Positions 1-64,000 of a DNA stretch of 64,000 nt are shown piece by piece. A model generated the notes under the pieces. It was not told the origin of the DNA. It was given only the letters and a program-made list of their open reading frames with translations, and did no database searches. The position numbers were made by a program, and so were the translations under genes. This stretch comes from Pseudomonadota bacterium. GTDB taxonomy: Bacteria; Bdellovibrionota; FAC87; UBA2466. Each line of letters begins with the position of its first letter. The stretch's first letter is position 1. The stretch spans positions 67,409 to 131,408 of the forward strand of contig RFNO01000106.1 in NCBI GenBank assembly GCA_009927165.1, read 5' to 3'.

Positions 1-1
1 G

Positions 2-583
2 GTTAGACTTAAAAAAAATATTTTAATTAGCGGTGGAACTGGAACCGGAAAAACAACACTTTTAAGTGGCTTGCTCTCAGAGATGCCAATCAGTGAACGC
101 ATCGTTGTGATTGAGGAAGTGTCGGAAATCTCAGCGTCACATCCACACTTGATTCATTTAGAAGCAAGACCTGCGAGTCCAGAGGGAAGGGGAGAAGTAA
201 CTTTACGTACTTTGGTCCAAACGGCTTTACGAATACGTCCAGATCGGTTGATTGTGGGGGAATGTCGGGCTGGTGAGGCATTCGACATGCTACAAGCAAT
301 GAACACTGGCCACCAAGGGGCGCTTGGAACTCTTCACGCCAATTCAGCTTTGGATGCTCTGAGAAGATTTGAAGCTCTGGCCATGTTGGCCGGGTTACAG
401 ATTCCTCTCAAAGTGATTCGAGAATGGATTGGAGCTCATGTGAATGGGGTAGTTCACCTTGAAAAAATCAACGGAAAACGTTGTATTTCCGAGGTTTTAA
501 CGGTGTCTGGGTTAGAAGGTGACGTGTATCGGGTTTTACCTCGGTTTGAGAAGGAACAGGCCCTCCGTCATCGACTTGGGTAA
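2..583 (+). CDS. cpaF: Tad/Flp pilus secretion ATPase CpaF/TadA, 5'-truncated by the window edge
   Basis: This is the C-terminal part (about 193 residues) of a GSP-E family ATPase, which powers assembly and retraction of Flp/Tad pili at the inner membrane. The frame is open from base 2. A Walker A motif (GGTGTGKTT) lies at about bases 32-58. It is followed by the acidic VIEEVSEI box, [20 protein letters not shown] and the His box TLHANSA. All of these are in the CpaF order, and the QAMNTGHQG wording is typical of CpaF rather than PilB/GspE. The N-terminal domain lies outside the window. TadB/TadC-like membrane partners are encoded 17 kb downstream, not next to it. The family call is solid; whether it makes a pilus or a secretion machine is unknown. 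Confidence 0.93.
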
Positions 584-647
584 GCGTTTGCAAGTTATGG
601 GATTTTATGGCAGATTGCCCGAGAAATTTAAGAGGAGCAGAAAAAAT

Positions 648-857
648 ATGAAGTCTGAAGGTCATCCAGAATATTACGAAACAACGATTCGTTGTGCTTG
701 CGGAAACGAAATTTCCACTCGCGCTACCAAGAAAGACATTCGTGTTGAAATCTGTTCCAACTGCCATCCGCTTTTTACTGGTAAACAAAAGCTCGTCGAT
801 GCGGAAGGACGAGTTGAGCAGTTCCTAAAGAAGTACGGTAATAAACGTACTTACTAA
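648..857 (+). CDS. rpmE: 50S ribosomal protein L31 (zinc-binding form)
   Basis: A 69-residue protein of normal L31 length. It has the two cysteine pairs of the zinc-binding type (RCACG near residue 16 and CSNCHP near residue 37) and the family signature [10 protein letters not shown]31 bridges the 30S and 50S subunits. The frame is open further upstream, but ATG 648 was chosen because AGAGGAGC lies about 10 bases before it and the family starts here. It follows cpaF by 64 bases and precedes prfA by 16, so it probably shares a transcript with prfA-prmC. Confidence 0.95.
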
Positions 858-873
858 AATAATCCTACGTTAA

Positions 874-1947
874 ATGTTCCATAAACTTGATGAGGTCGAA
901 CTCCACTTTTCGGATGTGGAGACTCGGTTAACTTCGCCCGAAGTGGTGGGGAATGCCCAGTTATTTCAAAAGCTCTCAAAAGAGCACGCGGGGTTACAAC
1001 CTCTCGTCGATGCCTATCGTCAATTTAAACAGGTCAAAAGAAACTTCGAAGAAAATAAACATATCATTGAGCAGGAATCGGGAGAGTTAAAAGAGCTTGC
1101 GCTGGCAGAGAACAAGGACCTGGAGAAGGAACTGGAAGAGCTTGAAAGGAAGCTTAAAGTCTTACTTCTTCCCAAGGATCCCAATGACGACAAGAATATC
1201 ATGTTGGAAATTAGGCCAGCAGCGGGGGGAGACGAAGCAGGTATTTTTGTGGGCGACCTTTTTCGAATGTATTCGAAGTATGCAGAAAAAAGAGGCTGGC
1301 AAGTTGAATTGATGGAAGCAACTCCCAATGATGTGGGGGGATTTAAAGAAATCATCCTTATGATTCGAGGAGATAAAGTTTATAGTGTTCTCAAATATGA
1401 AAGTGGTGTGCACAGAGTTCAACGGGTTCCCAAGACAGAAACTCAGGGACGAATCCATACCAGTACTGTGACAGTTGCAGTGTTGCCTGAAGCAGAGGAT
1501 GTTGAAATTGACATCAATCCAAACGACTTGAGAATTGATGTGTTCCGAAGCTCAGGTCCAGGTGGTCAGAGTGTGAACACTACCGATTCAGCAGTGAGAA
1601 TTACTCATCATCCATCAGGATTGGTTGTAGTTTGTCGAGACGAGAAAAGTCAGCATAAGAACAAAGCCAAAGCGCTCAAGGTTTTGAAAACTCGACTTTT
1701 AGATATCGCCCAACGAGAGCAACACAGCAAGATTGCAGCGGACAGACTCAGCCAAGTAGGGACAGGCGATCGAAGCGAAAAAATACGAACCTATAACTTT
1801 CCTCAAGGAAGAGTTACCGATCATCGCATTGGTGTGACTCTCCATAAAGTGAATGAGTTTGTTGGGGGCGACATCGAAGAAATGATTTCCGCTTTGATTG
1901 CTTTTTATGAAGCCGAGGCCCTTAAACGCCATTCTGAGTCAGCATGA
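874..1947 (+). CDS. prfA: Peptide chain release factor 1
   Basis: 357 residues, full length for RF1, which ends translation at UAA and UAG. The N-terminal third is rich in Lys and Glu and helical. The peptidyl-hydrolysis loop GPGGQSVNT lies near residue 230. The stop-codon reading tripeptide is P-K-T within [16 protein letters not shown]1 has PxT there (commonly PAT), whereas RF2 has SPF, so this is RF1 with a Lys in the variable place. No clear Shine-Dalgarno is seen before ATG 874. Its last bases overlap the prmC start by four (ATGA), so the factor and the enzyme that methylates its GGQ glutamine are translationally coupled. Confidence 0.96.
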
Positions 1948-2795
1948 CCCTGAAAGAATTTGTTACTTTTTCCCAGAAGGCACTGGAATCAAAATCCCTT
2001 CATTACGCAGATTCTCGACAACATGTTGAACAGTTGATTACTCGCGCGCTTGATTGGAGCTCGGCTGATATTTTGTTGAAACAAGACGACTCTCTCAGTG
2101 CAGCTCACGAGAAGATTTTGGTTGACGTACTGAACCGGCGTTTGGCTGGAGAGCCGCTTCAATATATTTTAGGTTTTGAGTGGTTTTATCGTTCTCGGTT
2201 TGAAGTGGGACCGGGATGTCTTATCCCAAGAAAAGAAACCGAGTTGATTGTCGATGAAGTTCTTAAACATCGTTCTGGGGAAAAAATACGAGTAGCTGAA
2301 TTGGGAGCAGGAAGCGGAAATATCGGAATCAGTGTTCTCTTAGAGCGGCCTCAGGTGGAGTGGCATGCTTTTGAGTTGAATCCAGCCAGCTTTGATTTTG
2401 CTCAAAAAAACCAAAGAAAAATTTTAAATCAGAGCGCTTCCTACCGTCTTTATCAGGGAGATTTTTTTTCTGAGAGCCCTGCTCATGGCCCTTATGATGT
2501 TGTCGTTTCAAACCCACCTTACGTTTCTTTCAAAGAAATGGAAGAGCTTCCATTGGAAGTAAAAAAAGAACCGGCTTTGGCTCTGGAAGCAGGCGAGGAT
2601 GGATTGACTATCATTCGTCGCCTTCTGGATCATTTACCCGTGGTCTTGAAGTCTAAGGGGCTGTTTTTGTGTGAAATCGGCAGCAATCAAAAGCAAGAGT
2701 TAGAAAGAGAGTTGAAAACGAGAAAGTTTCCTGACTTTGAAATCCTTTCCGACCTTTCTGGATTGCCCAGAATATTGAAACTTTTAGTTCAATAA
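1944..2795 (+). CDS. prmC: Release factor N5-glutamine methyltransferase
   Basis: 283 residues, normal for PrmC/HemK, a SAM-dependent enzyme that methylates the Gln of the release-factor GGQ motif. The N-terminal helical substrate-recognition region is followed by the Rossmann methyltransferase core: [13 protein letters not shown] (SAM loop, around residue 120) and the diagnostic VVSNPPYVS (around residue 190). The start overlaps the prfA stop in an ATGA junction, the usual arrangement for this pair. No terminator is evident after it; a 130-base stretch without a recognised gene follows. Confidence 0.95.
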
Positions 2796-2929
2796 GGGTT
2801 GTCAAAACTTCAGTCGTTAAGCTGATAAGATTCGATTGAAAGTTAAGCAGCGCTTTTTCAAGAAAATTTAATGAGTTAGATCATGCTTCGAGAGGAGCGT
2901 ATTCTCTTTGTACACAAAACACAAAGACG

Positions 2930-3019
2930 ATGAATAAAAAGCTCATAATAACAGTTATTTGTGCCCTGTTTGAGCTGGCTTCCCCCCTGCATTACAGAGG
3001 CTCTAAGGAGTATCTCTGA
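2930..3019 (+). CDS. Possible 29-residue leader peptide, coupled to the next gene
   Basis: A short open frame starts at ATG 2930. It encodes a basic N-terminus and a hydrophobic core (MNKKLIITVICALFELAS) and ends in TGA at 3017-3019. The TGA overlaps the ATG of the next gene (TGATG). The overlap and the signal-peptide-like composition suggest a coupled small protein or leader. No strong ribosome binding site precedes it, and a chance ORF cannot be excluded. Confidence 0.3.
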   Translation: MNKKLIITVICALFELASPLHYRGSKEYL

Positions 3020-4215
3020 TGCGACTATCCTACGTTTTTTTAGCTCTTTTGCTGGCCTTTCCCCTTACTGGAATTGCTGCTTCAACTTTCTATGCAGAGG
3101 GGACTCGTTCCACCGAAGCGCCCCAACCGCCCCAAACTGCTTCTTCAGTACACCACGGGGGGAGTTCCCACGCGCAAGACGCAGTTTCAGCAGCTCAAGT
3201 GGCTGGTCAAATGGCCAAAATGCTCGCAGTGAAAGGATTTCTGGACTACATGCAAAATCGTGAAATGCAAAAAGCTTTAGATAATCTCGGGAGGAAAATC
3301 GAAGTTATCAGAAATGATGTCAAAACTGGAACGATGACACCCGCGCAGTATGAAGCCGCTCGGGCCGCTATTAACAATGCTTATGAAAGAAATGCTAAAG
3401 TTGACCTCGCTCCCGAAAAAGAATTCGATAAAAGTGGTCTCAATGAACCCAACCATGAATTGGTCAGTTTTCAATCAGCAGAGGGCATGAATAAAGCCCC
3501 CGTTCAAGAGTCTTCCGCTTTCAAAAATCAAAGCTTCGGCAGTGATGTAGCTCAGTTAGATCCGAGCAAAAGCGCGGCAAACTCGAAGAGTGTAGAACCT
3601 GGTGTGGGTACCGAAAGAGCAACGAGTGCGAGCTCGGCTGGAAAAGAAAATTTAAACAGTGCTCAAATGAACGGCATGCTTCCTTTGGGAGCAGCTTCTG
3701 GGGGAGGAGTTGTCCCGAATAATGAAATTCACGTCCATGTGGGAGAGGCCAACAATTTGAGCTCATCCGATAAAGAAGCCTTAAGAAAAAAGGGAGCCGG
3801 TGCTTCTGGCTATTCTCAGGAAGAAGTGGACAGCGATGAATGGGAAGGGGGGGGAGCCAACCCTTTAGTAAGTCATGAAGGTTCGGGGGCTGATGGGGAT
3901 TGGAGTCTCCAGAGTCGATACCAAGGAGCTACGTTACTCACTCAGGGGGGCGAAAAATATGGTTCTGGAACAGCTTGGAAAAAGTTTCTTAAACCCATCA
4001 AAATTCAGAAAAATCCTTTTTCTACTAAGCTTCATTCCGAAGAAGGAATACATCCCTTTTTGCTCCTCCTTCTTTTAGCGGGGGCTTATGTAGGGGGTAA
4101 AATCCTTCACAATCGAAGAAGGACAGTGCTGATACCGGAAGTGATTCTGAATCCAGAAATGGAAAATCAGAGAAAAGCAAAGTCAAAAAACCTCGTCGCG
4201 TTAAAAAGAGTTTAA
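3019..4215 (+). CDS. Secreted or membrane-anchored protein of unknown function
   Basis: 398 residues, not recognised. It starts with a signal peptide (MRLSYVFLALLLAFPLTGIAAS), and AAGGAG at 3005-3010 supports ATG 3019. Residues about 50-140 are helical and charged. The middle (about 140-310) is low-complexity, rich in Ser, Gly, Ala and Asn. A single hydrophobic segment (HPFLLLLLLAGAYVGGKIL) near residue 355 is followed by arginines and a short basic tail. This suggests a periplasmic protein with a C-terminal inner-membrane anchor. It sits between prmC and murA with no functional clue from either. A forward ORF at 2961-3263 in another frame is a shadow of it. Confidence 0.75.
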   Translation: MRLSYVFLALLLAFPLTGIAASTFYAEGTRSTEAPQPPQTASSVHHGGSSHAQDAVSAAQVAGQMAKMLAVKGFLDYMQNREMQKALDNLGRKIEVIRNDVKTGTMTPAQYEAARAAINNAYERNAKVDLAPEKEFDKSGLNEPNHELVSFQSAEGMNKAPVQESSAFKNQSFGSDVAQLDPSKSAANSKSVEPGVGTERATSASSAGKENLNSAQMNGMLPLGAASGGGVVPNNEIHVHVGEANNLSSSDKEALRKKGAGASGYSQEEVDSDEWEGGGANPLVSHEGSGADGDWSLQSRYQGATLLTQGGEKYGSGTAWKKFLKPIKIQKNPFSTKLHSEEGIHPFLLLLLLAGAYVGGKILHNRRRTVLIPEVILNPEMENQRKAKSKNLVALKRV

Positions 4216-4261
4216 GTTCTTTTTTGGAAAACTGAATAGTTTGCGGTAGAACTCTGCTTCC

Positions 4262-5530
4262 ATGGATGCTTTTGTTATTAGAGGTCCTTCGAAGCTTCGA
4301 GGATCTGTTCAGGTCAGCGGATCCAAAAACGCGGCCCTTCCTTTTATCTTTTCTGCCCTTCTTTTTGATCGGGAAGTTCATTTTGAGAACGTGCCTCGTC
4401 TTTGGGATATCGAAACAACTCTCAAGCTCCTGGCAGAGATGGGATGTATTTATCAGTGGAATAAAGATGAAGGGAAGCTTTCTGTCCTTCCCCAAGTAAA
4501 AACTAAAACAGCTTCTTACGAGTGGGTCAGCAAAATGCGAGCCGGGATCTTGGCCTTAGGGCCACTGGTGGCCAAATTTGGAGAAGCCAAAGTGAGCTTG
4601 CCCGGAGGATGTGCGATAGGAGCTCGGCCGGTTAACTTTCACTTAGACGCCCTAAAGCGGTTGGGGGCAAAGGTAGAGGTCGAAGAGGGGTACATTAAAG
4701 CTTCGGTTGGGAGTCGGTTAAAAGGTGCTCACCTCGTTTTTCCAGAAGTTTCGGTAACGGGAACTGAAAATGTTCTTTTTTGGGGGTGTTTCGCCGAGGG
4801 AGAAACGGTCATTGAAAATGCGGCTATGGAACCAGAAGTTGTTGCGTTAGGAGAATTCCTAAAAAGTTGTGGTGCGAATATTCGGGGCTTAGGTACTTCT
4901 GTCATTCACATGACGGGAAGTCCGATTCGGACTCCGCAAAAACCCATTCAAATTCCATCGGACCGGATAGAGACAGGAACTTGGGTTTCTATCGCTATGG
5001 CCACTCAAAGTCCGTTAACTATTTACAATGCTGCTGGTTCGGAGTTGGGGGCTGTCCTCAAAGTGTATCGAAAAATGGGGCTGGGTATTGAGGAAAAAGA
5101 AGGCGGCAGAATTTTGCAAATTAATCCACAGGCCCATTATGATGCTGTTTCCGTTGAGACTGAGTGTTTCCCTGGTTTTCCCACCGACATGCAGGCCCAA
5201 GTTTTAGTCAATATGTGTCAAGCCCAAGGGGTGAGCCACATGCGGGAAAATATTTTTGAAAACCGTTTCATGCATGTGGCGGAATTGCGGCGTTTGGGAG
5301 CAAAAATCCAGATCGAAGGCAATTTGGCCAAAGTAGAAGGTCCTACAGTTTTAAAAGGGGCGCCCATGATGGCGACCGATTTAAGGGCGAGTGCCAGTTT
5401 GGTGGTTGCTGGCCTCATGGCGGAAGGGACTTCAACCATCAGTCGGATTTACCATCTGGATCGCGGCTATCAACGCTTGGACCAGAAACTTCAAAGTTTG
5501 GGAGCCCAAGTAACTCGTGTTGCGCAATAG
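4262..5530 (+). CDS. murA: UDP-N-acetylglucosamine 1-carboxyvinyltransferase
   Basis: 422 residues, the usual length. MurA transfers enolpyruvate from PEP to UDP-GlcNAc, the first committed step of peptidoglycan synthesis, in the cytoplasm. The N-terminal VSGSKNAALPFIFSALL and the catalytic loop LPGGCAIGARPVNFHL are both present. The PEP-binding and fosfomycin-target cysteine is Cys117 (codon 4610-4612), so the Cys form is retained and not the Asp variant. The gene is separate from the murE-murF-mraY-murD block but only 1.3 kb away. The start at ATG 4262 gives the standard N-terminus. Confidence 0.97.
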   Translation: MDAFVIRGPSKLRGSVQVSGSKNAALPFIFSALLFDREVHFENVPRLWDIETTLKLLAEMGCIYQWNKDEGKLSVLPQVKTKTASYEWVSKMRAGILALGPLVAKFGEAKVSLPGGCAIGARPVNFHLDALKRLGAKVEVEEGYIKASVGSRLKGAHLVFPEVSVTGTENVLFWGCFAEGETVIENAAMEPEVVALGEFLKSCGANIRGLGTSVIHMTGSPIRTPQKPIQIPSDRIETGTWVSIAMATQSPLTIYNAAGSELGAVLKVYRKMGLGIEEKEGGRILQINPQAHYDAVSVETECFPGFPTDMQAQVLVNMCQAQGVSHMRENIFENRFMHVAELRRLGAKIQIEGNLAKVEGPTVLKGAPMMATDLRASASLVVAGLMAEGTSTISRIYHLDRGYQRLDQKLQSLGAQVTRVAQ

Positions 5531-5572
5531 CTCACCCAGAGTTAAAGTATTCGCATAACTAGGAGAAACACC

Positions 5573-6184
5573 ATGCTTAGAAACTTCATCTTGGCCCTAC
5601 TTGTACTTTTTTGTCTTTCCACCCTTGCTTCCGATATTCCAGGCGGAATGAATCGAAGTGCTGAAGTGTTACCATCCAATAGTTACGAAATGCTTTTGAG
5701 TCCTGGTTTTACGCTCAGACCAGCAGGAGCCTATCTCTCTTCAGAAGTTCGTTACCAAGCGAATGAAGAAACAGCAGCCGGATTTAATTTTGGTGCTGGC
5801 GAAGTGGGATTCAATTTTGGACTAAACGGAACTTATTACCTATTGGCCGATGATGGTAAACAACCCGCTCTTTCTATTACGGGCGGCTTGCATTTTAATC
5901 GGCTTCTCGAATCCAACTATTTTGCCGTACGAGTAACTCCCACAGTCAGTAAAAACTTTGGAATGACTTGGGGAAGAGTCAGCCCTTACGCTAGTGTTCA
6001 TTTAACTCCAAATTTCCGATTGGGAGCTCCAGAAAACAACTTAGCTCTCAAGACTTCTTTGGGAACTGAGGTCCTCGTGAAAAACTGGGGCGATATGCGT
6101 TTTGTGGCTGAAGCCGGAGTGGGAATTGCTAACAGTGTGAGCGAATTCATGTTGGCGATTGCCTATCCCTTTGTAGCGCTCTGA
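5573..6184 (+). CDS. Predicted small outer-membrane beta-barrel protein
   Basis: 203 residues with a clear signal peptide (MLRNFILALLVLFCLSTLASD) and AGGAGA nine bases before ATG 5573. The mature part alternates hydrophobic and polar residues with many Gly and aromatic residues, for example AGFNFGAGEVGFNFGLNGTYY, in the manner of eight-stranded barrels. No specific family is recognised. It lies 42 bases after murA and ends just before a terminator, so it may be the last gene of the murA transcript. Confidence 0.7.
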   Translation: MLRNFILALLVLFCLSTLASDIPGGMNRSAEVLPSNSYEMLLSPGFTLRPAGAYLSSEVRYQANEETAAGFNFGAGEVGFNFGLNGTYYLLADDGKQPALSITGGLHFNRLLESNYFAVRVTPTVSKNFGMTWGRVSPYASVHLTPNFRLGAPENNLALKTSLGTEVLVKNWGDMRFVAEAGVGIANSVSEFMLAIAYPFVAL

Positions 6185-6212
6185 GCCGAATTGGTAGGGA
6201 TTAAAAACGAAG

Positions 6213-6251
6213 AGGGGTTTAGCCGGTTGGCTAAACCCCTCAATAATTTTT
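6213..6251. terminator. Bidirectional rho-independent terminator
   Basis: A perfect 12-base stem (AGGGGTTTAGCC at 6213-6224 with GGCTAAACCCCT at 6229-6240) and a four-base loop are followed by a T run at 6247-6251. On the reverse strand the stem is followed by CGTTTTTAA. It lies between converging genes and can serve both. Confidence 0.9.
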
Positions 6252-6262
6252 AAGATTCGTTC

Positions 6263-6643
6263 TTAATAGAATCTTCTTGGGAAGAAGAGTCTACCGACGC
6301 CTCTCAGAACTCCACCAACTAATCCTGCTGCTCGAACCGTCAAGCGAGCCGGAACTCTTAAAGTGTTTCGGATAGGTTGTCCCCCGCGAAACTGTAGAGG
6401 AGTTCCTGCAAATCTGGAATATCGCCCGATATAAGCGGGTCGGTACCCTCTGCCTACTGAACAACAGGGCCAACTTACATAACAACCCGTACAACTTTTA
6501 TGAATTGTCCGAGTCTTCTTAATGATAATTTTTTTGTAGTAGCCTTCTTCGCTAGAACTTTCATGGCTACCGGCAGTGGCAGGAGTTGCTATAACTCCAA
6601 CCATCAGCGATAAAACTAAAACCCAACTAGATACTTTCTTCAT
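6263..6643 (-). CDS. Small secreted basic protein of unknown function
   Basis: 126 residues from the ATG at 6643, chosen because GGAGGAGTC immediately precedes it; the frame also extends nine codons upstream. A signal peptide (MKKVSSWVLVLSLMVGVIATPATA) is followed by a Ser/Glu patch, a Lys/Ile strand (YYKKIIIKKTRTIHKS), four cysteines (CTGC and a CC pair) and an Arg-rich C-terminus ending RRFY. It is small, basic, disulfide-capable and exported, possibly surface-associated. No family is recognised. Its upstream region carries a full match to the sigma-54 consensus, so it may be induced conditionally, unlike the housekeeping genes around it. Confidence 0.75.
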   Translation of the reverse strand: MKKVSSWVLVLSLMVGVIATPATAGSHESSSEEGYYKKIIIKKTRTIHKSCTGCYVSWPCCSVGRGYRPAYIGRYSRFAGTPLQFRGGQPIRNTLRVPARLTVRAAGLVGGVLRGVGRLFFPRRFY

Positions 6644-6733
6644 GACTCCTCCGCTACAACAACGGTCCACTCAGCTATTAAGTCCTGTGATTGTCATCCC
6701 GCTTTGGGATGGTCACTCTCACGGCGGGTAAAA

Positions 6734-6749
6734 AGCAAGCGATGTGCCA
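6734..6749 (-). promoter_or_regulatory. Sigma-54 (RpoN) promoter for the small secreted protein
   Basis: Read on the reverse strand the site is TGGCACATCGCTTGCT. It fits every specified position of TGGCAYRNNNNTTGCW, including the invariant GG and GC with 10-base spacing. The predicted start of transcription is about 6723, giving an 80-base leader to ATG 6643. That leader contains a small hairpin (CATCCC 6695-6700 with GGGATG 6706-6711). Two direct TTCAAC repeats at 6784-6789 and 6795-6800, 11 bases apart and 61-77 bases upstream of the start, could be activator half-sites. Confidence 0.65.
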
Positions 6750-6871
6750 TGGGGTTTTGTGCGTCGGGTGAACGCTATGGGTATTCAACAACTGTTCAAC
6801 TTGCCTTTTTTTGCATCGGGGCTGTCAGGAAGTTAGACATTTTCAAGAAATAAGGCTAAAGCTCAAGGTTC

Positions 6872-8341
6872 ATGAAGACATTAGAAAATATTCTCAACCC
6901 CTTAAGAATAAAGGGAAATAAGCTTTCACCCCATTTGGAAGTGCTTGGAATCCAACAAAAAGCAGATGCGGTTAAAGCAGGAGACGTGTTTTTTGCGATA
7001 CGTGGAACTCAAGTCGATGGTCACCAGTTTATTCCGCAAGCTCTTAGCCAAGGAGCAATTGCTGTTGTGGTGGAAACGGAAAGTGCGTATCAAAAGTATC
7101 CGCAGACGGTTTGGGTAGATTGCGTCCGATCTCAATGGGCTGAAGCCGCTTCGGCTTGGTTTGCAAATCCGACAGACTGTTTTTCCTTAGTGGGAGTAAC
7201 GGGAACCAACGGAAAGACTACTTCAGCTTATCTCTTACGAGAAGTTTGGAAAGGGTTGGGAAAAAACACAGGGCTGGTAGGAACCGTAGAAACTTTGATC
7301 GGTGATGAAAGCGTTCCTTCAAACCTGACGACTCCCGGACCTTTTGAGTTACAGGGAATTTTTCGAAAAATGGTTGAAAGGAAAGTTTCTCACGTTGTAA
7401 TGGAAGTCTCGTCAATCGCATTGGATCAAAAAAGAGTGACTGGTTGTCATTTCAATTCAGCCATTTTCACAAACTTCACCCAAGATCATTTGGATTACCA
7501 TGGGAGCTTTGAAAATTATTTTTCGGCTAAGCTGAAATTGTTCACTGACTTTGGATTACCACTAGCTGTTCTGAATTTGGACGACCGCTGGGTAAAACGA
7601 ATTTTATTTGAGGGTCGAGCTAAGCAAAATCTTACTTTCTCAATACAAGACGAATCAGCTGATTTTTTTGCTGAGTCGGTGAAGTGTTCGGTGGAGGGAA
7701 CCCAAGCTTTGCTTAAGACTCCCGTCGGAGATTTTGCTTATCGTTCCAGTCTCATAGGAGCTCATAATTTAGCTAACGTTCTCGGAGTATTGGCCACAGT
7801 TTATGGCTTGGGCGAAGACCTTACCCAAGCAATTTATGCTCTTCAGACTGCGACTGGAGCACCTGGTCGTTTAGAACGAGTTATGCAGGGAACAGACTAT
7901 CCCATTATTTTTGTGGATTATGCTCATACGGATGATGCTCTCAAACGTGTGCTGGAAGCCTTGCGCGAATTACAAACCCAAAAGGGCAAAGGAAGAATCA
8001 TTACCGTTTTTGGTTGCGGGGGCGATCGAGATAAGTCCAAAAGGCCCAAAATGGCTAAAGTCGTGTCTCAATTGAGTGATCTTGCAGTCATCACTTCTGA
8101 TAATCCTCGAACTGAAAACCCTGAAATTATCATTGATGAAATTTGCGAAGGGATTATCCCAAATACTAAGTTCCACCGAGAGACTCAGCGAAAGTTGGCT
8201 ATTGAATGGGCCTTATCTCATGCGTCTACCGAAGACACCATCTTGATTGCTGGCAAAGGTCACGAGACCTATCAAATCATTGGAAAGACTCAATTCCCCT
8301 TTGACGATAGGGAAGTCGTTCGAGATTATTATAAGAGATAA
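6872..8341 (+). CDS. murE: UDP-MurNAc-L-Ala-D-Glu:meso-diaminopimelate ligase
   Basis: 489 residues, normal for MurE, which adds the third stem amino acid to the peptidoglycan precursor in the cytoplasm. The ATP loop GVTGTNGKTTSAY lies at about residue 110, and the Mur-family FGCGGDRDKSKRPKM is near 385. Near residue 410 is the sequence SDNPRTENP; DNPR is the specificity motif of meso-DAP-adding enzymes, so the wall is of the DAP type. It begins the forward block murE-murF. No strong promoter was recognised in the 228 bases upstream; that gap holds the reverse-strand sigma-54 site. Confidence 0.97.
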   Translation: MKTLENILNPLRIKGNKLSPHLEVLGIQQKADAVKAGDVFFAIRGTQVDGHQFIPQALSQGAIAVVVETESAYQKYPQTVWVDCVRSQWAEAASAWFANPTDCFSLVGVTGTNGKTTSAYLLREVWKGLGKNTGLVGTVETLIGDESVPSNLTTPGPFELQGIFRKMVERKVSHVVMEVSSIALDQKRVTGCHFNSAIFTNFTQDHLDYHGSFENYFSAKLKLFTDFGLPLAVLNLDDRWVKRILFEGRAKQNLTFSIQDESADFFAESVKCSVEGTQALLKTPVGDFAYRSSLIGAHNLANVLGVLATVYGLGEDLTQAIYALQTATGAPGRLERVMQGTDYPIIFVDYAHTDDALKRVLEALRELQTQKGKGRIITVFGCGGDRDKSKRPKMAKVVSQLSDLAVITSDNPRTENPEIIIDEICEGIIPNTKFHRETQRKLAIEWALSHASTEDTILIAGKGHETYQIIGKTQFPFDDREVVRDYYKR

Positions 8342-8367
8342 TCCCCTATTTTCGGAGAAAATGTTCC

Positions 8368-9783
8368 ATGTTGAGTTGGGTTCGTCTTCACCATTTAGCC
8401 GATTGGACAAAAGCAGAAATCACCGGTTCTTTTTTACCGGATGCTGCCATCACTTCGCTTAATAGTGATTCTCGTACTTTGGTTGCTGGCGAAGTGTTTG
8501 TTGCCATTCGGGGTGAAAAATTCGACGGACATCATTTTCTTGAGGAAGCTGCGGAAAGAGGGGCACTGGCTGTAATAACGGAGAAACCCTTTGTGCCTCC
8601 CGTTTCTTCAAAAACGGCAGTCCTAAAAGTGAAAAACTCACTGCAAGCCTTTGCTGAAATTGGAAAAGCACTCCGAGAGTCTTTCAAGGGCCCAGTTGTA
8701 GCGATTACTGGGAGTGCGGGAAAGTCCTCTACTAAAGATATGGTGGCGGTCTTTTTGGGTCCAGACACGCTATGCTCTCCGAAAAGCTACAACAATCTTT
8801 TGGGGGTTTCGAAAACGCTTTGCCTCTTAGAGGATCGTACTCGCCATCTTGTCCTGGAAATGGGGATGAACGGCTTGGGAGAAATCCAAGAAATGTGTGA
8901 GTATTTTCAACCCCAAGGAGGACTCATTACCAATATTGGTGATGCACATATTGGGAAAATGGGCGGGAGAGACGGAATTTATCAGGCAAAAAAAGAGCTA
9001 TTTGATTGGATTTCTAGAATGAATCCCGCCTTGGGAATTGCATTTAATTTAGACGACGATTGGGTTGTGAAAGCAGTGAAAGAAACCTTTCCCAAGGGAG
9101 TTAGAAAAATTACTTACTCGGCCAAAGATTCCAGCGCTGATATTTTCATTTCTGGAAAAGAGATTGAGCCAAAAAGTGGAGCCTTGAATGTGACATTAAA
9201 GTCTGAAGATGGTGAGCTCGAAGTAGCTATTCCGCATTTTGGAATTCATCATGCATACAATTTGGCCGGAGCTATTGCTTTAGCAAAACTGGTGGGTGTG
9301 AGCTGGATTGATATTTCCCAACGAGTTGAAAAAGTTCTGCCTTCTCACCATCGAGGAGAAATGAAACAGTTATCACAGGAAAAAACTTTGATTGATGAAT
9401 CCTATAATTCAAATCCTTCAGCACTGTTGTCTGCATTAGAAAGTGTAATGCTTCTCGATCCAAACCGGAGAAGAGTGCTGGTGTTGGGAGCAATGAGAGA
9501 GTTGGAAGGTTTTAGTCGAGAACTTCACGAAGAAGTTGGATTCAAACTGGGTAAAATGCTTATTGAAAAAAATATTTCCGCACTTGTTTGTGGAGTGGGG
9601 GACGATACCCAATTTCTTTTGGATTCGCTTCGCAAAGTCGCACCCAATACTCAGGTTTGTTTTATGCAAAATGTAAAAGAAGCAGAACGACCAGTAATCA
9701 GCCAATTGAAAAAGGGCGATATTATTTTTGTGAAGGGCTCCCGAGGAATTGAGTTAGACCTTTTAGTGAAAAAACTCACATAG
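8368..9783 (+). CDS. murF: UDP-MurNAc-tripeptide:D-alanyl-D-alanine ligase
   Basis: 471 residues. MurF adds D-Ala-D-Ala to complete the precursor pentapeptide. The ATP-binding loop is ITGSAGKSSTKD near residue 115, with Ser in place of the commoner Thr after Lys, as in many MurF. The family sequences LEMGMNGLGEI and DESYNSNPSAL are present. The start used is ATG 8368, 26 bases after the murE stop; GGAGAAAATG lies upstream. The stop falls three bases before the converging Rieske gene, so murF is cut off from mraY, with which it normally shares an operon. Confidence 0.96.
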   Translation: MLSWVRLHHLADWTKAEITGSFLPDAAITSLNSDSRTLVAGEVFVAIRGEKFDGHHFLEEAAERGALAVITEKPFVPPVSSKTAVLKVKNSLQAFAEIGKALRESFKGPVVAITGSAGKSSTKDMVAVFLGPDTLCSPKSYNNLLGVSKTLCLLEDRTRHLVLEMGMNGLGEIQEMCEYFQPQGGLITNIGDAHIGKMGGRDGIYQAKKELFDWISRMNPALGIAFNLDDDWVVKAVKETFPKGVRKITYSAKDSSADIFISGKEIEPKSGALNVTLKSEDGELEVAIPHFGIHHAYNLAGAIALAKLVGVSWIDISQRVEKVLPSHHRGEMKQLSQEKTLIDESYNSNPSALLSALESVMLLDPNRRRVLVLGAMRELEGFSRELHEEVGFKLGKMLIEKNISALVCGVGDDTQFLLDSLRKVAPNTQVCFMQNVKEAERPVISQLKKGDIIFVKGSRGIELDLLVKKLT

Positions 9784-9786
9784 AGG

Positions 9787-10866
9787 TCACTCAAAAAGTC
9801 CCGCTTCGCGTGCTAGCAATTGATGAAAGTGATAGGCCGTTTGCTCTCTGAGCACGCTAAATCGGCCTGAAGTGTAAAATGCACTTTGCAATCCCTCTTG
9901 AACCTCTTCACAAATTCCCTGATCTTCCATTTGGATTTGATGAGCGATTTTTAAGCTCTGTTCGATCTGGGGCTGATTAAGATCGGAAATGTCTTTAAAA
10001 TAAAAATCGAAAACAACTCGGCAGTTATTGGGGCCTTCTGGAATCACCAAATTAAGATCCATAACTCCCTCGTACAGATTGATCATAAGATTTGGATAAA
10101 GCCACCAGTACTGAGCAGTTCCTTTGCGTACCTTTGCAGATTCCTTTTGGAGGTTTGATTTTAAGGGAGCAGTTTGCAAACTGCTTTTTTCAAAAATCTC
10201 CGAGCGATAATCAGAGTAAGGAATTAGGCCAGCAAGATCTGGGTGAAGCGTGTTGATGTGATAACCCCCATCAAGATAGTTATCGACAAAAATTTTCCAA
10301 TTACAATTCAAAGGATATTCGACACGTTTCACAAACTTCATTTGGTCAATCTGAAAACTTTCCGACTGCTCTAAAAAAGGTTTCCATTGGGCCAGGAAAT
10401 TAGGCGCCTCAGAGGCAAGACACACAAAAAGCCAAGGGCCTAATTCCTCTACCTGAAACGAAGGAAGCGAATGTTGCTCACAGTTGAAATGAGACACTCC
10501 TTGAAACTCAGGGGCTGTTTTTAAGTGTCCAGCCAGATCGTAAGTCCACCCGTGATACTGGCAGCGTAATCGGGTTGATTGACCTTGAGAAACTCGGCAA
10601 ACTTTTGCAGCTCGATGCCGACAGACATTTGAGAACGCTCGAAGAATTCCCTCGGAATCGCGACTGACGACAATGGATTCATTTCCAATTTGGGTGGTAA
10701 TCCACTGGCCGGGTTGATTGATCTGTTCTGTTCGGCAAGCCCAGTGCCACTCTTTTCCAAATACTTGCTTCAATTCTTTGTCGTAATATTCAGACGATAA
10801 ATAAGTAGAGCTGGGTAGTGCAGAAGCTTCCGCAAGAGGTCGATTTCCATCAAAAATTTGCTTCAT
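9787..10866 (-). CDS. Rieske 2Fe-2S ring-hydroxylating oxygenase, alpha-subunit type
   Basis: 359 residues. The Rieske cluster ligands are plain: Cys82 and His84 in VCRHRA, then Cys102 and His105 in CQYHGWTYD. The mononuclear iron site NYLDGGYHINTLHPDL supplies His203 and His208 with Asp199 nearby. The order and length match alpha subunits of the RHO family, closest in style to choline monooxygenase, carnitine monooxygenase or stachydrine demethylase. These need a separate reductase, and none is encoded beside it. The substrate cannot be read from sequence. It lies reversed inside a cell-wall gene cluster, next to a polytopic membrane protein 40 bases upstream; the two may form an operon. Confidence 0.88.
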   Translation of the reverse strand: MKQIFDGNRPLAEASALPSSTYLSSEYYDKELKQVFGKEWHWACRTEQINQPGQWITTQIGNESIVVSRDSEGILRAFSNVCRHRAAKVCRVSQGQSTRLRCQYHGWTYDLAGHLKTAPEFQGVSHFNCEQHSLPSFQVEELGPWLFVCLASEAPNFLAQWKPFLEQSESFQIDQMKFVKRVEYPLNCNWKIFVDNYLDGGYHINTLHPDLAGLIPYSDYRSEIFEKSSLQTAPLKSNLQKESAKVRKGTAQYWWLYPNLMINLYEGVMDLNLVIPEGPNNCRVVFDFYFKDISDLNQPQIEQSLKIAHQIQMEDQGICEEVQEGLQSAFYTSGRFSVLREQTAYHFHQLLAREAGLFE

Positions 10867-10906
10867 TACCCCACGTTACTGGAAGGAGGGGCAATTCGTC
10901 AAAAAG

Positions 10907-12802
10907 TTAAAAGCATCCCCCTAAATTGGGGTAATGAAACCCCAACTTATTGATGGAGTCTACGACTCTGCTGTATTGTTCACAGAGAGAAGGGCAGGGG
11001 CCACAGACTGTTTCCTTTTTGAAACAGAGTTGGGAAAACCTGAAACACAATGGAGGGATATTTCCAAAATCAGCGCTCAGCCTATCATCAGAAAGTTGAC
11101 ATTCTTTTTCGCATTCAGGAGCCAGATCACAATGTCCAAAAAGTCGAACAAAGTAACAAAAAGCTTTTTGTCGTGAAACGAAAACTGGGTTTTTTCTGCT
11201 TTCCTGTGCGATACGGCTCAATTCTGAAGTCATTTGTTCTACCGACACTCGTGGATGCAAAGCATCGGCTTTTCTAAAAAGAATATTGTCCAAACCAAAT
11301 TTTTCCATGGTCCAATCGGTACTTTGAAAGAGGATATTCCGTAACACTTCCGTTTCGGGGATCATTCGAAGCAAAACTAAATTAACCTGGTATTTATCTA
11401 CAAACTGATTGAATAAATGAATGTCGGTATAGGCTTCAGTGTGTTCTAAAAATAAGGTTTTCCCGTAAAAGTCGGTTCGCGAGTCAATCACTGGCAAAAC
11501 GTCAGGGTAAAGGTAGTAAACAATAAACGCTCCATCATGATAATGGTTCATCATGACACCTTTAATTTGGTTTGCTTTTATGTGCTGAATAATATCGGTT
11601 GGGACAACTCCAAACTGAAACCCAGCACCTGGAGGATTGGCGGCCGACAAAGTCATGGGATAACCCACCCAAAAAAAGAGAAGCACTAAAGGAACTAATA
11701 TCAGTGTTGACATCTTTGCGTTGAGTCCCCGTGGAAACAGGTCATGAGTTCGTTTTAGAATATCTGGAAAACTAATGAGAGCCGACAAAGTCACATAACG
11801 GACTCCAAAGAAAGGAAAAGATGTTGCTAAGAGAAGTGAGTAAAAATCCATCTGTGAGATTACTCTTCTTGCTCTGAAGAGAGATATCCATCCCCATCCC
11901 ATGTAAGAGCACCACACATAAAACCAAATTCCCTTATGGACTCGAGTTATGCTGTACCATTCTCTAATATATTCCTTCATATAACTATCAAGGAAAAAGA
12001 CCGAGAAAGACTTGTGAAGAAGTTCAAAATGAAAAGGATTTAAGAGTGAAACAAGCAAAAGGAGAAATGAGAAAACAAAAAGCCATATTCGGTTCCCAAG
12101 AGAAAAACTCTGTCGGCTATCTCCAGGAAGTAACGGAAAAGCCTGAGATAAAGTAATTCCCAATGCAAAAAGGAAAAGAAGAACCGGCCCCAAGAGATAA
12201 GAACCATGCAAATTTGCCCAGAGGATTTGAACAGGAATTAATCCAGTGAGTTTTTTCCAACTGGGGGATTCTCGCCAAGAATTTAGTGTGACCAAAAGAA
12301 AAGATGAGCAGATTATTTCAAACAGCTGCGGCCGCACGGGCGCTCGAAACGCAATGAGAAAAGATAAGGCCACCACCAGTGGAACGGTAAATTTGCCGCG
12401 AAAAAAAGGACGAATCAATAAAACTCCAAAGCCGGCACAGGAACTCACAATCAAACTGAGTTTGAAATAGCTGAGTAATTTCCCAGTGGGACTTGAAAAA
12501 AAATAAAAGAGAACTTCCGAAAGCCATTCATGCGCTAAGAAAGGCTTACTTAACCCCATCTGGCTAAAAATTTCAGTTCGATAAATAGCGTGGTTTTGAA
12601 CCATCCAACGTCCGAGCGCTAAGTGCCACCAGGTATCGTTTTCATCTATTTTTGTGTGATTCAGGGCAACGACTAAAAGGATCAAGAGTCCTACGCAGAG
12701 GGTTTCCCACAGAGAGCGATTGTGATGTTGAAGTGCCGGACGGCGTTGGGCCATGGTAAAGGAAATGATAACACGAAACTGTTCTTGGTATTTTTGGGAC
12801 AT
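10907..12802 (-). CDS. Polytopic membrane protein with a cysteine-rich C-terminal tail
   Basis: 631 residues with about ten hydrophobic segments between residues 30 and 400. The early loop TWWHLALGRWMVQN and the following HEWLSEVLFYFF resemble the first extracytoplasmic loop of large bacterial membrane glycosyltransferase-like proteins (GT-C style), but no catalytic motif is certain. After about residue 400 a soluble domain follows (DSRTDFYGKTLFLEHTEAY). The last 90 residues carry ten cysteines, including GHCDLAPECEKEC and CGPCPSLC, suggesting a metal-binding or disulfide module. The start could instead be the ATG at 12754, 16 codons in. It is probably co-transcribed with the Rieske gene. Confidence 0.75.
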   Translation of the reverse strand: MSQKYQEQFRVIISFTMAQRRPALQHHNRSLWETLCVGLLILLVVALNHTKIDENDTWWHLALGRWMVQNHAIYRTEIFSQMGLSKPFLAHEWLSEVLFYFFSSPTGKLLSYFKLSLIVSSCAGFGVLLIRPFFRGKFTVPLVVALSFLIAFRAPVRPQLFEIICSSFLLVTLNSWRESPSWKKLTGLIPVQILWANLHGSYLLGPVLLFLFALGITLSQAFPLLPGDSRQSFSLGNRIWLFVFSFLLLLVSLLNPFHFELLHKSFSVFFLDSYMKEYIREWYSITRVHKGIWFYVWCSYMGWGWISLFRARRVISQMDFYSLLLATSFPFFGVRYVTLSALISFPDILKRTHDLFPRGLNAKMSTLILVPLVLLFFWVGYPMTLSAANPPGAGFQFGVVPTDIIQHIKANQIKGVMMNHYHDGAFIVYYLYPDVLPVIDSRTDFYGKTLFLEHTEAYTDIHLFNQFVDKYQVNLVLLRMIPETEVLRNILFQSTDWTMEKFGLDNILFRKADALHPRVSVEQMTSELSRIAQESRKNPVFVSRQKAFCYFVRLFGHCDLAPECEKECQLSDDRLSADFGNIPPLCFRFSQLCFKKETVCGPCPSLCEQYSRVVDSINKLGFHYPNLGGCF

Positions 12803-12918
12803 TTAGTCAGTAATTCAGACTTGTCACCCAACACTATTAATCCTGTAAAAACAATAACTTATAAATTTTTTGTTGCTCGGTGAGCCAACATTGACTAAAC
12901 CAGGCTCGGGAGACAGTT

Positions 12919-13995
12919 TTGCTTTATCACTTACTTTATTCATTTCGCGAATCTTTTCATGCGCTTCAGGTCTTCCGCTACATCACTTTTCGTTCCTTAG
13001 GAGCAGGTCTTACCTCCTTACTGATTTGCTTGGCTCTGGGGCCTCGTTTTATTGCCATGTTAAAAGGTAAACAGTACGGCCAACAGATTCGGGATGATGG
13101 TCCACAATCCCATCTAAAAAAATCAGGAACTCCTACCATGGGAGGAATCCTGATTCTTCTAGCGGTTACGGTTTCCACTTTACTTTGGTCTGATCTCGCC
13201 AATCCCTATATTTGGGTAGTCTTGGGTTCCATGCTGAGTTTTGGATTTATTGGATGGTTAGACGACTACAAAAAAATCAAAGAAGCCAACTCTAAAGGTC
13301 TTTCTGAACGAGCCAAAATGCTTCTCCAAACGCTTTTCGCTACGGTTGTGATTGGTGTTTTGTTTTTGGTTTTGGGGCACGACACTCACTTAAATGTTCC
13401 CTTTTTCAGAGAGTTTTCACCGGATCTTCACTTCTTTTACTGGGTATTTGCGTGGTTGGTAATTGTTGGTTCTTCCAATGCCGTTAACTTGACCGATGGG
13501 CTCGATGGTTTAGCCATTGGTCCCATCATGAGCACTGCTTTAACCTTTGGAATTTTTGCCTATTTAGCAGGGAATATAAAACTTGCTGAATATCTTTATA
13601 TTCCACACGTGAAAGACGCTGGTGAACTTTCCATCCTTTGTGCTTCGATTGTTTGTTCGGGCATGGGTTTTCTCTGGTTCAATACGTATCCTGCTATGGT
13701 GTTTATGGGAGACGTAGGAGCTCTCGCTTTAGGAGCAGCCTTAGGAACCATGGCGGTGATTACTCAAAACGAAATCGTCCTTGCTTTAGTGGGGGGAATT
13801 TTTGTATTAGAAGCCACTTCAGTGATTACTCAACGAATTTCGTACAAGTTGACCAAAAAGAGAGTTTTTAGAATGGCACCGATTCACCACCATTTTGAGC
13901 TTTCGGGGTGGGCGGAGCCTCAGGTTACTGTTCGTTTTTGGATCATTTCTTTAGTGCTTGCGATGTTGGGACTTGCAACGCTGAAACTGAGATAA
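12919..13995 (+). CDS. mraY: Phospho-N-acetylmuramoyl-pentapeptide-transferase
   Basis: 358 residues, full length. MraY links UDP-MurNAc-pentapeptide to undecaprenyl phosphate to make lipid I in the inner membrane. It has ten hydrophobic segments. The family motifs are present: DDGPQSHLKKSGTPTMGG, LDDYKK, NAVNLTDGLDGLA, FMGDVGALALG and the histidine box PIHHHFELSGW. The start is a TTG at 12919, supported by GGGAGA about eight bases before it and by the normal N-terminus; no ATG fits. It is separated from murF by a 3 kb reverse-strand insert, so it needs its own promoter within about 12803-12918 or inside the insert. None was convincingly identified. Confidence 0.96.
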   Translation: MLYHLLYSFRESFHALQVFRYITFRSLGAGLTSLLICLALGPRFIAMLKGKQYGQQIRDDGPQSHLKKSGTPTMGGILILLAVTVSTLLWSDLANPYIWVVLGSMLSFGFIGWLDDYKKIKEANSKGLSERAKMLLQTLFATVVIGVLFLVLGHDTHLNVPFFREFSPDLHFFYWVFAWLVIVGSSNAVNLTDGLDGLAIGPIMSTALTFGIFAYLAGNIKLAEYLYIPHVKDAGELSILCASIVCSGMGFLWFNTYPAMVFMGDVGALALGAALGTMAVITQNEIVLALVGGIFVLEATSVITQRISYKLTKKRVFRMAPIHHHFELSGWAEPQVTVRFWIISLVLAMLGLATLKLR

Positions 13996-14010
13996 GAGGA
14001 GAAAATAGCT

Positions 14011-15390
14011 ATGTTACCCATTAAAAAGAAAATGCGTGCTCTCGTAGTTGGACTGGGAAGAAGCGGGACTTCCGTTACCAAGCTTTTGTCAAAAAAAGGC
14101 GTGGAAGTAACCGTTACAGATGAAAGAAACAAAACCGATCTCAAAGAATTTTTAGATCAGTTAGAAGGCTATGATTATCAGTCTGAACTGGGAAAGCATG
14201 TTCTAAAAACTTTTACGGAACAGGATTTCATAGTGGTTAGTCCCGGGGTTCCTTTGGATATCAAGCCCCTCCAGCAAGCTGCGAAGTCAAACATTCCCAT
14301 CGTAAGCGAAATTGAAGTGGCTGCTCAGTTTATCACTGAGCCTATCATTGCTGTTACTGGGACAAACGGAAAAACAACCACTTCACACTTGATTGCAGAA
14401 ATGATTCGAGCTGGAGGAAAGACTGCTTTTTTGGGAGGAAATGTCGGAACTCCTCTTTCCGACTACGCCCTCCAAAAAGAAAAATGTGATTATGTTGTTT
14501 GTGAAGTGAGCAGTTTCCAATTGGAAAGTTGTTACGATTTCAAGCCACAAATTGCAGTATTCTTGAATATTGCACCGGATCATTTAGATCGTCATGGAAC
14601 ATTTGAAAATTATCTCGCTGCTAAACTCCGGCTGAAAAACAACATGACTGAGGAAGATTACATTATTACTAACGTTCGTGACAGCAAACTGATGTCGGCT
14701 TTGTCTGGCATCAGTCCTAAAATGCTGTATTTCACAACAGACGGTTTTGCAAAAGTAGCTCCCCATTATCAGGAAAAATTCCAAGGGTGTTATTACGAAA
14801 ATGCCGGAATTCAGTTGAAGACTGAGCGCTGGAAAGAACACAGTTATCCTTTACAGGGTACTTTACTTCGTGGACTTCACAATCGCGAGAATCAAATGGC
14901 AGCTACTTTAGTGGCAAAACTGGCTGGCATTAGCAACGAAGCTATTCAGAAAGTACTGATTCAGTTTAAGCCATTGCCTCATCGAATGGAGTTTGTTGCT
15001 AAGAAAAACCAAGTATTTTTCTACAATGATTCAAAAGGAACCAATGTGGCTTCACTCTTGCGATCTTTGGAAAGTTTCAGGGAGCCCGTTATTCTCATAG
15101 CCGGGGGAAAAGATAAAGGTGAAGACTATGCACCTCTAGCCGAAGCAGTTCGAAAACATGTAAAGAATCTGATTTTGGTGGGGGAAGCTAAAGAGAAAAT
15201 AAATCGCTCTATCGGAGACTTCTCTGAAACATTCTTGGTCGGAACTTTTGAAGAAGCAATCTATGTTGCGTACCAAAAGTCTCGCTCGGGAGATGTGGTT
15301 CTCCTATCCCCGGGTTGTGCAAGTCATGACATGTTTAAAAACTATGAGGAAAGAGGCAATTACTTTAAAAAGATTGTGATGAGCTTCTAA
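14011..15390 (+). CDS. murD: UDP-N-acetylmuramoyl-L-alanine:D-glutamate ligase
   Basis: 459 residues. MurD adds D-Glu to the peptidoglycan precursor. The N-terminal dinucleotide-like fold begins LVVGLGRSGTS, the ATP loop AVTGTNGKTTTSH is near residue 117, and the C-terminal LSPGCASHDMFKNYEERG is diagnostic. AGAGGAGAAA precedes ATG 14011, and the gene follows mraY by 15 bases. A strong terminator directly follows. The usual next genes (ftsW, murG, murC) are absent, so the cluster ends here. Confidence 0.97.
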   Translation: MLPIKKKMRALVVGLGRSGTSVTKLLSKKGVEVTVTDERNKTDLKEFLDQLEGYDYQSELGKHVLKTFTEQDFIVVSPGVPLDIKPLQQAAKSNIPIVSEIEVAAQFITEPIIAVTGTNGKTTTSHLIAEMIRAGGKTAFLGGNVGTPLSDYALQKEKCDYVVCEVSSFQLESCYDFKPQIAVFLNIAPDHLDRHGTFENYLAAKLRLKNNMTEEDYIITNVRDSKLMSALSGISPKMLYFTTDGFAKVAPHYQEKFQGCYYENAGIQLKTERWKEHSYPLQGTLLRGLHNRENQMAATLVAKLAGISNEAIQKVLIQFKPLPHRMEFVAKKNQVFFYNDSKGTNVASLLRSLESFREPVILIAGGKDKGEDYAPLAEAVRKHVKNLILVGEAKEKINRSIGDFSETFLVGTFEEAIYVAYQKSRSGDVVLLSPGCASHDMFKNYEERGNYFKKIVMSF

Positions 15391-15408
15391 TCGTTTTAGA
15401 AACGAGTA

Positions 15409-15438
15409 AAGGGCCTGCTTTCTAGCAGGCCCTTTTTT
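15409..15438 (+). terminator. Rho-independent terminator after murD
   Basis: An 11-base stem (AAGGGCCTGCT at 15409-15419 with AGCAGGCCCTT at 15424-15434) and a four-base loop run into TTTTTT. It overlaps the stop codon of the converging acyl-CoA synthetase gene by two bases. Confidence 0.9.
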
Positions 15439-17239
15439 ATTTAAAAAGCTGGGCAACGTGGTCACGGTATTTTTCCATCACGACTTTTCGTTTGAGCTTG
15501 AGTGATGGTGTTAATTCACCTGCTTCAACAGTGAACTCTCCGGGCAAAATTTTAAATTGTTTAATGGTCTCGAAACTTGCTAGCCCTGAGTTAACAAATT
15601 TCACTTGCTCGCTGATCATTTGTATCAATTTGTCAGTGAGTAATAGGTCTTCATAATCCTTAAATGAAACCCCAGAAGTTTGAGCCCATTTCACAACATC
15701 TTCTTTATTCAAAGTGACTAATGCTCCCAGAAACTTCTGCTTGTCCCCACAAACGACAACCTGATTGATAAACTTTTTGGTTTTTAGAAGGTTTTCAATT
15801 TTTTGAGGGGCGATATTTTTTCCAGCTGACGTGACAATCAACTCTTTCTTTCGGTCCGTGATTTTGACAAATCCGCCAGGAGTAATTTCACCAATATCCC
15901 CCGACATAAACCATCCGTCAGGAGTAAAGGCGGTTTGAGTAGCTTCGGGATTCTTATAATACTCTCTAAACACCATCGATCCTTTCAAAAGAATTTCTCC
16001 GTCAGTCCCGATTCGGAACTCAGCATCTCCCAGAGGCTTACCAACTGTTCCAAATCTATAGTCTGTAGGTAAATTGGCCGCCACAGCTGCACTCGTTTCG
16101 GTAAGGCCGTATCCTTCCATAATCCGAACGCCACATGCGTGAAAAAACTCGCAAAGTTCAGCAGCTAATGGCGCTCCCCCAGATACGGTCATTCGAATTT
16201 TTCCGCCCATTTTAGCTCGTACTTTAGAAAACACCAGTCGGTCAGCAATTTGATATTTCGCTAGGAGTACTAAAGGAACTGGGTTTTGCTCTGATCGAAG
16301 CCGAGCAATTTCCCGGCCAACAGTAACAGCCCACTTGAAAATATTTTGCTTCAGAGCTGGGGCTGAATTCACATCAGCTTGAATCTTACTATAAACTTTC
16401 TCATAGATTCGTGGCACGCTAATCAAAATGGTGGGATGAACTTCCATCAAATTTGCAGAAATCGTATTGAGATTTTCAGCGTAAGCCATTTGCCACCCTG
16501 CAAAAACCCCCGCCAAACTTTCCACTCGACCCAAAATGTGGGCATTGGGGAGAAAACTCAAGACTCGGTCTTCCGCGCCAATATCAAATGTTTCAATAAT
16601 AGCTCGTAGTTCGGATGCAAAGTTCCCATGGGTGAGGACTACACCCTTCGGAAGTCCAGTGGTTCCCGAAGTATACACAATCGAAGCGACTGATTGAGGA
16701 GTTAAGCTCAATGCGATCTTTTTAAGGTTTTCCTGGGACTTAGAATCCGCAGAATGCCGTGAAAATTGATCGAATGATGTGAGGCTCATTCCTTCTTTCG
16801 GCTTCACGGTCGGTTCAAAAAAAACTACGGGGATATTTTTATTTAGACTTTTAAGAGCTGTTTGAATCTTAGAAACTTGGACTTCATCTTCGGCAAAAAT
16901 CAGCTTAGGCTCACTATGCTGAATCAGGTAAGTGACATCTTCAATAGTATTCGACTGATAAATCGGGACTGTAATAACTCCCGAACAGAGATTGGCGAGG
17001 TCGGAGATATTCCATTCCGAACGGGTTTGACTGACAATACAAACACGGTCGCCTTGAGAAATTCCAAGCTTTTGGTAGGTTTCAAAAATTCCTAGAACTT
17101 GCTCGTGGATCTGATTCCACGATACACCTTTGTATTGACCATCTTTCTTAATTAAGTGGGCAACTTGGTTACCGCTCATTTCTACTCTTCTTAAATAAGC
17201 ATCGGCCAAAGTTTTTCCATCAATTGCGCTGTGACTCAT
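15437..17239 (-). CDS. Long-chain fatty acid:CoA ligase (AMP-forming)
   Basis: 600 residues. It activates fatty acids to acyl-CoA through an acyl-adenylate at the cytoplasmic membrane. The AMP-binding signature VYTSGTTGLPKGV is at residues 189-200. GYGLTETSA follows near 370, then WFMSGDIGEITPGGFVKITDRKKELIV, where Asp and the DRKKE hinge match the family, and AGKNIAPQKIE near 490. Overall it resembles FadD15-type enzymes. AAGGA lies before ATG 17239. The gene is divergent from tadB, with only 39 bases between the proposed starts. Confidence 0.92.
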   Translation of the reverse strand: MSHSAIDGKTLADAYLRRVEMSGNQVAHLIKKDGQYKGVSWNQIHEQVLGIFETYQKLGISQGDRVCIVSQTRSEWNISDLANLCSGVITVPIYQSNTIEDVTYLIQHSEPKLIFAEDEVQVSKIQTALKSLNKNIPVVFFEPTVKPKEGMSLTSFDQFSRHSADSKSQENLKKIALSLTPQSVASIVYTSGTTGLPKGVVLTHGNFASELRAIIETFDIGAEDRVLSFLPNAHILGRVESLAGVFAGWQMAYAENLNTISANLMEVHPTILISVPRIYEKVYSKIQADVNSAPALKQNIFKWAVTVGREIARLRSEQNPVPLVLLAKYQIADRLVFSKVRAKMGGKIRMTVSGGAPLAAELCEFFHACGVRIMEGYGLTETSAAVAANLPTDYRFGTVGKPLGDAEFRIGTDGEILLKGSMVFREYYKNPEATQTAFTPDGWFMSGDIGEITPGGFVKITDRKKELIVTSAGKNIAPQKIENLLKTKKFINQVVVCGDKQKFLGALVTLNKEDVVKWAQTSGVSFKDYEDLLLTDKLIQMISEQVKFVNSGLASFETIKQFKILPGEFTVEAGELTPSLKLKRKVVMEKYRDHVAQLFK

Positions 17240-17278
17240 GGCTTGTTCCTTTCGGTCTTAATTTTGCAAAAAATTCAG

Positions 17279-18085
17279 ATGATGAAGCCACTATTTTACT
17301 ATCTTTTGGGAACTTTTGGACTGGTTCTTAAGGGTATTTTGCTGATTTTGCTGCCTTTGTGGTTGAGGGAGCTGGCTCGATTATCCCTGGCTCATGACCG
17401 CCTGTTTAGCAGGAAAGTATTGTGGTGTTCTGCGTTGTTTTGTCTGGGATTCTCTTTTTTCTGCACTCACAGTTTTCAATTAGGACTCTACGGATTGCTT
17501 TTGGTCCCACTTTTTTTGAGAAGTGTTGTTGCGAGGCAGCAAAACAAGCGAAAGTTAGAAATCCAAAGCGAATTAATTTCGTTTTTATATTCGTTGAGAG
17601 GATTAACTGAAGCGGGGTTTTCATTTCCTCACGCACTCTATCACCTTTCATTTGGTGGTTCGGGGCAGTTTAAACAGGTTCTCCGATCGTTTATTCATTC
17701 TTTTGAAAACGGTCAGGCTTGGGAAAAAATGTTTACTCAAGTTGAAAAGGGAGAAGATGACGGGATGATGCGTTCTTTGATGCTTATCGATATCGCTTAC
17801 CAGCGGGGACTGTCGCTTATGCCTATTTTGGAGAGTGTGACATCGGTTGTGGAATTAGAGATCCAGGCCAAGGAAAGGTTATCTTTGCTTAAAAACAATA
17901 TTTTTGGACAGGCACTCATTTCCGCATTGGTTCCCTGGATCCTGCTAGCCGTTTTGTTTTTTTTTCAACCGGAACTTGTCTCTCCCTTGCTCAGTTCAAA
18001 CACATCTTGGTGGGTGATGACAGGGCTTTTGGGGATGGAGGGGTGTGGACTATGGGTAATCCAACATATCATTCGATTCTATTAA
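17279..18085 (+). CDS. tadB: Type II secretion F-domain membrane protein, TadB-like
   Basis: About 268 residues. TadB with TadC forms the inner-membrane platform on which CpaF/TadA acts in Tad pilus assembly. Two N-terminal hydrophobic segments are followed by the T2SF cytoplasmic domain, with the typical SLRGLTEAGFSFPHALYHLS near residue 105 and C-terminal hydrophobic segments (QALISALVPWILLAVLFFF). The frame runs up to 17231, but that would overlap the divergent gene; ATG 17279 or 17282 is preferred. The next T2SF gene overlaps its end. A cpaF gene lies 16.7 kb upstream, so the Tad genes are dispersed. Confidence 0.8.
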   Translation: MMKPLFYYLLGTFGLVLKGILLILLPLWLRELARLSLAHDRLFSRKVLWCSALFCLGFSFFCTHSFQLGLYGLLLVPLFLRSVVARQQNKRKLEIQSELISFLYSLRGLTEAGFSFPHALYHLSFGGSGQFKQVLRSFIHSFENGQAWEKMFTQVEKGEDDGMMRSLMLIDIAYQRGLSLMPILESVTSVVELEIQAKERLSLLKNNIFGQALISALVPWILLAVLFFFQPELVSPLLSSNTSWWVMTGLLGMEGCGLWVIQHIIRFY

Positions 18086-18549
18086 CTTCCCGTTTGAGGG
18101 TGCAGAGAAAACTAAGAAAGCAGTTACTTCACTTCTTCGATCTTTTGGGACTTTACTTGCAGGTTGGCTACGAATTGGGATTTGCTTGGAATCAGGTTTT
18201 GAGGGCTCTCAAAAGTTCAGAAAAAGAATCTTTGTTGGACGAACTCATTTATGAAGACACCCAGGAATCCCTCAATGATTGTTTAAGCCGATTACGACAA
18301 AATTTTAAGGATCCTCAATATCGTATCCATTTCGGAACTCTTGCCCAGCTTTATCAACAGGGAGCCCCCCTCGCTTTAGCTACTCGCTCGATATCCCAGT
18401 GTCTGCGTTGTGAGTTCGAGCGCGATTTGGAGAATCATCTTCGAAAAGCCCCAACCCAAGCCCAGATTCTGCTTCTTCTGTTTTTTTTACCCCCCGCACT
18501 CATTTTGCTCTTCATGCCTATTTTGCAGCAGCTTCGAAACCTCTTTTAA
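18052..18549 (+). CDS. tadC: Type II secretion F-domain protein, TadC-like (short)
   Basis: About 165 residues from ATG 18052, which overlaps tadB by 34 bases and is preceded by GGAGGGGTG. It carries a helical T2SF domain (FDLLGLYLQVGYELGFAWNQ, then GTLAQLYQQGAPLALATRSI) and one strongly hydrophobic C-terminal segment (QILLLLFFLPPALILLFMPI). It is shorter than typical TadC (around 290-320 residues), because the N-terminal membrane region is reduced. It could be a compact TadC, or a secondary truncation that still works with TadB. Confidence 0.75.
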   Translation: MGNPTYHSILLTSRLRVQRKLRKQLLHFFDLLGLYLQVGYELGFAWNQVLRALKSSEKESLLDELIYEDTQESLNDCLSRLRQNFKDPQYRIHFGTLAQLYQQGAPLALATRSISQCLRCEFERDLENHLRKAPTQAQILLLLFFLPPALILLFMPILQQLRNLF

Positions 18550-18631
18550 AACCCCTCAGAAAAAACGGCTAAACCATCCTATTTATTGGCATTCCAATCA
18601 CTCTGTGTTAGTTTTTTTTCGGGAGTTCTTC

Positions 18632-19939
18632 ATGGCCAAAAATCCTCAAGATCAAAAAATGCAGAACCTAGTTTCTTTGTGTCGTCGCCGAGCATTCATT
18701 TTTCAGTCGAGTGAAATTTACGGGGGCTTGAATGGATGTTGGGACTACGGCCCTATGGGTGTTGAACTCAAAAGGAACATCAAAGAACTTTGGTGGCGAG
18801 ATACCGTTTTAGGTCGCACTGATGTTGAAGGAGTGGATTGTTCGATCCTCATGAATCCTAAAGTATGGGAAGCGTCTGGCCACGTTCAGTCTTTTACTGA
18901 TCCCATGGTAGATTGTTTGCAGTGTCGTGGACGTTTTCGGGCCGACCACATCGAAAACAATCAGTGCCCCACTTGTGGAACCAAGAATCAATTTACCGAA
19001 GTTAGGCATTTTAATTTGATGTTTAAAACGCATGTGGGAGCTCTAGAGGATAGTTCAAGCGTTGCTTATTTGCGTCCCGAAACTTGCCAAGGGATCTTTG
19101 CTAATTTTGATAACATTGTTAATACCAGTCGGGTGAAAGTCCCTTTTGGAATTGCTCAAATTGGCAAGGCCTTCCGAAATGAAATCAACCCAAGAAACTT
19201 TACTTTTCGGTCACGAGAATTTGAGCAAATGGAAATGGAGTTCTTCTGTCCTCCTGGTGAAGCCGAGAAATGGTTCCAGTACTGGAAAGAAGAGCGGTAT
19301 CAGTGGTATTTGAAATACGGGATTAAGAAAGAACGCCTCCATTTACGCGAACACGCTAAAGATGAACTGGCCCACTATGCTGCTGGATGTGCTGATATTG
19401 AATACGATTTTCCCTTTGGTTGTGCTGAACTCGAAGGAATAGCAAACAGAACGGATTATGACCTTCGTCGGCACTCGGAGTTTAGTAAAAAAGACCTCAG
19501 TTATTTTGATCAAAGTCAGAATCAGCGATATTTTCCTTTTGTTATTGAGCCTTCTGCCGGAGCTGATCGAGCCACATTAGCTTTCTTAGTTGATGCTTAC
19601 GAAGAAGAGGCTGAGCGTACTGTCCTTCGATTTCATCCGCGTATCGCTCCTATCAAAGTTGCGGTGTTTCCTTTGGTCAACAAAGACGGCATGCCAGAAA
19701 CAGCAGATAAAATTTTCAGAGTTCTTAAAAAGCGCTGGAATACTTTTTATGATGAAAAAGGGGCTGTAGGGCGTCGGTACCGAAGGCAAGATGAAGTTGG
19801 GACCCCGTTTTGCATAACCGTTGATGGTGAGACGGGCAAAGATCAGGCAGTTACTATCAGACATCGTGACTCAATGGCTCAAGACCGGGTGGCGATTGAT
19901 CAGGTTGCGGAATATTTGGCAAAGTATTTAGAGCCTTAG
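18632..19939 (+). CDS. glyS: Glycyl-tRNA synthetase, single-chain (alpha-2) type
   Basis: 435 residues, a class II synthetase of the homodimeric form rather than the two-subunit GlyQ/GlyS form. The opening IYGGLNGCWDYGPMGVELKRN, the zinc-binding pairs CLQC and CPTC near residue 95, LRPETCQGIFANF and FRNEINPRNFTFRSREFEQME (class II motif 2) are characteristic. The C-terminal anticodon-binding domain begins near RIAPIKVAVFPL. The frame is open upstream to 18410, but ATG 18632 with GGGAGTTCTTC before it gives the family N-terminus. ppdK follows after seven bases. Confidence 0.95.
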   Translation: MAKNPQDQKMQNLVSLCRRRAFIFQSSEIYGGLNGCWDYGPMGVELKRNIKELWWRDTVLGRTDVEGVDCSILMNPKVWEASGHVQSFTDPMVDCLQCRGRFRADHIENNQCPTCGTKNQFTEVRHFNLMFKTHVGALEDSSSVAYLRPETCQGIFANFDNIVNTSRVKVPFGIAQIGKAFRNEINPRNFTFRSREFEQMEMEFFCPPGEAEKWFQYWKEERYQWYLKYGIKKERLHLREHAKDELAHYAAGCADIEYDFPFGCAELEGIANRTDYDLRRHSEFSKKDLSYFDQSQNQRYFPFVIEPSAGADRATLAFLVDAYEEEAERTVLRFHPRIAPIKVAVFPLVNKDGMPETADKIFRVLKKRWNTFYDEKGAVGRRYRRQDEVGTPFCITVDGETGKDQAVTIRHRDSMAQDRVAIDQVAEYLAKYLEP

Positions 19940-19946
19940 AAACGAG

Positions 19947-22610
19947 ATGGAGAGAATGCAGAAGCAAGTTTATTTCTTTGGGGAGGGAAAAGCCGAGGGA
20001 AGTCGTGAGATGAAAAACCTCCTCGGTGGCAAAGGAGCCAACTTAGCAGAAATGACTAATTTGGGGTTGCCCGTTCCTCCCGGATTTACCATCAGTACAG
20101 AAGTCTGCACTTATTTTTATCAAAATAATAAAAACTATCCTCCGGAATTTGAAAAAGCTGTCCTCACTGCCATTGGAAAAATGGAAACAGTCCTGGGTGC
20201 AAAATTTGCTGATAAGGATGACCCACTCCTTCTCTCGATTCGTTCGGGGGCTCGGGTCAGTATGCCGGGCATGATGGACACTATTCTTAATCTGGGGCTG
20301 AATGATGAGACTGTTCTGGGACTTTCCAAGAAAGTCGACGAACGTTTCGCCCAAGATTCTTATCGTCGATTTATACAAATGTATTCGGATGTGGTTTTGG
20401 AGGTAGCTCCCCATCACTTTGAAACTTTGTTAGAGCAAACCAGACGCCGAGAAAATGTCGCCGCGGATTCGGAATTGTCTGCTTCTACTTTAAAAAATCT
20501 GGTGGGGGAGTTCAAAAAAATTGTCCTTTTGGAAACGGGGAAGCCTTTTCCCTCAGATCCAATGGTGCAGTTGTGGGGAGCTATCTCAGCAGTGTTTGGT
20601 TCCTGGAACTCGGCTCGAGCCATCAGTTATCGTCGAATCCACAAGATTCCAGAAGACTGGGGAACGGCAGTCAATGTTCAGGCCATGGTTTTTGGAAACA
20701 TGGGTGAAGATTGCGCTACTGGAGTAGCATTCACTAGAGACCCTTCTACTGGAGATAAAAAATTTTTTGGCGAATTTTTAACTAACGCTCAAGGGGAAGA
20801 TGTTGTTGCAGGCATTCGAACTCCATTGCCCATTAATAAAGAGTCCAGCAATGGATCCAATCTGCCAACGCTTCAGGAAAAAATGCCATCTCCCTATGGA
20901 GAATTGGTTAAAACTTACCAAATTTTAGAAAAGCACTACCGCGATATGCAGGATATTGAGTTTACTGTGCAAAAAGGAAAGCTCTTTATGTTGCAGACAC
21001 GCACGGGTAAGCGCACGGCCAGTGCTGCTGTTCGAATTGCAGTGGATATGGTGAAGGAAGGGCTAATCAAACCAGAGGAAGCTGTTCTGAGAGTAACTCC
21101 TGCGCAAGTTGAGCAACTTTTGCATCCCCGTTTGGATCCTCGGCACGTGAAACAGGTGATTGCCAAAGGACTTCCCGCTTCTCCAGGAGCTGCATCGGGA
21201 GAAGTCATTTTTTCTTCGGAAGAAGCTGAGGAACTTAGAAGAAATAATCGAAAAGTAATTTTAGTTCGTCATGAAACTTCCCCCGAAGATATCGGGGGAA
21301 TGGATGCTTCCCAAGGAATTCTGACTGCGCTAGGGGGAATGACTTCTCATGCGGCAGTGGTTGCTCGTGGAATGGGCAAACCCTGCGTGGCTGGCTGCGG
21401 AGTAATCAGCATCGATTATAAAAACCAGCAATTTAAGGTGGGGGACCAACTGGTAAAGAAAGGGGAGCTCCTTACTTTAGATGGTGGAACTGGCGAGGTG
21501 ATTTTAGGACATGTTCCTACAATTAATAGCCAGTTAGACGAGCACTTTAGAGAGTTTATGAAATGGGTCGACCAGTTTCGTGTGCTGAAGGTCAGAGCAA
21601 ACGCTGAAACCCCCAATGATGTAAAAGTGGCAAGAGGGTTTGGTGCTGAGGGAGTTGGGCTCTGCCGGACTGAGCATATGTTTTTTGAAGAAAGTCGTAT
21701 TACAGCAGTAAGAGAAATGATTCTTTCTGACTCTCGTAAACAGCGCGAGTCGGCTCTCAGTAAAATTTTTCCCATGCAGAAAGAGGACTTCAAAGCAATC
21801 TTTCGAGAGATGAAAGATTACCCTGTTACTATTCGGCTGCTTGATCCTCCTCTCCATGAATTTTTACCTAAGACTGAAAGTGAAATGACAAGCTTGGCTC
21901 GGCTTCTCAACACTTCCAAAGAAAGTATTCAAGCTAAAGTTCGTTCTCTGCATGAGTTCAATCCCATGTTGGGACATCGAGGGTGTCGCCTTGGTGTATC
22001 ATTTCCTGAGATTTATGCCATGCAAGTACGAGCTATCATGGAAGCAGCTTGTGAGTTGGTAAAAAAGGAAGAATTTCAGATTGAGCCGGAAATCATGATT
22101 CCCTTTGTGGGAGCGATGGAAGAGTATCGATTGTTGAAAAGCGATATTCTCAAGGTGTGTGAGAAAGTTCTCACGGAACAAAATATCAACGTCTCTTTTT
22201 CTGTTGGCACTATGATTGAAATTCCGCGCGCAGCACTGATCGCGGGAAAATTGGCGCAAGAAGCGTCGTTCTTTTCTTTTGGAACCAACGATCTTACTCA
22301 AATGACGTTGGGTCTTTCTCGAGATGACTCGGGTTCATTTCTTCCGAAATACGTTGAGAAAGGGATATATTCCGTGGACCCCTTTGTCAGTCTTGACCAA
22401 GAAGGGGTGGGCGAACTGATTTCTTTAGCGTGCGAGCGAGCTAAGTTATCGAATTCAAATATAAAAATAGGTATTTGCGGGGAACACGGGGGCGACACCT
22501 CAACGATTGAATTCTGCAACCGTCTAGGCTTTAATTACGTCAGTTGTTCGCCCTTCCGGGTCCCAGTGGCTCGATTGGCGGCAGCGCAAGCCACTTTAAA
22601 ATCAAAGTAG
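19947..22610 (+). CDS. ppdK: Pyruvate, phosphate dikinase
   Basis: 887 residues. PPDK interconverts pyruvate + ATP + phosphate and PEP + AMP + pyrophosphate, in gluconeogenesis or pyrophosphate-linked glycolysis. The domains are in order: an N-terminal nucleotide-binding domain (LLGGKGANLAEMTNLGLPVPPGFT), a central swivelling domain with the phosphorylated histidine in GGMTSHAAVVARGMG (His468), and a C-terminal PEP/pyruvate TIM barrel. The barrel carries GVGLCRTEHMFFE, FGTNDLTQMTLGLSRDD and the catalytic cysteine in GICGEHGGD near residue 845. It follows glyS by seven bases, so the two are probably co-transcribed. Confidence 0.97.
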   Translation: MERMQKQVYFFGEGKAEGSREMKNLLGGKGANLAEMTNLGLPVPPGFTISTEVCTYFYQNNKNYPPEFEKAVLTAIGKMETVLGAKFADKDDPLLLSIRSGARVSMPGMMDTILNLGLNDETVLGLSKKVDERFAQDSYRRFIQMYSDVVLEVAPHHFETLLEQTRRRENVAADSELSASTLKNLVGEFKKIVLLETGKPFPSDPMVQLWGAISAVFGSWNSARAISYRRIHKIPEDWGTAVNVQAMVFGNMGEDCATGVAFTRDPSTGDKKFFGEFLTNAQGEDVVAGIRTPLPINKESSNGSNLPTLQEKMPSPYGELVKTYQILEKHYRDMQDIEFTVQKGKLFMLQTRTGKRTASAAVRIAVDMVKEGLIKPEEAVLRVTPAQVEQLLHPRLDPRHVKQVIAKGLPASPGAASGEVIFSSEEAEELRRNNRKVILVRHETSPEDIGGMDASQGILTALGGMTSHAAVVARGMGKPCVAGCGVISIDYKNQQFKVGDQLVKKGELLTLDGGTGEVILGHVPTINSQLDEHFREFMKWVDQFRVLKVRANAETPNDVKVARGFGAEGVGLCRTEHMFFEESRITAVREMILSDSRKQRESALSKIFPMQKEDFKAIFREMKDYPVTIRLLDPPLHEFLPKTESEMTSLARLLNTSKESIQAKVRSLHEFNPMLGHRGCRLGVSFPEIYAMQVRAIMEAACELVKKEEFQIEPEIMIPFVGAMEEYRLLKSDILKVCEKVLTEQNINVSFSVGTMIEIPRAALIAGKLAQEASFFSFGTNDLTQMTLGLSRDDSGSFLPKYVEKGIYSVDPFVSLDQEGVGELISLACERAKLSNSNIKIGICGEHGGDTSTIEFCNRLGFNYVSCSPFRVPVARLAAAQATLKSK

Positions 22611-22662
22611 TAAATAGGTTTTTGGGGCAACAGGGTTTAACCATTTTTTTTAGCGAGTTGTC

Positions 22663-25600
22663 ATGCGTTTAAAACGTCTAGAGTTGCAAGGGTTCAAATC
22701 ATTTCTAGATCGCACGGTTCTTACTTTCCAACCGGGTATCACCGGCGTAGTAGGTCCCAATGGTTGCGGAAAAAGTAACATCGTCGATGCTATTCAATGG
22801 GTCATGGGCGAACAGAGCGCTAAGCATTTGCGCGGCGATTCCATGACCGACGTGATTTTTAATGGATCTGATAGTAAAGCAGCAACTTCAATGGCGGAAG
22901 TCAGTCTTATTTTGGATCGCCAGGGAGTTGCGCTTGCTCCGCAGTTTGCTGCTTTCGACAAATCTGAGGAAATTGCAATCACTCGTCGAGTCTATCGAGA
23001 TGGTACAAGTGAATACTGCATCAACAAAACCCAATGTCGTTTGAAAGATATTCATGAACTGTTCATGGATACAGGAGTGGGTAAAAGAGCTTATTCAATT
23101 ATTGAGCAAGGCCAAATTGATCGCATGATCAGTGTAAAGCCCGAAGAGCGCCGTGGACTTTTTGAAGAAGTTGCTGGGATTACAAAATACAAGGCAAAAA
23201 GAAAAGAAGCTGAGAAAAAATTAGAAGGAACCCGGCAAAATCTTCTGCGCTTACAAGACATTATTAACGAACTTGAGAAACAAATCCGAAGTCTCAAAGT
23301 GCAGGCTACTCGAGCGAGAAAGTACAAAGAGTTAAAAGGTGAACTCGAATCTGTTGATCTTTATTTATTGGGGAGAAATGTATTCAGACATGCCCATAAA
23401 GTAGATGAGCTCTCCAAACGTCGTGAAGAGTTGGTCAATGAACGTTCGCAATCGGATGCGGCATATAGCCAACATGAAGCCAGTATCACTGAGTTGGATG
23501 TTCAACGAATTGATCAAGAACGAGAAGTTCAAGAGCTCGGCAATCGAGAGCGAGAACTGACATTAGCTATTCAAAAACTGGAAAGTCAGGTCGTTCTGCT
23601 TGAGGAGCGTAAAAAACACCTGCAGGAAGCAGTGGATCGCAAAAAGCAGGAAGAACAAGAACTGGGTCAATCTTTAGAAGTAATGAAGTCTGAGCTGTCT
23701 CAGGAACAAACAGAGAGGGATGATTTGCTTCAATCTCTGGAGCAACTTGAAACAGAGCTCAATGGGTTTGATGCATCCATTCGTGAGTCCAATCAAATTA
23801 AACAGCAGTGCCAGCATGAAAAAATCAAAATGGAAAATCGCAAAACAGAAGTGGTGCGCAAAAGCCTGTCCATTGAAAGCCAAGAGCAAGGGCTAATTGC
23901 CAAACAAGATGAAATTCAAATGGCCCTTGGACGTCTGGAACAAAAAGTTGGCGAACTTAATCTTGTTTTGGACTCTCAGCGCGCTTCTCTCTTGAGCGCT
24001 GATCAAAAGATTGAACAAGTAAACGAACGTGCAGCTCTTGCAGAAAAAGAGGTGGCCACACTCCATTCTGACTGTCAGGAGATGTCTTCCAAACTTTCAT
24101 TGCTAGAAGAATCGCTTTATCGATCGCGCGAAGAGTTTCACCGTCAGCGCTCACGCTTGCAGTCTTTGAAAGAGCTTCAAAATAACCTAGAAGGCTATTC
24201 CTCTTCTGCTCGTGATTTTTTATTGGCCTTAGGCGAAGATAAAGGTACGGCTATTCCCCTCGCCGAAGTGCTTTCCCCGGATGCCGACATTGAAGAAAGC
24301 TTGGAGTCTTTGTTGGGGGCGGACATGAACACAATTCTTGTCCAGACCACTGAGGAGGCCGAGCGGCTTACCCGATTGATTACTGAACGCGGATTGGAGC
24401 GAGTAAGAATCGTGGCAATCACTGAGTTGGTGGCCAGCCATTCACCAGAGCTTTTTGCTGAGGGTATTAAATCGTTGATGCAGAAGATTCGGGTCGAAGC
24501 ACCATACGAAGCGGTAGCTCGATGGTGGTTTGGAAATGTTTATTTGGCTCAAGATCTTACTCAGCTATTTTCTCTTCGAACCCAAAATCCATCCTATACA
24601 TTTATTGCTGCCGATGGACAAACTGTGGGACATCGTGATCGTTCATTAACTGCGGGTAAAACACCTACCCGAACGGGTGTGTTTGCTCGAAGAAGAGAGA
24701 TTGAAGAATTAGAGATGGTCTGTCAGAACCTTGAAGCTGAGTTGTCTCGACTTACTTCGGAAAGAGAAACGCTTTTTCAGCATCTTCAAAACCAAGAGAA
24801 GTTGCATTCTGAATTGAAAGATAAACTTTCTGTAATTCACATCGAAGCAGTTGGGTTTCGAAAGGAACGAGAAAAGCTCCATTTCGAGCTTACACGGCTT
24901 GAAAAAGAGTGTGAGGGGCTAACCTCTGAGCAAGAACGCAATCGTGGCTTGGAATCTGAAGTTAAAAATCAAGTTTCTCAGTTAGCCGCTGAAAAAATTT
25001 CACTGCAAGAACAGACAGATCAAATTTCTGCGGAATTACTGACGCTGACTCAAAAGCTTGAAAAAAATGAGAAGGATTTAGAGTCGATAGGACAGCTGAC
25101 CAATGAGAAGAGAGTAGAAAAGTCTGGTCTGAGCGAGAGACGCAATGCTGTTGAAGATAAGCTCCACAAGTTGGAGCTTGAAATCGAAGATAAAAATCGA
25201 CAGTGGGATCGCTTAGTGTTTAGTCAAAAAACAGATCAAGCTGAGCTGGAAAGTAAAGCTTCCGAAATCTCGCAAATTCAAAGTGAAGCAGAGCAGTCTC
25301 ATCGGGAGAGAGACAGTTTGTTAGTTAAACTATCAGACGTCAAAACAGCGTTTCAAGATACTTGCACTCAACTTACTGAAATTCGTCTTCAAAAAGAAGC
25401 GCTTCAGAAGAAAAGAGAAGAGATTCTTTCTGAAATTCAGGACCTTGAAATCCGCGTGGCTCAGGAACAATCTCAATGGGAACAACTCAAAAGCATTTCA
25501 AATGAGCGATATCACCGTGATCCCACTCCGATTGATGAATCGGTCCAGATTGAGCTGGAGAAGTTGCCTTTGTTTACGGCAAGTCTCAACGTAAATTGGT

Positions 25601-26268
25601 CTTTACTCCTAGACGAAGAGCGACGAGGGCTTCTCGAGGAACATCTTAAGAGCATGCGTGAAAAAATTGCGCGGTATGGAGAAGTAAATTTAACTGCAAT
25701 CCAAGAATTTGATGACATTCAAAAACGTTATGACTTCTTAATTGAACAAAATGCAGATTTAGAAAAATCAATTCAAATTCTTGAAGACGCCATTAAGAAG
25801 ATAGAGGAAACGACCAAAGTTCGATTTACGGAAACCTTCGAAGCAGTTAATAAAAAGTTCACTGAGATTTTCCCCATTCTTTTCAATGGTGGAAAAGCCG
25901 AACTGACTTTGGTTTATCAAGAAGGCAGCCAAGAACCTGGAGTAGATATTATGGCTCAGCCCCCTGGAAAAAGACTGCAGAGCATTACACTCCTCTCGGG
26001 CGGAGAAAAAGCACTCACAGCGGTCAGTTTGGTACTTGCCATTTTTGCAAGAAAGCCAAGTCCGTTCTGTCTGTTAGACGAAGTGGATGCGCCTTTGGAT
26101 GATGCGAACGTTTCTCGGTTTAATACCGTGGTGAAGAAAATGGCCGAGAAAACCCAATTTATTGTGATTACGCACAACAAAAAGACCATGGAAATTGCAG
26201 AAGCCCTGTACGGGGTCACGATGCAGCGAAATGGTATTTCCAAAATGGCCAGCGTAGCGCTCCAGTGA
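22663..26268 (+). CDS. smc: Chromosome partition protein SMC
   Basis: 1201 residues, the expected size. SMC is the ATPase of the bacterial condensin complex (with ScpA/ScpB, not in this window). The N-terminal ATPase half has GPNGCGKSNIVDAIQWVMGE (Walker A, residues about 31-50). A long coiled coil runs from about 170 to 500, the hinge spans about 515-680 (DKGTAIPLAEVLSPDADIEE onwards), and a second coiled coil continues to about 1020. The C-terminal half carries the ABC signature LLSGGEKALTA near 1110 and Walker B FCLLDEVDAPLDD near 1136. ATG 22663 lies 52 bases after ppdK. It is intact with no oddities. Confidence 0.97.
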   Translation: MRLKRLELQGFKSFLDRTVLTFQPGITGVVGPNGCGKSNIVDAIQWVMGEQSAKHLRGDSMTDVIFNGSDSKAATSMAEVSLILDRQGVALAPQFAAFDKSEEIAITRRVYRDGTSEYCINKTQCRLKDIHELFMDTGVGKRAYSIIEQGQIDRMISVKPEERRGLFEEVAGITKYKAKRKEAEKKLEGTRQNLLRLQDIINELEKQIRSLKVQATRARKYKELKGELESVDLYLLGRNVFRHAHKVDELSKRREELVNERSQSDAAYSQHEASITELDVQRIDQEREVQELGNRERELTLAIQKLESQVVLLEERKKHLQEAVDRKKQEEQELGQSLEVMKSELSQEQTERDDLLQSLEQLETELNGFDASIRESNQIKQQCQHEKIKMENRKTEVVRKSLSIESQEQGLIAKQDEIQMALGRLEQKVGELNLVLDSQRASLLSADQKIEQVNERAALAEKEVATLHSDCQEMSSKLSLLEESLYRSREEFHRQRSRLQSLKELQNNLEGYSSSARDFLLALGEDKGTAIPLAEVLSPDADIEESLESLLGADMNTILVQTTEEAERLTRLITERGLERVRIVAITELVASHSPELFAEGIKSLMQKIRVEAPYEAVARWWFGNVYLAQDLTQLFSLRTQNPSYTFIAADGQTVGHRDRSLTAGKTPTRTGVFARRREIEELEMVCQNLEAELSRLTSERETLFQHLQNQEKLHSELKDKLSVIHIEAVGFRKEREKLHFELTRLEKECEGLTSEQERNRGLESEVKNQVSQLAAEKISLQEQTDQISAELLTLTQKLEKNEKDLESIGQLTNEKRVEKSGLSERRNAVEDKLHKLELEIEDKNRQWDRLVFSQKTDQAELESKASEISQIQSEAEQSHRERDSLLVKLSDVKTAFQDTCTQLTEIRLQKEALQKKREEILSEIQDLEIRVAQEQSQWEQLKSISNERYHRDPTPIDESVQIELEKLPLFTASLNVNWSLLLDEERRGLLEEHLKSMREKIARYGEVNLTAIQEFDDIQKRYDFLIEQNADLEKSIQILEDAIKKIEETTKVRFTETFEAVNKKFTEIFPILFNGGKAELTLVYQEGSQEPGVDIMAQPPGKRLQSITLLSGGEKALTAVSLVLAIFARKPSPFCLLDEVDAPLDDANVSRFNTVVKKMAEKTQFIVITHNKKTMEIAEALYGVTMQRNGISKMASVALQ

Positions 26269-26425
26269 AGATGCACTGAAGTCCCCTCAAAACACGGCAG
26301 AATAATCAAAGAAATCAATGGGTTAAGTTTTTAGTCGGCCTTTGCTCGGGAAATCTCGCCAATCAGTCGATAAGGTATGCGGTGGAATCTCTTTAACCTA
26401 TTGATTATTTAAGGCGAGTTAACTT

Positions 26426-27880
26426 TTGATTTTAGCAACTCACAGGCTAGTGGGACTTCAAACAAAGTCGAGTACCTTTTTTGTTCTTGTAGTCTTTTGG
26501 GGGCTCGTCATTTCTTCGCTGGTAAAAGCAGAGAATAAAGGTTCTCCCCTTAAGTCAAGCAATCAAGTTTTCCAGGGCGGTTCCAAAGAGACTCAACCCA
26601 TTATTTGGTCTCCAAAAAGCGGGGAAACCATTCAGTTTCTCGAAAACGATCGAAGTCAAATCCGATTGTTAGGAGAACTAAGATACCCAGGAGAGTTGTT
26701 CATCAACGGGGATAAAATTTCTCTCAAAAACAAAAAGTTTGATTACGCCCTTAAGCTCAATTCCACCGAGCAAAATCATACCATCGTGATTAAGCAGTCC
26801 CAGAATCCCGAACGGGTTTTTGAACTCAAAACCCGCTTTTTGAAAGTGCCCTCCGGGTCCGTGCAAGCAAAAATTCGTACCGATGATGGAAAAGTAGTTA
26901 CGAAAACAAGTTGGTTTACGGGTTCATTTCCTAGCTCTGATTGGATTGAGATTGCCCTAGCAGCTAAGCCTTTGCCATCTGAGAATTTAGCTAAAGAAAC
27001 CCCCAAAGAGGGAGTAACCGAGTTAGTAAAAAATTGGCTGGGTGGGTTTTTCAAAGAAGAAAAAAAGCCGGAACCGCAGGTTGAGCCAGAACCCCAAAAG
27101 GTGCCGCCGGTTACTGTGGCAACCCCGGAGCCCAAACCGGAACCTGAGCCAGTGCAGGAACTGCCAACAACTCCAGAGCCAAAAGCCCCGGTTGAAGAAG
27201 CCAAAGAGGAAGTCGCCCAACCTGAAGAGCGAGAAGTTGCTTCGGTTGAAAATGAGTTAGAGGAAAAGCTCCCCCCCAGAAATCCCCTCGGTTTTAAAAT
27301 TATCCAAGGGATAGGGTCCTTTAATTTAGAACAATCAGAATTCGGAACCTTCAGTTCTCTTAATTTAACCTTAAGAGGTGAGTTTGAAACCAAGCTTAAC
27401 GATAGTCTGACGGGGAAAGTGTATGGGGAAACTTTCATTGTGCCGCTTTCAGTAACCGGTTTGGCTGAAGGGCCTAAGCAAACGCGACTAGGGACTGACG
27501 TGGGAGCTCAATTTCAAATTTCTGAGAGCTATCAGTTCATGCCTGCTATTGGATTTGTTTATCAAACCCTAAGCACTTCAGAAGAGCTGGGTTATCGAGA
27601 TTTGATGGGATCCCGTCTCTCCTTGGGAAACACGATTTCCTTCTCAGATACTCAAGTCCTTCACGTTACAGCCACTTTGTCGGTGTTTGGAAGTGATTTA
27701 GAAATCATTACGATGAGCAGTAGGGAGATAGGCCTTAGGGCCTATCAAGAATGGAAGAACTTTTCCTATTTCTTCCCCTCCTTTTATTTGGGAGGGGAAT
27801 ATTCCACACTCTCCCTGACTTTCTCGAATGCCACCCTAGCTTCCTCTGTCTTTTTAGGCTTCCTAGGGGTTTCTTTCTAG
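26426..27880 (+). CDS. Exported three-part protein: strand-rich head, Pro/Glu linker, C-terminal barrel-like domain
   Basis: 484 residues from a TTG at 26426, supported by AAGGCGAG six to thirteen bases upstream. A signal-anchor-like segment (FFVLVVFWGLVISSLVKA) is followed by a strand-rich domain (about 50-200) with PKSGETIQF and a FINGDKISL turn, in the style of FecR/Ig-like envelope domains. Residues about 213-285 are a Pro/Glu/Lys linker of EPEPQ and PEPKP repeats. The C-terminal 200 residues alternate in the manner of a beta-barrel and end in GFLGVSF, with a terminal aromatic. The linker could span the periplasm between an anchor and an outer-membrane domain. No family is recognised. Confidence 0.75.
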   Translation: MILATHRLVGLQTKSSTFFVLVVFWGLVISSLVKAENKGSPLKSSNQVFQGGSKETQPIIWSPKSGETIQFLENDRSQIRLLGELRYPGELFINGDKISLKNKKFDYALKLNSTEQNHTIVIKQSQNPERVFELKTRFLKVPSGSVQAKIRTDDGKVVTKTSWFTGSFPSSDWIEIALAAKPLPSENLAKETPKEGVTELVKNWLGGFFKEEKKPEPQVEPEPQKVPPVTVATPEPKPEPEPVQELPTTPEPKAPVEEAKEEVAQPEEREVASVENELEEKLPPRNPLGFKIIQGIGSFNLEQSEFGTFSSLNLTLRGEFETKLNDSLTGKVYGETFIVPLSVTGLAEGPKQTRLGTDVGAQFQISESYQFMPAIGFVYQTLSTSEELGYRDLMGSRLSLGNTISFSDTQVLHVTATLSVFGSDLEIITMSSREIGLRAYQEWKNFSYFFPSFYLGGEYSTLSLTFSNATLASSVFLGFLGVSF

Positions 27881-27973
27881 CTGGTAAGCGGATCTCCACT
27901 TTGACAATTAGCCCCTAAGCCAGTAGAAAGGTTCAACAATTTAAACAACCCACTCAACAAGGATTTTTGGTTT

Positions 27974-29140
27974 ATGGCTGTTTTGGACAAGTTGAATGCG
28001 ATGATTTCAAAGTCCACTTCTTCCTCTCTGGGTCTGTCTCGAGGGGAAAGAGGCGGTCATTTAGGAGTTTGGGTAAAACGGGGCGAACTTTATCGAGTTG
28101 CGTTTCATTATCAAGGGCAGACTAAAACTGGAAAAGTTTTCTCGGGTCATTTTAGCTACACTTTTGGTCCCGCAGTTAATTCAGGGTGTTTCCAATCTCT
28201 AGAAATGCCCCGTTCTTTTAAAGAATTCTTGGTCGGAAAAGAGCCGGCAAAAACAGGTTCGATAACTGTTGATTTTATTTCAGAGGGTGGAAAAAACTCG
28301 AAGAGTTACGAACTACGACCCATTCTTTTATGTTATCGACAAAAAGGCGCCTTCATTCCAGGGGAGCTCTGTCATCGTGCTTGGCTAATGCCCGATACAG
28401 CGGAATTAGCTTCTATTAAAGAAAATGATCTGAAAGCTCACAGCGAGAAAATTAAGGCTGAGCTTGAAGAAAAGCGTAAAAAAGAAGAAGCCGAAAAACG
28501 TGCGCAGGAAGAAGCCGCCAAAAAAGCAGCCGAAGAAGCTGCGAAAGTAGCCGCTGCAAAAGCCGCTGCCGCATCCAAACCTGCTGCCACTGCCGCTGCT
28601 TCCGGTCCTGTTGACCGAAGTAAGCCCACATTGCCCAACGGAAAAATGATTGTGGTTTATGGAAGTTCAACGGGGAATACAAAAAATGTGGCAGATGCTG
28701 TTAAAGCGGAATTTGGCGAAGCAGTAGATCATGTGAAAAACATCACTGAAATTCACCCTGCGGATTTAGCTCAATTTGAGAAAGTCATTGTTGGAGTACC
28801 TACTTGGCATATTGGTGAAATCCAGGAAGATTGGGGAGCTGTTCTGCCTGAAATAGAAGCTCTAAATTTCCAGGGAAAAAAAGTGGCGGTCTTTGGTTTA
28901 GGGGATGGGAAAGGCTATCCCGAAACCTATGTTGATGCGATGGCAGAGCTCGTTGAAAAATTCGAAAAGAAGGGTGCGAAGCTAATCGGAATGTGGCCGA
29001 CGGAAGGTTATGAGTTTAAAAAATCAAAAGCGTTGCGAGACGGCAAGTTTTTGGGTCTTGTGATCGACGTAGAAAACCAAGATCATCTCTCAGACAAAAG
29101 AGTGAAAGCTTGGGTTGCCCAACTTCAAAAAGAACTCTAA
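27974..29140 (+). CDS. Flavodoxin fused to an unknown N-terminal domain through an Ala/Lys/Glu helix
   Basis: 388 residues. Residues about 222-388 are a long-chain flavodoxin: the FMN phosphate loop YGSSTGNTKNVADA, then VGVPTWHIGEIQEDW and FGLGDGKGYPETYVDAM, matching the FldA loop order. Residues 1-150 form a separate cytoplasmic domain with no recognised family (LSRGERGGHLGVWVKRGELY, LLCYRQKGAFIPGELCHRAW). A charged, Ala-rich helix (KAELEEKRKKEEAEKRAQEE, then Ala repeats, about 145-215) joins them. No signal peptide. Free flavodoxins are single-domain electron carriers, so a tethered one suggests a dedicated redox partner. ATG 27974 has AAGGA about 13 bases before it. Confidence 0.88.
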   Translation: MAVLDKLNAMISKSTSSSLGLSRGERGGHLGVWVKRGELYRVAFHYQGQTKTGKVFSGHFSYTFGPAVNSGCFQSLEMPRSFKEFLVGKEPAKTGSITVDFISEGGKNSKSYELRPILLCYRQKGAFIPGELCHRAWLMPDTAELASIKENDLKAHSEKIKAELEEKRKKEEAEKRAQEEAAKKAAEEAAKVAAAKAAAASKPAATAAASGPVDRSKPTLPNGKMIVVYGSSTGNTKNVADAVKAEFGEAVDHVKNITEIHPADLAQFEKVIVGVPTWHIGEIQEDWGAVLPEIEALNFQGKKVAVFGLGDGKGYPETYVDAMAELVEKFEKKGAKLIGMWPTEGYEFKKSKALRDGKFLGLVIDVENQDHLSDKRVKAWVAQLQKEL

Positions 29141-29145
29141 TCCGA

Positions 29146-30135
29146 GTGTCTGGTATTCAACCCTACATTTTAGGCAGTGGAGCTGCTTCAAAAGCTATTC
29201 AAAATAGCCTATCTGTTTTGGATGTTCTTCATCCTGATTGGGGTATTAGAAAACCCATTCTTCTAAAAAGAAACACGAAATTATCGGACCTAAAACCAAA
29301 CAATGAAGCCGTGCTTTTTCTGGCTAATCCCCACGCTTTGCATGCTCCAGGTTTATTGGAAGCTCAAGAGGCTGGATTTTCGTGGCTGATTTCAGAAAAG
29401 CCAAGTGCTGTCAGTTTGGATCAAGTGAGCCTTCTCAAACAAATAAAAATTCCAGTAGCGGTTTGTCACGGCTATCGTCAGACTTGGGCAATTCAAAAGA
29501 TAAAACAAATGTTATCAAATGGGGAACTCGGTTCGTGGATTACCATTGAGGGAAGGTATTGGCAGTCGAGTGCCGCCCAAAAAAAACTTTCTGGAAACTT
29601 TCAAAAAAACTGGAAGGATAATCAAAGTCTCAGTGGAGATTTTGATGTTTTATTGGATTTAGGAACACATTGGGTCGATCTCGTAATGTTTCTTGCGGGG
29701 GAAAATCCAACGGGTGGATCCGTTTGGCGCTCTTATGCTAACTCAGATGTCGCACACCGAGATACTTACAATATGATTTTGATGGAGTTTTCTGAAAATC
29801 GAAGGTCTTTTGCCTCGGTATCCAAAACGGTCCATGGTTCTGGGAATGATTTAGAAATTCATGTTATCGGTGAAAAAAAATCTATTTCCTGGAAGTTTTT
29901 AAATCCTGATGAACTTGTGATCGGAGAGGGAAATCAAAAAAACACTTTGAATCGTCCAGATGATTCCCTGTTGGGGAGCCAACAGTATCCTTTTCATGGG
30001 ATGGGGTGGCTCGAAGGGTACATTGAAATTATCAAACAGTATTTTATGCAAATGCGGGGAGAAAAATATACTCCCTATCCCAACCTAAACGATCAGATTC
30101 GAAATCTTGAATTTCTTTTCAAGCAAGCTAAGTAA
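29146..30135 (+). CDS. Gfo/Idh/MocA-family NAD(P)-dependent oxidoreductase
   Basis: 329 residues from GTG 29146, six bases after the flavodoxin stop; an earlier TTG at 29110 would overlap that gene. The Rossmann start YILGSGAASKAIQNSL is a degenerate GxGxxS loop. The family EKP motif appears as ISEKPSAVSLDQ near residue 80. The C-terminal substrate-domain motif DLGTHWVDLVMFLAG near residue 170 carries the conserved His. These enzymes act on sugars, inositols or related polyols, and the substrate here is unknown. The tail overlaps the converging trmB by eight bases. Confidence 0.85.
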   Translation: MSGIQPYILGSGAASKAIQNSLSVLDVLHPDWGIRKPILLKRNTKLSDLKPNNEAVLFLANPHALHAPGLLEAQEAGFSWLISEKPSAVSLDQVSLLKQIKIPVAVCHGYRQTWAIQKIKQMLSNGELGSWITIEGRYWQSSAAQKKLSGNFQKNWKDNQSLSGDFDVLLDLGTHWVDLVMFLAGENPTGGSVWRSYANSDVAHRDTYNMILMEFSENRRSFASVSKTVHGSGNDLEIHVIGEKKSISWKFLNPDELVIGEGNQKNTLNRPDDSLLGSQQYPFHGMGWLEGYIEIIKQYFMQMRGEKYTPYPNLNDQIRNLEFLFKQAK

Positions 30136-30853
30136 AAATTGAGGGATCAATTAGAACGGGTTTTTTTACAATCACTTCATAACAAGGCTGTCCCTGGTCT
30201 AGAAAAGTTCGTTCGAATTTGGTTCTTCCTCCAGGAAACAACTCTAAAGCATTTAAAGGATGAGCCGAAATTTCACCTGCTTTGAGAACTTCCAACCCGT
30301 ATTGTTTTTCCCAAACATAATGAGCCTCTTCGACGTAAAACTTCTGGTCCGAAGCCAAAATAATCAATCCTCCCGGCTCAAGCGCATTCAGCAAATGGGG
30401 CATTACGGGATGAAAGTGCCAGCGGTGTTTGCGATGGGAGTTTTTGGGCCACGGGCATGGGTACAGAATATAAACTCGCTCTAAGCTGTTTTGAGGAACT
30501 CCTTTGATTAAAGCCGAAATGGCATTCCCGCGGATTCCCAAAAAGTTTTTTAGTCCAGCCTCTTCAGTTCGTCTCGCAAGTCTTTTTCCGCGCATGCGAT
30601 CGCGTTCCAGAGCTACAAGATTTTTGTCCGGATGAAGACGAGCCATGGACTCAAAAAACTGACCGGTACCTGCTCCAATTTCAAGCCACAGAGATTGGGG
30701 CTTGAGAAAATCGTTGGGAATGGTTGGCGCCTTTCGAAATTCCTCTTTAAAAAAATCTTCATACTGTTGGTGGGACGGACTGTGCTTCAAATCCCATTCA
30801 ATTCGACTGGGGTTAAACGTCGGCGGTAAACTTTGGGGTCTCATAGAACGCAA
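30128..30853 (-). CDS. trmB: tRNA (guanine-N7)-methyltransferase, TrmB-like
   Basis: 241 residues. TrmB methylates G46 of tRNA using SAM. The SAM loop WLEIGAGTGQFFESMA, the acidic ALERDRMRGKR and the family hallmark in the form YPCPWPKNSHRKHRW are present. The usual hallmark is PDPWPKKRHHKRR, so the first Asp is Cys and a basic residue is changed. The rest of the fold is standard, ending ASDQKFYVEEA and a C-terminal EVIVKKP. The variant motif makes the assignment good but not certain; another class I tRNA or protein methyltransferase is possible. It starts at ATG 30853. Confidence 0.8.
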   Translation of the reverse strand: MRSMRPQSLPPTFNPSRIEWDLKHSPSHQQYEDFFKEEFRKAPTIPNDFLKPQSLWLEIGAGTGQFFESMARLHPDKNLVALERDRMRGKRLARRTEEAGLKNFLGIRGNAISALIKGVPQNSLERVYILYPCPWPKNSHRKHRWHFHPVMPHLLNALEPGGLIILASDQKFYVEEAHYVWEKQYGLEVLKAGEISAHPLNALELFPGGRTKFERTFLDQGQPCYEVIVKKPVLIDPSIFT

Positions 30854-30888
30854 GAACTTGCCCCGATTTTGAGAAATAATCTAGCTTT

Positions 30889-31479
30889 TTAAGCGGATGG
30901 CTCGTAACAACGTCGGCATCGTGCCTCGTAGAACTCTCCGGCACCGACTAAAATCTGGCCGCCCCCTTGGGTTTCCTCAGATTCCCGCCGCTGAGTTCGG
31001 GAGGCAGTGTTGCCACAAATAGTGCAAATTGCTGACATTTTCGTCACAAATTCTGCGGTAGCCATTAGCTGGGGCATGGGCCCAAATGGAACCCCTCGGT
31101 AGTCCATGTCTAAACCAGCCACAATAACTCTGAGCCCACGATTCGCTAGACGGTGGCAAATTTCAACAATACTGGGGGCTAAAAACTGAGCTTCATCAAT
31201 ACCCACCACTCGGGTGTTGTCTTCGACCAATTGTAGAATTTCTTCTGGATTCTCAATATTGACGGCATTAAAGGCCAAGGAGGAATGGCTCACCACGTGG
31301 TCATTAGAAAAACGATTATCCAATTTGGGTTTGAAAACTTGTACTTTTTGCCGAGCGATTTTAGCGCGGTTAATGCGGTGTATTAACTCCTCGGTTTTAC
31401 CACTAAACATGCTGCCACAAACCACTTCTACCCAACCCATTGACCCAAGCGTAGGCAATTGAACATTCACTCGTTGCAC
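30889..31479 (-). CDS. tdk: Thymidine kinase (type II, TK1-like)
   Basis: 196 residues. It phosphorylates thymidine in nucleotide salvage. Walker A is CGSMFSGKTEELIHRI. The family sequences VGIDEAQFL and AGLDMDYRGVPFGP (lasso region) are present, and the structural zinc is held by CTICG and CRRCY. The start at 31479 adds a short 15-residue extension before WVEVVCGSMFSGK. A salvage kinase beside class II ribonucleotide reductase 1.3 kb away suits an organism that uses host- or environment-derived nucleosides, but that is inference. Confidence 0.95.
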   Translation of the reverse strand: MQRVNVQLPTLGSMGWVEVVCGSMFSGKTEELIHRINRAKIARQKVQVFKPKLDNRFSNDHVVSHSSLAFNAVNIENPEEILQLVEDNTRVVGIDEAQFLAPSIVEICHRLANRGLRVIVAGLDMDYRGVPFGPMPQLMATAEFVTKMSAICTICGNTASRTQRRESEETQGGGQILVGAGEFYEARCRRCYEPSA

Positions 31480-31611
31480 CCTCGAAAACTGAAATTGATG
31501 TGAAACCTGTTACTGACTGATCTGAAATATAATGAACCGATTTCGGACCGACAAGAGAAACGAAAAAAATCTTCATTGCGCAGAGAGCCTTGGTTGTGGG
31601 ACAGTGTGGTT

Positions 31612-32226
31612 ATGTCAGCAGAAATTCTTATGCAAGTAGATTACTCAATAGTGGCTCGAATTGGGCGGGCCTGGTTTAAAGTCAGAAGCTATTCTCCGAT
31701 TCCCCTCTTTTTACTTTTGGTAATTCTTCCGCCTCATTTCACTCCCACACCATTACAAATGGCGGCAGCCGTTCTAGGAATTATCGGCGCAGAAGCTCTT
31801 CGAATTTGGTCAGTGGGTTATGCAGGAAGTGCAACTCGCACTCGAGGAGATTCAGTCCCTCAATTAGTTCACGCAGGTCCTTACCGCTTCGTACGCAATC
31901 CTCTCTATTTAGCTAACATTGCAATGTACACGTGCGCCGGACTGATCTTTGGTTTCTCGGGTTTAAGTGCACTTATTTTTCTCTTCAGCGCCATTGAATA
32001 TATTTTTATCGTGGCTTTTGAAGAGGAAACTCTCCATCAACTTTTTGGTAAATCTTACGAAAACTACTGCGAAAAAGTTCCTCGATGGTCGCCTAGCTTT
32101 CATCCATTAATCGAATCAACCGGACAGACTTTTTCTCTCTTGAAAGCTCTTCGGAGTGAAAGAAGTACTTTTTTCTCGTTGGCAATGATGGGGTTTTTGT
32201 TTGTAGTGAAAAAAGCCTTCCTCTAA
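31612..32226 (+). CDS. Isoprenylcysteine/phospholipid methyltransferase-family membrane protein
   Basis: About 204 residues from ATG 31612; the frame also runs back to a TTG at 31576. It has four hydrophobic segments and the family signature HAGPYRFVRNPLYLANI near residue 105, which holds the SAM-binding Arg-His region. The C-terminal pair EEETLHQLFGKSYENYCEKV with a following RW is also typical. Members (ICMT/PEMT-like) methylate small lipids or isoprenoid groups in the inner membrane; the substrate is not predictable. A TATAAT lies at 31528-31533 without a good -35. The end overlaps the converging gene by four bases. Confidence 0.82.
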   Translation: MSAEILMQVDYSIVARIGRAWFKVRSYSPIPLFLLLVILPPHFTPTPLQMAAAVLGIIGAEALRIWSVGYAGSATRTRGDSVPQLVHAGPYRFVRNPLYLANIAMYTCAGLIFGFSGLSALIFLFSAIEYIFIVAFEEETLHQLFGKSYENYCEKVPRWSPSFHPLIESTGQTFSLLKALRSERSTFFSLAMMGFLFVVKKAFL

Positions 32227-32735
32227 AGAGCAAAAGTAAAGTTACCCCCAAATCCCAAGACCGGTTTTTCCAAGAAATAAGCGCGCATTTCAGTCCCCAT
32301 CCGGAAGTCTTTCGCTAAAGGAAAAATGAGGCCGAATCCCATATTAGGGCCAACATCCTGATGGTCTACATTTCGAGAAAGATAGCGACTGTATTGCCCC
32401 CCAACAGAAATAAACCCAGTAAAAAACCGAGTTTTATAATCTAAGCGATAGTCAATTTCAGCCAGAAAAATATGTTCAATTTGGGGGTACACACCCGTGT
32501 CACTTCCGTAAGAAACTCCAATTTGAATATGGTCCTGTCCAATGGGAATAAAAACACGCGGGCTATAAACAATCTGAGTGCTTTCAAAATCAGGCAGTTG
32601 ATCTGGCACAAGAAATTGTATTCCCAGCCCCAGAAGATATCGGTGCTCTTCTGTGGTCTCCAATCGGTCGAGACGGTCTGCCCCAAAAGCCGATAAATAA
32701 AAAGCTACCGAAAATACAAGTACTATCTGTCTCAT
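32223..32735 (-). CDS. Predicted outer-membrane barrel protein, small
   Basis: 170 residues. A signal peptide (MRQIVLVFSVAFYLSAFGA) is followed by strand-rich alternation: HRYLLGLGIQFL, RVFIPIGQDHIQIGVSYG, KTRFFTGFISVGGQYSRY, and the final FGGNFTFAL. The size fits an eight-stranded barrel. No specific family is recognised. It lies 33 bases from the divergent nrdJ start, and its tail touches the methyltransferase gene, so it is transcribed alone. Confidence 0.68.
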   Translation of the reverse strand: MRQIVLVFSVAFYLSAFGADRLDRLETTEEHRYLLGLGIQFLVPDQLPDFESTQIVYSPRVFIPIGQDHIQIGVSYGSDTGVYPQIEHIFLAEIDYRLDYKTRFFTGFISVGGQYSRYLSRNVDHQDVGPNMGFGLIFPLAKDFRMGTEMRAYFLEKPVLGFGGNFTFAL

Positions 32736-32767
32736 GAACTCTTTTAAGATACCCTAGCGTCGAGCGA

Positions 32768-34537
32768 GTGGCTAGCAGTATACTTTTGAGAATGAACAGT
32801 AATTTGAGTTCTAATGCTCTCCAGGTTCTTGAAGCGAGATACTTATTAAGAGATTCAAAAAATCAGTTAATAGAGACCCCCGATGACCTTTTTATTCGTG
32901 TGGCAACCAGTGTTGCAAAGGCTGAAAAGAAATGGGGAGGACCAAGTCAAGTAAAGCACTGGCGGTCGCGCTTTCTTTCAGCTCTCACCGAGCTTGAGTT
33001 TCTCCCGAATTCCCCAACACTTATGAACGCCGGAACTCCTCTGGGTCAATTGAGTGCTTGTTTCGTTCTCCCTGTTGAAGACGACCTTATCAAAATATTT
33101 GATGCTTTGAAATTGATGGCCATTGTTCAGCAATCAGGAGGGGGGACAGGTTTTTCTTTTTCCAAGCTCCGAATGAAGGGTGATCCGGTTTCGGTTACCA
33201 GTGGTGTGGCGAGCGGCCCAGTGTCTTTCATGAAAATCTTTGATGTGGCGACAGAAAACATTCGTCAAGGTGGCAAGAGGCGAGGAGCTAATATGGCCGT
33301 GCTTAGAATTGATCACCCGGATATTGAGGAGTTTATCGAAGCCAAAAGGAATTTAGAGACACTCACAAATTTTAATCTTTCGATCGGCATGACGGATGCG
33401 TTCATGAGAGCCGCTGCCAAAGGTCAAAATCATGCACTTATCGATCCTTTTGATGGAAAAAAGAAAAGGGTAGTGTCAGCACGAGCTTTATTAAAAGAAA
33501 TAGCAACAGCTGCTTGGAAAACCGGAGACCCAGGCCTAATTTTTTTGGACGCAATGAACAGGGAAAATCCCACTCCTCATTTGGGGCCTATCGAAGCCAC
33601 CAATCCGTGTGGAGAAGTACCCCTCCTTCCTTACGAAGCTTGTAACTTGGGTTCTATCAACTTAACTAAGATGGTCCAAAAGTCTGGTCATGGCTGGGAA
33701 ATTGATTGGAAGAAACTGGAAGAGACTGTCGCCGTAGCGGTGAGATTTTTGGATAATGTGATTGAAGTAGGAAAATGGCCATGTTCCCAAATTGAGAACC
33801 AAGTAAAAGGTAACCGAAAAATCGGTTTGGGAGTGATGGGATTTGCAGAGTTACTTGTTTTAATGAAAATTCCTTACGATTCAATGCAAGCAGTAGAAAC
33901 TGCTTCCAGTCTGATGAGAACAATATCTGATTTGGCCTGGAAATCTTCTCAAGAGCTAGCTCTTGAGAGAGGGGTTTTTCCGAATTGGAAGAAAAGTACT
34001 TTAAATAAAAAACAAATAAAAGCCCGAAACGCAACAGTCACTTCAATTGCTCCGACAGGTACTATTAGTTTGATTGCTGGAACTTCCTCCGGTATTGAGC
34101 CGCTCTTTGGGATTTCCTATACGCAAAAGAACGTGTTAGACGGAAAAACCCTACGTGTTTTGAATCCTGTTTTCAAACGTATTTGTAGAGAGCAAGAATT
34201 GATTTCGGAAAAGGAATTAAAGGCGGTCGAGAAGTCTGGCAGCCTTTCACAGGCCTCCGCACTGACTCTGCAGTGGAGAGCTATTTTTAAAACAGCTACG
34301 GAAATTCCCGCAAAAGCTCAATTGGAAATACAAGCTGCGTTTCAAGAACATACGGATAATGCCGTTTCAAAAACTATTAATCTTCCGGAAGATTCCACAG
34401 TGGAAGATGTACTTTGGATTTACCAGTCTGCTTGGGAAAAGAGACTGAAAGGAATAACTGTGTTTCGTTACGGATGTCGAGGAGAGCAGGTTCTTGAGTT
34501 GGGGCAGAGTTGTAGTCCAGCCGATTGTCGACTTTAA
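32768..34537 (+). CDS. nrdJ: Ribonucleotide reductase, class II (adenosylcobalamin-dependent)
   Basis: 589 residues from GTG 32768, or 581 from ATG 32792. It reduces ribonucleotides to deoxyribonucleotides. The family sequences are in order: SPTLMNAGTPLGQLSACFVLP (redox Cys98), IVQQSGGGTGFSFSKLR, GKRRGANMAVLRIDHPDIEEF, NPCGEVPLLPYEACNLGSINL (Cys281 and Cys292, including the expected thiyl-radical cysteine) and SIAPTGTISLIAGTSSGIEP. A C-terminal pair CSPADC would regenerate the active site. The gene has no partner nrdB and no ATP-cone, both consistent with class II. It is compact: many NrdJ exceed 700 residues. It needs no oxygen but depends on vitamin B12. Confidence 0.93.
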   Translation: MASSILLRMNSNLSSNALQVLEARYLLRDSKNQLIETPDDLFIRVATSVAKAEKKWGGPSQVKHWRSRFLSALTELEFLPNSPTLMNAGTPLGQLSACFVLPVEDDLIKIFDALKLMAIVQQSGGGTGFSFSKLRMKGDPVSVTSGVASGPVSFMKIFDVATENIRQGGKRRGANMAVLRIDHPDIEEFIEAKRNLETLTNFNLSIGMTDAFMRAAAKGQNHALIDPFDGKKKRVVSARALLKEIATAAWKTGDPGLIFLDAMNRENPTPHLGPIEATNPCGEVPLLPYEACNLGSINLTKMVQKSGHGWEIDWKKLEETVAVAVRFLDNVIEVGKWPCSQIENQVKGNRKIGLGVMGFAELLVLMKIPYDSMQAVETASSLMRTISDLAWKSSQELALERGVFPNWKKSTLNKKQIKARNATVTSIAPTGTISLIAGTSSGIEPLFGISYTQKNVLDGKTLRVLNPVFKRICREQELISEKELKAVEKSGSLSQASALTLQWRAIFKTATEIPAKAQLEIQAAFQEHTDNAVSKTINLPEDSTVEDVLWIYQSAWEKRLKGITVFRYGCRGEQVLELGQSCSPADCRL

Positions 34538-34541
34538 CTGT

Positions 34542-36461
34542 TTAACCTTCAAATCCCTTTAAATGGATACTGACATAGGATTTACCATCTAGGGTAGCCC
34601 CCGGTTCTGGCTTTTGATCGGATACATATCCGCTGCCTGATACTTGAACTGAATCTACATATCGATTTAAAAGTCTCATGGCTTCGGAAAGCGATAGCCC
34701 CTTTAAGTCTGGCATTAACCAACGTCCTGGTCCAGCTGTGATGAGTTCATGTGGTGCTGTAGTTTCTTTTAGGGAAGGTGCTGATGTTGAACCTGCAACC
34801 ACTTCCGTGGAATGGCGATTGAGAATTCGTAAAGATTGCTCTGCAATTTTTTTAAAGAGAGGAGCAGCAATCACTGAAGCATAGTATTGCGAATGAGGTT
34901 CATCTACCATCACCCCGATTAAAAGCTGAGGCTGTTCGGGGGGAAGAAATCCAATGAAAGAGGAGTAATACTTATTATTTTTATACCCTAATTTCGGGTC
35001 ATATTTCTGTGCAGTCCCCGTTTTTCCTGCCACTCTAACTCCAGGTATTTTTGCAAAACTTCCAGTTCCTTTAGGATCTTCTGTCACTGCTACAAGAAGT
35101 TCTCTGATTGCTTTCGCCGTTTTTGGACTAATTACCGGTTGTGGCTTGAAATTATTTTTAACTTCTTTGGAAATGATTGTGGGACTGACTAAATAACCCC
35201 CATTCGCAAACGGAGAAAAGGCAGTGACTAACTGCAGGGGAGTAGTGGATAGCCCTTGTCCGAAACCCAGTGTTGCAAGAAGCAGAGGAGAAATAGAGTC
35301 TGCTGATTTTGGCTGGCTGGTCGCTTCTCCACCTGTCTCAATTCCCGTTTTTTGATCAAGCCCAAATTTTGAAATTATATCCTTAGCTCCATCACTTCCA
35401 ATCATTTGAGCAATTCGGACAGCGCCAATGTTACTGGAATAGGCTAGAACTTTCTCTAAAGTAAGTTTAGCGTGACGGTGGCTACTCTCCGCTTCTGAAA
35501 TAGTCGTTTTTCCCACTTTGATTTTTCCATTTCCGCAATCAATTAAACTATCGCGAGTTAGTAGACCCCTCTCTAGCGCTTCAGCTGCAAAGAGTACCTT
35601 CATGGTAGAGCCCGGTTCATACAGGGCCTGAGTGACACGGTTCTGTAGATTGTCACTCGGAGTTTGGTTTGTGAAATTGGGATCAAAAGAGGGTCTTTGT
35701 GCTATCGCGAGAATTTCCCCGTTGTTCGGATCCATCACTACGGCCATAACTGAGCGAGCTTTGGTTTCGGTTTTTGCTTTTTCAAGCTCTTGTTCAACCA
35801 GAGACTGAATCCTGCGATCAAGAGTGAGTTCAAGTGAAGCCTCGGTCTTTGTGGGGCTCGTGTTTTCGATATAGCTGGTATTTCCCTTTCCATCTTTGGG
35901 AATTCTCGATTTTTGAGCTTCCTGAAGAAGGATTTCGTTCAGGGTGAGCTCAATACCGGCCAGCCCATTCCCATCAATATCGGTAAAACCAAGAGAATGG
36001 GCAGCTAAAGAGCCGTTGGGATAAATTCTTTTGTTTTCAGATTCTATCCCCAGGCCAGGAATTTTTAGTTCTTTAATCCGTGTTGCTTTTTCTTCATTGA
36101 TTTGTCTTTGCAGCCAAACAAAGTTCTTCTGGGGATCAAGTTTTTGTAACCACTTGGAGGAATTACCCCCTAAGTGCTTTGCTAGAACCTGGGCAACTCT
36201 TTTTCGAGAGGGTACTTTTTTCGGATGAGCGTAAAGCGAGCTCACTGGAATGCTGACAGCGAGTTCCTCATGATTCCTATCAAATATGGGAAGTCGAAAT
36301 GGAGCGCGTTTATCTGTTTTGGTGAATTGCTTTTTAGACAGGTTGTCCAGAGCATCGTCTGGTAAAAGCTGCAACTGAACGAGTCGAAATGAGACTAGAG
36401 AAAAAAAAGCTGCGAAAGACAAGAAAACAAGGCCCAAACGGATCTTTAGCCATGGGTTCAT
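34542..36461 (-). CDS. ftsI: Division-specific penicillin-binding protein (FtsI/PBP3) with PASTA domain
   Basis: 639 residues. It is the septal peptidoglycan transpeptidase, anchored in the inner membrane by the segment around residues 10-28. The PBP dimer domain covers about 55-210. The transpeptidase motifs are S285-T-M-K288, S342-S-N344 and K480-T-G482. Residues about 572-637 form one PASTA domain (WLMPDLKGLSLSEAMRLL, then KPEPGATLDG). A C-terminal PASTA domain is common in delta-proteobacterial and Gram-positive FtsI but absent from E. coli FtsI. Its ATG overlaps the ftsL stop (ATGA). Normally murE follows; here murE is 28 kb away on the other strand. Confidence 0.95.
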   Translation of the reverse strand: MNPWLKIRLGLVFLSFAAFFSLVSFRLVQLQLLPDDALDNLSKKQFTKTDKRAPFRLPIFDRNHEELAVSIPVSSLYAHPKKVPSRKRVAQVLAKHLGGNSSKWLQKLDPQKNFVWLQRQINEEKATRIKELKIPGLGIESENKRIYPNGSLAAHSLGFTDIDGNGLAGIELTLNEILLQEAQKSRIPKDGKGNTSYIENTSPTKTEASLELTLDRRIQSLVEQELEKAKTETKARSVMAVVMDPNNGEILAIAQRPSFDPNFTNQTPSDNLQNRVTQALYEPGSTMKVLFAAEALERGLLTRDSLIDCGNGKIKVGKTTISEAESSHRHAKLTLEKVLAYSSNIGAVRIAQMIGSDGAKDIISKFGLDQKTGIETGGEATSQPKSADSISPLLLATLGFGQGLSTTPLQLVTAFSPFANGGYLVSPTIISKEVKNNFKPQPVISPKTAKAIRELLVAVTEDPKGTGSFAKIPGVRVAGKTGTAQKYDPKLGYKNNKYYSSFIGFLPPEQPQLLIGVMVDEPHSQYYASVIAAPLFKKIAEQSLRILNRHSTEVVAGSTSAPSLKETTAPHELITAGPGRWLMPDLKGLSLSEAMRLLNRYVDSVQVSGSGYVSDQKPEPGATLDGKSYVSIHLKGFEG

Positions 36462-36766
36462 TGAGTCTTCCTAGTGCTTTGGATGCCCGGAGAAGTTGTG
36501 GCAGAAGAGTATTTGAGTGTTTTTCCAAGCGAAGGAGCTGTCATACCAAGTTGAGTTCCGAGAGTTGCTAATCTTTGAGGTGAAGTTAAGCGAGTCCATT
36601 TCACTCGCAGCTCTTGGCCTTCATTTTTTAACTGTTGGAGCGCTGTTTCTTTTTGAACATAATCATAGGTAGCTTTCACGTTGGTAGTGCGCACCCAAAT
36701 AACTGCTGAGCTACTAAAGAATAAAATCGCCATTAAAATGACGAGTTCTGTTTTGTTGGGATTCAT
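36458..36766 (-). CDS. ftsL: FtsL-like cell division protein
   Basis: 102 residues. A short cytoplasmic start, one membrane segment (LVILMAILFFSSSAVIWVR) and a coiled-coil periplasmic stretch (YVQKETALQQLKNEGQELRV) give the bitopic FtsL layout. It then has LTSPQRLATLGTQLGMTAPS, a common FtsL C-terminal pattern. FtsL with FtsB and FtsQ activates septal wall synthesis by FtsW-FtsI. Sequence conservation in this family is low, so the call rests on topology and its place between rsmH and ftsI. Confidence 0.85.
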   Translation of the reverse strand: MNPNKTELVILMAILFFSSSAVIWVRTTNVKATYDYVQKETALQQLKNEGQELRVKWTRLTSPQRLATLGTQLGMTAPSLGKTLKYSSATTSPGIQSTRKTQ

Positions 36767-36808
36767 AAATTTATGGAGAGATGAACTACTGAGTCTATTG
36801 TAAATTCT

Positions 36809-37711
36809 TTACTGTTTTTTTTCAACGCAACGAAGTTTTGCACTTCTTGATCGTGGGTTGTGATGGAGTTCCTCAGGGGTTGGTTCAACTGGCTTTTTCG
36901 TCAAGATTTTGACTCTTTCGTTTTTAGAGCACAGACAAATTCTTTCCTTACAGATACACCTACCTGCTAATTGTTGAAAAAGACGTTTTACCAGTCTGTC
37001 TTCCGTTGAATGAAAAGTAATTACAACGAGTTTTCCCCCAGGCTTTAATCGTTCAACCGCTGCTGGCAAAGTGGAGGAAATTTCCTCGAGTTCTTGATTA
37101 ACAGCCATTCGAAGCGCCATAAAAGGGACCGTAGCAGGATGTGCTTTTCCCCAACGCGGTCCCATCAAATTGGCTAAATCGAGCGTGGTTTTAATTTTAC
37201 CTTCACGAAAATGATGAAGTATTTTTCTGGAAAGAGCCCGGGAGCCTTTGAAGTCAGTATTGTTCCAAATGAGGTCGGCAAGCTCCTCCTCAGATGATTC
37301 TGAAAGTAACTCTTGGAGCGTAGGACCTTCGGTCTGGTCCATTCGCATATCCAAGGGTCCTTCTTTTTGAAAAGTAAATCCGCGTTCCTGCGAAATGAGC
37401 TGCCGAGTGCTTACCCCCAAATCAATGAGGATCCCATCAAACTTCTCCTCTCCTACCCGCTCAGGAAATTGTGAGAATCGACAGTGCTGAAGCTTCAGTC
37501 GTGGGTCTCCCCTTAGGTTTCCCCCTTCTTGGTACTGCTGAATAGCGGATAAATCACGGTCGAAAGCCCAAACGGCAGCCGCTCCTCGCGCCAAAAAGGC
37601 CTCAGAGTGCCCCCCCTCTCCAAAAGTGAGATCCGCATAAACCCCACCAGTAAAAACTACAATAAAATCAATTACTTCTTTGAGTAATACGGATTTGTGA
37701 AGCCATTCCAT
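36809..37711 (-). CDS. rsmH: 16S rRNA (cytosine-1402-N4)-methyltransferase
   Basis: 300 residues from ATG 37711 (MEWLHKSVLLKEVIDF), the family start. The frame is open to 37774, but that extension would run through the flagellin promoter and has no homologous look. The SAM motif YADLTFGEGGHSEAFL, IDLGVSTRQLISQERGFTF, DMRMDQT and VITFHSTEDRLVKRLF are diagnostic of RsmH (MraW). It is the first gene of the conserved rsmH-ftsL-ftsI run, 42 bases upstream of ftsL. mraZ, usually before it, is absent: the flagellar block starts there instead. Confidence 0.96.
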   Translation of the reverse strand: MEWLHKSVLLKEVIDFIVVFTGGVYADLTFGEGGHSEAFLARGAAAVWAFDRDLSAIQQYQEGGNLRGDPRLKLQHCRFSQFPERVGEEKFDGILIDLGVSTRQLISQERGFTFQKEGPLDMRMDQTEGPTLQELLSESSEEELADLIWNNTDFKGSRALSRKILHHFREGKIKTTLDLANLMGPRWGKAHPATVPFMALRMAVNQELEEISSTLPAAVERLKPGGKLVVITFHSTEDRLVKRLFQQLAGRCICKERICLCSKNERVKILTKKPVEPTPEELHHNPRSRSAKLRCVEKKQ

Positions 37712-37743
37712 AGGGACTGTTATAACGCGTCGCAAAATAAATC

Positions 37744-37770
37744 TAAAGTACTTTAACGCGCCGCCGATAA
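37744..37770 (+). promoter_or_regulatory. Sigma-28 (FliA) promoter of flagellin
   Basis: TAAAGTAC (37744-37751), an 11-base spacer and GCCGATAA (37763-37770) match the TAAAGTTT-N11-GCCGATAA consensus at 14 of 16 positions, with exact spacing and a perfect -10. Transcription would begin near 37777, giving a leader of about 69 bases to the flagellin ATG. The site lies just upstream of the rsmH start on the other strand. Confidence 0.88.
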
Positions 37771-37845
37771 ACACTACGGGCTTAGTAATGCTACGCGTTA
37801 AAAAGCCCTGATTATTGGTTTTAACACTCTTTGGAGGATACGACT

Positions 37846-38676
37846 ATGCCTATTAGCTTATTGTCGAATCAAGCGGCGATTAATACTCGTCGACATATGG
37901 AAGAAACAGGTAAGGTTTATGCTGATGCTACTGAAAAGTTAGCTTCAGGTAAGCGAATTAACAAATCAAGCGATGATGCCGCAGGACTCGCGATCTCCTC
38001 TGTGATGGAAGGAAAAATACGCAGTATTGCGCAAGCTCGTCGAAACGCTCAGGAAGCCATTTCCCTGGTGCAAGTAGCAGAAGGGGGAATGAATGAAGTG
38101 ACCAATCTAGTGGTTCGCATGAGAGAGCTAGCCATTCAGGCAGCCAGCGATACGATTGGTGATCGTGAGAGAGAGATGCTGGAGTTGGAAAACAAACAGA
38201 TTCAATCTGAAATTGACCGGTTGGCTAACGCAACTGAGTATTTTGGTACGAATTTGTTGAATGGATCAGGGAAAGAATTCACATTCCAAATTGGTCCCGA
38301 TACCAGCGAAGCAAACCGAATTACTTACTCCACAGCCAATCTGGATCTAAGAAGTTCAGCTTTGGGGGTAGATGGAGTGAGTTTAAAAGATTCGGGCGCC
38401 GCGTCCAGTGCTATTGAGGCTACGGACGAAGCGATTTCGCGATTGAATGTTCCGAGAGCCGAAGTGGGCGCAATGCAAGGTCGTTTCAACTCAGTCATCA
38501 ACAACTTGTATATTTACGAAGAGAATATGAGCGCATCAAAAGGCCGTATCTTAGATGCGGACATTGCTCAAGAGACGGCGAAAGCGGTGCAGGGAGCAGT
38601 GCTTCAGAAAGCTGGAGCCGCTGTTCTTGCTCAAGCTAATACATCCCCTACTCTTGCTCTGAAACTCTTAGAGTAA
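37846..38676 (+). CDS. fliC: Flagellin
   Basis: 276 residues. It forms the flagellar filament after export through the flagellar type III apparatus. The N-terminal D0/D1 region (PISLLSNQAAINTRRHMEE, SGKRINKSSDDAAGLAIS) and the C-terminal D1/D0 region (AVQGAVLQKAGAAVLAQANT) are conserved. The variable central domain is nearly absent, as in other short flagellins such as those of Bdellovibrio. ATG 37846 was chosen over a TTG at 37831 because TTGGAGGA is the ribosome binding site itself. A single copy is seen in the window. It is driven by the sigma-28 site upstream. Confidence 0.96.
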   Translation: MPISLLSNQAAINTRRHMEETGKVYADATEKLASGKRINKSSDDAAGLAISSVMEGKIRSIAQARRNAQEAISLVQVAEGGMNEVTNLVVRMRELAIQAASDTIGDREREMLELENKQIQSEIDRLANATEYFGTNLLNGSGKEFTFQIGPDTSEANRITYSTANLDLRSSALGVDGVSLKDSGAASSAIEATDEAISRLNVPRAEVGAMQGRFNSVINNLYIYEENMSASKGRILDADIAQETAKAVQGAVLQKAGAAVLAQANTSPTLALKLLE

Positions 38677-38726
38677 ATTGTAAACCTTTGGGCAGGGAAT
38701 ACCGAAGAATAGGGTGAGGTGCCCCA

Positions 38727-39068
38727 ATGTCACCGGTCAACCCCATATTCGGTCTCCCTGCTTCCATGGTTGATAGACTCTCTGAGTCTGATGAAAAAAG
38801 TCGGCAGAAAGAAAACCGAAGAAATCAAAAAGAAAACTTTAAGAAACTGGTTGTTACCCAATCACCAGAAGCGGTTTCACAAGAACAGGAGCGTGATGTA
38901 CTTACACCTGAATCTAGTCAATTGCTTGACTCAGAAAAAGTTGTTGAACTTTTGGGACAGCAAGTAAAGCCAATGATTCCAATGCCGAAGGCATTCAGTT
39001 CCATTCCTAGCCCATCTGAGAGCGTCAAAGAATCAGCTCTGCTCAAGAAACTAAACCGAGCCATCTAA
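38727..39068 (+). CDS. Small hydrophilic protein between flagellin and fliD
   Basis: 113 residues, not recognised. GGGTGAGGTG precedes ATG 38727. It is highly charged and helical in the middle (ESDEKSRQKENRRNQKENFK), followed by Ser/Pro-rich stretches. There is no signal peptide or membrane segment. The place between fliC and fliD is where FlaG lies in many genomes, but no FlaG sequence pattern is visible. A function in filament assembly is suggested only by position. A competing frame at 38719-38967 has no better ribosome binding site. Confidence 0.6.
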   Translation: MSPVNPIFGLPASMVDRLSESDEKSRQKENRRNQKENFKKLVVTQSPEAVSQEQERDVLTPESSQLLDSEKVVELLGQQVKPMIPMPKAFSSIPSPSESVKESALLKKLNRAI

Positions 39069-39079
39069 GACTTTGTCCA

Positions 39080-39109
39080 TTGAAAGTAAGCTAAGAATCC
39101 CGCTATAAT
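39080..39109 (+). promoter_or_regulatory. Sigma-70-type promoter before fliD
   Basis: TTGAAA (39080-39085), an 18-base spacer and a consensus TATAAT (39104-39109) place a transcription start near 39116, about 62 bases before the fliD start. It would let fliD-fliS and the following genes be expressed apart from flagellin. Confidence 0.55.
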
Positions 39110-39177
39110 TAAAGAAAGATTTCTCTCCCTTTTATCAAGTAATCAATTCCCATACGTTAAATTGTTTCGGAGGCTGT

Positions 39178-40563
39178 GTGCCCGAGATTAATGCAGATAA
39201 AAATCCTGTTGCCGGATTAGCACCGGAGTTTGCTCGTGCTTATCAAGCGGCCGTTCAAGCGGACAGAAAGCCCGTTGAAAATCTGGAGCAAAGAAGAGAA
39301 AAGCTGCAAGAAAAAGTAAACCTACTTTCCGACTTGGTCTCAAAAGCAGATGGGCTAAGACAAATTCTACCCGGATTAGGGACTCCCTTTGCCATGCGAG
39401 AAATCATGTTCAATTCGGATGACCCGAAAGTAGTTACGGGTTCGGCCGATAAAAGTTTGGCAGAGATCGGGAAACACGATTTAGAAGTGCTTAGGCTTGC
39501 GAGCGGGCCCTCTGCAATGACTAATCGTTTTCCTGATCCTAACGAAACAAGCATTGGTACTGGCTATCTCACTTTCATCACTCGAGAAGGTGATACAAAA
39601 GAAGTATTTATTGATTACGACAACTCAACTCTTGAAGGAGTTGCAAGGTCAATTAATGAAGCCAAAATGGGTGTTACTGCCTCCGTAATAAACGATGTGA
39701 GTGACCCAGATAACAGCTACCGGCTCTTACTAACTTCCAATCAAGTCGGGGCCCAAAACGATATTCAGTACCCCGAGTTCTACTTTTCCGGTGGAGAGGA
39801 AGAGTTCTATATTGATGAAAAAAAAGATGCCACGAATGCGCTGATAAAGTATCGCGGAGTCCAAATAGAAAGCCCTTCTAATGAACTAAAAGATTTGATT
39901 TCTGGCGCAACTGTCAACCTGAAAGGCCTAACTGACCCGGGAAAACCAGCTACCATTTCTCTAGAACAAGACATTCCTCAAACTGCCGTAAAAATAAAAG
40001 ATTTAGTTGAGAAAACGAACGCGATACTGAGTTTTATCCAACAACAGAACACGATGGACGAGAAAACTGATACGAGCAGAACCTTGGGCGGAGATTATGC
40101 GCTTAGGTTGGCCGAAGACCGTATCAAAAGTGCACTGAGAGAAAATTTTCTTGGGCAAAGCAATAAAAGCGTACAAACGCTCGCCGATGTAGGAATACAA
40201 ATCACTCGAAAGGGTGTCCTGTCACTCGATGAAAAAAAGTTCACAGCGGCTCTGGAAAAAAACTACAACGATGTAGTGGATCTATTAAGTGGAGACGGAA
40301 CCAGTTACGGTGTGATTCCCAAGCTCAACCGGGCTATTGCTTCTATTTCAACCGGGGGTACTGGCGTTTTAAGCAGTCAAAAGAGAAATTATGATAGTCA
40401 AATCAGCGCCCTTGATAAAAACATCGAGCGCGCTGAAAAAACAGCAGCATCTCGAGCCGAAGCTTTGAAAAACACGCTGTCCAAAGCGCAAGCTGCTATT
40501 CAATCACTTCAAGCACAAGGTGGGGCCATTGCTGGGGGAATTCCAGCTCCTGCTGCTGGCTAA
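39178..40563 (+). CDS. fliD: Flagellar filament capping protein FliD
   Basis: 461 residues from GTG 39178, with CGGAGGCT seven to fourteen bases upstream. FliD caps the growing filament and folds incoming flagellin. The N-terminal D0 region is helical (QAAVQADRKPVENLEQRREK). The conserved middle has VTASVINDVSDPDNSYRLLLTS near residue 165, and the C-terminal FliD_C region has LADVGIQITRKGVLSLDEKKF near 340. The extreme C-terminus is coiled-coil with an Ala/Gly tail. The order fliC-fliD-fliS is standard. Confidence 0.92.
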   Translation: MPEINADKNPVAGLAPEFARAYQAAVQADRKPVENLEQRREKLQEKVNLLSDLVSKADGLRQILPGLGTPFAMREIMFNSDDPKVVTGSADKSLAEIGKHDLEVLRLASGPSAMTNRFPDPNETSIGTGYLTFITREGDTKEVFIDYDNSTLEGVARSINEAKMGVTASVINDVSDPDNSYRLLLTSNQVGAQNDIQYPEFYFSGGEEEFYIDEKKDATNALIKYRGVQIESPSNELKDLISGATVNLKGLTDPGKPATISLEQDIPQTAVKIKDLVEKTNAILSFIQQQNTMDEKTDTSRTLGGDYALRLAEDRIKSALRENFLGQSNKSVQTLADVGIQITRKGVLSLDEKKFTAALEKNYNDVVDLLSGDGTSYGVIPKLNRAIASISTGGTGVLSSQKRNYDSQISALDKNIERAEKTAASRAEALKNTLSKAQAAIQSLQAQGGAIAGGIPAPAAG

Positions 40564-40576
40564 AGGGGAATAAATT

Positions 40577-40996
40577 ATGCAAAACAAAAATAACAAAAAG
40601 CCGAACCCGTTTCAAAGCTACAAAAAGACCGACGTTTTAACTGCAAATCGAGAGACCATCTTGATAATGATGTACGATGGAGCCATTCGCTTTCTGAAGA
40701 AAGCAATAGATTCCAGCAAAGCAAACAAAGTCGAAGAAAAAAATATCTTTGTTGGCCGTACCATGGATATTGTAAATGAGCTCAGAGCCACCCTGAATCA
40801 TAAAGCCGGTGGAGAAATCGCCGAAAAGCTTGATGGTCTATACGACTTCATTTGTGATCGTCTTCTCAAAGGGAGCATGGAAAACAATCCCAAACAATTG
40901 GAAGAAGCATTAGGGATTCTTACCACACTTCGAACCGCTTGGGATGAAGCCATCGAAGCACTCAAAACTGATTCCGCACAACCACAAGAACCATAA
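40577..40996 (+). CDS. fliS: Flagellin export chaperone FliS
   Basis: 139 residues. FliS binds the flagellin C-terminus in the cytoplasm and prevents early polymerisation. The family pattern is clear: NPFQSYKKTDVLTANRETIL, MMYDGAIRFLKKAID, IFVGRTMDIVNELRATLNHK, then GLYDFICDRLLKG and LTTLRTAWDEAIEAL. It starts 14 bases after fliD, with AAAGGGGAA before ATG 40577. Confidence 0.94.
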   Translation: MQNKNNKKPNPFQSYKKTDVLTANRETILIMMYDGAIRFLKKAIDSSKANKVEEKNIFVGRTMDIVNELRATLNHKAGGEIAEKLDGLYDFICDRLLKGSMENNPKQLEEALGILTTLRTAWDEAIEALKTDSAQPQEP

Positions 40997-41017
40997 AAGT
41001 TATAGGAGAATAAACTT

Positions 41018-41452
41018 ATGGAAGAGGTACTTCAATATCTGGAAATGAAAAACCATTACTATGAAAAATTTTATTCGATCACCAGAAAATTCTTAGATCA
41101 AATTGCGCAAAATGATTGGAAGGACTTAGATTTTTTTGTGGATAGCAGAGAACGAATACTCAACATCATTCGCTCTTTTGATGCAAAAATATCAAAAGTA
41201 ATTGAGCAGAGCAATGCCAGCAAGCCAGTAAACGATGGCGACAAAATGATGATGAACCGAGTGATTGAGAAAAAAAGAAGAATCGCAGATAAAATTGTTG
41301 ATCTGGACTTGCAGTTAATATCAGCTATCGATGAATACAAAAATGAAACTATTAGAGAGTTAAAAAAGACGGTGGAAACGCAGCAGCAGATTGATTCTTT
41401 CGAGAAAAATGCTGCGCCGATCAAACCCCTTTTAAAAACGCACAAAGCATAA
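41018..41452 (+). CDS. FliT-like flagellar chaperone candidate
   Basis: 144 residues, helical throughout, with no signal peptide. It begins MEEVLQYLEMKNHYYEKFYS and continues with long charged helices (VIEKKRRIADKIVDLDLQLI, KNETIRELKKTVETQQQIDS). Position directly after fliS (22 bases; ATAGGAGAA before the ATG), size and helical content suit FliT/FlgN-type export chaperones, which diverge strongly in sequence. The call is by context; no motif proves it. Confidence 0.6.
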   Translation: MEEVLQYLEMKNHYYEKFYSITRKFLDQIAQNDWKDLDFFVDSRERILNIIRSFDAKISKVIEQSNASKPVNDGDKMMMNRVIEKKRRIADKIVDLDLQLISAIDEYKNETIRELKKTVETQQQIDSFEKNAAPIKPLLKTHKA

Positions 41453-41553
41453 ACAGCGTCAAATTCCTGTCTGAGCGGTGGAAGAGCTGACGCCCTCGTC
41501 GCATTTCTTATCGCAAAAATCCAATAATTACTGGCTTCAATCGGACTGCCTTG

Positions 41554-41569
41554 TGGCATAGGGCTTGCT
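41554..41569 (+). promoter_or_regulatory. Sigma-54 consensus site before the flagellar TPR gene
   Basis: TGGCATAGGGCTTGCT fits every specified position of TGGCAYRNNNNTTGCW with correct spacing. The predicted start of transcription is near 41580. That lies three bases inside the ATG at 41577, so translation would have to begin at ATG 41589 on a nine-base leader, or the site may be fortuitous. Confidence 0.5.
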
Positions 41570-41576
41570 CTTCATT

Positions 41577-42710
41577 ATGAGTATCTCTATGCAGCAAGAA
41601 CTCAATCATTCTCAATCAGACTCTCCCTTCTTTTCGCTGATGGCGGAAGCTGAGCAGATCCAAGTTCACGAAGTGGAGAGCAAGCAAACGCATATCCTTG
41701 CCCCTTTTTTAAAGACTCCCCCTCAGGAATCTGAGAGGACTTTTCTTGTGAAAATCAGAGTGAGTCGCGCGCCTATCTCCACTCTACCTGCCAAACAGGA
41801 AGTTGCAAAAAAGCAAGAGGCCCCCACGGAACGAGACAAGCTGTTAGAAAATGCAGAGATCCTTTTGCGTAATGGGGATTTAATTCTCGCCAGAAATATT
41901 TACAGCTTCCTTCTTAAGAGCAATCTTAAAGACCAACAAGCTATGGAAGGCTTGGGAATATGTTTCCTGAAATTAAATGAAGTGTTGGCTGCCAAGAAAT
42001 GTTTCAAGGCACTCTGGGAACTCTATCAAAAAGATGATTATGCCATACGGCTAGGATTGTGCTTTTTGGCTGACCAAGATGATGATACGGCTTTGTCTTG
42101 TTTTGAAAAAGTACGAAACCCAGATGGCGTGCCTTCGCCGTTGCGATTTGATTTTTATAAGTCACGGGGAAATATTCTTAACAGAAAAGATCGTCACGCC
42201 GAAGCGGAAACATCTTATTTTAAGGCTCTGCAAATAAAGCCTGAATCAGACGTTGTCTTTGTAAATCTCGGCACGCTTGAACTTCAGAGGAAAAACCCTA
42301 TAAAAGCTCAAAAGTATTTCACTCGAGCGATCGAAATTCATCCAAAGAGTTCCAAAGGTCACTGTGGTTTAGGAATGGTTGATTTGGAGCAAGGAGACTA
42401 CTTCAGTGCTGGTCGTGAATTTAAATGTGCGCTCGATAATGACTCTCAAAACTTAGTTGCACTCTTGCAACTTATTTATCTATCTGACTTCTCAAAGAAC
42501 TACGATGAAGCCATTCACCGAAGCCATCAGTTCCTGGATCGGGATCCGAATAATGCTGAAGTGCGATTTCAACTAGCTGGATTACTCTTCAGAAAAGGTC
42601 AATTTCTGGAAGCTGAAAGCGAGATTAATAAGGCCGTAAAATTTGCTCCGCAAGAACCTAGATTCAAAAAGCTAAAGGAACATTTAACAAATAACCGTCA
42701 TCGGGGATAG
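41577..42710 (+). CDS. TPR-repeat protein of the flagellar locus
   Basis: 377 residues from ATG 41577; ATG 41589 is the alternative if the sigma-54 site is used. The first 80 residues are unordered and polar. From about residue 80 there are successive tetratricopeptide repeats, for example ARNIYSFLLKSNLKDQQAME, AETSYFKALQIKPESDVVFV and AQKYFTRAIEIHPKSSKGHC, up to a final FLEAESEINKAVKFAPQEPR. TPR proteins act as scaffolds. No signal peptide, so it is cytoplasmic. It is followed three bases later by another gene. Its role in motility is inferred from position only. Confidence 0.82.
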   Translation: MSISMQQELNHSQSDSPFFSLMAEAEQIQVHEVESKQTHILAPFLKTPPQESERTFLVKIRVSRAPISTLPAKQEVAKKQEAPTERDKLLENAEILLRNGDLILARNIYSFLLKSNLKDQQAMEGLGICFLKLNEVLAAKKCFKALWELYQKDDYAIRLGLCFLADQDDDTALSCFEKVRNPDGVPSPLRFDFYKSRGNILNRKDRHAEAETSYFKALQIKPESDVVFVNLGTLELQRKNPIKAQKYFTRAIEIHPKSSKGHCGLGMVDLEQGDYFSAGREFKCALDNDSQNLVALLQLIYLSDFSKNYDEAIHRSHQFLDRDPNNAEVRFQLAGLLFRKGQFLEAESEINKAVKFAPQEPRFKKLKEHLTNNRHRG

Positions 42711-42713
42711 AAA

Positions 42714-43238
42714 ATGAAAGAAATCCAAATTGAACAAGATATCTGTCAGAACCCAACACTGAATTCTCAAACCGCTGATTCGTCGCAGGGGTTTGGGGTA
42801 TCAGAGGCAACTGTTTCTCCTATTCAGACTCTAGACACTTCTGTGTGGGCAGCAACTGGCCTTGATATCGCTTTGGGGTGTTTGGAGCGTGTGAAAAGTA
42901 GTCTCATCCGTTCTGCAGAACTTTTTCGAGAAGAGGATTCGGCAGAAGCCAATCGGTTTTTTGTTCAGTGTATTGAGGGTCTGCAACGATTCATGGAAGC
43001 CCTAAAATTAACAAAAGCAGCTTTGAAGCTTGATTTCGCAACAGTAAATAATGAAATGGGAACATTAGCTGATACTGAAAAGTCCTTGCTAGTGATTTTA
43101 AGAGGGATGTTTAAACATCAGGAAAGTAAAGAATACGAAGAGATTGCAGATAAAATTGAGTACGAGCTGATTACGAATTTGTGCGTTTGGACGAGTTCCT
43201 TAACTGCCCTCAGGCATTCCCAACTCATCGATAATTAA
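42714..43238 (+). CDS. Helical cytoplasmic protein, possibly FliS-like
   Basis: 174 residues, not recognised. The first 55 are polar and Thr/Ser-rich. The rest forms long helices (LDIALGCLERVKSSLIRSAE, FVQCIEGLQRFMEALKLTKA, EEIADKIEYELITNLCVWTS) whose spacing resembles a four-helix bundle of the FliS/FliT kind. It begins three bases after the TPR gene with GGGGATAG upstream, so the two are coupled. It ends the flagellar block, tail to tail with the vWA gene. The chaperone idea is inference from shape and place. Confidence 0.65.
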   Translation: MKEIQIEQDICQNPTLNSQTADSSQGFGVSEATVSPIQTLDTSVWAATGLDIALGCLERVKSSLIRSAELFREEDSAEANRFFVQCIEGLQRFMEALKLTKAALKLDFATVNNEMGTLADTEKSLLVILRGMFKHQESKEYEEIADKIEYELITNLCVWTSSLTALRHSQLIDN

Positions 43239-43248
43239 ATCGAAGAAT

Positions 43249-44301
43249 CTAATTAGGTGCGATGAGAATCTGGATAGAGCTTCCTTCCGGAGGAGCTGTC
43301 TGAAAAACAACTTCGCTGGTCGCGCTATCAAAAGTCCAAGGTATATTTAAAGTATTTTGGTTTTTATCTACGACCGTTACGCGTAATTTCGATGCATCGG
43401 ATACAGAAACATCTACTTTAAACCGATTGGGCAGCGTTTTCAGTCTGAGTCCTGATAGATTGATTCTGTCCGAGAAATCTGAGCACAAATCCGCTGTATC
43501 CCCTTTTAACTTCCTTGCCACTCTGAAATACCTGTCCTGAAACCAGGGTGTCCCATTCCATCTCAGGGCACCGGTATTGGCTTTATCGATATCTGCATTG
43601 TTTCTGGTAGCGCAGCGTTGATTTGCAAGGCTAACTCCCGAAACCAAAGGTAGATAATTAATGGAGTAAGCTTTAACAAGGTCCTCTTTGTTTTCTTTTA
43701 AACTTAATACTTGCGCTGCAAAAGCATCTACTGCGTCAGTTGTGGTAGTTGAGGTGATTTCAGAGAAATCATCCCCATCAGAAATAAAGACTAAAACAAG
43801 AGGCACTCCAGGACGCGGAGTAAAATAGGTTCGCAACGAAGCTAAAGTAGCTGTAAGCCCCGTGTTTTCAGCACCAGTCTGCAAATTGATGACTTGTGAT
43901 AAAAGACTACCAAACAACGCAACTCTCTGGTCCAAAGTTCCTGTTTGTTTGGTAAGTACCGTATTAGCTGGTTTGAGTGCCCCACGGTTTCTCAACATGT
44001 CCATCGTGGTGATCCCCATTTGATAATCATTGGGAATGCTATCCAAGCGAACGAAAAATTTCTGAGCTTCAGATACTAGGTGTTCCCTGACTTGGTTCAT
44101 AGGAGAACGATCATCGAGCACCCACAAGATATCTAAGTAAGGTGGATTCAGGTCTTGAACAAAATATCTAGAACTCGAAGCTGCAGTGAGAGATTCTTTC
44201 TGTGAGCAACCGGAAAGAACAATGATGGTCACTAACACAATAAGTGACAATATAGCTAAACTAGCTTCTCTAAAATTCTTGAGCGCAACTAAGTACTTCA
44301 A
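43249..44301 (-). CDS. Lipoprotein with von Willebrand factor A-like domain
   Basis: 350 residues from TTG 44301, chosen because CGAGGAGAG lies directly upstream; an upstream ATG at 44406 gives a non-signal-like extension. The signal peptide ends in a lipobox (VLSGCSQ), so the protein is a membrane-anchored lipoprotein with Ser at +2. Residues about 50-235 look like a vWA domain: LDILWVLDDRSPMNQVREHL at the place of the metal-binding DxSxS, partly degenerate, and LVLVFISDGDDFSEI. The C-terminal 80 residues are strand-rich. The partner is unknown; the adjacent TPR and barrel genes are candidates. Confidence 0.75.
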   Translation of the reverse strand: MKYLVALKNFREASLAILSLIVLVTIIVLSGCSQKESLTAASSSRYFVQDLNPPYLDILWVLDDRSPMNQVREHLVSEAQKFFVRLDSIPNDYQMGITTMDMLRNRGALKPANTVLTKQTGTLDQRVALFGSLLSQVINLQTGAENTGLTATLASLRTYFTPRPGVPLVLVFISDGDDFSEITSTTTTDAVDAFAAQVLSLKENKEDLVKAYSINYLPLVSGVSLANQRCATRNNADIDKANTGALRWNGTPWFQDRYFRVARKLKGDTADLCSDFSDRINLSGLRLKTLPNRFKVDVSVSDASKLRVTVVDKNQNTLNIPWTFDSATSEVVFQTAPPEGSSIQILIAPN

Positions 44302-44322
44302 GGTTTTCTCTCCTCGATAAAG

Positions 44323-44339
44323 GGGATCGTAAAGATCCC
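44323..44339 (-). promoter_or_regulatory. Leader hairpin upstream of the vWA lipoprotein gene
   Basis: A perfect six-base stem (GGGATC 44323-44328 with GATCCC 44334-44339) and a five-base loop lie just upstream of the ribosome binding site. There is no T run, so it is not a terminator. It could affect translation or be incidental. Confidence 0.3.
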
Positions 44340-44485
44340 AGTGCCCCAATTTGCAAGGTAAAGTCCAAGGAGGGTGCGTGCTTAAGTTTATGAAATTAAA
44401 TAACAAAATCTTTTTTAGGAGAGGGTGTTTACTTCTAGTGCCCGTTATTTTTTTTACACTGAGACGATTCTAGGCTCAATAAGGG

Positions 44486-45397
44486 TCAATGTTTTAGCGA
44501 TTCCGGCTGGGTTTGAATTCGGTAGGGATCCCATCCATCTACCCAATAGGCTTTCGAGGCGATGTCTGGATGAAACAGTTTTTTAGGTTCGGGCATTAAA
44601 TCTAATCGAGCTGCCATCCAGCGAGTGACAGGATGAGCAAACCATTCAGATTTACGACTCTGAAGAAGGTCTTCGACGAGTTCTTTTGCTTTTTCTTGAT
44701 CTCCAGCCTCCAAATGACAGTAAGCCATTGCCATTTTTTCTCTCGGTGAAAAACTAGATTCTTTTTCGAGAAGAATTTTCACTTCTGGACAATGTTTATG
44801 AAAAATATGGGACTCAGCCAGTTTTTCTCGAAGGCGTTGTGAGTAAGGATCAATTGCAAAAGCTTCTTTCAAAGTTTGATAAGAAGCTTCATTCAAACCC
44901 AGCTCCTTTTCAATCTCTGCTTTCAAGCTTAAAATTTTCAAATTTCCGGGTTCCAATAATGCTGCTTGAGTCAGAGCGGGTAAACTGGCTGAAAATTCTC
45001 TCAGCTTTGCTTTGGATAGCCCTTGTAAATAATTGGCTTGAGCTTCTTCAGAAAAAAATGCTTCGCTCCATTCAATCATTTTGGTCTGCAATTCCTTCCT
45101 CTGAGCTAGAGAAAGCACTTTTTCCATGCGTTTCATGTAATCTTTGAGAAAGGAAATTGCAGGGCTTCTTCCTTCAATGAGTAACTTCAGTTCAGAAACT
45201 TTTAAAGCATAATGCAGATTTTTAGGAGATTTTCTGAGAAGCTCAGTCCAAGTCGCCAAAGAAGCTTTGAATTGATGCTGATGATATTGGGATTCTGCTG
45301 TCTGCACACTGATTTCAGTTAATGCAGCAGCGCGGGCGATGATACTTGGAACTAAAAATGCAATCCCGATAAAAATACTAAGAGCTACGGAGCGCAT
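44486..45397 (-). CDS. Exported TPR-like protein
   Basis: 303 residues. A signal peptide (MRSVALSIFIGIAFLVPSIIARA) is followed by tetratricopeptide-like helices: SQYHQHQFKASLATWTELLR, ANYLQGLSKAKLREFSASLP, ASYQTLKEAFAIDPYSQRLR and MAYCHLEAGDQEKAKELVED. The C-terminus ends WVDGWDPYRIQTQPESLKH. Its ATG shares a base with the stop of the preceding barrel gene (TAATG), so the two are translated together. It is probably a periplasmic scaffold for the barrel protein. Confidence 0.75.
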   Translation of the reverse strand: MRSVALSIFIGIAFLVPSIIARAAALTEISVQTAESQYHQHQFKASLATWTELLRKSPKNLHYALKVSELKLLIEGRSPAISFLKDYMKRMEKVLSLAQRKELQTKMIEWSEAFFSEEAQANYLQGLSKAKLREFSASLPALTQAALLEPGNLKILSLKAEIEKELGLNEASYQTLKEAFAIDPYSQRLREKLAESHIFHKHCPEVKILLEKESSFSPREKMAMAYCHLEAGDQEKAKELVEDLLQSRKSEWFAHPVTRWMAARLDLMPEPKKLFHPDIASKAYWVDGWDPYRIQTQPESLKH

Positions 45398-46779
45398 TAA
45401 AATCTAAGTGCTGCTGTAGTTCTCAAGGCGAAAATCATTTTCTTTTCGCCACCAGTCGGCAACGGAATACCGTCTCCGGGGAAAGCAAAACCTGCATTAA
45501 CCCCAAGATCAAAGTTCTTATAGACATTGTAGTCAGTTCCGAGATCAATTTCCCAACCCAGATTCGCTTGCTCGCCATCCTGAGTAACTGCTTTTCGAGC
45601 AATGATAACTTCTACACCAGAAGCCCAAGAGGGTGACCAATCGAGGCGAATTCCCGGACGTACTAAGAAAAGCCCCGAGAAAGCTCCATCAGTACCATAG
45701 ATCAGAAGATTTCCCTGATTCACTTGGTTTCCGTGGTATTTGCCCAGAAGTTCCTTGCCTAGAATGAGACCGGGACGGGCTCGATTAAAGTGCAGAAGCG
45801 AGTAAGACGTAGCGGTATCATCATTAAGATTTTTATCGCCCGTTGCGTAGATGACTTCGGTGAATGCTTTAATTTTATGATAGTCGAAAGTGATGTTAGC
45901 CATAGCCGCAAAAGCACTCAGGTCATCATCAGTTCCGCTTCCTGCGTAATCATAGGCAGAACCAGAAATCCAAGTAACTTCGCCACCAAAAGTAAACCGA
46001 CCCAAAGATTTCTTTAAGTAAGCATCAATCGCATTATTGTTCTTTGGATAGGGAGCATGCTGAGAGAGGGGAATGGAGGAACCTACTACGTTATAAGGAT
46101 TGGCCGGATCGTTGCCTGTAAAATCTGCAGACTGACTGCTCGAGCGAGCTTGTTTCTCAAAATAAATACCGCCTTCAACATCCATTTCAGGATTATCGTA
46201 CTGAAGAAATACAGTATAAAACTCCTGGTCGTTCGTATTTTCCAGAACTGAGAGTTTGCGATTTTTAGTGTAAGCCAGAGCACCTACGACATTGCCCAAA
46301 TGAAGCCGGTACTCAATTCTGTCTCCGGTGGTTTGATATTGATCCCAAGGACGATTCCCAGCATCCCAAGTAAGGCCGTATCCCCAAGAAATAGGAACGC
46401 GACCCACTCGAACTACTCCGAAATCGGAAGTCCATTCCAACCACACTCGATTCAACAAAAGAGAAGCCGTTCTCACATCTCCGAGTACCCATCCCCCTTG
46501 TCCATGTCCCAAAGCTTCGCTCGCATCGGGAGTTAGCTGAGGAGAAGCAAGCAAGTTCCACTGAGAACGAATACTAAAATGATCATCAATAAGGATGTTG
46601 GGATCCAGTAAAGCTCTTGTTTCAATGTACTGTTTAGAGTCCTTAGTAGCAGACTGTCCGAGGTTGGTAATACTATCTGCTTCCGTACGGACGCTTCCTG
46701 AAAAATTCATGGAAACTGGGTAAGCCAGTTTACTTGTGATTGCCAGAGCCCCAATGAAAGAAAAAATGAATGTTTTCAT
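45397..46779 (-). CDS. Predicted outer-membrane beta-barrel protein, about 16 strands
   Basis: 460 residues. The signal peptide MKTFIFSFIGALAITSKLAY is followed by continuous amphipathic strands with aromatic girdle residues (FGVVRVGRVPISWGYGLTWD, YFEKQARSSSQSADFTGNDP, FDLGVNAGFAFPGDG) and the terminal signature LRTTAALRF, ending in Phe as barrel proteins do. The size suits a porin-like channel. The family is not recognised. It is the first gene of a coupled pair with the exported TPR protein. Confidence 0.78.
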   Translation of the reverse strand: MKTFIFSFIGALAITSKLAYPVSMNFSGSVRTEADSITNLGQSATKDSKQYIETRALLDPNILIDDHFSIRSQWNLLASPQLTPDASEALGHGQGGWVLGDVRTASLLLNRVWLEWTSDFGVVRVGRVPISWGYGLTWDAGNRPWDQYQTTGDRIEYRLHLGNVVGALAYTKNRKLSVLENTNDQEFYTVFLQYDNPEMDVEGGIYFEKQARSSSQSADFTGNDPANPYNVVGSSIPLSQHAPYPKNNNAIDAYLKKSLGRFTFGGEVTWISGSAYDYAGSGTDDDLSAFAAMANITFDYHKIKAFTEVIYATGDKNLNDDTATSYSLLHFNRARPGLILGKELLGKYHGNQVNQGNLLIYGTDGAFSGLFLVRPGIRLDWSPSWASGVEVIIARKAVTQDGEQANLGWEIDLGTDYNVYKNFDLGVNAGFAFPGDGIPLPTGGEKKMIFALRTTAALRF

Positions 46780-46840
46780 GGAGCTAAAGGTACGCTACTC
46801 ACGGAGGCTAGCAAAGGATTTTCTTTGAGAAAAAAAGAGG

Positions 46841-47110
46841 TTACCCCCCCTTTTTTTGTACTTCTTCGAGAAGATACTTTTGGTAGAGCGTATCCCATTG
46901 GGGAGTTCCTTCTCGAGGAGGATTTTTTTGAGAGAGAATTTTTTTTTGGACAATTTCGCCCACCGCGTTAATCTGATTGATATAACCCAAACTTAGTTTT
47001 TTTGCTTCGCGTAAAGCTTCTTCTTCATTGGGATAGTCCACCAAGTCTTGCTTCCAGATGCCATCTAGCATGAGATGAACGATATGAATCATTTTCTCTT
47101 CTGAAATCAT
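46841..47110 (-). CDS. DUF507 family protein
   Basis: 89 residues. The pattern MIHIVHLMLDGIWKQDLVDY, then EEEALREAKKLSLGYI, VQKKILSQ, and PQWDTLYQKYLLEEVQKKGG matches the DUF507 family as remembered from delta-proteobacteria and Aquificae. The function of the family is unknown. It is the second of two tandem DUF507 genes, eight bases after the first, an arrangement common in these groups. GGAGTTGTC precedes its ATG. Confidence 0.82.
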   Translation of the reverse strand: MISEEKMIHIVHLMLDGIWKQDLVDYPNEEEALREAKKLSLGYINQINAVGEIVQKKILSQKNPPREGTPQWDTLYQKYLLEEVQKKGG

Positions 47111-47118
47111 GACAACTC

Positions 47119-47397
47119 CTAGAGGATGACCCCTTTGTCTTTAACCAGTTGTTTTTTAATCATTTGAAACATTTTTTGCCGGTCAATTTTGTCACCCATT
47201 TGGGCTTCATATTGGGCCAGAATCTTCTCTGCTTCACGATTGATGTCGTCTTCTACTTTCAAGTCTTTGATAAAAATTTCCTGCATTTTAGCTAAGACTT
47301 CTTGTGCCGGCTTTTTCAATTGGATGAGCTGTTTGGCTTTTAGCCCCAGCAGGATCTTTTGGCAGACTTGCTTAACTTGAAATTCACTTAACCTCAT
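47119..47397 (-). CDS. DUF507 family protein, second copy
   Basis: 92 residues from ATG 47397, where the family start MRLSEFQVKQVCQKILLGL lies; the frame extends 12 codons further to 47433, which would overlap the divergent pbp gene. It is helical and charged (LAKMQEIFIKDLKVEDDINR, QMIKKQLVKDKGVIL). The start lies 26 bases from the divergent ATG at 47424, so both must share a very short control region. Function unknown. Confidence 0.8.
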   Translation of the reverse strand: MRLSEFQVKQVCQKILLGLKAKQLIQLKKPAQEVLAKMQEIFIKDLKVEDDINREAEKILAQYEAQMGDKIDRQKMFQMIKKQLVKDKGVIL

Positions 47398-47423
47398 AGG
47401 AAAGACAGTACGCTTGGGATAAG

Positions 47424-49619
47424 ATGTTTTCAATGCTGAACATAAGGAACTCTAAATTTTACACATTACTGCTGACCGCTTTGGGCATCTTTTGTTCCTT
47501 GGGCCTCTTTTTTATTCTCTACTTAGCCTGGATCCTTCACACAGTTTCTCCTCGCATCGAACAGCTACGAAGTAATCGACCTTCAGTTTTTTATGGGGTT
47601 TTCCCTTCGTTAAAAAAAGGCCGACATTTTCCTGTTTCGGAATTTGAAAATCTTTTAGCCGACATGGGATTTCGAAAAAGTAAAAGTCTTGATGGTTTGC
47701 CTGTGGGTGAATTTGCTTGGGAAAATCAAAGCGCATCTCAAAAAACTTTGTTAATCCATCGACCCGCTTTTGAAGGAGCTGGTCGCGGGTTAGATAGACT
47801 CAAAGTTCGTATTGCTTTCGTTCCTTTGGAGAAGGGGAGTTGGGAAATTGAGTCGATTACTCGATTGGATAACAGCGAAACCATCGAAGCGCTGGATTTT
47901 CCTCCGCGTAGTATCAGCTCGTTTTATGCAGGAAGGGTGAGAACGCAAAACCCCATTGCACTTTCTGACATTCCTACTTCGATGCGATACGCAGCGATGG
48001 CAATCGAAGATGTTCACTTTTTGGAACATCGAGGAGTCAGCGTTCGCTCCATTGTTCGGGCTTTGATTCAAGACATTCGAGCCGGCAAATTTGTTCAAGG
48101 GGGAAGCACGATCACTCAGCAGCTCATGAAGAATCTCTTTTTTTCGAGAGAAAAGTCTATTTATCGAAAAGTTCAAGAGGCTCTTTATGCTTTGGTTACG
48201 GAAGTAAAATTTCCTAAAGAGGATATTTTGGAGGCTTACTTAAATGAAGTGTATTTAGGGCAATGGAGCACTCATGAGATTCATGGAGTCGCGGAAGGGG
48301 CTCGGTTCTATTTCAATCAGGCTGCTTCAGACCTTACTTTGTCTCAAAGTGCAACTCTCGCGGCGATTATCCAGCTACCCAATGCTCATGATCCCCATCG
48401 AGCTGCCGATCGAGTGTTAAAACGAAGAAATCTGGTTTTAAAAAAAATGCTCGAAGCTGGATTTATTTTGGAAGACGAGTTTCAGGAAGCCGTGAAAGAG
48501 CCTCTCGGTGTGGTGCCTGCTGAAAGAAATTTAGAGGATATTGGCTATTTTATGGATCTCGTCCTTCGTGAACTTCCTGCAGAAATGAGAAGTCGGCTGA
48601 GTTCTGAGCCCCTGACGATCTACACTACTCTTAATCCTTTTCTTCAATCGTCTGCTTCTAAAAATCTGAAAACTAATCTCGAACGACTAACTAAAGGATA
48701 TCAATCTATTAAAAAGAGAGATGAAAAGGGGATTCGACTTCAAAGTGCTCTGATTGCAGTAGATGTCCCCAATTGTGCAGTCATTGCACTCCAAGGGGGA
48801 AGTAGCTATCGCCAAACCCAATTCAACCGAGTTCTAGCTGGAAAACGTCAACCGGGTTCGTTATTTAAACCCTTTGTTTTTTTGACCGCTTTTGACAAAG
48901 CTACTTTAGAGAACCCCTTTTCCGGTGAAACGTTACTGGATGGAACTCCTTTTGAGTGGGTTTATGATAAACAAAATTGGAAGCCTAGGAATTACGAAGA
49001 TGAAGCTCTCGAAAAAGTGACTGCAGCTGAGGCCCTCCAAAAATCAATCAATATACCGACAGCGCGGTTGGCTCAATTAGTGGGTATTGCAAATGTACAA
49101 GAAACAATCAAAAAAGCCGGCGTAGTCTCTAGCATTCCCCCTCTCCCATCGATTAGCTTGGGAAGTGCCGAAGTAAGCCCCTTCGAATTAGCAGAGAGTT
49201 ATGTCACCCTTGCAAACTTGGGACAAGGGTGCCGACTGCGGCCGGTCACGGCAGTTTATGATGAAAATGGAAATAACTTATGGGATTCCCCGTTATCAAA
49301 AGAAGCTCGCTTCTCACCGTATCCCACTTATCAGACAGTGGAGTTGATGAAGGGGGTATTTACCAATGGAACGGCACGCGCTGCTCAGGGGAGTGGAATC
49401 AACTTAGACGTATTTGCGGGCAAAACAGGGACTACTAATGACTTTAAAGATGCTTGGTTTGTGGGTTTTTCTCCCGAAATCCTCACCTTAGTTTGGGTGG
49501 GTTATGACGAAGAAGAAAAAGTGGGTCTAACCGGCGCTGCGGCCGCTCTGCCCCTTTGGATAGAGTTTATCAAGACATCCGAGCCGTTTCGTCAAGACAC
49601 CGATTTCGTTAAACCTTAA
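47424..49619 (+). CDS. mrcB: Bifunctional penicillin-binding protein, class A (PBP1b-like)
   Basis: 731 residues. It polymerises glycan strands and cross-links peptides outside the inner membrane. One N-terminal anchor (YTLLLTALGIFCSLGLFFIL) is followed by an extra domain (about 55-170) in the place of the UB2H domain of PBP1b. The GT51 domain has AIEDVHFLEHRGVS (catalytic Glu), GGSTITQQLMKNLFF and LEAYLNEVYLG. The transpeptidase has GSLFKPF (S near 479), KSINIPTA (SxN) and AGKTGTTNDFKDAWFVGFSP (KTG near 667). It may be the first gene of the operon that continues into the peroxidase and BtpA genes, since the gap to the peroxidase ATG is only 40 bases. Confidence 0.93.
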   Translation: MFSMLNIRNSKFYTLLLTALGIFCSLGLFFILYLAWILHTVSPRIEQLRSNRPSVFYGVFPSLKKGRHFPVSEFENLLADMGFRKSKSLDGLPVGEFAWENQSASQKTLLIHRPAFEGAGRGLDRLKVRIAFVPLEKGSWEIESITRLDNSETIEALDFPPRSISSFYAGRVRTQNPIALSDIPTSMRYAAMAIEDVHFLEHRGVSVRSIVRALIQDIRAGKFVQGGSTITQQLMKNLFFSREKSIYRKVQEALYALVTEVKFPKEDILEAYLNEVYLGQWSTHEIHGVAEGARFYFNQAASDLTLSQSATLAAIIQLPNAHDPHRAADRVLKRRNLVLKKMLEAGFILEDEFQEAVKEPLGVVPAERNLEDIGYFMDLVLRELPAEMRSRLSSEPLTIYTTLNPFLQSSASKNLKTNLERLTKGYQSIKKRDEKGIRLQSALIAVDVPNCAVIALQGGSSYRQTQFNRVLAGKRQPGSLFKPFVFLTAFDKATLENPFSGETLLDGTPFEWVYDKQNWKPRNYEDEALEKVTAAEALQKSINIPTARLAQLVGIANVQETIKKAGVVSSIPPLPSISLGSAEVSPFELAESYVTLANLGQGCRLRPVTAVYDENGNNLWDSPLSKEARFSPYPTYQTVELMKGVFTNGTARAAQGSGINLDVFAGKTGTTNDFKDAWFVGFSPEILTLVWVGYDEEEKVGLTGAAAALPLWIEFIKTSEPFRQDTDFVKP

Positions 49620-49659
49620 AGGCTTTACTCAAACGAATGGGCTTGCTACTTTGAGGCCC

Positions 49660-50199
49660 ATGAAAACAACTCTTTTAATACTAGGTTTACTTATGGTTAC
49701 AAACACTGGATTTTCAAAAACGGTTCATGAATTCGAAGTTGAAACCTTACAGGGGAAGAAAACTTCCTTGAAATCGTATTCGGGAAAAGTACTTCTCATT
49801 GTGAACACGGCTTCAAAGTGTGGCTATACTCCCCAATACCAAGACCTGCAGTCGCTTTATAATACCTACAAAGGAAAAGGTTTGGTTGTTTTAGGATTTC
49901 CCAGTAATGATTTTGGCAGCCAGGAACCAGGAACTAATGCTGAGATTGCCAGCTTTTGTCAGAAAAACTATGGGGTCACTTTCCCCATGTTCTCCAAGGG
50001 CCCAGTAACAGGCGAGAGCAAACAAGCCCTATTCAAGTTTCTGACCGAGGACTCTCAGTCAGGATTGAAAGGCGAAGTCCAGTGGAATTTCGAAAAATTT
50101 CTGGTCGATAAAAAAGGAAATCTAGTAGCTCGATTTCGATCCAGTGTTGAACCTAAATCTGCCCCATTGATTGAGGCTATTGAAACAGCACTCAAATAA
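49660..50199 (+). CDS. Glutathione peroxidase family protein, exported
   Basis: 179 residues from ATG 49660. The signal peptide MKTTLLILGLLMVTNTGFSK places it in the periplasm. The peroxidatic site NTASKCGYTPQYQDLQSL has Cys, not selenocysteine. GFPSNDFGSQEPGTNAEI and VQWNFEKFLVDKKG supply the Gln and Trp/Asn of the catalytic set. Bacterial members usually use thioredoxin rather than glutathione. Its stop TAA shares a base with the next ATG (TAATG), the first of three such overlaps in this operon. Confidence 0.92.
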   Translation: MKTTLLILGLLMVTNTGFSKTVHEFEVETLQGKKTSLKSYSGKVLLIVNTASKCGYTPQYQDLQSLYNTYKGKGLVVLGFPSNDFGSQEPGTNAEIASFCQKNYGVTFPMFSKGPVTGESKQALFKFLTEDSQSGLKGEVQWNFEKFLVDKKGNLVARFRSSVEPKSAPLIEAIETALK

Positions 50200-50834
50200 T
50201 GGCTTATTTTTTAGAAATGTTAGGAGCAGCTTTAGTACTCGTTAGTTCTTCAGTTTTTATTGCCCAAAAAGCAGAAGCACAACCACTTCCTGAAAACACA
50301 ATCTATTTGGTGAAAAACGGAGAAAAAAAACCGCTCCTATTTCCTGGAAAAGCCTTTTGGGAATTAAAAAATGACAAGACTGAAAGGCCCGGAGTGGGAA
50401 AGACTGAAAGTCGACTAGAAAAACAAGGAAACCAAGTATGGATGAGGGGTGACTTGGCTTCCTTGATGGGGAATTGGGGAAGAGTGGGGTTTTCCTTGAT
50501 TGAAACAGCAATTATGAAACCTCTCCAGAAAACTGAAGGTTTGTTTTTTAAGGCCAAAGGAACGGAAGCTGCTTTTTTTTCTATTTTAGTGAAAGATCGT
50601 CAGTCCCATCAGCCAGAGGGAACGCTCACTTTCCAATGGGACTTTGAAGCACAGTCCGATGGAGCAGAGTATTTTGCAAAGTGGGAAGATTTTGTTCCCA
50701 AAATTAGAGGGAAAAAAGTGGAAGGCTTTGAACTCGATCTTTTTTCCGTCCAATCACTTAGTTTTCAGATTTCTCGAAGCCAACAGCAAAAATGGTACGA
50801 GACGGTTCCGCTTGAGTTCGAATTGGGGATTTAA
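50199..50834 (+). CDS. Exported CIA30-like (galactose-binding fold) protein
   Basis: 211 residues with a signal peptide (FLEMLGAALVLVSSSVFIAQKAEA). The C-terminal half, with WEDFVPKIRGK followed by LFSVQSLSFQISRSQQQ and the ending VPLEFELGI, resembles the CIA30 / complex I intermediate-associated fold (W..F.P..RG...L....I..LGF.I......F.L.I). In bacteria such domains are mostly of unknown role. This match is from pattern memory only. It is coupled to both neighbours by one-base stop/start overlaps, so it is probably needed in fixed amounts with them. Confidence 0.7.
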   Translation: MAYFLEMLGAALVLVSSSVFIAQKAEAQPLPENTIYLVKNGEKKPLLFPGKAFWELKNDKTERPGVGKTESRLEKQGNQVWMRGDLASLMGNWGRVGFSLIETAIMKPLQKTEGLFFKAKGTEAAFFSILVKDRQSHQPEGTLTFQWDFEAQSDGAEYFAKWEDFVPKIRGKKVEGFELDLFSVQSLSFQISRSQQQKWYETVPLEFELGI

Positions 50835-51622
50835 TGTTTAAAAATATCAAGCCCGTGATCGGAATGCTTCATGCGCCTAGTCTTCCCGGGAGCTGTGGTT
50901 TTTATGGGGACTTGAAAGCGCTTCGGTCGTTTGTGCTTAAAGATGCCGAGAACTTGGTTTCTGGTGGAGTAGATGCTCTGATGATTGAGAACTATTGGGA
51001 CCTTCCCTTTGTGCCAGGGGCAGTAGCTGAATCGACTGTCGCTAATTTAGCGGTTCTGGCGCGAGAAGTGAAAGACCGGTTTAAACTCCCTTTGGGGATC
51101 AACGTACTTCGAAATGACGGAGTGAGTGCTATAGCTATTGCCCACTGTTCTCAAGCCCAATTCATTCGCGTGAATATTTTATCGGGAGCGAGATTGACGG
51201 ATCAAGGAATCATCAATGGCAAAGCTCATGAAGTTTTAAGATTCAGAAAAAAGATAAGCGCAGAAAATATTCGTGTGTTTGCAGACATCTCTGTGAAATG
51301 TTCCGTAGCTTTGGCGCAAAGGCCCCTTAAAAATGAAGTGGAAGAAACGTTGGAACGAGCAGGTGCCGATGGGTTGATAGTATCGGGAGAAAGTACGGGT
51401 AAGCCGGTCGATTTAGACCAACTTCGAGAAGTAAAACGCTTGTCGCCTAAAAATCCGGTGTGGATTGGAAGCGGGGCAACTCTGGAAAATATTTTGGAGC
51501 TTGCTCAGTACGCCGATGGTTTTATTGTCGGAACTGCTTTTAAAGAAGCTATCGATGAGCCCGTGGATGCGAGGCGGGTTAAAAGCTTAGTAGAGAAATT
51601 AAGAAAAGGAGCTCTGGTATGA
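50834..51622 (+). CDS. BtpA/SgcQ-family TIM-barrel protein, copy 1
   Basis: 262 residues. The family start is KPVIGMLHAPSLPGSCGFYG. It continues GGVDALMIENYWDLPFVPGA, PLGINVLRNDGVSAIAIA, FIRVNILSGARLTDQGI and ends PVWIGSGATLENILEL followed by GFIVGTAFK. BtpA was described for photosystem I stability in cyanobacteria, and SgcQ is a putative sugar-pathway member; the reaction is unknown, and this window shows no photosynthesis genes. It has no signal peptide. It overlaps the CIA30-like gene (TAATG) and the second copy (ATGA). Confidence 0.9.
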   Translation: MFKNIKPVIGMLHAPSLPGSCGFYGDLKALRSFVLKDAENLVSGGVDALMIENYWDLPFVPGAVAESTVANLAVLAREVKDRFKLPLGINVLRNDGVSAIAIAHCSQAQFIRVNILSGARLTDQGIINGKAHEVLRFRKKISAENIRVFADISVKCSVALAQRPLKNEVEETLERAGADGLIVSGESTGKPVDLDQLREVKRLSPKNPVWIGSGATLENILELAQYADGFIVGTAFKEAIDEPVDARRVKSLVEKLRKGALV

Positions 51623-52410
51623 AGCTCTTAACGGCAAAAAAGGCCTTGCTGGGAATGGTGCATGTGAGAGCACTGCCGGGAACTCCTCGCGATGAGAAAA
51701 TGTTTGAGAAAGTAGTGGAGCAAGCACTGGCGGAAGCAAAGGCTTTTGAAAAAGCTGGGTTCCAAGGGGTGATACTTGAGAACATGCACGATGTTCCCTA
51801 CTTGAGAACTCAAGTTGGGCCGGAAATCGTAGCGGCGATGGCAGTGGTTGCACATGAAGTAAAAAAGAACACCCATCTTTCTTTGGGGATTCAAATTTTG
51901 GCTGGAGCCAATGCTGCAGCTCTCAGTGTTGCCCAAGCCGTGGAAGCAGACTTTGTGAGGGTTGAAGGATTTGTGTTTGCTCATGTGGCCGATGAGGGAT
52001 TGATAGAAGCTTGTGCAGGCCCTCTTCTTCGGCTCCGCCGAGAATTAGGGGCGGAATCAATAAAAATTTTCGCCGATATTAAGAAAAAACATTCCAGTCA
52101 TGCATTAACTGCAGACGTGAGTATTGCTGAAACCGCGCATGCTGCTGAATTTTTTGGAGCTGATGGAGTCATCCTCACAGGTTCGCATACTGGGGCAACT
52201 GCTTCGTTGAGCGAACTAGAGCAAGTAAAGAGCGCTGTTCACATTCCCGTATGGATAGGCTCGGGAATCACTGCAGAAAACGTAGCGGAGTTTAAAGAAG
52301 CAGACGGTTGGATTGTGGGGTCGTCTTTAAAAGCAAAACAGAACTGGGCCAACCCCCTCGAATCATCGGCCCTTACCAAGATGGTTGAGGCCGCCCAAAA
52401 AGCGTGCTAA
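51619..52410 (+). CDS. BtpA/SgcQ-family TIM-barrel protein, copy 2
   Basis: 263 residues. It has the same domain as copy 1 but is clearly diverged: ALLGMVHVRALPGTPRDEKM, QGVILENMHDVPYLRTQVGP, LSLGIQILAGANAAALSVAQ, ADFVRVEGFVFAHVADEGLI and PVWIGSGITAENVAEF. It retains the ENMHD and RVEGFVFAHVADEG wording typical of BtpA, while copy 1 has changed these (ENYWD, RVNILSGARLTDQG). The pair may form a heteromer, one active and one modified. The tRNA-Gly gene follows 21 bases downstream. Confidence 0.92.
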   Translation: MKLLTAKKALLGMVHVRALPGTPRDEKMFEKVVEQALAEAKAFEKAGFQGVILENMHDVPYLRTQVGPEIVAAMAVVAHEVKKNTHLSLGIQILAGANAAALSVAQAVEADFVRVEGFVFAHVADEGLIEACAGPLLRLRRELGAESIKIFADIKKKHSSHALTADVSIAETAHAAEFFGADGVILTGSHTGATASLSELEQVKSAVHIPVWIGSGITAENVAEFKEADGWIVGSSLKAKQNWANPLESSALTKMVEAAQKAC

Positions 52411-52413
52411 TCA
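52385..52413 (+). promoter_or_regulatory. Possible sigma-70-type promoter of tRNA-Gly
   Basis: TTGAGG (52385-52390), 17 bases, TAATCA (52408-52413) end about 18 bases before the tRNA. It lies over the end of the second btpA gene. The match is modest, and read-through from the operon is an alternative. Confidence 0.35.
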
Positions 52414-52431
52414 TGGGTCGTTCAAACAAGT

Positions 52432-52507
52432 GCGGGCGTAGCTCAGTTGGTAGAGCATCAGCTTCCCAAGCTGAGGGTCGCGAGTTCGAACCTCGTCGCC
52501 CGCTCCA
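52432..52507 (+). tRNA. tRNA-Gly (anticodon CCC)
   Basis: 76 bases including an encoded CCA. The acceptor stem GCGGGCG pairs with CGCCCGC, with discriminator T. The D arm is GCTC...GAGC, the anticodon stem TCAGC/GCTGA encloses the loop TTCCCAA (anticodon CCC, reading GGG), and the T arm is GCGAG/CTCGT with TTCGAAC. All stems pair, allowing the usual G-T. The 3' CCA is the start of a 12-base tandem repeat. Confidence 0.96.
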
Positions 52508-52543
52508 AAAGGTACTCCAAAAGGTACTGCCTTACTTTTGGTA
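52505..52543 (+). repeat. Tandem 12-base repeat and imperfect palindrome at the tRNA-Gly 3' end
   Basis: CCAAAAGGTACT occurs twice head to tail (52505-52516, 52517-52528), the first beginning in the tRNA CCA. From 52517 the sequence forms an imperfect palindrome whose outer arms are CCAAAAG (52517-52523) and CTTTTGG (52535-52541). The 27 bases 52517-52543 match 56214-56240 at 23 positions. It could be a terminator for the tRNA, a dispersed repeat or an operator. Confidence 0.7.
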
Positions 52544-53711
52544 GTTATCCTAGCATTGGGGGTGGTTGTTGCCCCCGTTTCACTTAGCAAAAGCCCACAA
52601 AGAGAAGTAGCAGCTTTTTATTCACAAGCGGAATGGCTCAAGCGATGCTCTATCGAAGTCAATGGCTGTATTGCCGGTAAGAAAGCTTCCGACGTCTTAG
52701 TTTGGAGAAATGGAAATCAATACGTCAGCTCAAGTTGGGCTTATGGATTAAATTTAACGGCAGTGGCAGTCGCCAAGGGCTCCCCCCGCGGAGTAGCGGT
52801 TACTCCGAGACACCTCCTCTATACTAAGCATTTTGGGTGGCATGCATTGTCTGGCCAAACGGTTCAATTTCTCACGATGGATAACCAATTGATTTCCCGA
52901 GTGGTCGACCAAGTAAAGTACTTGGGATCAGGAAATAACAGTAACTTCGAAATTGACGTAGCAGTAGTGAGATTAAATGAGGATCTTCCTACGAGCATTA
53001 CACCAATGAAGTTAATTGCTCCCCTGGGATTAAAAGATGTAGTCCAATACACTTATCCTGTTTTGAGAATTGATCAAGAAAACAAAGCCCTCCTACTAGT
53101 GGGTTAGAACATGCATACCGGGTACTTTTCAAATACTCGGTTTGTTTTTTTTCAGCCACGAGACGATTTTTATTTTACCCCTACTGTTCGAGCCTATGCT
53201 GCGTTTTATGAACCAATGGTCATTGGTGATTCCACTTCCTCATCTATTCTTTTGTACAAAGATCAGTATGGTGTTACTCCGTTTCTGGTGAGTCAGGTAA
53301 CTTTTGGAGGTCCTGGCAGTGGCGCCAATCTTTCAGCACTTGCCGGAGACATACAAGCTGTTATTGATAGCTTTGGAGATACCAGTACTCGGTATCGATT
53401 AAGTTTTGGTCCCTATGAGTTTACGGGAACCAATCCAGTGCCTCCATCACCTACTTGCAGTTTGGATGTTGTTTACAGAGAGACAGGCGCTAGCACAGGG
53501 ACTTGTAGTTTTAATTTGAGAATTAGCAACAATAATACTTTGGTTTCTACGCCCAAAACTACTCCCCAAGATCCCAGATGGACGATCGCTAGAGACAATA
53601 AATCAGCCACTGGAGCTCTTGCTTGCAATGGAACCCCTTTACTCCAGAAGTTTTACCGTCACAGTCAAAGGTGCTAGTGGGCACGGGACCTGTTCAGCGA
53701 ATGTAAGATAG
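52538..53711 (+). pseudogene. Trypsin-like serine protease, broken by an amber codon and a 3' frameshift
   Basis: Two open segments lie in one frame, 52538-53107 and 53111-53677, split by a single TAG at 53105-53107. Read across it, the product has a hydrophobic start, His in VTPRHLLYTKHF, Asp in IDVAVVRLNEDLP and, after the stop, Ser in MVIGDSTSSSILLYK with TFGGPGSGANLSALAGDI. This is the order and spacing of a chymotrypsin-fold protease. Near 53640 the frame shifts by one. The other frame continues SFTVTVKGASGHGTCSANVR to a TAG at 53709-53711, resembling the earlier TGASTGTCSFNLRIS, so a C-terminal Cys-containing repeat was lost. The start lies in the repeat, at a TTG. Suppression of the stop or assembly error are the alternatives. 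Confidence 0.72.
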
Positions 53712-53732
53712 TCTAAGGGCGAGTACTGATTA

Positions 53733-54704
53733 CTATCTTTTCTCAACTAAATTCAATTTCCAGTCATTGCCCCAACGAGTACAAAAACCGGCCAGGATTT
53801 TGTCTCCCAGCTGGTTTTTATAAAAACCCACGAGAGAGTCTTTTTGTGAAGCACATTCACTGTAGCTTGGGAAAGTTTCCACTGCTTGTTTGAGAGCATG
53901 CCACTGAGTTACATCAACAACGGCCACCAAATTAGCTCCTCTTGCATATGGATTTGCTACACAAAGCCCAACAGTTTTAATTTCAGGGACTGAAGCATTT
54001 ATTTGCTGAAGGTCCTCCAGAGCGACAGCACAATCGCTGACTGAGTTTACTTCAGCCAGGGACAGCGCTTGCAGTTGTTCTCCGTATCGGCCCCAGTAGT
54101 GCACAGTTAATCTTAAAGCTCCGTGCTCATCCTCTTGGAGAAAAACAAAACGAACTTGAGCTTGAGAACTGGTGAGCACATTTTTCACTTGCTGAACTAA
54201 TACTGCCGTTTGTTCTTGGGTGGGTCGTCCGGGAAATCGAGTGCTAGCCCATTGGGGAAGAAGGGTGGGAGTACCAAAACCTTCCAATACCAAAGCCCAT
54301 TTTTGGAGGCCGTAGTAAGTTTCATCCCAGCGACAAAATGCTACGAGTGGTTCTTTTCCGACAGTTTCTTTAAAAAATGCAGATTCTCCTGGAAGCTCTG
54401 CTTCGCACTTGCGTCTCGAGGAGAATTCGTGGCCCCGTCCTGGGAAACCGATTTCTGCTGATGTTCTCACTGGTGAAAGTGCTTCGGTGGCTTCGTAGCG
54501 AATCGCAATATCCGCGCCTTTGGTGGAAAGTTTTTCGCATCGGCCAGTGGCGGTCAATCCAGTGAGATCCGTGAAACGAGAAGCAAGTCGAGCAGCTTCT
54601 TCATGGCAGTTTCGTTCAAGAACTGGAATCTCTCTCACTAAATAAACGTAAGGCTTGGCCCACGCCAAAGAGCTTCCCAATAAGAGTGCAAGTGATAATC
54701 GCAT
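53733..54704 (-). CDS. Exported cysteine-containing protein of unknown function
   Basis: 323 residues from ATG 54704, preceded by TGAGGTG; an upstream ATG at 54749 gives a poorer N-terminus. The signal peptide MRLSLALLLGSSLAWAKPY is followed by a mature part with about ten cysteines spaced through it (ERNCHEEA, GRCEK, RRKCEAE, FCRWDETYYG, SDCA, GLCVANPYA, SECAS, GFCTRWGND). The two halves share a C...FCRWxxxYYG / C...FCTRWGNDW pattern, suggesting an internal duplication stabilised by disulfides. The family is not recognised. Confidence 0.72.
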   Translation of the reverse strand: MRLSLALLLGSSLAWAKPYVYLVREIPVLERNCHEEAARLASRFTDLTGLTATGRCEKLSTKGADIAIRYEATEALSPVRTSAEIGFPGRGHEFSSRRKCEAELPGESAFFKETVGKEPLVAFCRWDETYYGLQKWALVLEGFGTPTLLPQWASTRFPGRPTQEQTAVLVQQVKNVLTSSQAQVRFVFLQEDEHGALRLTVHYWGRYGEQLQALSLAEVNSVSDCAVALEDLQQINASVPEIKTVGLCVANPYARGANLVAVVDVTQWHALKQAVETFPSYSECASQKDSLVGFYKNQLGDKILAGFCTRWGNDWKLNLVEKR

Positions 54705-54788
54705 GTACGACACCTCAGTTAATGCAGCGCAATAATAGCTGTTTTTCAAAGGAAAGGCAATGCTAAAAAAAACAATAATAACAAGTAA

Positions 54789-56201
54789 TTAACCTGATAC
54801 AAAAGGGGCTAATGGCCCTGTCCTTTTAATGAAGGGTTTGATTTGCGACCAGGAATAGAAAAACTTCTCTTGGGGCGCAGCTGCTCTGCTCGCATGAGGA
54901 AAGGCATAACGAAACTCAAAAAATATCCCCTGCTCGTTGATATAAAAGTAATCAAGGTCTTTACGCTGAAACCTAGCTGTGTATTCAGGGAAATCTTTTC
55001 CTTCCCCATCATGCTCCGCTATTTTCTCATTGATGGTCCTTATTTGATCTTTGTGAAGAAATGACAATAGCCCCTGTAAGTTATCAAAAGCATCTGCGCC
55101 TCCTAACTTCTTACCCGTCTCCAGCGAAATAACAGCCCGATAAAAGTGGTCGTCTGGATAGGCATAGTTGGTAGATTCGTGCCACTGAACACACAGAACT
55201 TTTTGTGAATTTAGCAGGACCGAGTAGGCAGCATAGAATCGATTGAATGCTTCATCTTCCATTTTTGTTTTCAAAGTGATCTTCTGTTTCGAGCTTGAAT
55301 CCGAAGCAGCATTGGAAGACATTTGTTCCCAAGCAATTAAGTCAGATACTCGTTTCACTAAGTCAGGGTTTGAGCCGGTTACTTGGGGGATAAAAATTCG
55401 GTACGGCCGGTCCGATAAATTGCGCTCTTGAGTAGCCTGATATTTGAGCTCCTGAGGGACGATCTGAATTTCATCACCTTGGCTGGAGTCGCGTCCTTCC
55501 AATTGATTATTCCAGTATTGAACGGAATCAGAAACATCGAAGATGTTAGGGGGAATCGTGATATTTTGAGGAGATATCAGTAACCCTTGTTCAGTGGCAC
55601 ATACCAATGATTTTTCGAGCCAATCAAGGAGGCCGCGGTCAATCTCATCATTTTTTTGTACGAGGGGAGCATTTTTTCCTAAAAAGTTTCTCATTTTCTT
55701 ACTCAGCTCAGTGCCCCATTGAAACTTAAATAGTTTATTTATCTCAAAAACGTCACCAGAGAGTAAATTTACTCCTATGCATTTCTCCGTCACTATTTGG
55801 CTCTTTCCCGAAATTTTTACCGTCACTCTGAGTCCTAAGGGTCTCACTATCGGTCGGTAAGGTTCCTGGGACTTGTAATACCAATCTCTTGTTTTAACTA
55901 TTTCATTCGAAAATTCATATTTCAGCTGAGAGCCTCTGGGAGGGCAGTGCTTACGGTCCAGCCGTTTCCCTACCGTGATTTCCTCTCGAAGGATATCGTT
56001 GGCCACAGTAGCAGCGGCTTGGTTCGGACGACCTTCGATTTCAATCCATTTTCGTCGAGCAATGCAATTATTTCCAACACTTTGAGTCTCGGAGAATTCG
56101 TAAAGATCTCCTCCGCCGTCAATTCGGGAAAGGAGTGTTTTTTCAGTTCCCCAGCCTAAAAGTGAACTTCCTAGAACCATCAAGACAAAAAATAAATTCA
56201 T
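54789..56201 (-). CDS. Exported protein with two DUF4163/DUF3298-like modules
   Basis: 470 residues. A signal peptide-like start MNLFFVLMVLGSSLLGWGTE. The C-terminal part has the RsiV-like pattern AVISLETGKKLGGADAFDN (usually '...tGk.l.L.DlF') and then YFYINEQGIFFEFRYAFPHA with IKPFIKR. The first half contains a parallel GVNLLSGDVFEINKLFKF, so two copies of the module seem present. Such domains occur in anti-sigma factors and in peptidoglycan- or lysozyme-binding proteins, but here there is no sigma factor nearby. A -10-like TATAAT (reverse strand, 56208-56213) lies so close to ATG 56201 that the message would be nearly leaderless. Confidence 0.68.
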   Translation of the reverse strand: MNLFFVLMVLGSSLLGWGTEKTLLSRIDGGGDLYEFSETQSVGNNCIARRKWIEIEGRPNQAAATVANDILREEITVGKRLDRKHCPPRGSQLKYEFSNEIVKTRDWYYKSQEPYRPIVRPLGLRVTVKISGKSQIVTEKCIGVNLLSGDVFEINKLFKFQWGTELSKKMRNFLGKNAPLVQKNDEIDRGLLDWLEKSLVCATEQGLLISPQNITIPPNIFDVSDSVQYWNNQLEGRDSSQGDEIQIVPQELKYQATQERNLSDRPYRIFIPQVTGSNPDLVKRVSDLIAWEQMSSNAASDSSSKQKITLKTKMEDEAFNRFYAAYSVLLNSQKVLCVQWHESTNYAYPDDHFYRAVISLETGKKLGGADAFDNLQGLLSFLHKDQIRTINEKIAEHDGEGKDFPEYTARFQRKDLDYFYINEQGIFFEFRYAFPHASRAAAPQEKFFYSWSQIKPFIKRTGPLAPFVSG

Positions 56202-56213
56202 CGAAAAATTATA

Positions 56214-56240
56214 CCAAAAAGTACGGCTTTACTTTGGGTA
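56214..56240. repeat. Second copy of the tRNA-adjacent palindromic repeat
   Basis: These 27 bases match 52517-52543 at 23 positions in the same orientation, beginning CCAAAAAGTACGGC and ending in ACTTTGGGTA. The palindrome arms are weaker here (CCAAA...TTTGG). It lies in the 63-base gap between two divergent genes, so it could act on either as a control site. Confidence 0.6.
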
Positions 56241-56264
56241 AAATCTAGTCGAACTATTACCCCT

Positions 56265-57396
56265 ATGATGTTTCGTAACCTCGGCATTCTTTTCTTGATT
56301 TACAACCTTACAGCGATAGCCACTGAATCGCTTCTAGTTCACAGCGAGCGGCCGTTACAGGCGGAGTCTTTGCCTGAAGCGCTGGAGCCTTTCGAGACGC
56401 CTATTTCTGGTTTATTTATTCGAAACCATCACGATGTTCCGGTTGTTGATTTTGATCAACATAAAATTGTGGTTCGCGGTCTTGTCGAAAACCCTATTGA
56501 AATTTCTGTTCATGAGCTAAGAAAGCTTCCACAAAAACAACTCTATGCAGTTGTTGAATGTTCTGGAAACAGGAGAGGATTTCAAAACCCAACAGCTGGG
56601 GGGATCCAATGGTCCGAAGGGGCTGTTGGAAATGTGTTGTGGGAAGGAGTGAGTCTTGCGGCGATTCTAGAAAAGGCTAAGCCCAAAAAGGAAGCTCGGT
56701 TCATCACTGTACGCGGAGCAGATAGGGCCGCTCTCCCCAGTACACCAGATTACATTCGTAGTATCCCACTGAATAAAGCGATGGAATCTGATTCTCTGAT
56801 TGCTCTCAAAATGAATCGAGAATATGCAACCGCTGGTTCATCCTTGGAATCCCGCTGGTTATTTGAGAAATGCTGTGAGCGGCATTAACTTCTGGGTCTT
56901 GGATTCCCAAGAATACTCAGGTTACGAAGTTTACAAAAATCAGTGTCTGATTTGTCACTCCGAAGGCATTATTTCAAGTCAGAAATTTGATAAAAAAGGT
57001 TGGCTTAAACTGATCAGTAAAATGAAAAAGTTTGGGGCGGATATTGCCCCGGATGAGGAAGAAGGCCTGACCCGGTTTCTGATGGGGCTGAGAAAAAGGA
57101 AACCAATTGAGGAGAAAAAAAGTTCCTACTCGGTTCAACGAGACAAATTTGAATTAGTGAAAACTGGTGCGGCAGTATCTCCAGAACCTCAGCAGCTCTA
57201 TGAAAGTACGTGTGCTCAATGCCATGGAAACGATGGTGAAGGAAAAATTGGCCCGCGTCTAAAAGGGCGGCTTGTTCCTAAAGCTGACTTTGTGGCGGCA
57301 GTGACTCGAGGAAAAAATCGGATGCCTGCCTTTGGTGACAGCCTCACTCAAACGCAAGTCTTAGGGCTGTGGCAGCACCTCCAAAAAACACAATAA
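56265..57396 (+). pseudogene. Sulfite oxidase-like molybdoenzyme fused to cytochrome c, with internal deletion and frame change
   Basis: Segment 1 (56265-56888) has a signal peptide and the first part of a sulfite-oxidase molybdopterin domain, including the Mo-binding cysteine in VVECSGNRRGFQ and the typical IRSIPLNKAMESDSLIALKMN. Directly after that, where more than 100 further residues should follow, it runs out of frame. Segment 2 (56824-57396, another frame) begins NMQPLVHPWNPAGYLRNAV, which resembles the extreme C-terminus of the sulfite-oxidase dimerisation domain (known pattern NVQP...WN.RG...NA). It continues without a stop into two CxxCH haem sites (CLICH, CAQCH). Segment 2 has no export signal of its own. 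The deletion reading explains both ends; two functional overlapping genes are less likely. Confidence 0.7.
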
Positions 57397-57414
57397 AAAC
57401 AATTGTTTGAGATT

Positions 57415-58611
57415 CTAGAAATACCATCGCAAAGCTGCGTAAGAAATATCAGGCTGTCCCAGGGACATTACTGGAGTAAGCCTAAACTGACCTCCAAACT
57501 CTGAGGTTCCCGAGCCAACATTTAAAAACTGTCCAGCTAAGAGATCCCAACTGTTTGAAATACTGTAATTTAAAAAAAAGTGAAAGAGAGCAGAGGGATC
57601 TTTCAAATTCACAATCGAAACCAGATTAGCTTTGAGGAGGGGATGGATCTCCCAAGTCGTTACATTGCCAGCGTACCAAGTACCTTGAAAAGGAGCCGAG
57701 CGATGAAACAAACCTGTGAGGGGATTTTGTGTAACTTCGCCAAAGCTATTGTAGAACACTTCCCATTTACTGCTCCAGGCAGGAGAAAAAACATAATCAA
57801 AACCCAGTAAACCTTGTCCATAGTGTTTTTGATTGGAAAAATACGAAACCAGTTCCACGCGTAAAAGTCCTTGTCCCACGTTGAAAGCACTCTCGCCCCC
57901 AAAAAAAGTTTTGTTGTCTGAACGTCCACCGGTTAGTGCTATATCAATCCCGGAAATGGTTTTCTTCATACGAAAGTGAAAGTTGTCTGTTTGTTGTCCC
58001 GGACTTTTAGGCAAGTAACGAGCTTCCACTTGGAAGGGACCTGACCAAATAAACGTCGCTGCATCTTCTGTTTTCGGAAATTCAGGATCGATAAAAATCA
58101 AAGGGTAACGCTGAATTTGAGAAACAGCATTGAAGATTTGCCCAACCCCCATAGGGACAACTTGTTTCCCAAATGTCGTTTTAAAATCGCCAAACTCTAG
58201 CTGCATAAAAGCTCGGTCGAAGCGATTGAGTGCATCAGCGTTAGTTGAGTCAAAGAGAGTCCATTGAGGTCTCCAAGCGGACTGCGGAGAAAAATCTGGA
58301 ACAGGAATTAATGAGGGATTATTGCGCCGGTAATGAAAAAAGGTTTCATTGGCAATTTCTAAGCGCGCCCATCGGTAGGTCAAAGACCCCTGTAATCTGA
58401 GCCTTTCTTCATTAAAGGGTTCTTCATTATTTGCGTAAATTCGGGTTTGCCTGAGTTTCTGAAAAACAATAAATGACTTAAGAGAGCCCCCAGTTTCCCA
58501 ACTCCATTCGTTAGCTGTGGTAATAGGAGAGAGTGGAGCGCAAAGACTGAGGAGGAGTCCTAAAGCCCAGCCCTTTAATAAAGGGTTGTTGTTTGTTGCT
58601 TGGGTCTTCAT
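57415..58611 (-). CDS. Outer-membrane beta-barrel protein of the export operon
   Basis: 398 residues from ATG 58611, with GGAAAGG just upstream; an ATG four codons earlier contains that site. Signal peptide around KGWALGLLLSLCAPLSPITTA. The remainder is regular amphipathic strands with aromatic residues (RLQGSLTYRWARLEIANETF, RLTPVMSLGQPDISY), ending ALRWYF with a terminal Phe, which is the barrel insertion signal. The first 100 bases overlap the ATPase gene, so it is the last gene of a four-gene operon. It is a plausible outer-membrane exit or acceptor for whatever the ABC unit moves. Confidence 0.75.
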   Translation of the reverse strand: MKTQATNNNPLLKGWALGLLLSLCAPLSPITTANEWSWETGGSLKSFIVFQKLRQTRIYANNEEPFNEERLRLQGSLTYRWARLEIANETFFHYRRNNPSLIPVPDFSPQSAWRPQWTLFDSTNADALNRFDRAFMQLEFGDFKTTFGKQVVPMGVGQIFNAVSQIQRYPLIFIDPEFPKTEDAATFIWSGPFQVEARYLPKSPGQQTDNFHFRMKKTISGIDIALTGGRSDNKTFFGGESAFNVGQGLLRVELVSYFSNQKHYGQGLLGFDYVFSPAWSSKWEVFYNSFGEVTQNPLTGLFHRSAPFQGTWYAGNVTTWEIHPLLKANLVSIVNLKDPSALFHFFLNYSISNSWDLLAGQFLNVGSGTSEFGGQFRLTPVMSLGQPDISYAALRWYF

Positions 58612-59263
58612 GAACCTTTCCATCAGCCACCTGAATAATCCTTTCCGCTGTCTCCAGCACCAACGGGTCGTGGGAAGAAAATAGAAAAGTAATATTTTTA
58701 TTGGTGTTGAGGTCTTTAAAAACTTCCAAGAGCATTTTTGCCGTCTTGGAATCTAAATTCGCTGTGGGTTCGTCAGCAAAAACAATTTTGGGTGTCGTAA
58801 CAATGGCCCGAGCAATAGCAACTCGTTGTTGTTGGCCACCTGAAAGCTCCGAAGGCAGACGCTTTCCTAAGGTTCCGCAGCCGGCTTCCTCTAGCGCTTT
58901 CTCAGCTAGTTTTCGTCTTTCTTTGGGGGGAACTCCTTTAAGTGCTAAGGGATATTCCACATTTTCTAAAGCCGTTAGGACGGGAAAAAGATTATAACTT
59001 TGAAAAACAAACCCCACTTGATTGCAGCGTAAATGGCTGAGTCCGATCTTATCTAAAGCACGCAAGTCCTGTCCCAAAAGGGTTACAGTTCCCGATGTGG
59101 GAAAATCAAGGCCAGCAGCCAAGTTTAAAATAGTGCTTTTCCCGGAACCGGAAGGACCTGCCAATGCAGTAAATTCACCCTCCTCAATCTCAAAGGAAAC
59201 CTGCCGAATGGCAGTTTCGAGTTCAGAGTACTGCTTGGAAACTTGATCGAAAGATAGAATCAT
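58511..59263 (-). CDS. ABC transporter ATPase, LolD/MacB type
   Basis: 250 residues. Walker A GPSGSGKSTILNLAAGLD, Q-loop region VGFVFQSYNLFPVLTALENV, signature LSGGQQQRVAIARAIV, Walker B KIVFADEPTANLDSKTA and the H-loop SSHDPLV are all intact. The VFQSYNLFPVLTALENV wording belongs to the LolD/MacB/FtsE group, which drives lipoprotein release or extracytoplasmic mechanotransmission rather than substrate import. Its ATG overlaps the permease stop (ATGA). The last 30 residues extend beyond the normal domain, over the start of the barrel gene. Confidence 0.95.
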   Translation of the reverse strand: MILSFDQVSKQYSELETAIRQVSFEIEEGEFTALAGPSGSGKSTILNLAAGLDFPTSGTVTLLGQDLRALDKIGLSHLRCNQVGFVFQSYNLFPVLTALENVEYPLALKGVPPKERRKLAEKALEEAGCGTLGKRLPSELSGGQQQRVAIARAIVTTPKIVFADEPTANLDSKTAKMLLEVFKDLNTNKNITFLFSSHDPLVLETAERIIQVADGKVHEDPSNKQQPFIKGLGFRTPPQSLRSTLSYYHS

Positions 59264-60507
59264 AGAGCCCTCAATGCGTTTACTGGGTTAAGCCGAGAGA
59301 CGTGCTTGATCGGAATAAATGAAACCACGAGCGACAGAACAAGAACGATAAGAGAAACCAGTAAGCTATTGTTCCATCGAATTTCAGGGTAACTAATGGT
59401 TTGAATGATGGTTCCCTGAACTACGAGTTTTTGAGAAGATAGCCAAGCTAAATCAAATCCGTAATGGTGGAAAAACTCAGTCACCAAAAACCCTAATACA
59501 TTGCCTAATGCAACCCCAACGAGGCTCAGGAGCACGGTCTCCATTACCACCATTTTGACGACTTCTTTTTTTGTAGTCCCAATAGCAAGCATGACTCCAA
59601 ACTCTCGAGTACGTTCCAGGATGCTCATCAGAATTGAGTTTGCAATTCCCAAAGCGGCGACAAAAATAATGATAAACATCAAAAGCCGATTGGCACTTTG
59701 GTTCAGTTCAATCATGGCCATGAGCGGTTTCTGAACTTCCTTCCAATTTAAAATTTGAAAAGGCAAGTTGGGACCCGAACCGAACTTAGAAACAAAGCTC
59801 TGCTGAACGCTCTCAAGGCCCTCCTCGTTTTTGAGGACAACAGCCAATTGATGAGAGGCCTGGCTTCCCAAGCTCAGAAGCTGCCGAGCATCGTTGATAT
59901 GAACAAAAGCCATGTTCTTATCAAAGTCAGAATGAGTTTCGAAAATTCCAGAGACATAAAAGAGTTCGTTTCCAATAGAGCCGTCCACTCCCTGAGTGAG
60001 AGCTACCACTTTGCTACCAAGACTTGCTTGAAGGAGATTGGCTAGCTCAGAGCCTAAGACAATGGGTTTTTCGGTGTCATCATTGAAATAGGTTCCCTGG
60101 ATGAGGTTTCCTGAAAAACGCGTTACGTCTTTTTCTCGCTCTGGCTCAATACCAGCAAAAACAATATTGGCGGAACCCTGAGCAGTGGATACGAGTCCTT
60201 GAACCATCACACGGTGACTGAAAGCTTTTACTTCCTCACGAGAACTCAGCCAGGTATCAACTTCAGAGGGGTCTTTCATGAAGAGCTGAGTCGCCATGCG
60301 TTTATGGTAGTCGGGCGCTGTTACCAAGAGATGTCCACTTTGATAGCGGATCACGTTCTGAATGACTTGATCATGAAAGCCATCGTAATAATTATAAAGG
60401 GCCACGAGAGCCATTACTCCAAAGCCAATCGCGTTGATGGTTAAAAGTGTGCGTCGGCGATTGCGCCAAATATTTTTCCAGGACAACTTAAGGAAGTAGC
60501 GATCCAT
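59260..60507 (-). CDS. FtsX/LolC-type ABC permease
   Basis: 415 residues with the type VII layout: an N-terminal membrane helix after LSWKNIWRNRRRTLLTINAIG, a periplasmic domain of about 230 residues (MacB_PCD-like) and three C-terminal membrane helices. The cytoplasmic coupling sequence is ILERTREFGVMLAIGTTKKE. There is only one permease gene, so a homodimer with the adjacent ATPase is expected, unlike LolC plus LolE. It starts 17 bases after the LolA-like gene, with GAGGGGGG before ATG 60507. Confidence 0.9.
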   Translation of the reverse strand: MDRYFLKLSWKNIWRNRRRTLLTINAIGFGVMALVALYNYYDGFHDQVIQNVIRYQSGHLLVTAPDYHKRMATQLFMKDPSEVDTWLSSREEVKAFSHRVMVQGLVSTAQGSANIVFAGIEPEREKDVTRFSGNLIQGTYFNDDTEKPIVLGSELANLLQASLGSKVVALTQGVDGSIGNELFYVSGIFETHSDFDKNMAFVHINDARQLLSLGSQASHQLAVVLKNEEGLESVQQSFVSKFGSGPNLPFQILNWKEVQKPLMAMIELNQSANRLLMFIIIFVAALGIANSILMSILERTREFGVMLAIGTTKKEVVKMVVMETVLLSLVGVALGNVLGFLVTEFFHHYGFDLAWLSSQKLVVQGTIIQTISYPEIRWNNSLLVSLIVLVLSLVVSFIPIKHVSRLNPVNALRAL

Positions 60508-60523
60508 AAGACCCCCCTCTCAA

Positions 60524-61336
60524 TTAATTGATTTTATCGGAGTACCAGCCGTTGCTGACTACTTTACCTTTTTGAGAAATGTCTTTGATGCGATCTTTGG
60601 CAAAAGTGCTGTCAGGGATGTCTCTGTCGAAGATGATCTTGTCATAAGTAACTGTAGTGGACTCTTGTGAATTGTCCGCTTTTTCAATGCGTAAGTTTGT
60701 TGGAATCACTCGATCATCCATCTGCTTAAACTGAGAAAAACTGATTGTTCGCACTAATTTGCCTTTATCATCGTAAAACTCCTGGCGCACCGGCAAATGA
60801 TCCTCCGTTCGTGCCCAGTGCAGGACTTTTCCCCAAACTACGGGAGCTTGAGGCAAAGGAAGGCACTCAATCAGTACGGACTTTTCCCCTCGGACTGATT
60901 CCGTTTTCAACATTTTATGAGAGTAATCTCGAGAGAGAGAGCTGGCTTTCATCAAATCATCATTGGTGAAATCGCTTCCCATCCAGGACTGAAGCATTAA
61001 AGATGAGGGAACCCTTACTACTTGATCAGTTTTAGGAAGGTAATTCCACATGTTCTGATCGACCCGCAACGACACTACGCCTTCTTCTTTAGCAGGTTTG
61101 AGAATCTCAACGACCGCTTTTTCTGGGCCTAAAGCCCAAGAGCGCAAAACAAGTTCTCTTTCATAAGAAGGACGCTTAATTACCATTCGCATCGTGGATT
61201 GAGAGCTCGAGCCACGCATTTGCTTTTCTCCCAGGCTTACCACTTCTTTAGCAGAAAGTGCTGCTTGGCTTGGAAACGCAAAGCAACTCAAGATAAAAGA
61301 AGTCCCAACAACTAAAAACGAAAGTAACTTGTTCAT
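60524..61336 (-). CDS. Outer-membrane lipoprotein-sorting (LolA-like, COG2834) protein
   Basis: 270 residues from ATG 61336; AAAGGAAAATCC just before it decides against the ATG five codons earlier. Signal peptide MNKLLSFLVVGTSFILSCFAF. The mature part follows the COG2834 pattern: RGSSSQSTMRMVIKRPSYER, VVSLRVDQNMWNYLPKTDQV with RVPSSLMLQSWMGSDFTNDD, and late FSQFKQMDDRVIPTNLRIEK. Such proteins are periplasmic lipid- or lipoprotein-carrier relatives of LolA. It heads the operon with an FtsX-type permease, ATPase and barrel. A weak promoter (TTCTCA-N17-TATACC, reverse strand) lies about 20-50 bases upstream. Confidence 0.88.
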   Translation of the reverse strand: MNKLLSFLVVGTSFILSCFAFPSQAALSAKEVVSLGEKQMRGSSSQSTMRMVIKRPSYERELVLRSWALGPEKAVVEILKPAKEEGVVSLRVDQNMWNYLPKTDQVVRVPSSLMLQSWMGSDFTNDDLMKASSLSRDYSHKMLKTESVRGEKSVLIECLPLPQAPVVWGKVLHWARTEDHLPVRQEFYDDKGKLVRTISFSQFKQMDDRVIPTNLRIEKADNSQESTTVTYDKIIFDRDIPDSTFAKDRIKDISQKGKVVSNGWYSDKIN

Positions 61337-61524
61337 GGATTTTCCTTTCACGTAGGTATAGTCCCGATCGAAAAAAGTGAGAACCCTTAATTTCCTAGGG
61401 AAGAGATGACGCTGGAAGAAATTTTGTCACAAATATTAGGAAGGTCTAAAAAAGTGAATATAATTGGGAGTTATTGCGCTATGCCAGAAAGGAAAATTCT
61501 CTTAACAAATGATCAAGTTTTATC

Positions 61525-61863
61525 TCAGGGCTGAGGACCGTAATCGTTGGTTCCGGGGGTTCCCTCTTTCAACATCAGGAACAAAAGAAAAAGTGGTCCG
61601 AAGATGGGAATAATGCCCAAGGCTTGCCACCATCCACTTTTATTGATGTCGTGAAGTCTCCTGGCTCCAAGAGCCAAAGTGGGAACTAATGCCCCCAAAG
61701 AAAATGCCTGAATGCCAACGCTGGGACCCTGAAAAAAGAGAAATAATCCATAGAGTAATGAATAGATTCCTAAGTTGACCAACGTAAACACTAGAAACTC
61801 TTGACGATTTGAACGGCCTTTAAAGTCAAAAGCCTTCTCCCAAGAGCGAAGGTAGCTATTCAT
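61525..61863 (-). CDS. DUF805 family membrane protein
   Basis: 112 residues from ATG 61863, with GGAGGATT nine to sixteen bases upstream; the open frame extends 40 codons further into the previous gene but without support. The DUF805 pattern is complete: WEKAFDFKGRSNRQEFLVFT, three hydrophobic segments, and LALGARRLHDINKSGWWQAL, ending GTPGTNDYGPQP. It is an inner-membrane protein whose family function is unknown. It lies one base after the stop of the gene before it and is surely co-transcribed. Confidence 0.93.
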   Translation of the reverse strand: MNSYLRSWEKAFDFKGRSNRQEFLVFTLVNLGIYSLLYGLFLFFQGPSVGIQAFSLGALVPTLALGARRLHDINKSGWWQALGIIPIFGPLFLLFLMLKEGTPGTNDYGPQP

Positions 61864-61864
61864 T

Positions 61865-62536
61865 TTAGAATCCTCCAGCTGTAATTTTATTTTCGGTTTC
61901 TTGGAGTGAAGAAAATCTTCTTTGATACAGAACGGAGAGAAAACCAGCATAAAGAATCCAGCCCAAGTGAGAGTGAAATGCAAATCGCATAAAAGCAGAC
62001 CCCGCTGCCCACCAAGGTTGAGTCACTGACCAACTGCCGACTGCGAATAAAATCAACACTTGTAAAACATTCAAAAAGAAAATTCCAATCAATAAGCAAG
62101 GAAGACCGGTCCAACGACCCGAACGGTGCAAATAGAATCGAGCAGCAAAAAAAATATGAAGGCCGGAAAAAATAATTCCTCCCAGAGTAGCAAACCAAGC
62201 AGCTTTACAGACAGAATTCGAGAATAGTCCAAGAGAGTGAAGAGCGAGAGTGAGAGCAATGAGTAGCACTTGGAAACTCAAGTGAATACTCAGCATTTTT
62301 TTTTCAAAGTGAATTTTAAAGGTTGGTGTGTGAGTGAGAGCGTGAAAAAAAGCAAAGAACGCAACTGTGAAAGGCATGGCTAGATCGAAGTCAGTGGTTC
62401 CGGGCCAACCAATCTGAATGTTTAAAAAGTGGTGAAATAACACCCTAAGCGACACGAGCTCAAAAGCAATGAGACTATATAGAGGAAATAGTTTTCGAAG
62501 GGTTGAGCCCAATGATGGATGCGACATCGATTTCAT
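61865..62536 (-). CDS. Polytopic membrane protein of unknown function
   Basis: 223 residues with about six hydrophobic segments (LFPLYSLIAFELVSLRVLF, AMPFTVAFFAFFHALTH, FQVLLIALTLALHSLGLF, LPCLLIGIFFLNVLQVLILF, LGWILYAGFLSVLYQRRF). Some resemblance to exosortase-like membrane proteins was considered, but no catalytic Cys-Arg-His set is clear. It is coupled to the DUF805 gene. No ribosome binding site stands out before ATG 62536. Confidence 0.65.
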   Translation of the reverse strand: MKSMSHPSLGSTLRKLFPLYSLIAFELVSLRVLFHHFLNIQIGWPGTTDFDLAMPFTVAFFAFFHALTHTPTFKIHFEKKMLSIHLSFQVLLIALTLALHSLGLFSNSVCKAAWFATLGGIIFSGLHIFFAARFYLHRSGRWTGLPCLLIGIFFLNVLQVLILFAVGSWSVTQPWWAAGSAFMRFAFHSHLGWILYAGFLSVLYQRRFSSLQETENKITAGGF

Positions 62537-62537
62537 T

Positions 62538-63031
62538 ATGAGATTTACTTATTTTCCTATGGTTCGACGCTCGGGTCAAAAAACTTGCAAAGGCGTGGCG
62601 CGTCAGCGTGCTTTTGTGAGAAACAGGATAGTGTTGGCTTTGGGCTCGACAGGAATCGCGCTTCCGCAGAAACTCGTTTTGATTTTAGGCACATGTGTTC
62701 AGTTGTTGCTGGGGTCAACTCATTATTTCTCGCTCTGCCTCTTTGGGCCCTAACCTCATCATGGATGATGGGAGCTGTTGGCTCGGTACTGTATCTTAAT
62801 CTTAACAGTGTTCGATCGTTTGGTTTTCAGATCCGCCCAGATATCTACGTGGGATGGTTTTCTTTGTTGGGTTTATTTTTTCTTCTTCAGAATCATTGAG
62901 TTTAGGCTGGGATGGTGTGGGGCATTGCGCTGGCATTTCAGCCCAAATTTCTACCTCTTTATATTCTCTTAGTGCTTTTTGATCTTCTCCTGAGCAAGCA
63001 GCAGGGAAAAAAGAAGTGGGAGGTAATTTAA
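62538..63031 (+). pseudogene. Possible decayed membrane-protein gene in a gene-poor stretch
   Basis: The 640 bases between 62537 and 63180 hold no intact gene longer than about 125 codons. Pieces with membrane-protein character occur in two frames. ATG 62538 to a stop at 62753 ends in LVLILGTCVQLLLGSTHY. The second frame carries LALPLWALTSSWMMGAVGSV and FQIRPDIYVGWFSLLGLFFL to a TGA at 62897-62899. In that same frame, after a further TAG, comes MVWGIALAFQPKFLPLYILL to a TAA at 63029-63031. Together they would make a plausible polytopic protein, which suggests a gene with one frameshift and two stops. Chance hydrophobic ORFs are the alternative. Nothing else was recognised up to 63180. Confidence 0.35.
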
Positions 63032-63180
63032 GGGGAGTTGGGAGTTATGTTTATCATCTTTGGAAGGATTCAGCAGCGTGCTCAACAAAAGTCTCCAACA
63101 TTATGCAATCAGAGTAGATCGGGATTATCTACGAGCAAATTTCAATCAGCAAGGTTGTTTTTGGTCGAGAAAAAGACTTC

Positions 63181-63381
63181 CTAACAGTCCGAAGCTCCAG
63201 AGAAGCGAATCGGACCGGAACTAGCAGGAGCTGGTGCTTGAGCTGAAGCAGGAGGATTCGGAGACGAGGGGTTAGGTGTGCTGATAGCCGAACCTGTATC
63301 TCCACTTATCGGGATACTGATATTTGCAGTGCAAGCACTCACAAAAAGCCCTAGGATAAAGAGATAGAAGGTAGATTTCAT
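63181..63381 (-). CDS. Small lipoprotein
   Basis: 66 residues. Signal peptide MKSTFYLFILGLFVSACTAN with lipobox VSAC, so it is lipid-modified at Cys17. The mature 50 residues are Ser/Pro/Ala-rich (NPSSPNPPASAQAPAPASSG) and end in Cys. No ordered domain is visible; it may be a spacer or surface tail. It is preceded by 96 bases with no recognised signal. Confidence 0.68.
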   Translation of the reverse strand: MKSTFYLFILGLFVSACTANISIPISGDTGSAISTPNPSSPNPPASAQAPAPASSGPIRFSGASDC

Positions 63382-63477
63382 ACGTCCTACACATTTTCCA
63401 AGTTTGATCCTTACTCTCTTCCGGTAACACTTTCAAACAAGGCTGATCGCTAAGTATCAGAAAAGGGATAAGAAAAT

Positions 63478-64000
63478 TTATTCGACTGGCGTAGCGGTGT
63501 AGTCGTGGACCAGCTGAAACGTATCGCCTAAATTATTCGATGTAGAAAACCCACCCGTTTGATGAATCAGTCTAAAGAAACTTTCGGCACTGCCTTCTTT
63601 AAGTTCACTGGTAATCTTGGTGCGGTAATTTTGACAGCCTTCTGCAGTATTTTCCATGAGGTGTCGCTGTTCAACCCGTGCGTATTGGGGGGCTTCTTTT
63701 GAGCGCAGAGTAACACGTTCAAAAATCCAGTGTTCGATAGTGCAGCCGGTTCCAGCTTCTTCTTCTTTAGCTCGGAACAAAGTGCAGGCATAAACTTCCT
63801 CAGGCGAACCTGCAGTGGAAATATTTTTACATTCCCTCATTTTGTTTACACCACCGCCAGAAACTTTGAGTTCTTGTTTGTTGTGGTCATGGAAAAGAAG
63901 AACGGTATCTAATTTCTCAACTTTTGTTTTTCCATCTGCATTGAAAGCTTCGCTTATTTGCAAGTCTCTTTTCTCCTCTCCTGTCCAAGATGCAGTTTGA
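63478..64000 (-). CDS. Protein of unknown function, 5' end beyond the window
   Basis: The reverse-strand frame is open to the window edge (…TASWTGEEKRDLQIS), so about 173 residues of the C-terminal part are seen. It contains a cysteine-spaced pattern (MRECKNIST, VYACTLFRA, GTGCTIEHWIF, AEGCQNYRT) and ends QLVHDYTATPVE. It is probably exported, judging from the cysteines and the neighbouring lipoprotein, but the signal region is not in view. Not recognised. Confidence 0.6.
   Translation of the reverse strand, partial: QTASWTGEEKRDLQISEAFNADGKTKVEKLDTVLLFHDHNKQELKVSGGGVNKMRECKNISTAGSPEEVYACTLFRAKEEEAGTGCTIEHWIFERVTLRSKEAPQYARVEQRHLMENTAEGCQNYRTKITSELKEGSAESFFRLIHQTGGFSTSNNLGDTFQLVHDYTATPVE

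Follow-up and report, generated by a model that had tools for sequence, protein, structure and literature searches.

A genus-conserved operon around a tandem of two BtpA subfamilies in freshwater Bdellovibrionota

The four-gene unit and its exported half

Four genes lie head to tail on the forward strand of the window, by which we mean the whole 64,000-nucleotide stretch of Bdellovibrionota DNA that was analysed. They encode a peroxidase (GPx), a CIA30-domain protein and two different BtpA-family proteins, BtpA1 and BtpA2 (Table 1). An initial annotation of the sequence had placed overlaps of 1, 1 and 4 bases at the three junctions, and re-examination confirmed both the coordinates and the junction sequences. 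For gpx, an alternative in-frame TTG start is possible at 49651.

Table 1. Positions, in the window, of the four genes, their junctions and the surrounding features
Feature	Position	Strand	Details
DUF507 (PF04368, 182 positions)	46841-47433	-	split into two small genes
Penicillin-binding-protein gene	47424-49619		unit starts 40 bases behind it
gpx	49660-50199	+	179 aa; Pfam GSHPx, 1.6e-39
gpx/CIA30 junction, TAATG	50197-50201	+	1-base overlap; CIA30 lacks a Shine-Dalgarno sequence
CIA30-domain gene	50199-50834	+	211 aa; Pfam CIA30, 2.4e-8
CIA30/btpA1 junction, TAATG	50832-50836	+	1-base overlap; GGGGA upstream
btpA1	50834-51622	+	Pfam BtpA, 3.8e-80
btpA1/btpA2 junction, ATGA	51619-51622	+	4-base overlap; AAGGAG ahead of it
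btpA2	51619-52410	+	Pfam BtpA, 1.1e-67
tRNA-Gly(CCC)	52432-52507	+	right-hand limit of the four-gene unit, 21 bases past its end
Frame just 3´ of tRNA-Gly	52538-53677	+	single in-frame TAG at 53105-53107
Oxidoreductase-domain and cytochrome c genes	56265-57396	+	overlapping pair

A single overlap would be unremarkable here, since 1- or 4-base overlaps join 7 of the window's 40 pairs of adjacent genes on the same strand, 3 of the 7 belonging to this unit. Three consecutive overlaps that are retained in relatives are hardly accidental, and it is the conservation in relatives, more than the overlaps in the window, that argues for a unit. The overlaps had also been taken to imply a fixed ratio of translation, a claim that the ribosome-binding sequences do not support: btpA2 has a strong Shine-Dalgarno sequence of its own (AAGGAG), btpA1 a weaker one (GGGGA), and CIA30 none. 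Scans for promoters and terminators returned no more candidates than did shuffled sequence.

Judged by its residues, GPx is a normal thioredoxin-type two-cysteine GPx with a signal peptide. It carries a peroxidatic C54, Q88, W142 and N143, together with a resolving-type C100 and no other cysteine, and its closest solved relative is yeast HYR1 (3cmi, 5.6e-45). The catalytic tetrad and the resolving-type cysteine are thus shared with the two-cysteine enzymes yeast HYR1/Gpx3 and poplar GPX5; unlike these, the window protein has a signal peptide, and its gene shares a unit with those for CIA30 and BtpA. Its N terminus (MKTTLLILGLLMVTNTGFSK) is ordinary and signal-peptide-like. Signal peptides had been assigned to both of the first two proteins, which stands for GPx but must be softened for CIA30: the N terminus of the latter is hydrophobic and ends in AEA, and export is rated as probable rather than firm because the n-region carries no positive charge.

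CIA30 scores 34.6 bits against the CIA30/NDUFAF1 family (PF08547), over the Pfam cut-off of 24 bits, and two of its segments, ERPGVG.TES and WYET.PLEFEL, are conserved within the genus. It departs from CIA30/NDUFAF1 in being a small bacterial, probably exported protein with no complex I genes nearby, and a sequence search found no solved relative. In agreement with the initial annotation, BtpA1 and BtpA2 have no signal peptide, and the picture of a conserved unit in joint orientation, one half exported and the other cytosolic, is supported.

Distribution and inheritance of the unit

The order GPx-CIA30-BtpA1-BtpA2 is present in all three genomes of one freshwater Bdellovibrionota genus (the window's own genome, G001 and G002), so that the search for the same order elsewhere, suggested at the outset, extends it to more than one strain. 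In G001 and G002, the four genes are 57-73% identical to those of the window and all three overlaps are retained, each of 4 bases; some of the genes start with GTG or TTG. In G002, a divergent gene upstream of gpx sets the left limit of the unit. In all four genes, codon position 2 is far less changed than position 3, and all are therefore under purifying selection. We conclude that this is a genuine genus-conserved operon around a tandem of two BtpA subfamilies; what it does we propose, below, with moderate confidence.

The right-hand border varies slightly between the genomes. In G001 (L015 1-540) and G002 (L016 1-515), btpA2 is separated from tRNA-Gly by a gene for a small secreted protein rich in Ala and Lys; this gene is absent from the window, where tRNA-Gly comes directly after btpA2.

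In the sister genus (g6), two of six genomes (G009 and G011) have the BtpA pair without the other two genes and at a different genomic location, among unrelated neighbours such as genes for a subtilase and a zinc carboxypeptidase. The 4-base overlap of btpA1 and btpA2 is found in all five genomes that carry the pair. GPx relatives in the sister genus are encoded on contigs other than those of the BtpA pair, and CIA30 orthologues, sought among 59 relatives, were found only in G001 and G002, with none in the sister genus.

These observations bear on the proposal, made in the initial annotation, that the four proteins work together in a single redox-linked pathway reaching from periplasm to cytoplasm. 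The four-gene order and overlaps, kept throughout the genus, and the purifying selection on all four genes are what such a pathway would predict. However, the BtpA pair of the sister genus stands without adjacent GPx or CIA30, the latter being missing there altogether; the two halves of the unit reside in different compartments, and the unit contains no transporter or membrane link. We therefore consider a single redox pathway very improbable. A real functional tie of GPx and CIA30 to the BtpA pair is possible, given that GPx-CIA30 is conserved in the genus.

The idea that GPx-CIA30 is an older, separate module was considered and rejected, as CIA30 occurs only rarely in the phylum and had no GPx-like neighbour in G253, G214 or G132. 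PF08547 was detected in few Bdellovibrionota genomes, a count that is a lower bound, the whole-genome family search having missed the window's own CIA30.

No BtpA was found in other genera of the same bacterial family, and no second BtpA tandem among the ~1,280 genomes searched. The survey covered 369 genomes of Bdellovibrionota (74 with BtpA), 297 of Acidobacteriota (33), 289 of Alphaproteobacteria (18) and 294 of Planctomycetota (123), along with 32 chosen genomes (32). As these are samples, and many of the genomes are fragmented, rare tandems may exist elsewhere.

How the pair came to be in two genera is suggested by protein identities. The SMC protein is 73-74% identical within the genus and 57% identical to that of the sister genus, and window BtpA1 and BtpA2 are about 63-66% identical to their counterparts in the sister genus and about 56-65% to those in their own. 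This pattern hints that the BtpA pair may have moved as a block between genera. Topology tests did not prove a transfer: vertical descent, with the genus kept as one group, could not be rejected (AU p 0.16 and 0.135), and a concatenated five-row tree showed no conflict.

Two BtpA subfamilies and their barrels

BtpA1 and BtpA2 share ~35% identity and are not each other's nearest relatives. In a tree of 129 family members, BtpA1 and its four orthologues group with proteins from Acidobacteriota and Planctomycetota in one clade (support 95), and BtpA2 and its orthologues with proteins from Bacteroidota, Ignavibacteriota and Verrucomicrobiota in another (support 99). Each subfamily is normally single-copy in its other hosts. 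The tandem is a new variant of the known BtpA family that brings two old subfamilies together. A recent duplication, after which one copy turned regulatory, was ruled out by the separate clades and by the residue comparison described below.

Both proteins match Pfam BtpA (PF03437) over their whole length (269.5 bits for BtpA1 and 228.6 for BtpA2; cut-off 30) as well as TIGR00259 (274.2 and 223.5 bits; cut-off 153.4). On the cyanobacterial BtpA equivalog NF045918 they reach 260.5 and 188.1 bits, both below the cut-off of 400.

Residues were assessed by comparing columns across BtpA family members. The motifs quoted in the initial annotation do exist, ENMHD and RVEGFVFAHVADEG in BtpA2, and ENYWD and RVNILSGARLTDQG in BtpA1. 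Its contention that BtpA1 had altered the usual wording is contradicted in two ways: NxxxGxRxTDQG is invariant or nearly so in BtpA1's own Acidobacteriota/Planctomycetota-type subfamily, and BtpA1 scores above BtpA2 on both the Pfam and the cyanobacterial BtpA models. The BtpA2 subfamily has its own signature, EGFxFxHxADEG, which is constant or nearly so. Residues invariant across the whole family are present in both copies, namely E-N-x-x-D-x-P, the arginine after strand 4 (R112/R114), D-x-G, R-x-R, D...K after strand 5, G..TG, GSG and IxG, and the view of BtpA1 as a regulatory or structural partner is accordingly unsupported. Private to BtpA1 of the window are the changes P21C, G55W, P65A and A105C. 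The glycine replaced in G55W is invariant in the BtpA1 subfamily and kept in the four orthologues, and because the change adjoins the ENxxD motif, the activity of BtpA1 may be altered in the window species.

The two proteins might also assemble as an obligate hetero-oligomer, with labour divided between a catalytic subunit and a structural or regulatory one. They are found only together in their bacterial family, always with the 4-base gene overlap, and they differ at several subfamily-diagnostic positions located at the C-terminal ends of barrel strands. We nevertheless regard such an assembly as unlikely, since both copies retain the family-wide invariant residues and each subfamily stands alone in many other genomes, such that neither BtpA needs the other in general.

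AF2 models of both proteins are (beta-alpha)8 barrels (pLDDT 93 for BtpA1 and 91 for BtpA2). Foldseek found no close template in the PDB for either model; the matches, at TM-scores of ~0.6, were to thiamin phosphate synthase, ribulose-phosphate 3-epimerase, PcrB, TrpA, IGPS, OMP decarboxylase and similar barrels, and no solved structure of a close BtpA homologue was found. Barrels of the thiamin phosphate synthase/ribulose-phosphate 3-epimerase type bind phosphate at a shared site where strands 7 and 8 end. At these very positions, the two BtpA copies carry GSG and IVGS/T, which makes a phosphate ligand likely, and on the models we would class BtpA1 and BtpA2 as barrels of the phosphate-binding type.

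A different role is suggested by a 2024 review, in which BtpA of the cyanobacterium Synechocystis is described as a binding partner of glutamyl-tRNA reductase (GluTR) that stabilises this enzyme (PMC11449065); with this report, BtpA is no longer strictly tied to photosystems. The window proteins resemble cyanobacterial BtpA (NF045918; thylakoid biogenesis, GluTR stabilisation) in PF03437, TIGR00259 and overall length, and differ from it in scoring below the equivalog cut-off, in being two different copies in tandem and in their non-phototroph context. It could be imagined that BtpA1 and BtpA2 likewise keep a tetrapyrrole-synthesis enzyme stable, with the exported peroxidase acting in the same haem/peroxide response, and the cyanobacterial model does fit BtpA1 better than BtpA2 (260 versus 188 bits). 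The scores of both copies, short of 400, and the lack of any tetrapyrrole gene in the unit make this improbable. A binding or stabilising role could all the same be ancestral for BtpA, given the GluTR binding in cyanobacteria.

BtpA neighbourhoods and proposed roles

PfkB kinases are encoded near BtpA in 18 of 115 loci, distributed over Flavobacteria, Alphaproteobacteria, Lachnospiraceae and Bdellovibrionota. In five Bdellovibrionota loci (four in family f9 and one in f27), the kinase gene comes right after BtpA, the two either overlapping by 1-4 bases or lying 3 bases apart. At four flavobacterial loci of the BtpA2 subfamily (L135, L136, L142 and L147), BtpA is divergent beside genes for a pseudouridine-kinase-like (PsuK-like) PfkB and a PsuG-like (Indigoidine_A) protein, a setting that is a possible lead to the BtpA reaction. 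The flavobacterial BtpA is, however, a single gene, divergent from the kinase/glycosidase pair, and the window unit has no kinase or glycosidase gene. Sugar ABC transporters and kinases adjoin BtpA on alphaproteobacterial and haloarchaeal plasmids, the kinases being PfkB in Alphaproteobacteria. The E. coli gene sgcQ, of the same family, lies within a PTS operon (sgc, with PTS components and the epimerase-like SgcE), and this phosphosugar setting suggests a phosphate ligand; SgcQ differs from the window pair in belonging to another branch of the tree and in being a single gene, and the window lacks PTS genes.

No clear conserved neighbourhood emerged for the BtpA1-type subfamily in 14 loci, or for the f8/f13 BtpA members of Bdellovibrionota. 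Next to the BtpA pair of the window there is no kinase, transporter or PsuG-like gene, so the link of this pair to a phosphate substrate is by analogy, and the PfkB and transporter neighbourhoods would speak for the BtpA family rather than directly for the window locus. A literature search found no reaction for the BtpA family and nothing linking BtpA with pseudouridine or PfkB.

Two minor observations concern these neighbourhoods. In other families of Bdellovibrionota, a PfkB kinase of divergent sequence comes at once after BtpA, at loci L060 (5299-6956), L062 (4326-5981), L063 (4146-5755), L064 (4438-6002) and L065 (4202-5821), and two such kinases, when checked against NCBIfam, resembled fructoselysine 6-kinase at scores below its cut-off. 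In one genome (G027, L019 5667-9052), BtpA, which overlaps a 5´-nucleotidase-like gene, has a HAD phosphatase-like gene after it.

We favour, with a probability of roughly 0.55, a reading in which BtpA1 and BtpA2 are both active in the cytosol, as enzymes or as sensors of small phosphorylated molecules, and are inherited as a pair, with the exported GPx and CIA30 added in this one genus. At the heart of the unit would be these two different members of the BtpA family. The ligand or substrate of each is most likely a small phosphorylated compound (a sugar, nucleoside or related phosphate), as the modelled barrel is of a phosphate-binding type and the conserved residues are intact. Within one cell, they may account for two steps, or for a single step on each of two substrates. 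In this scenario, two old subfamilies were joined, probably by acquisition, and then locked as a translation-coupled pair through the ATGA overlap; in one genus, an exported two-cysteine GPx and CIA30, itself probably exported, would then have been added to the pair. Given that addition, all four genes likely share a transcript, which would point less to one biochemical pathway for all of them than to expression under the same condition, oxidative stress for example.

Proteins of the BtpA family occur widely, and it is unsettled which reaction, if any, they catalyse. The tandem and the recurrent PfkB neighbourhood make it testable whether they are phosphosugar/nucleoside enzymes or protein-stabilising factors; beyond these two features, the unit is an ordinary lineage-specific operon. 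A bolder version, which we think doubtful, is that selection joined two ancient BtpA subfamilies into a new two-component enzyme or hetero-oligomer in one freshwater Bdellovibrionota family, that this was passed between genera as a pair, and that one genus wired it to an exported peroxidase module. Were it true, the two-component arrangement would offer an experimental handle on the BtpA reaction.

Several features in the surroundings of the unit deserve mention (Table 1). On the left, DUF507 is divided between one small gene for its N-terminal half and another for its C-terminal half, a split also present in G001. On the right, neither part of the frame interrupted by TAG has a Pfam match, and the first part looks protease-like by eye; a pseudogene, a sequencing error and readthrough are all candidate explanations for the stop codon. 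Further downstream, the gene for a molybdopterin-binding oxidoreductase domain protein (207 aa) overlaps a cytochrome c gene, and the two form a sulfite-oxidase-like pair.
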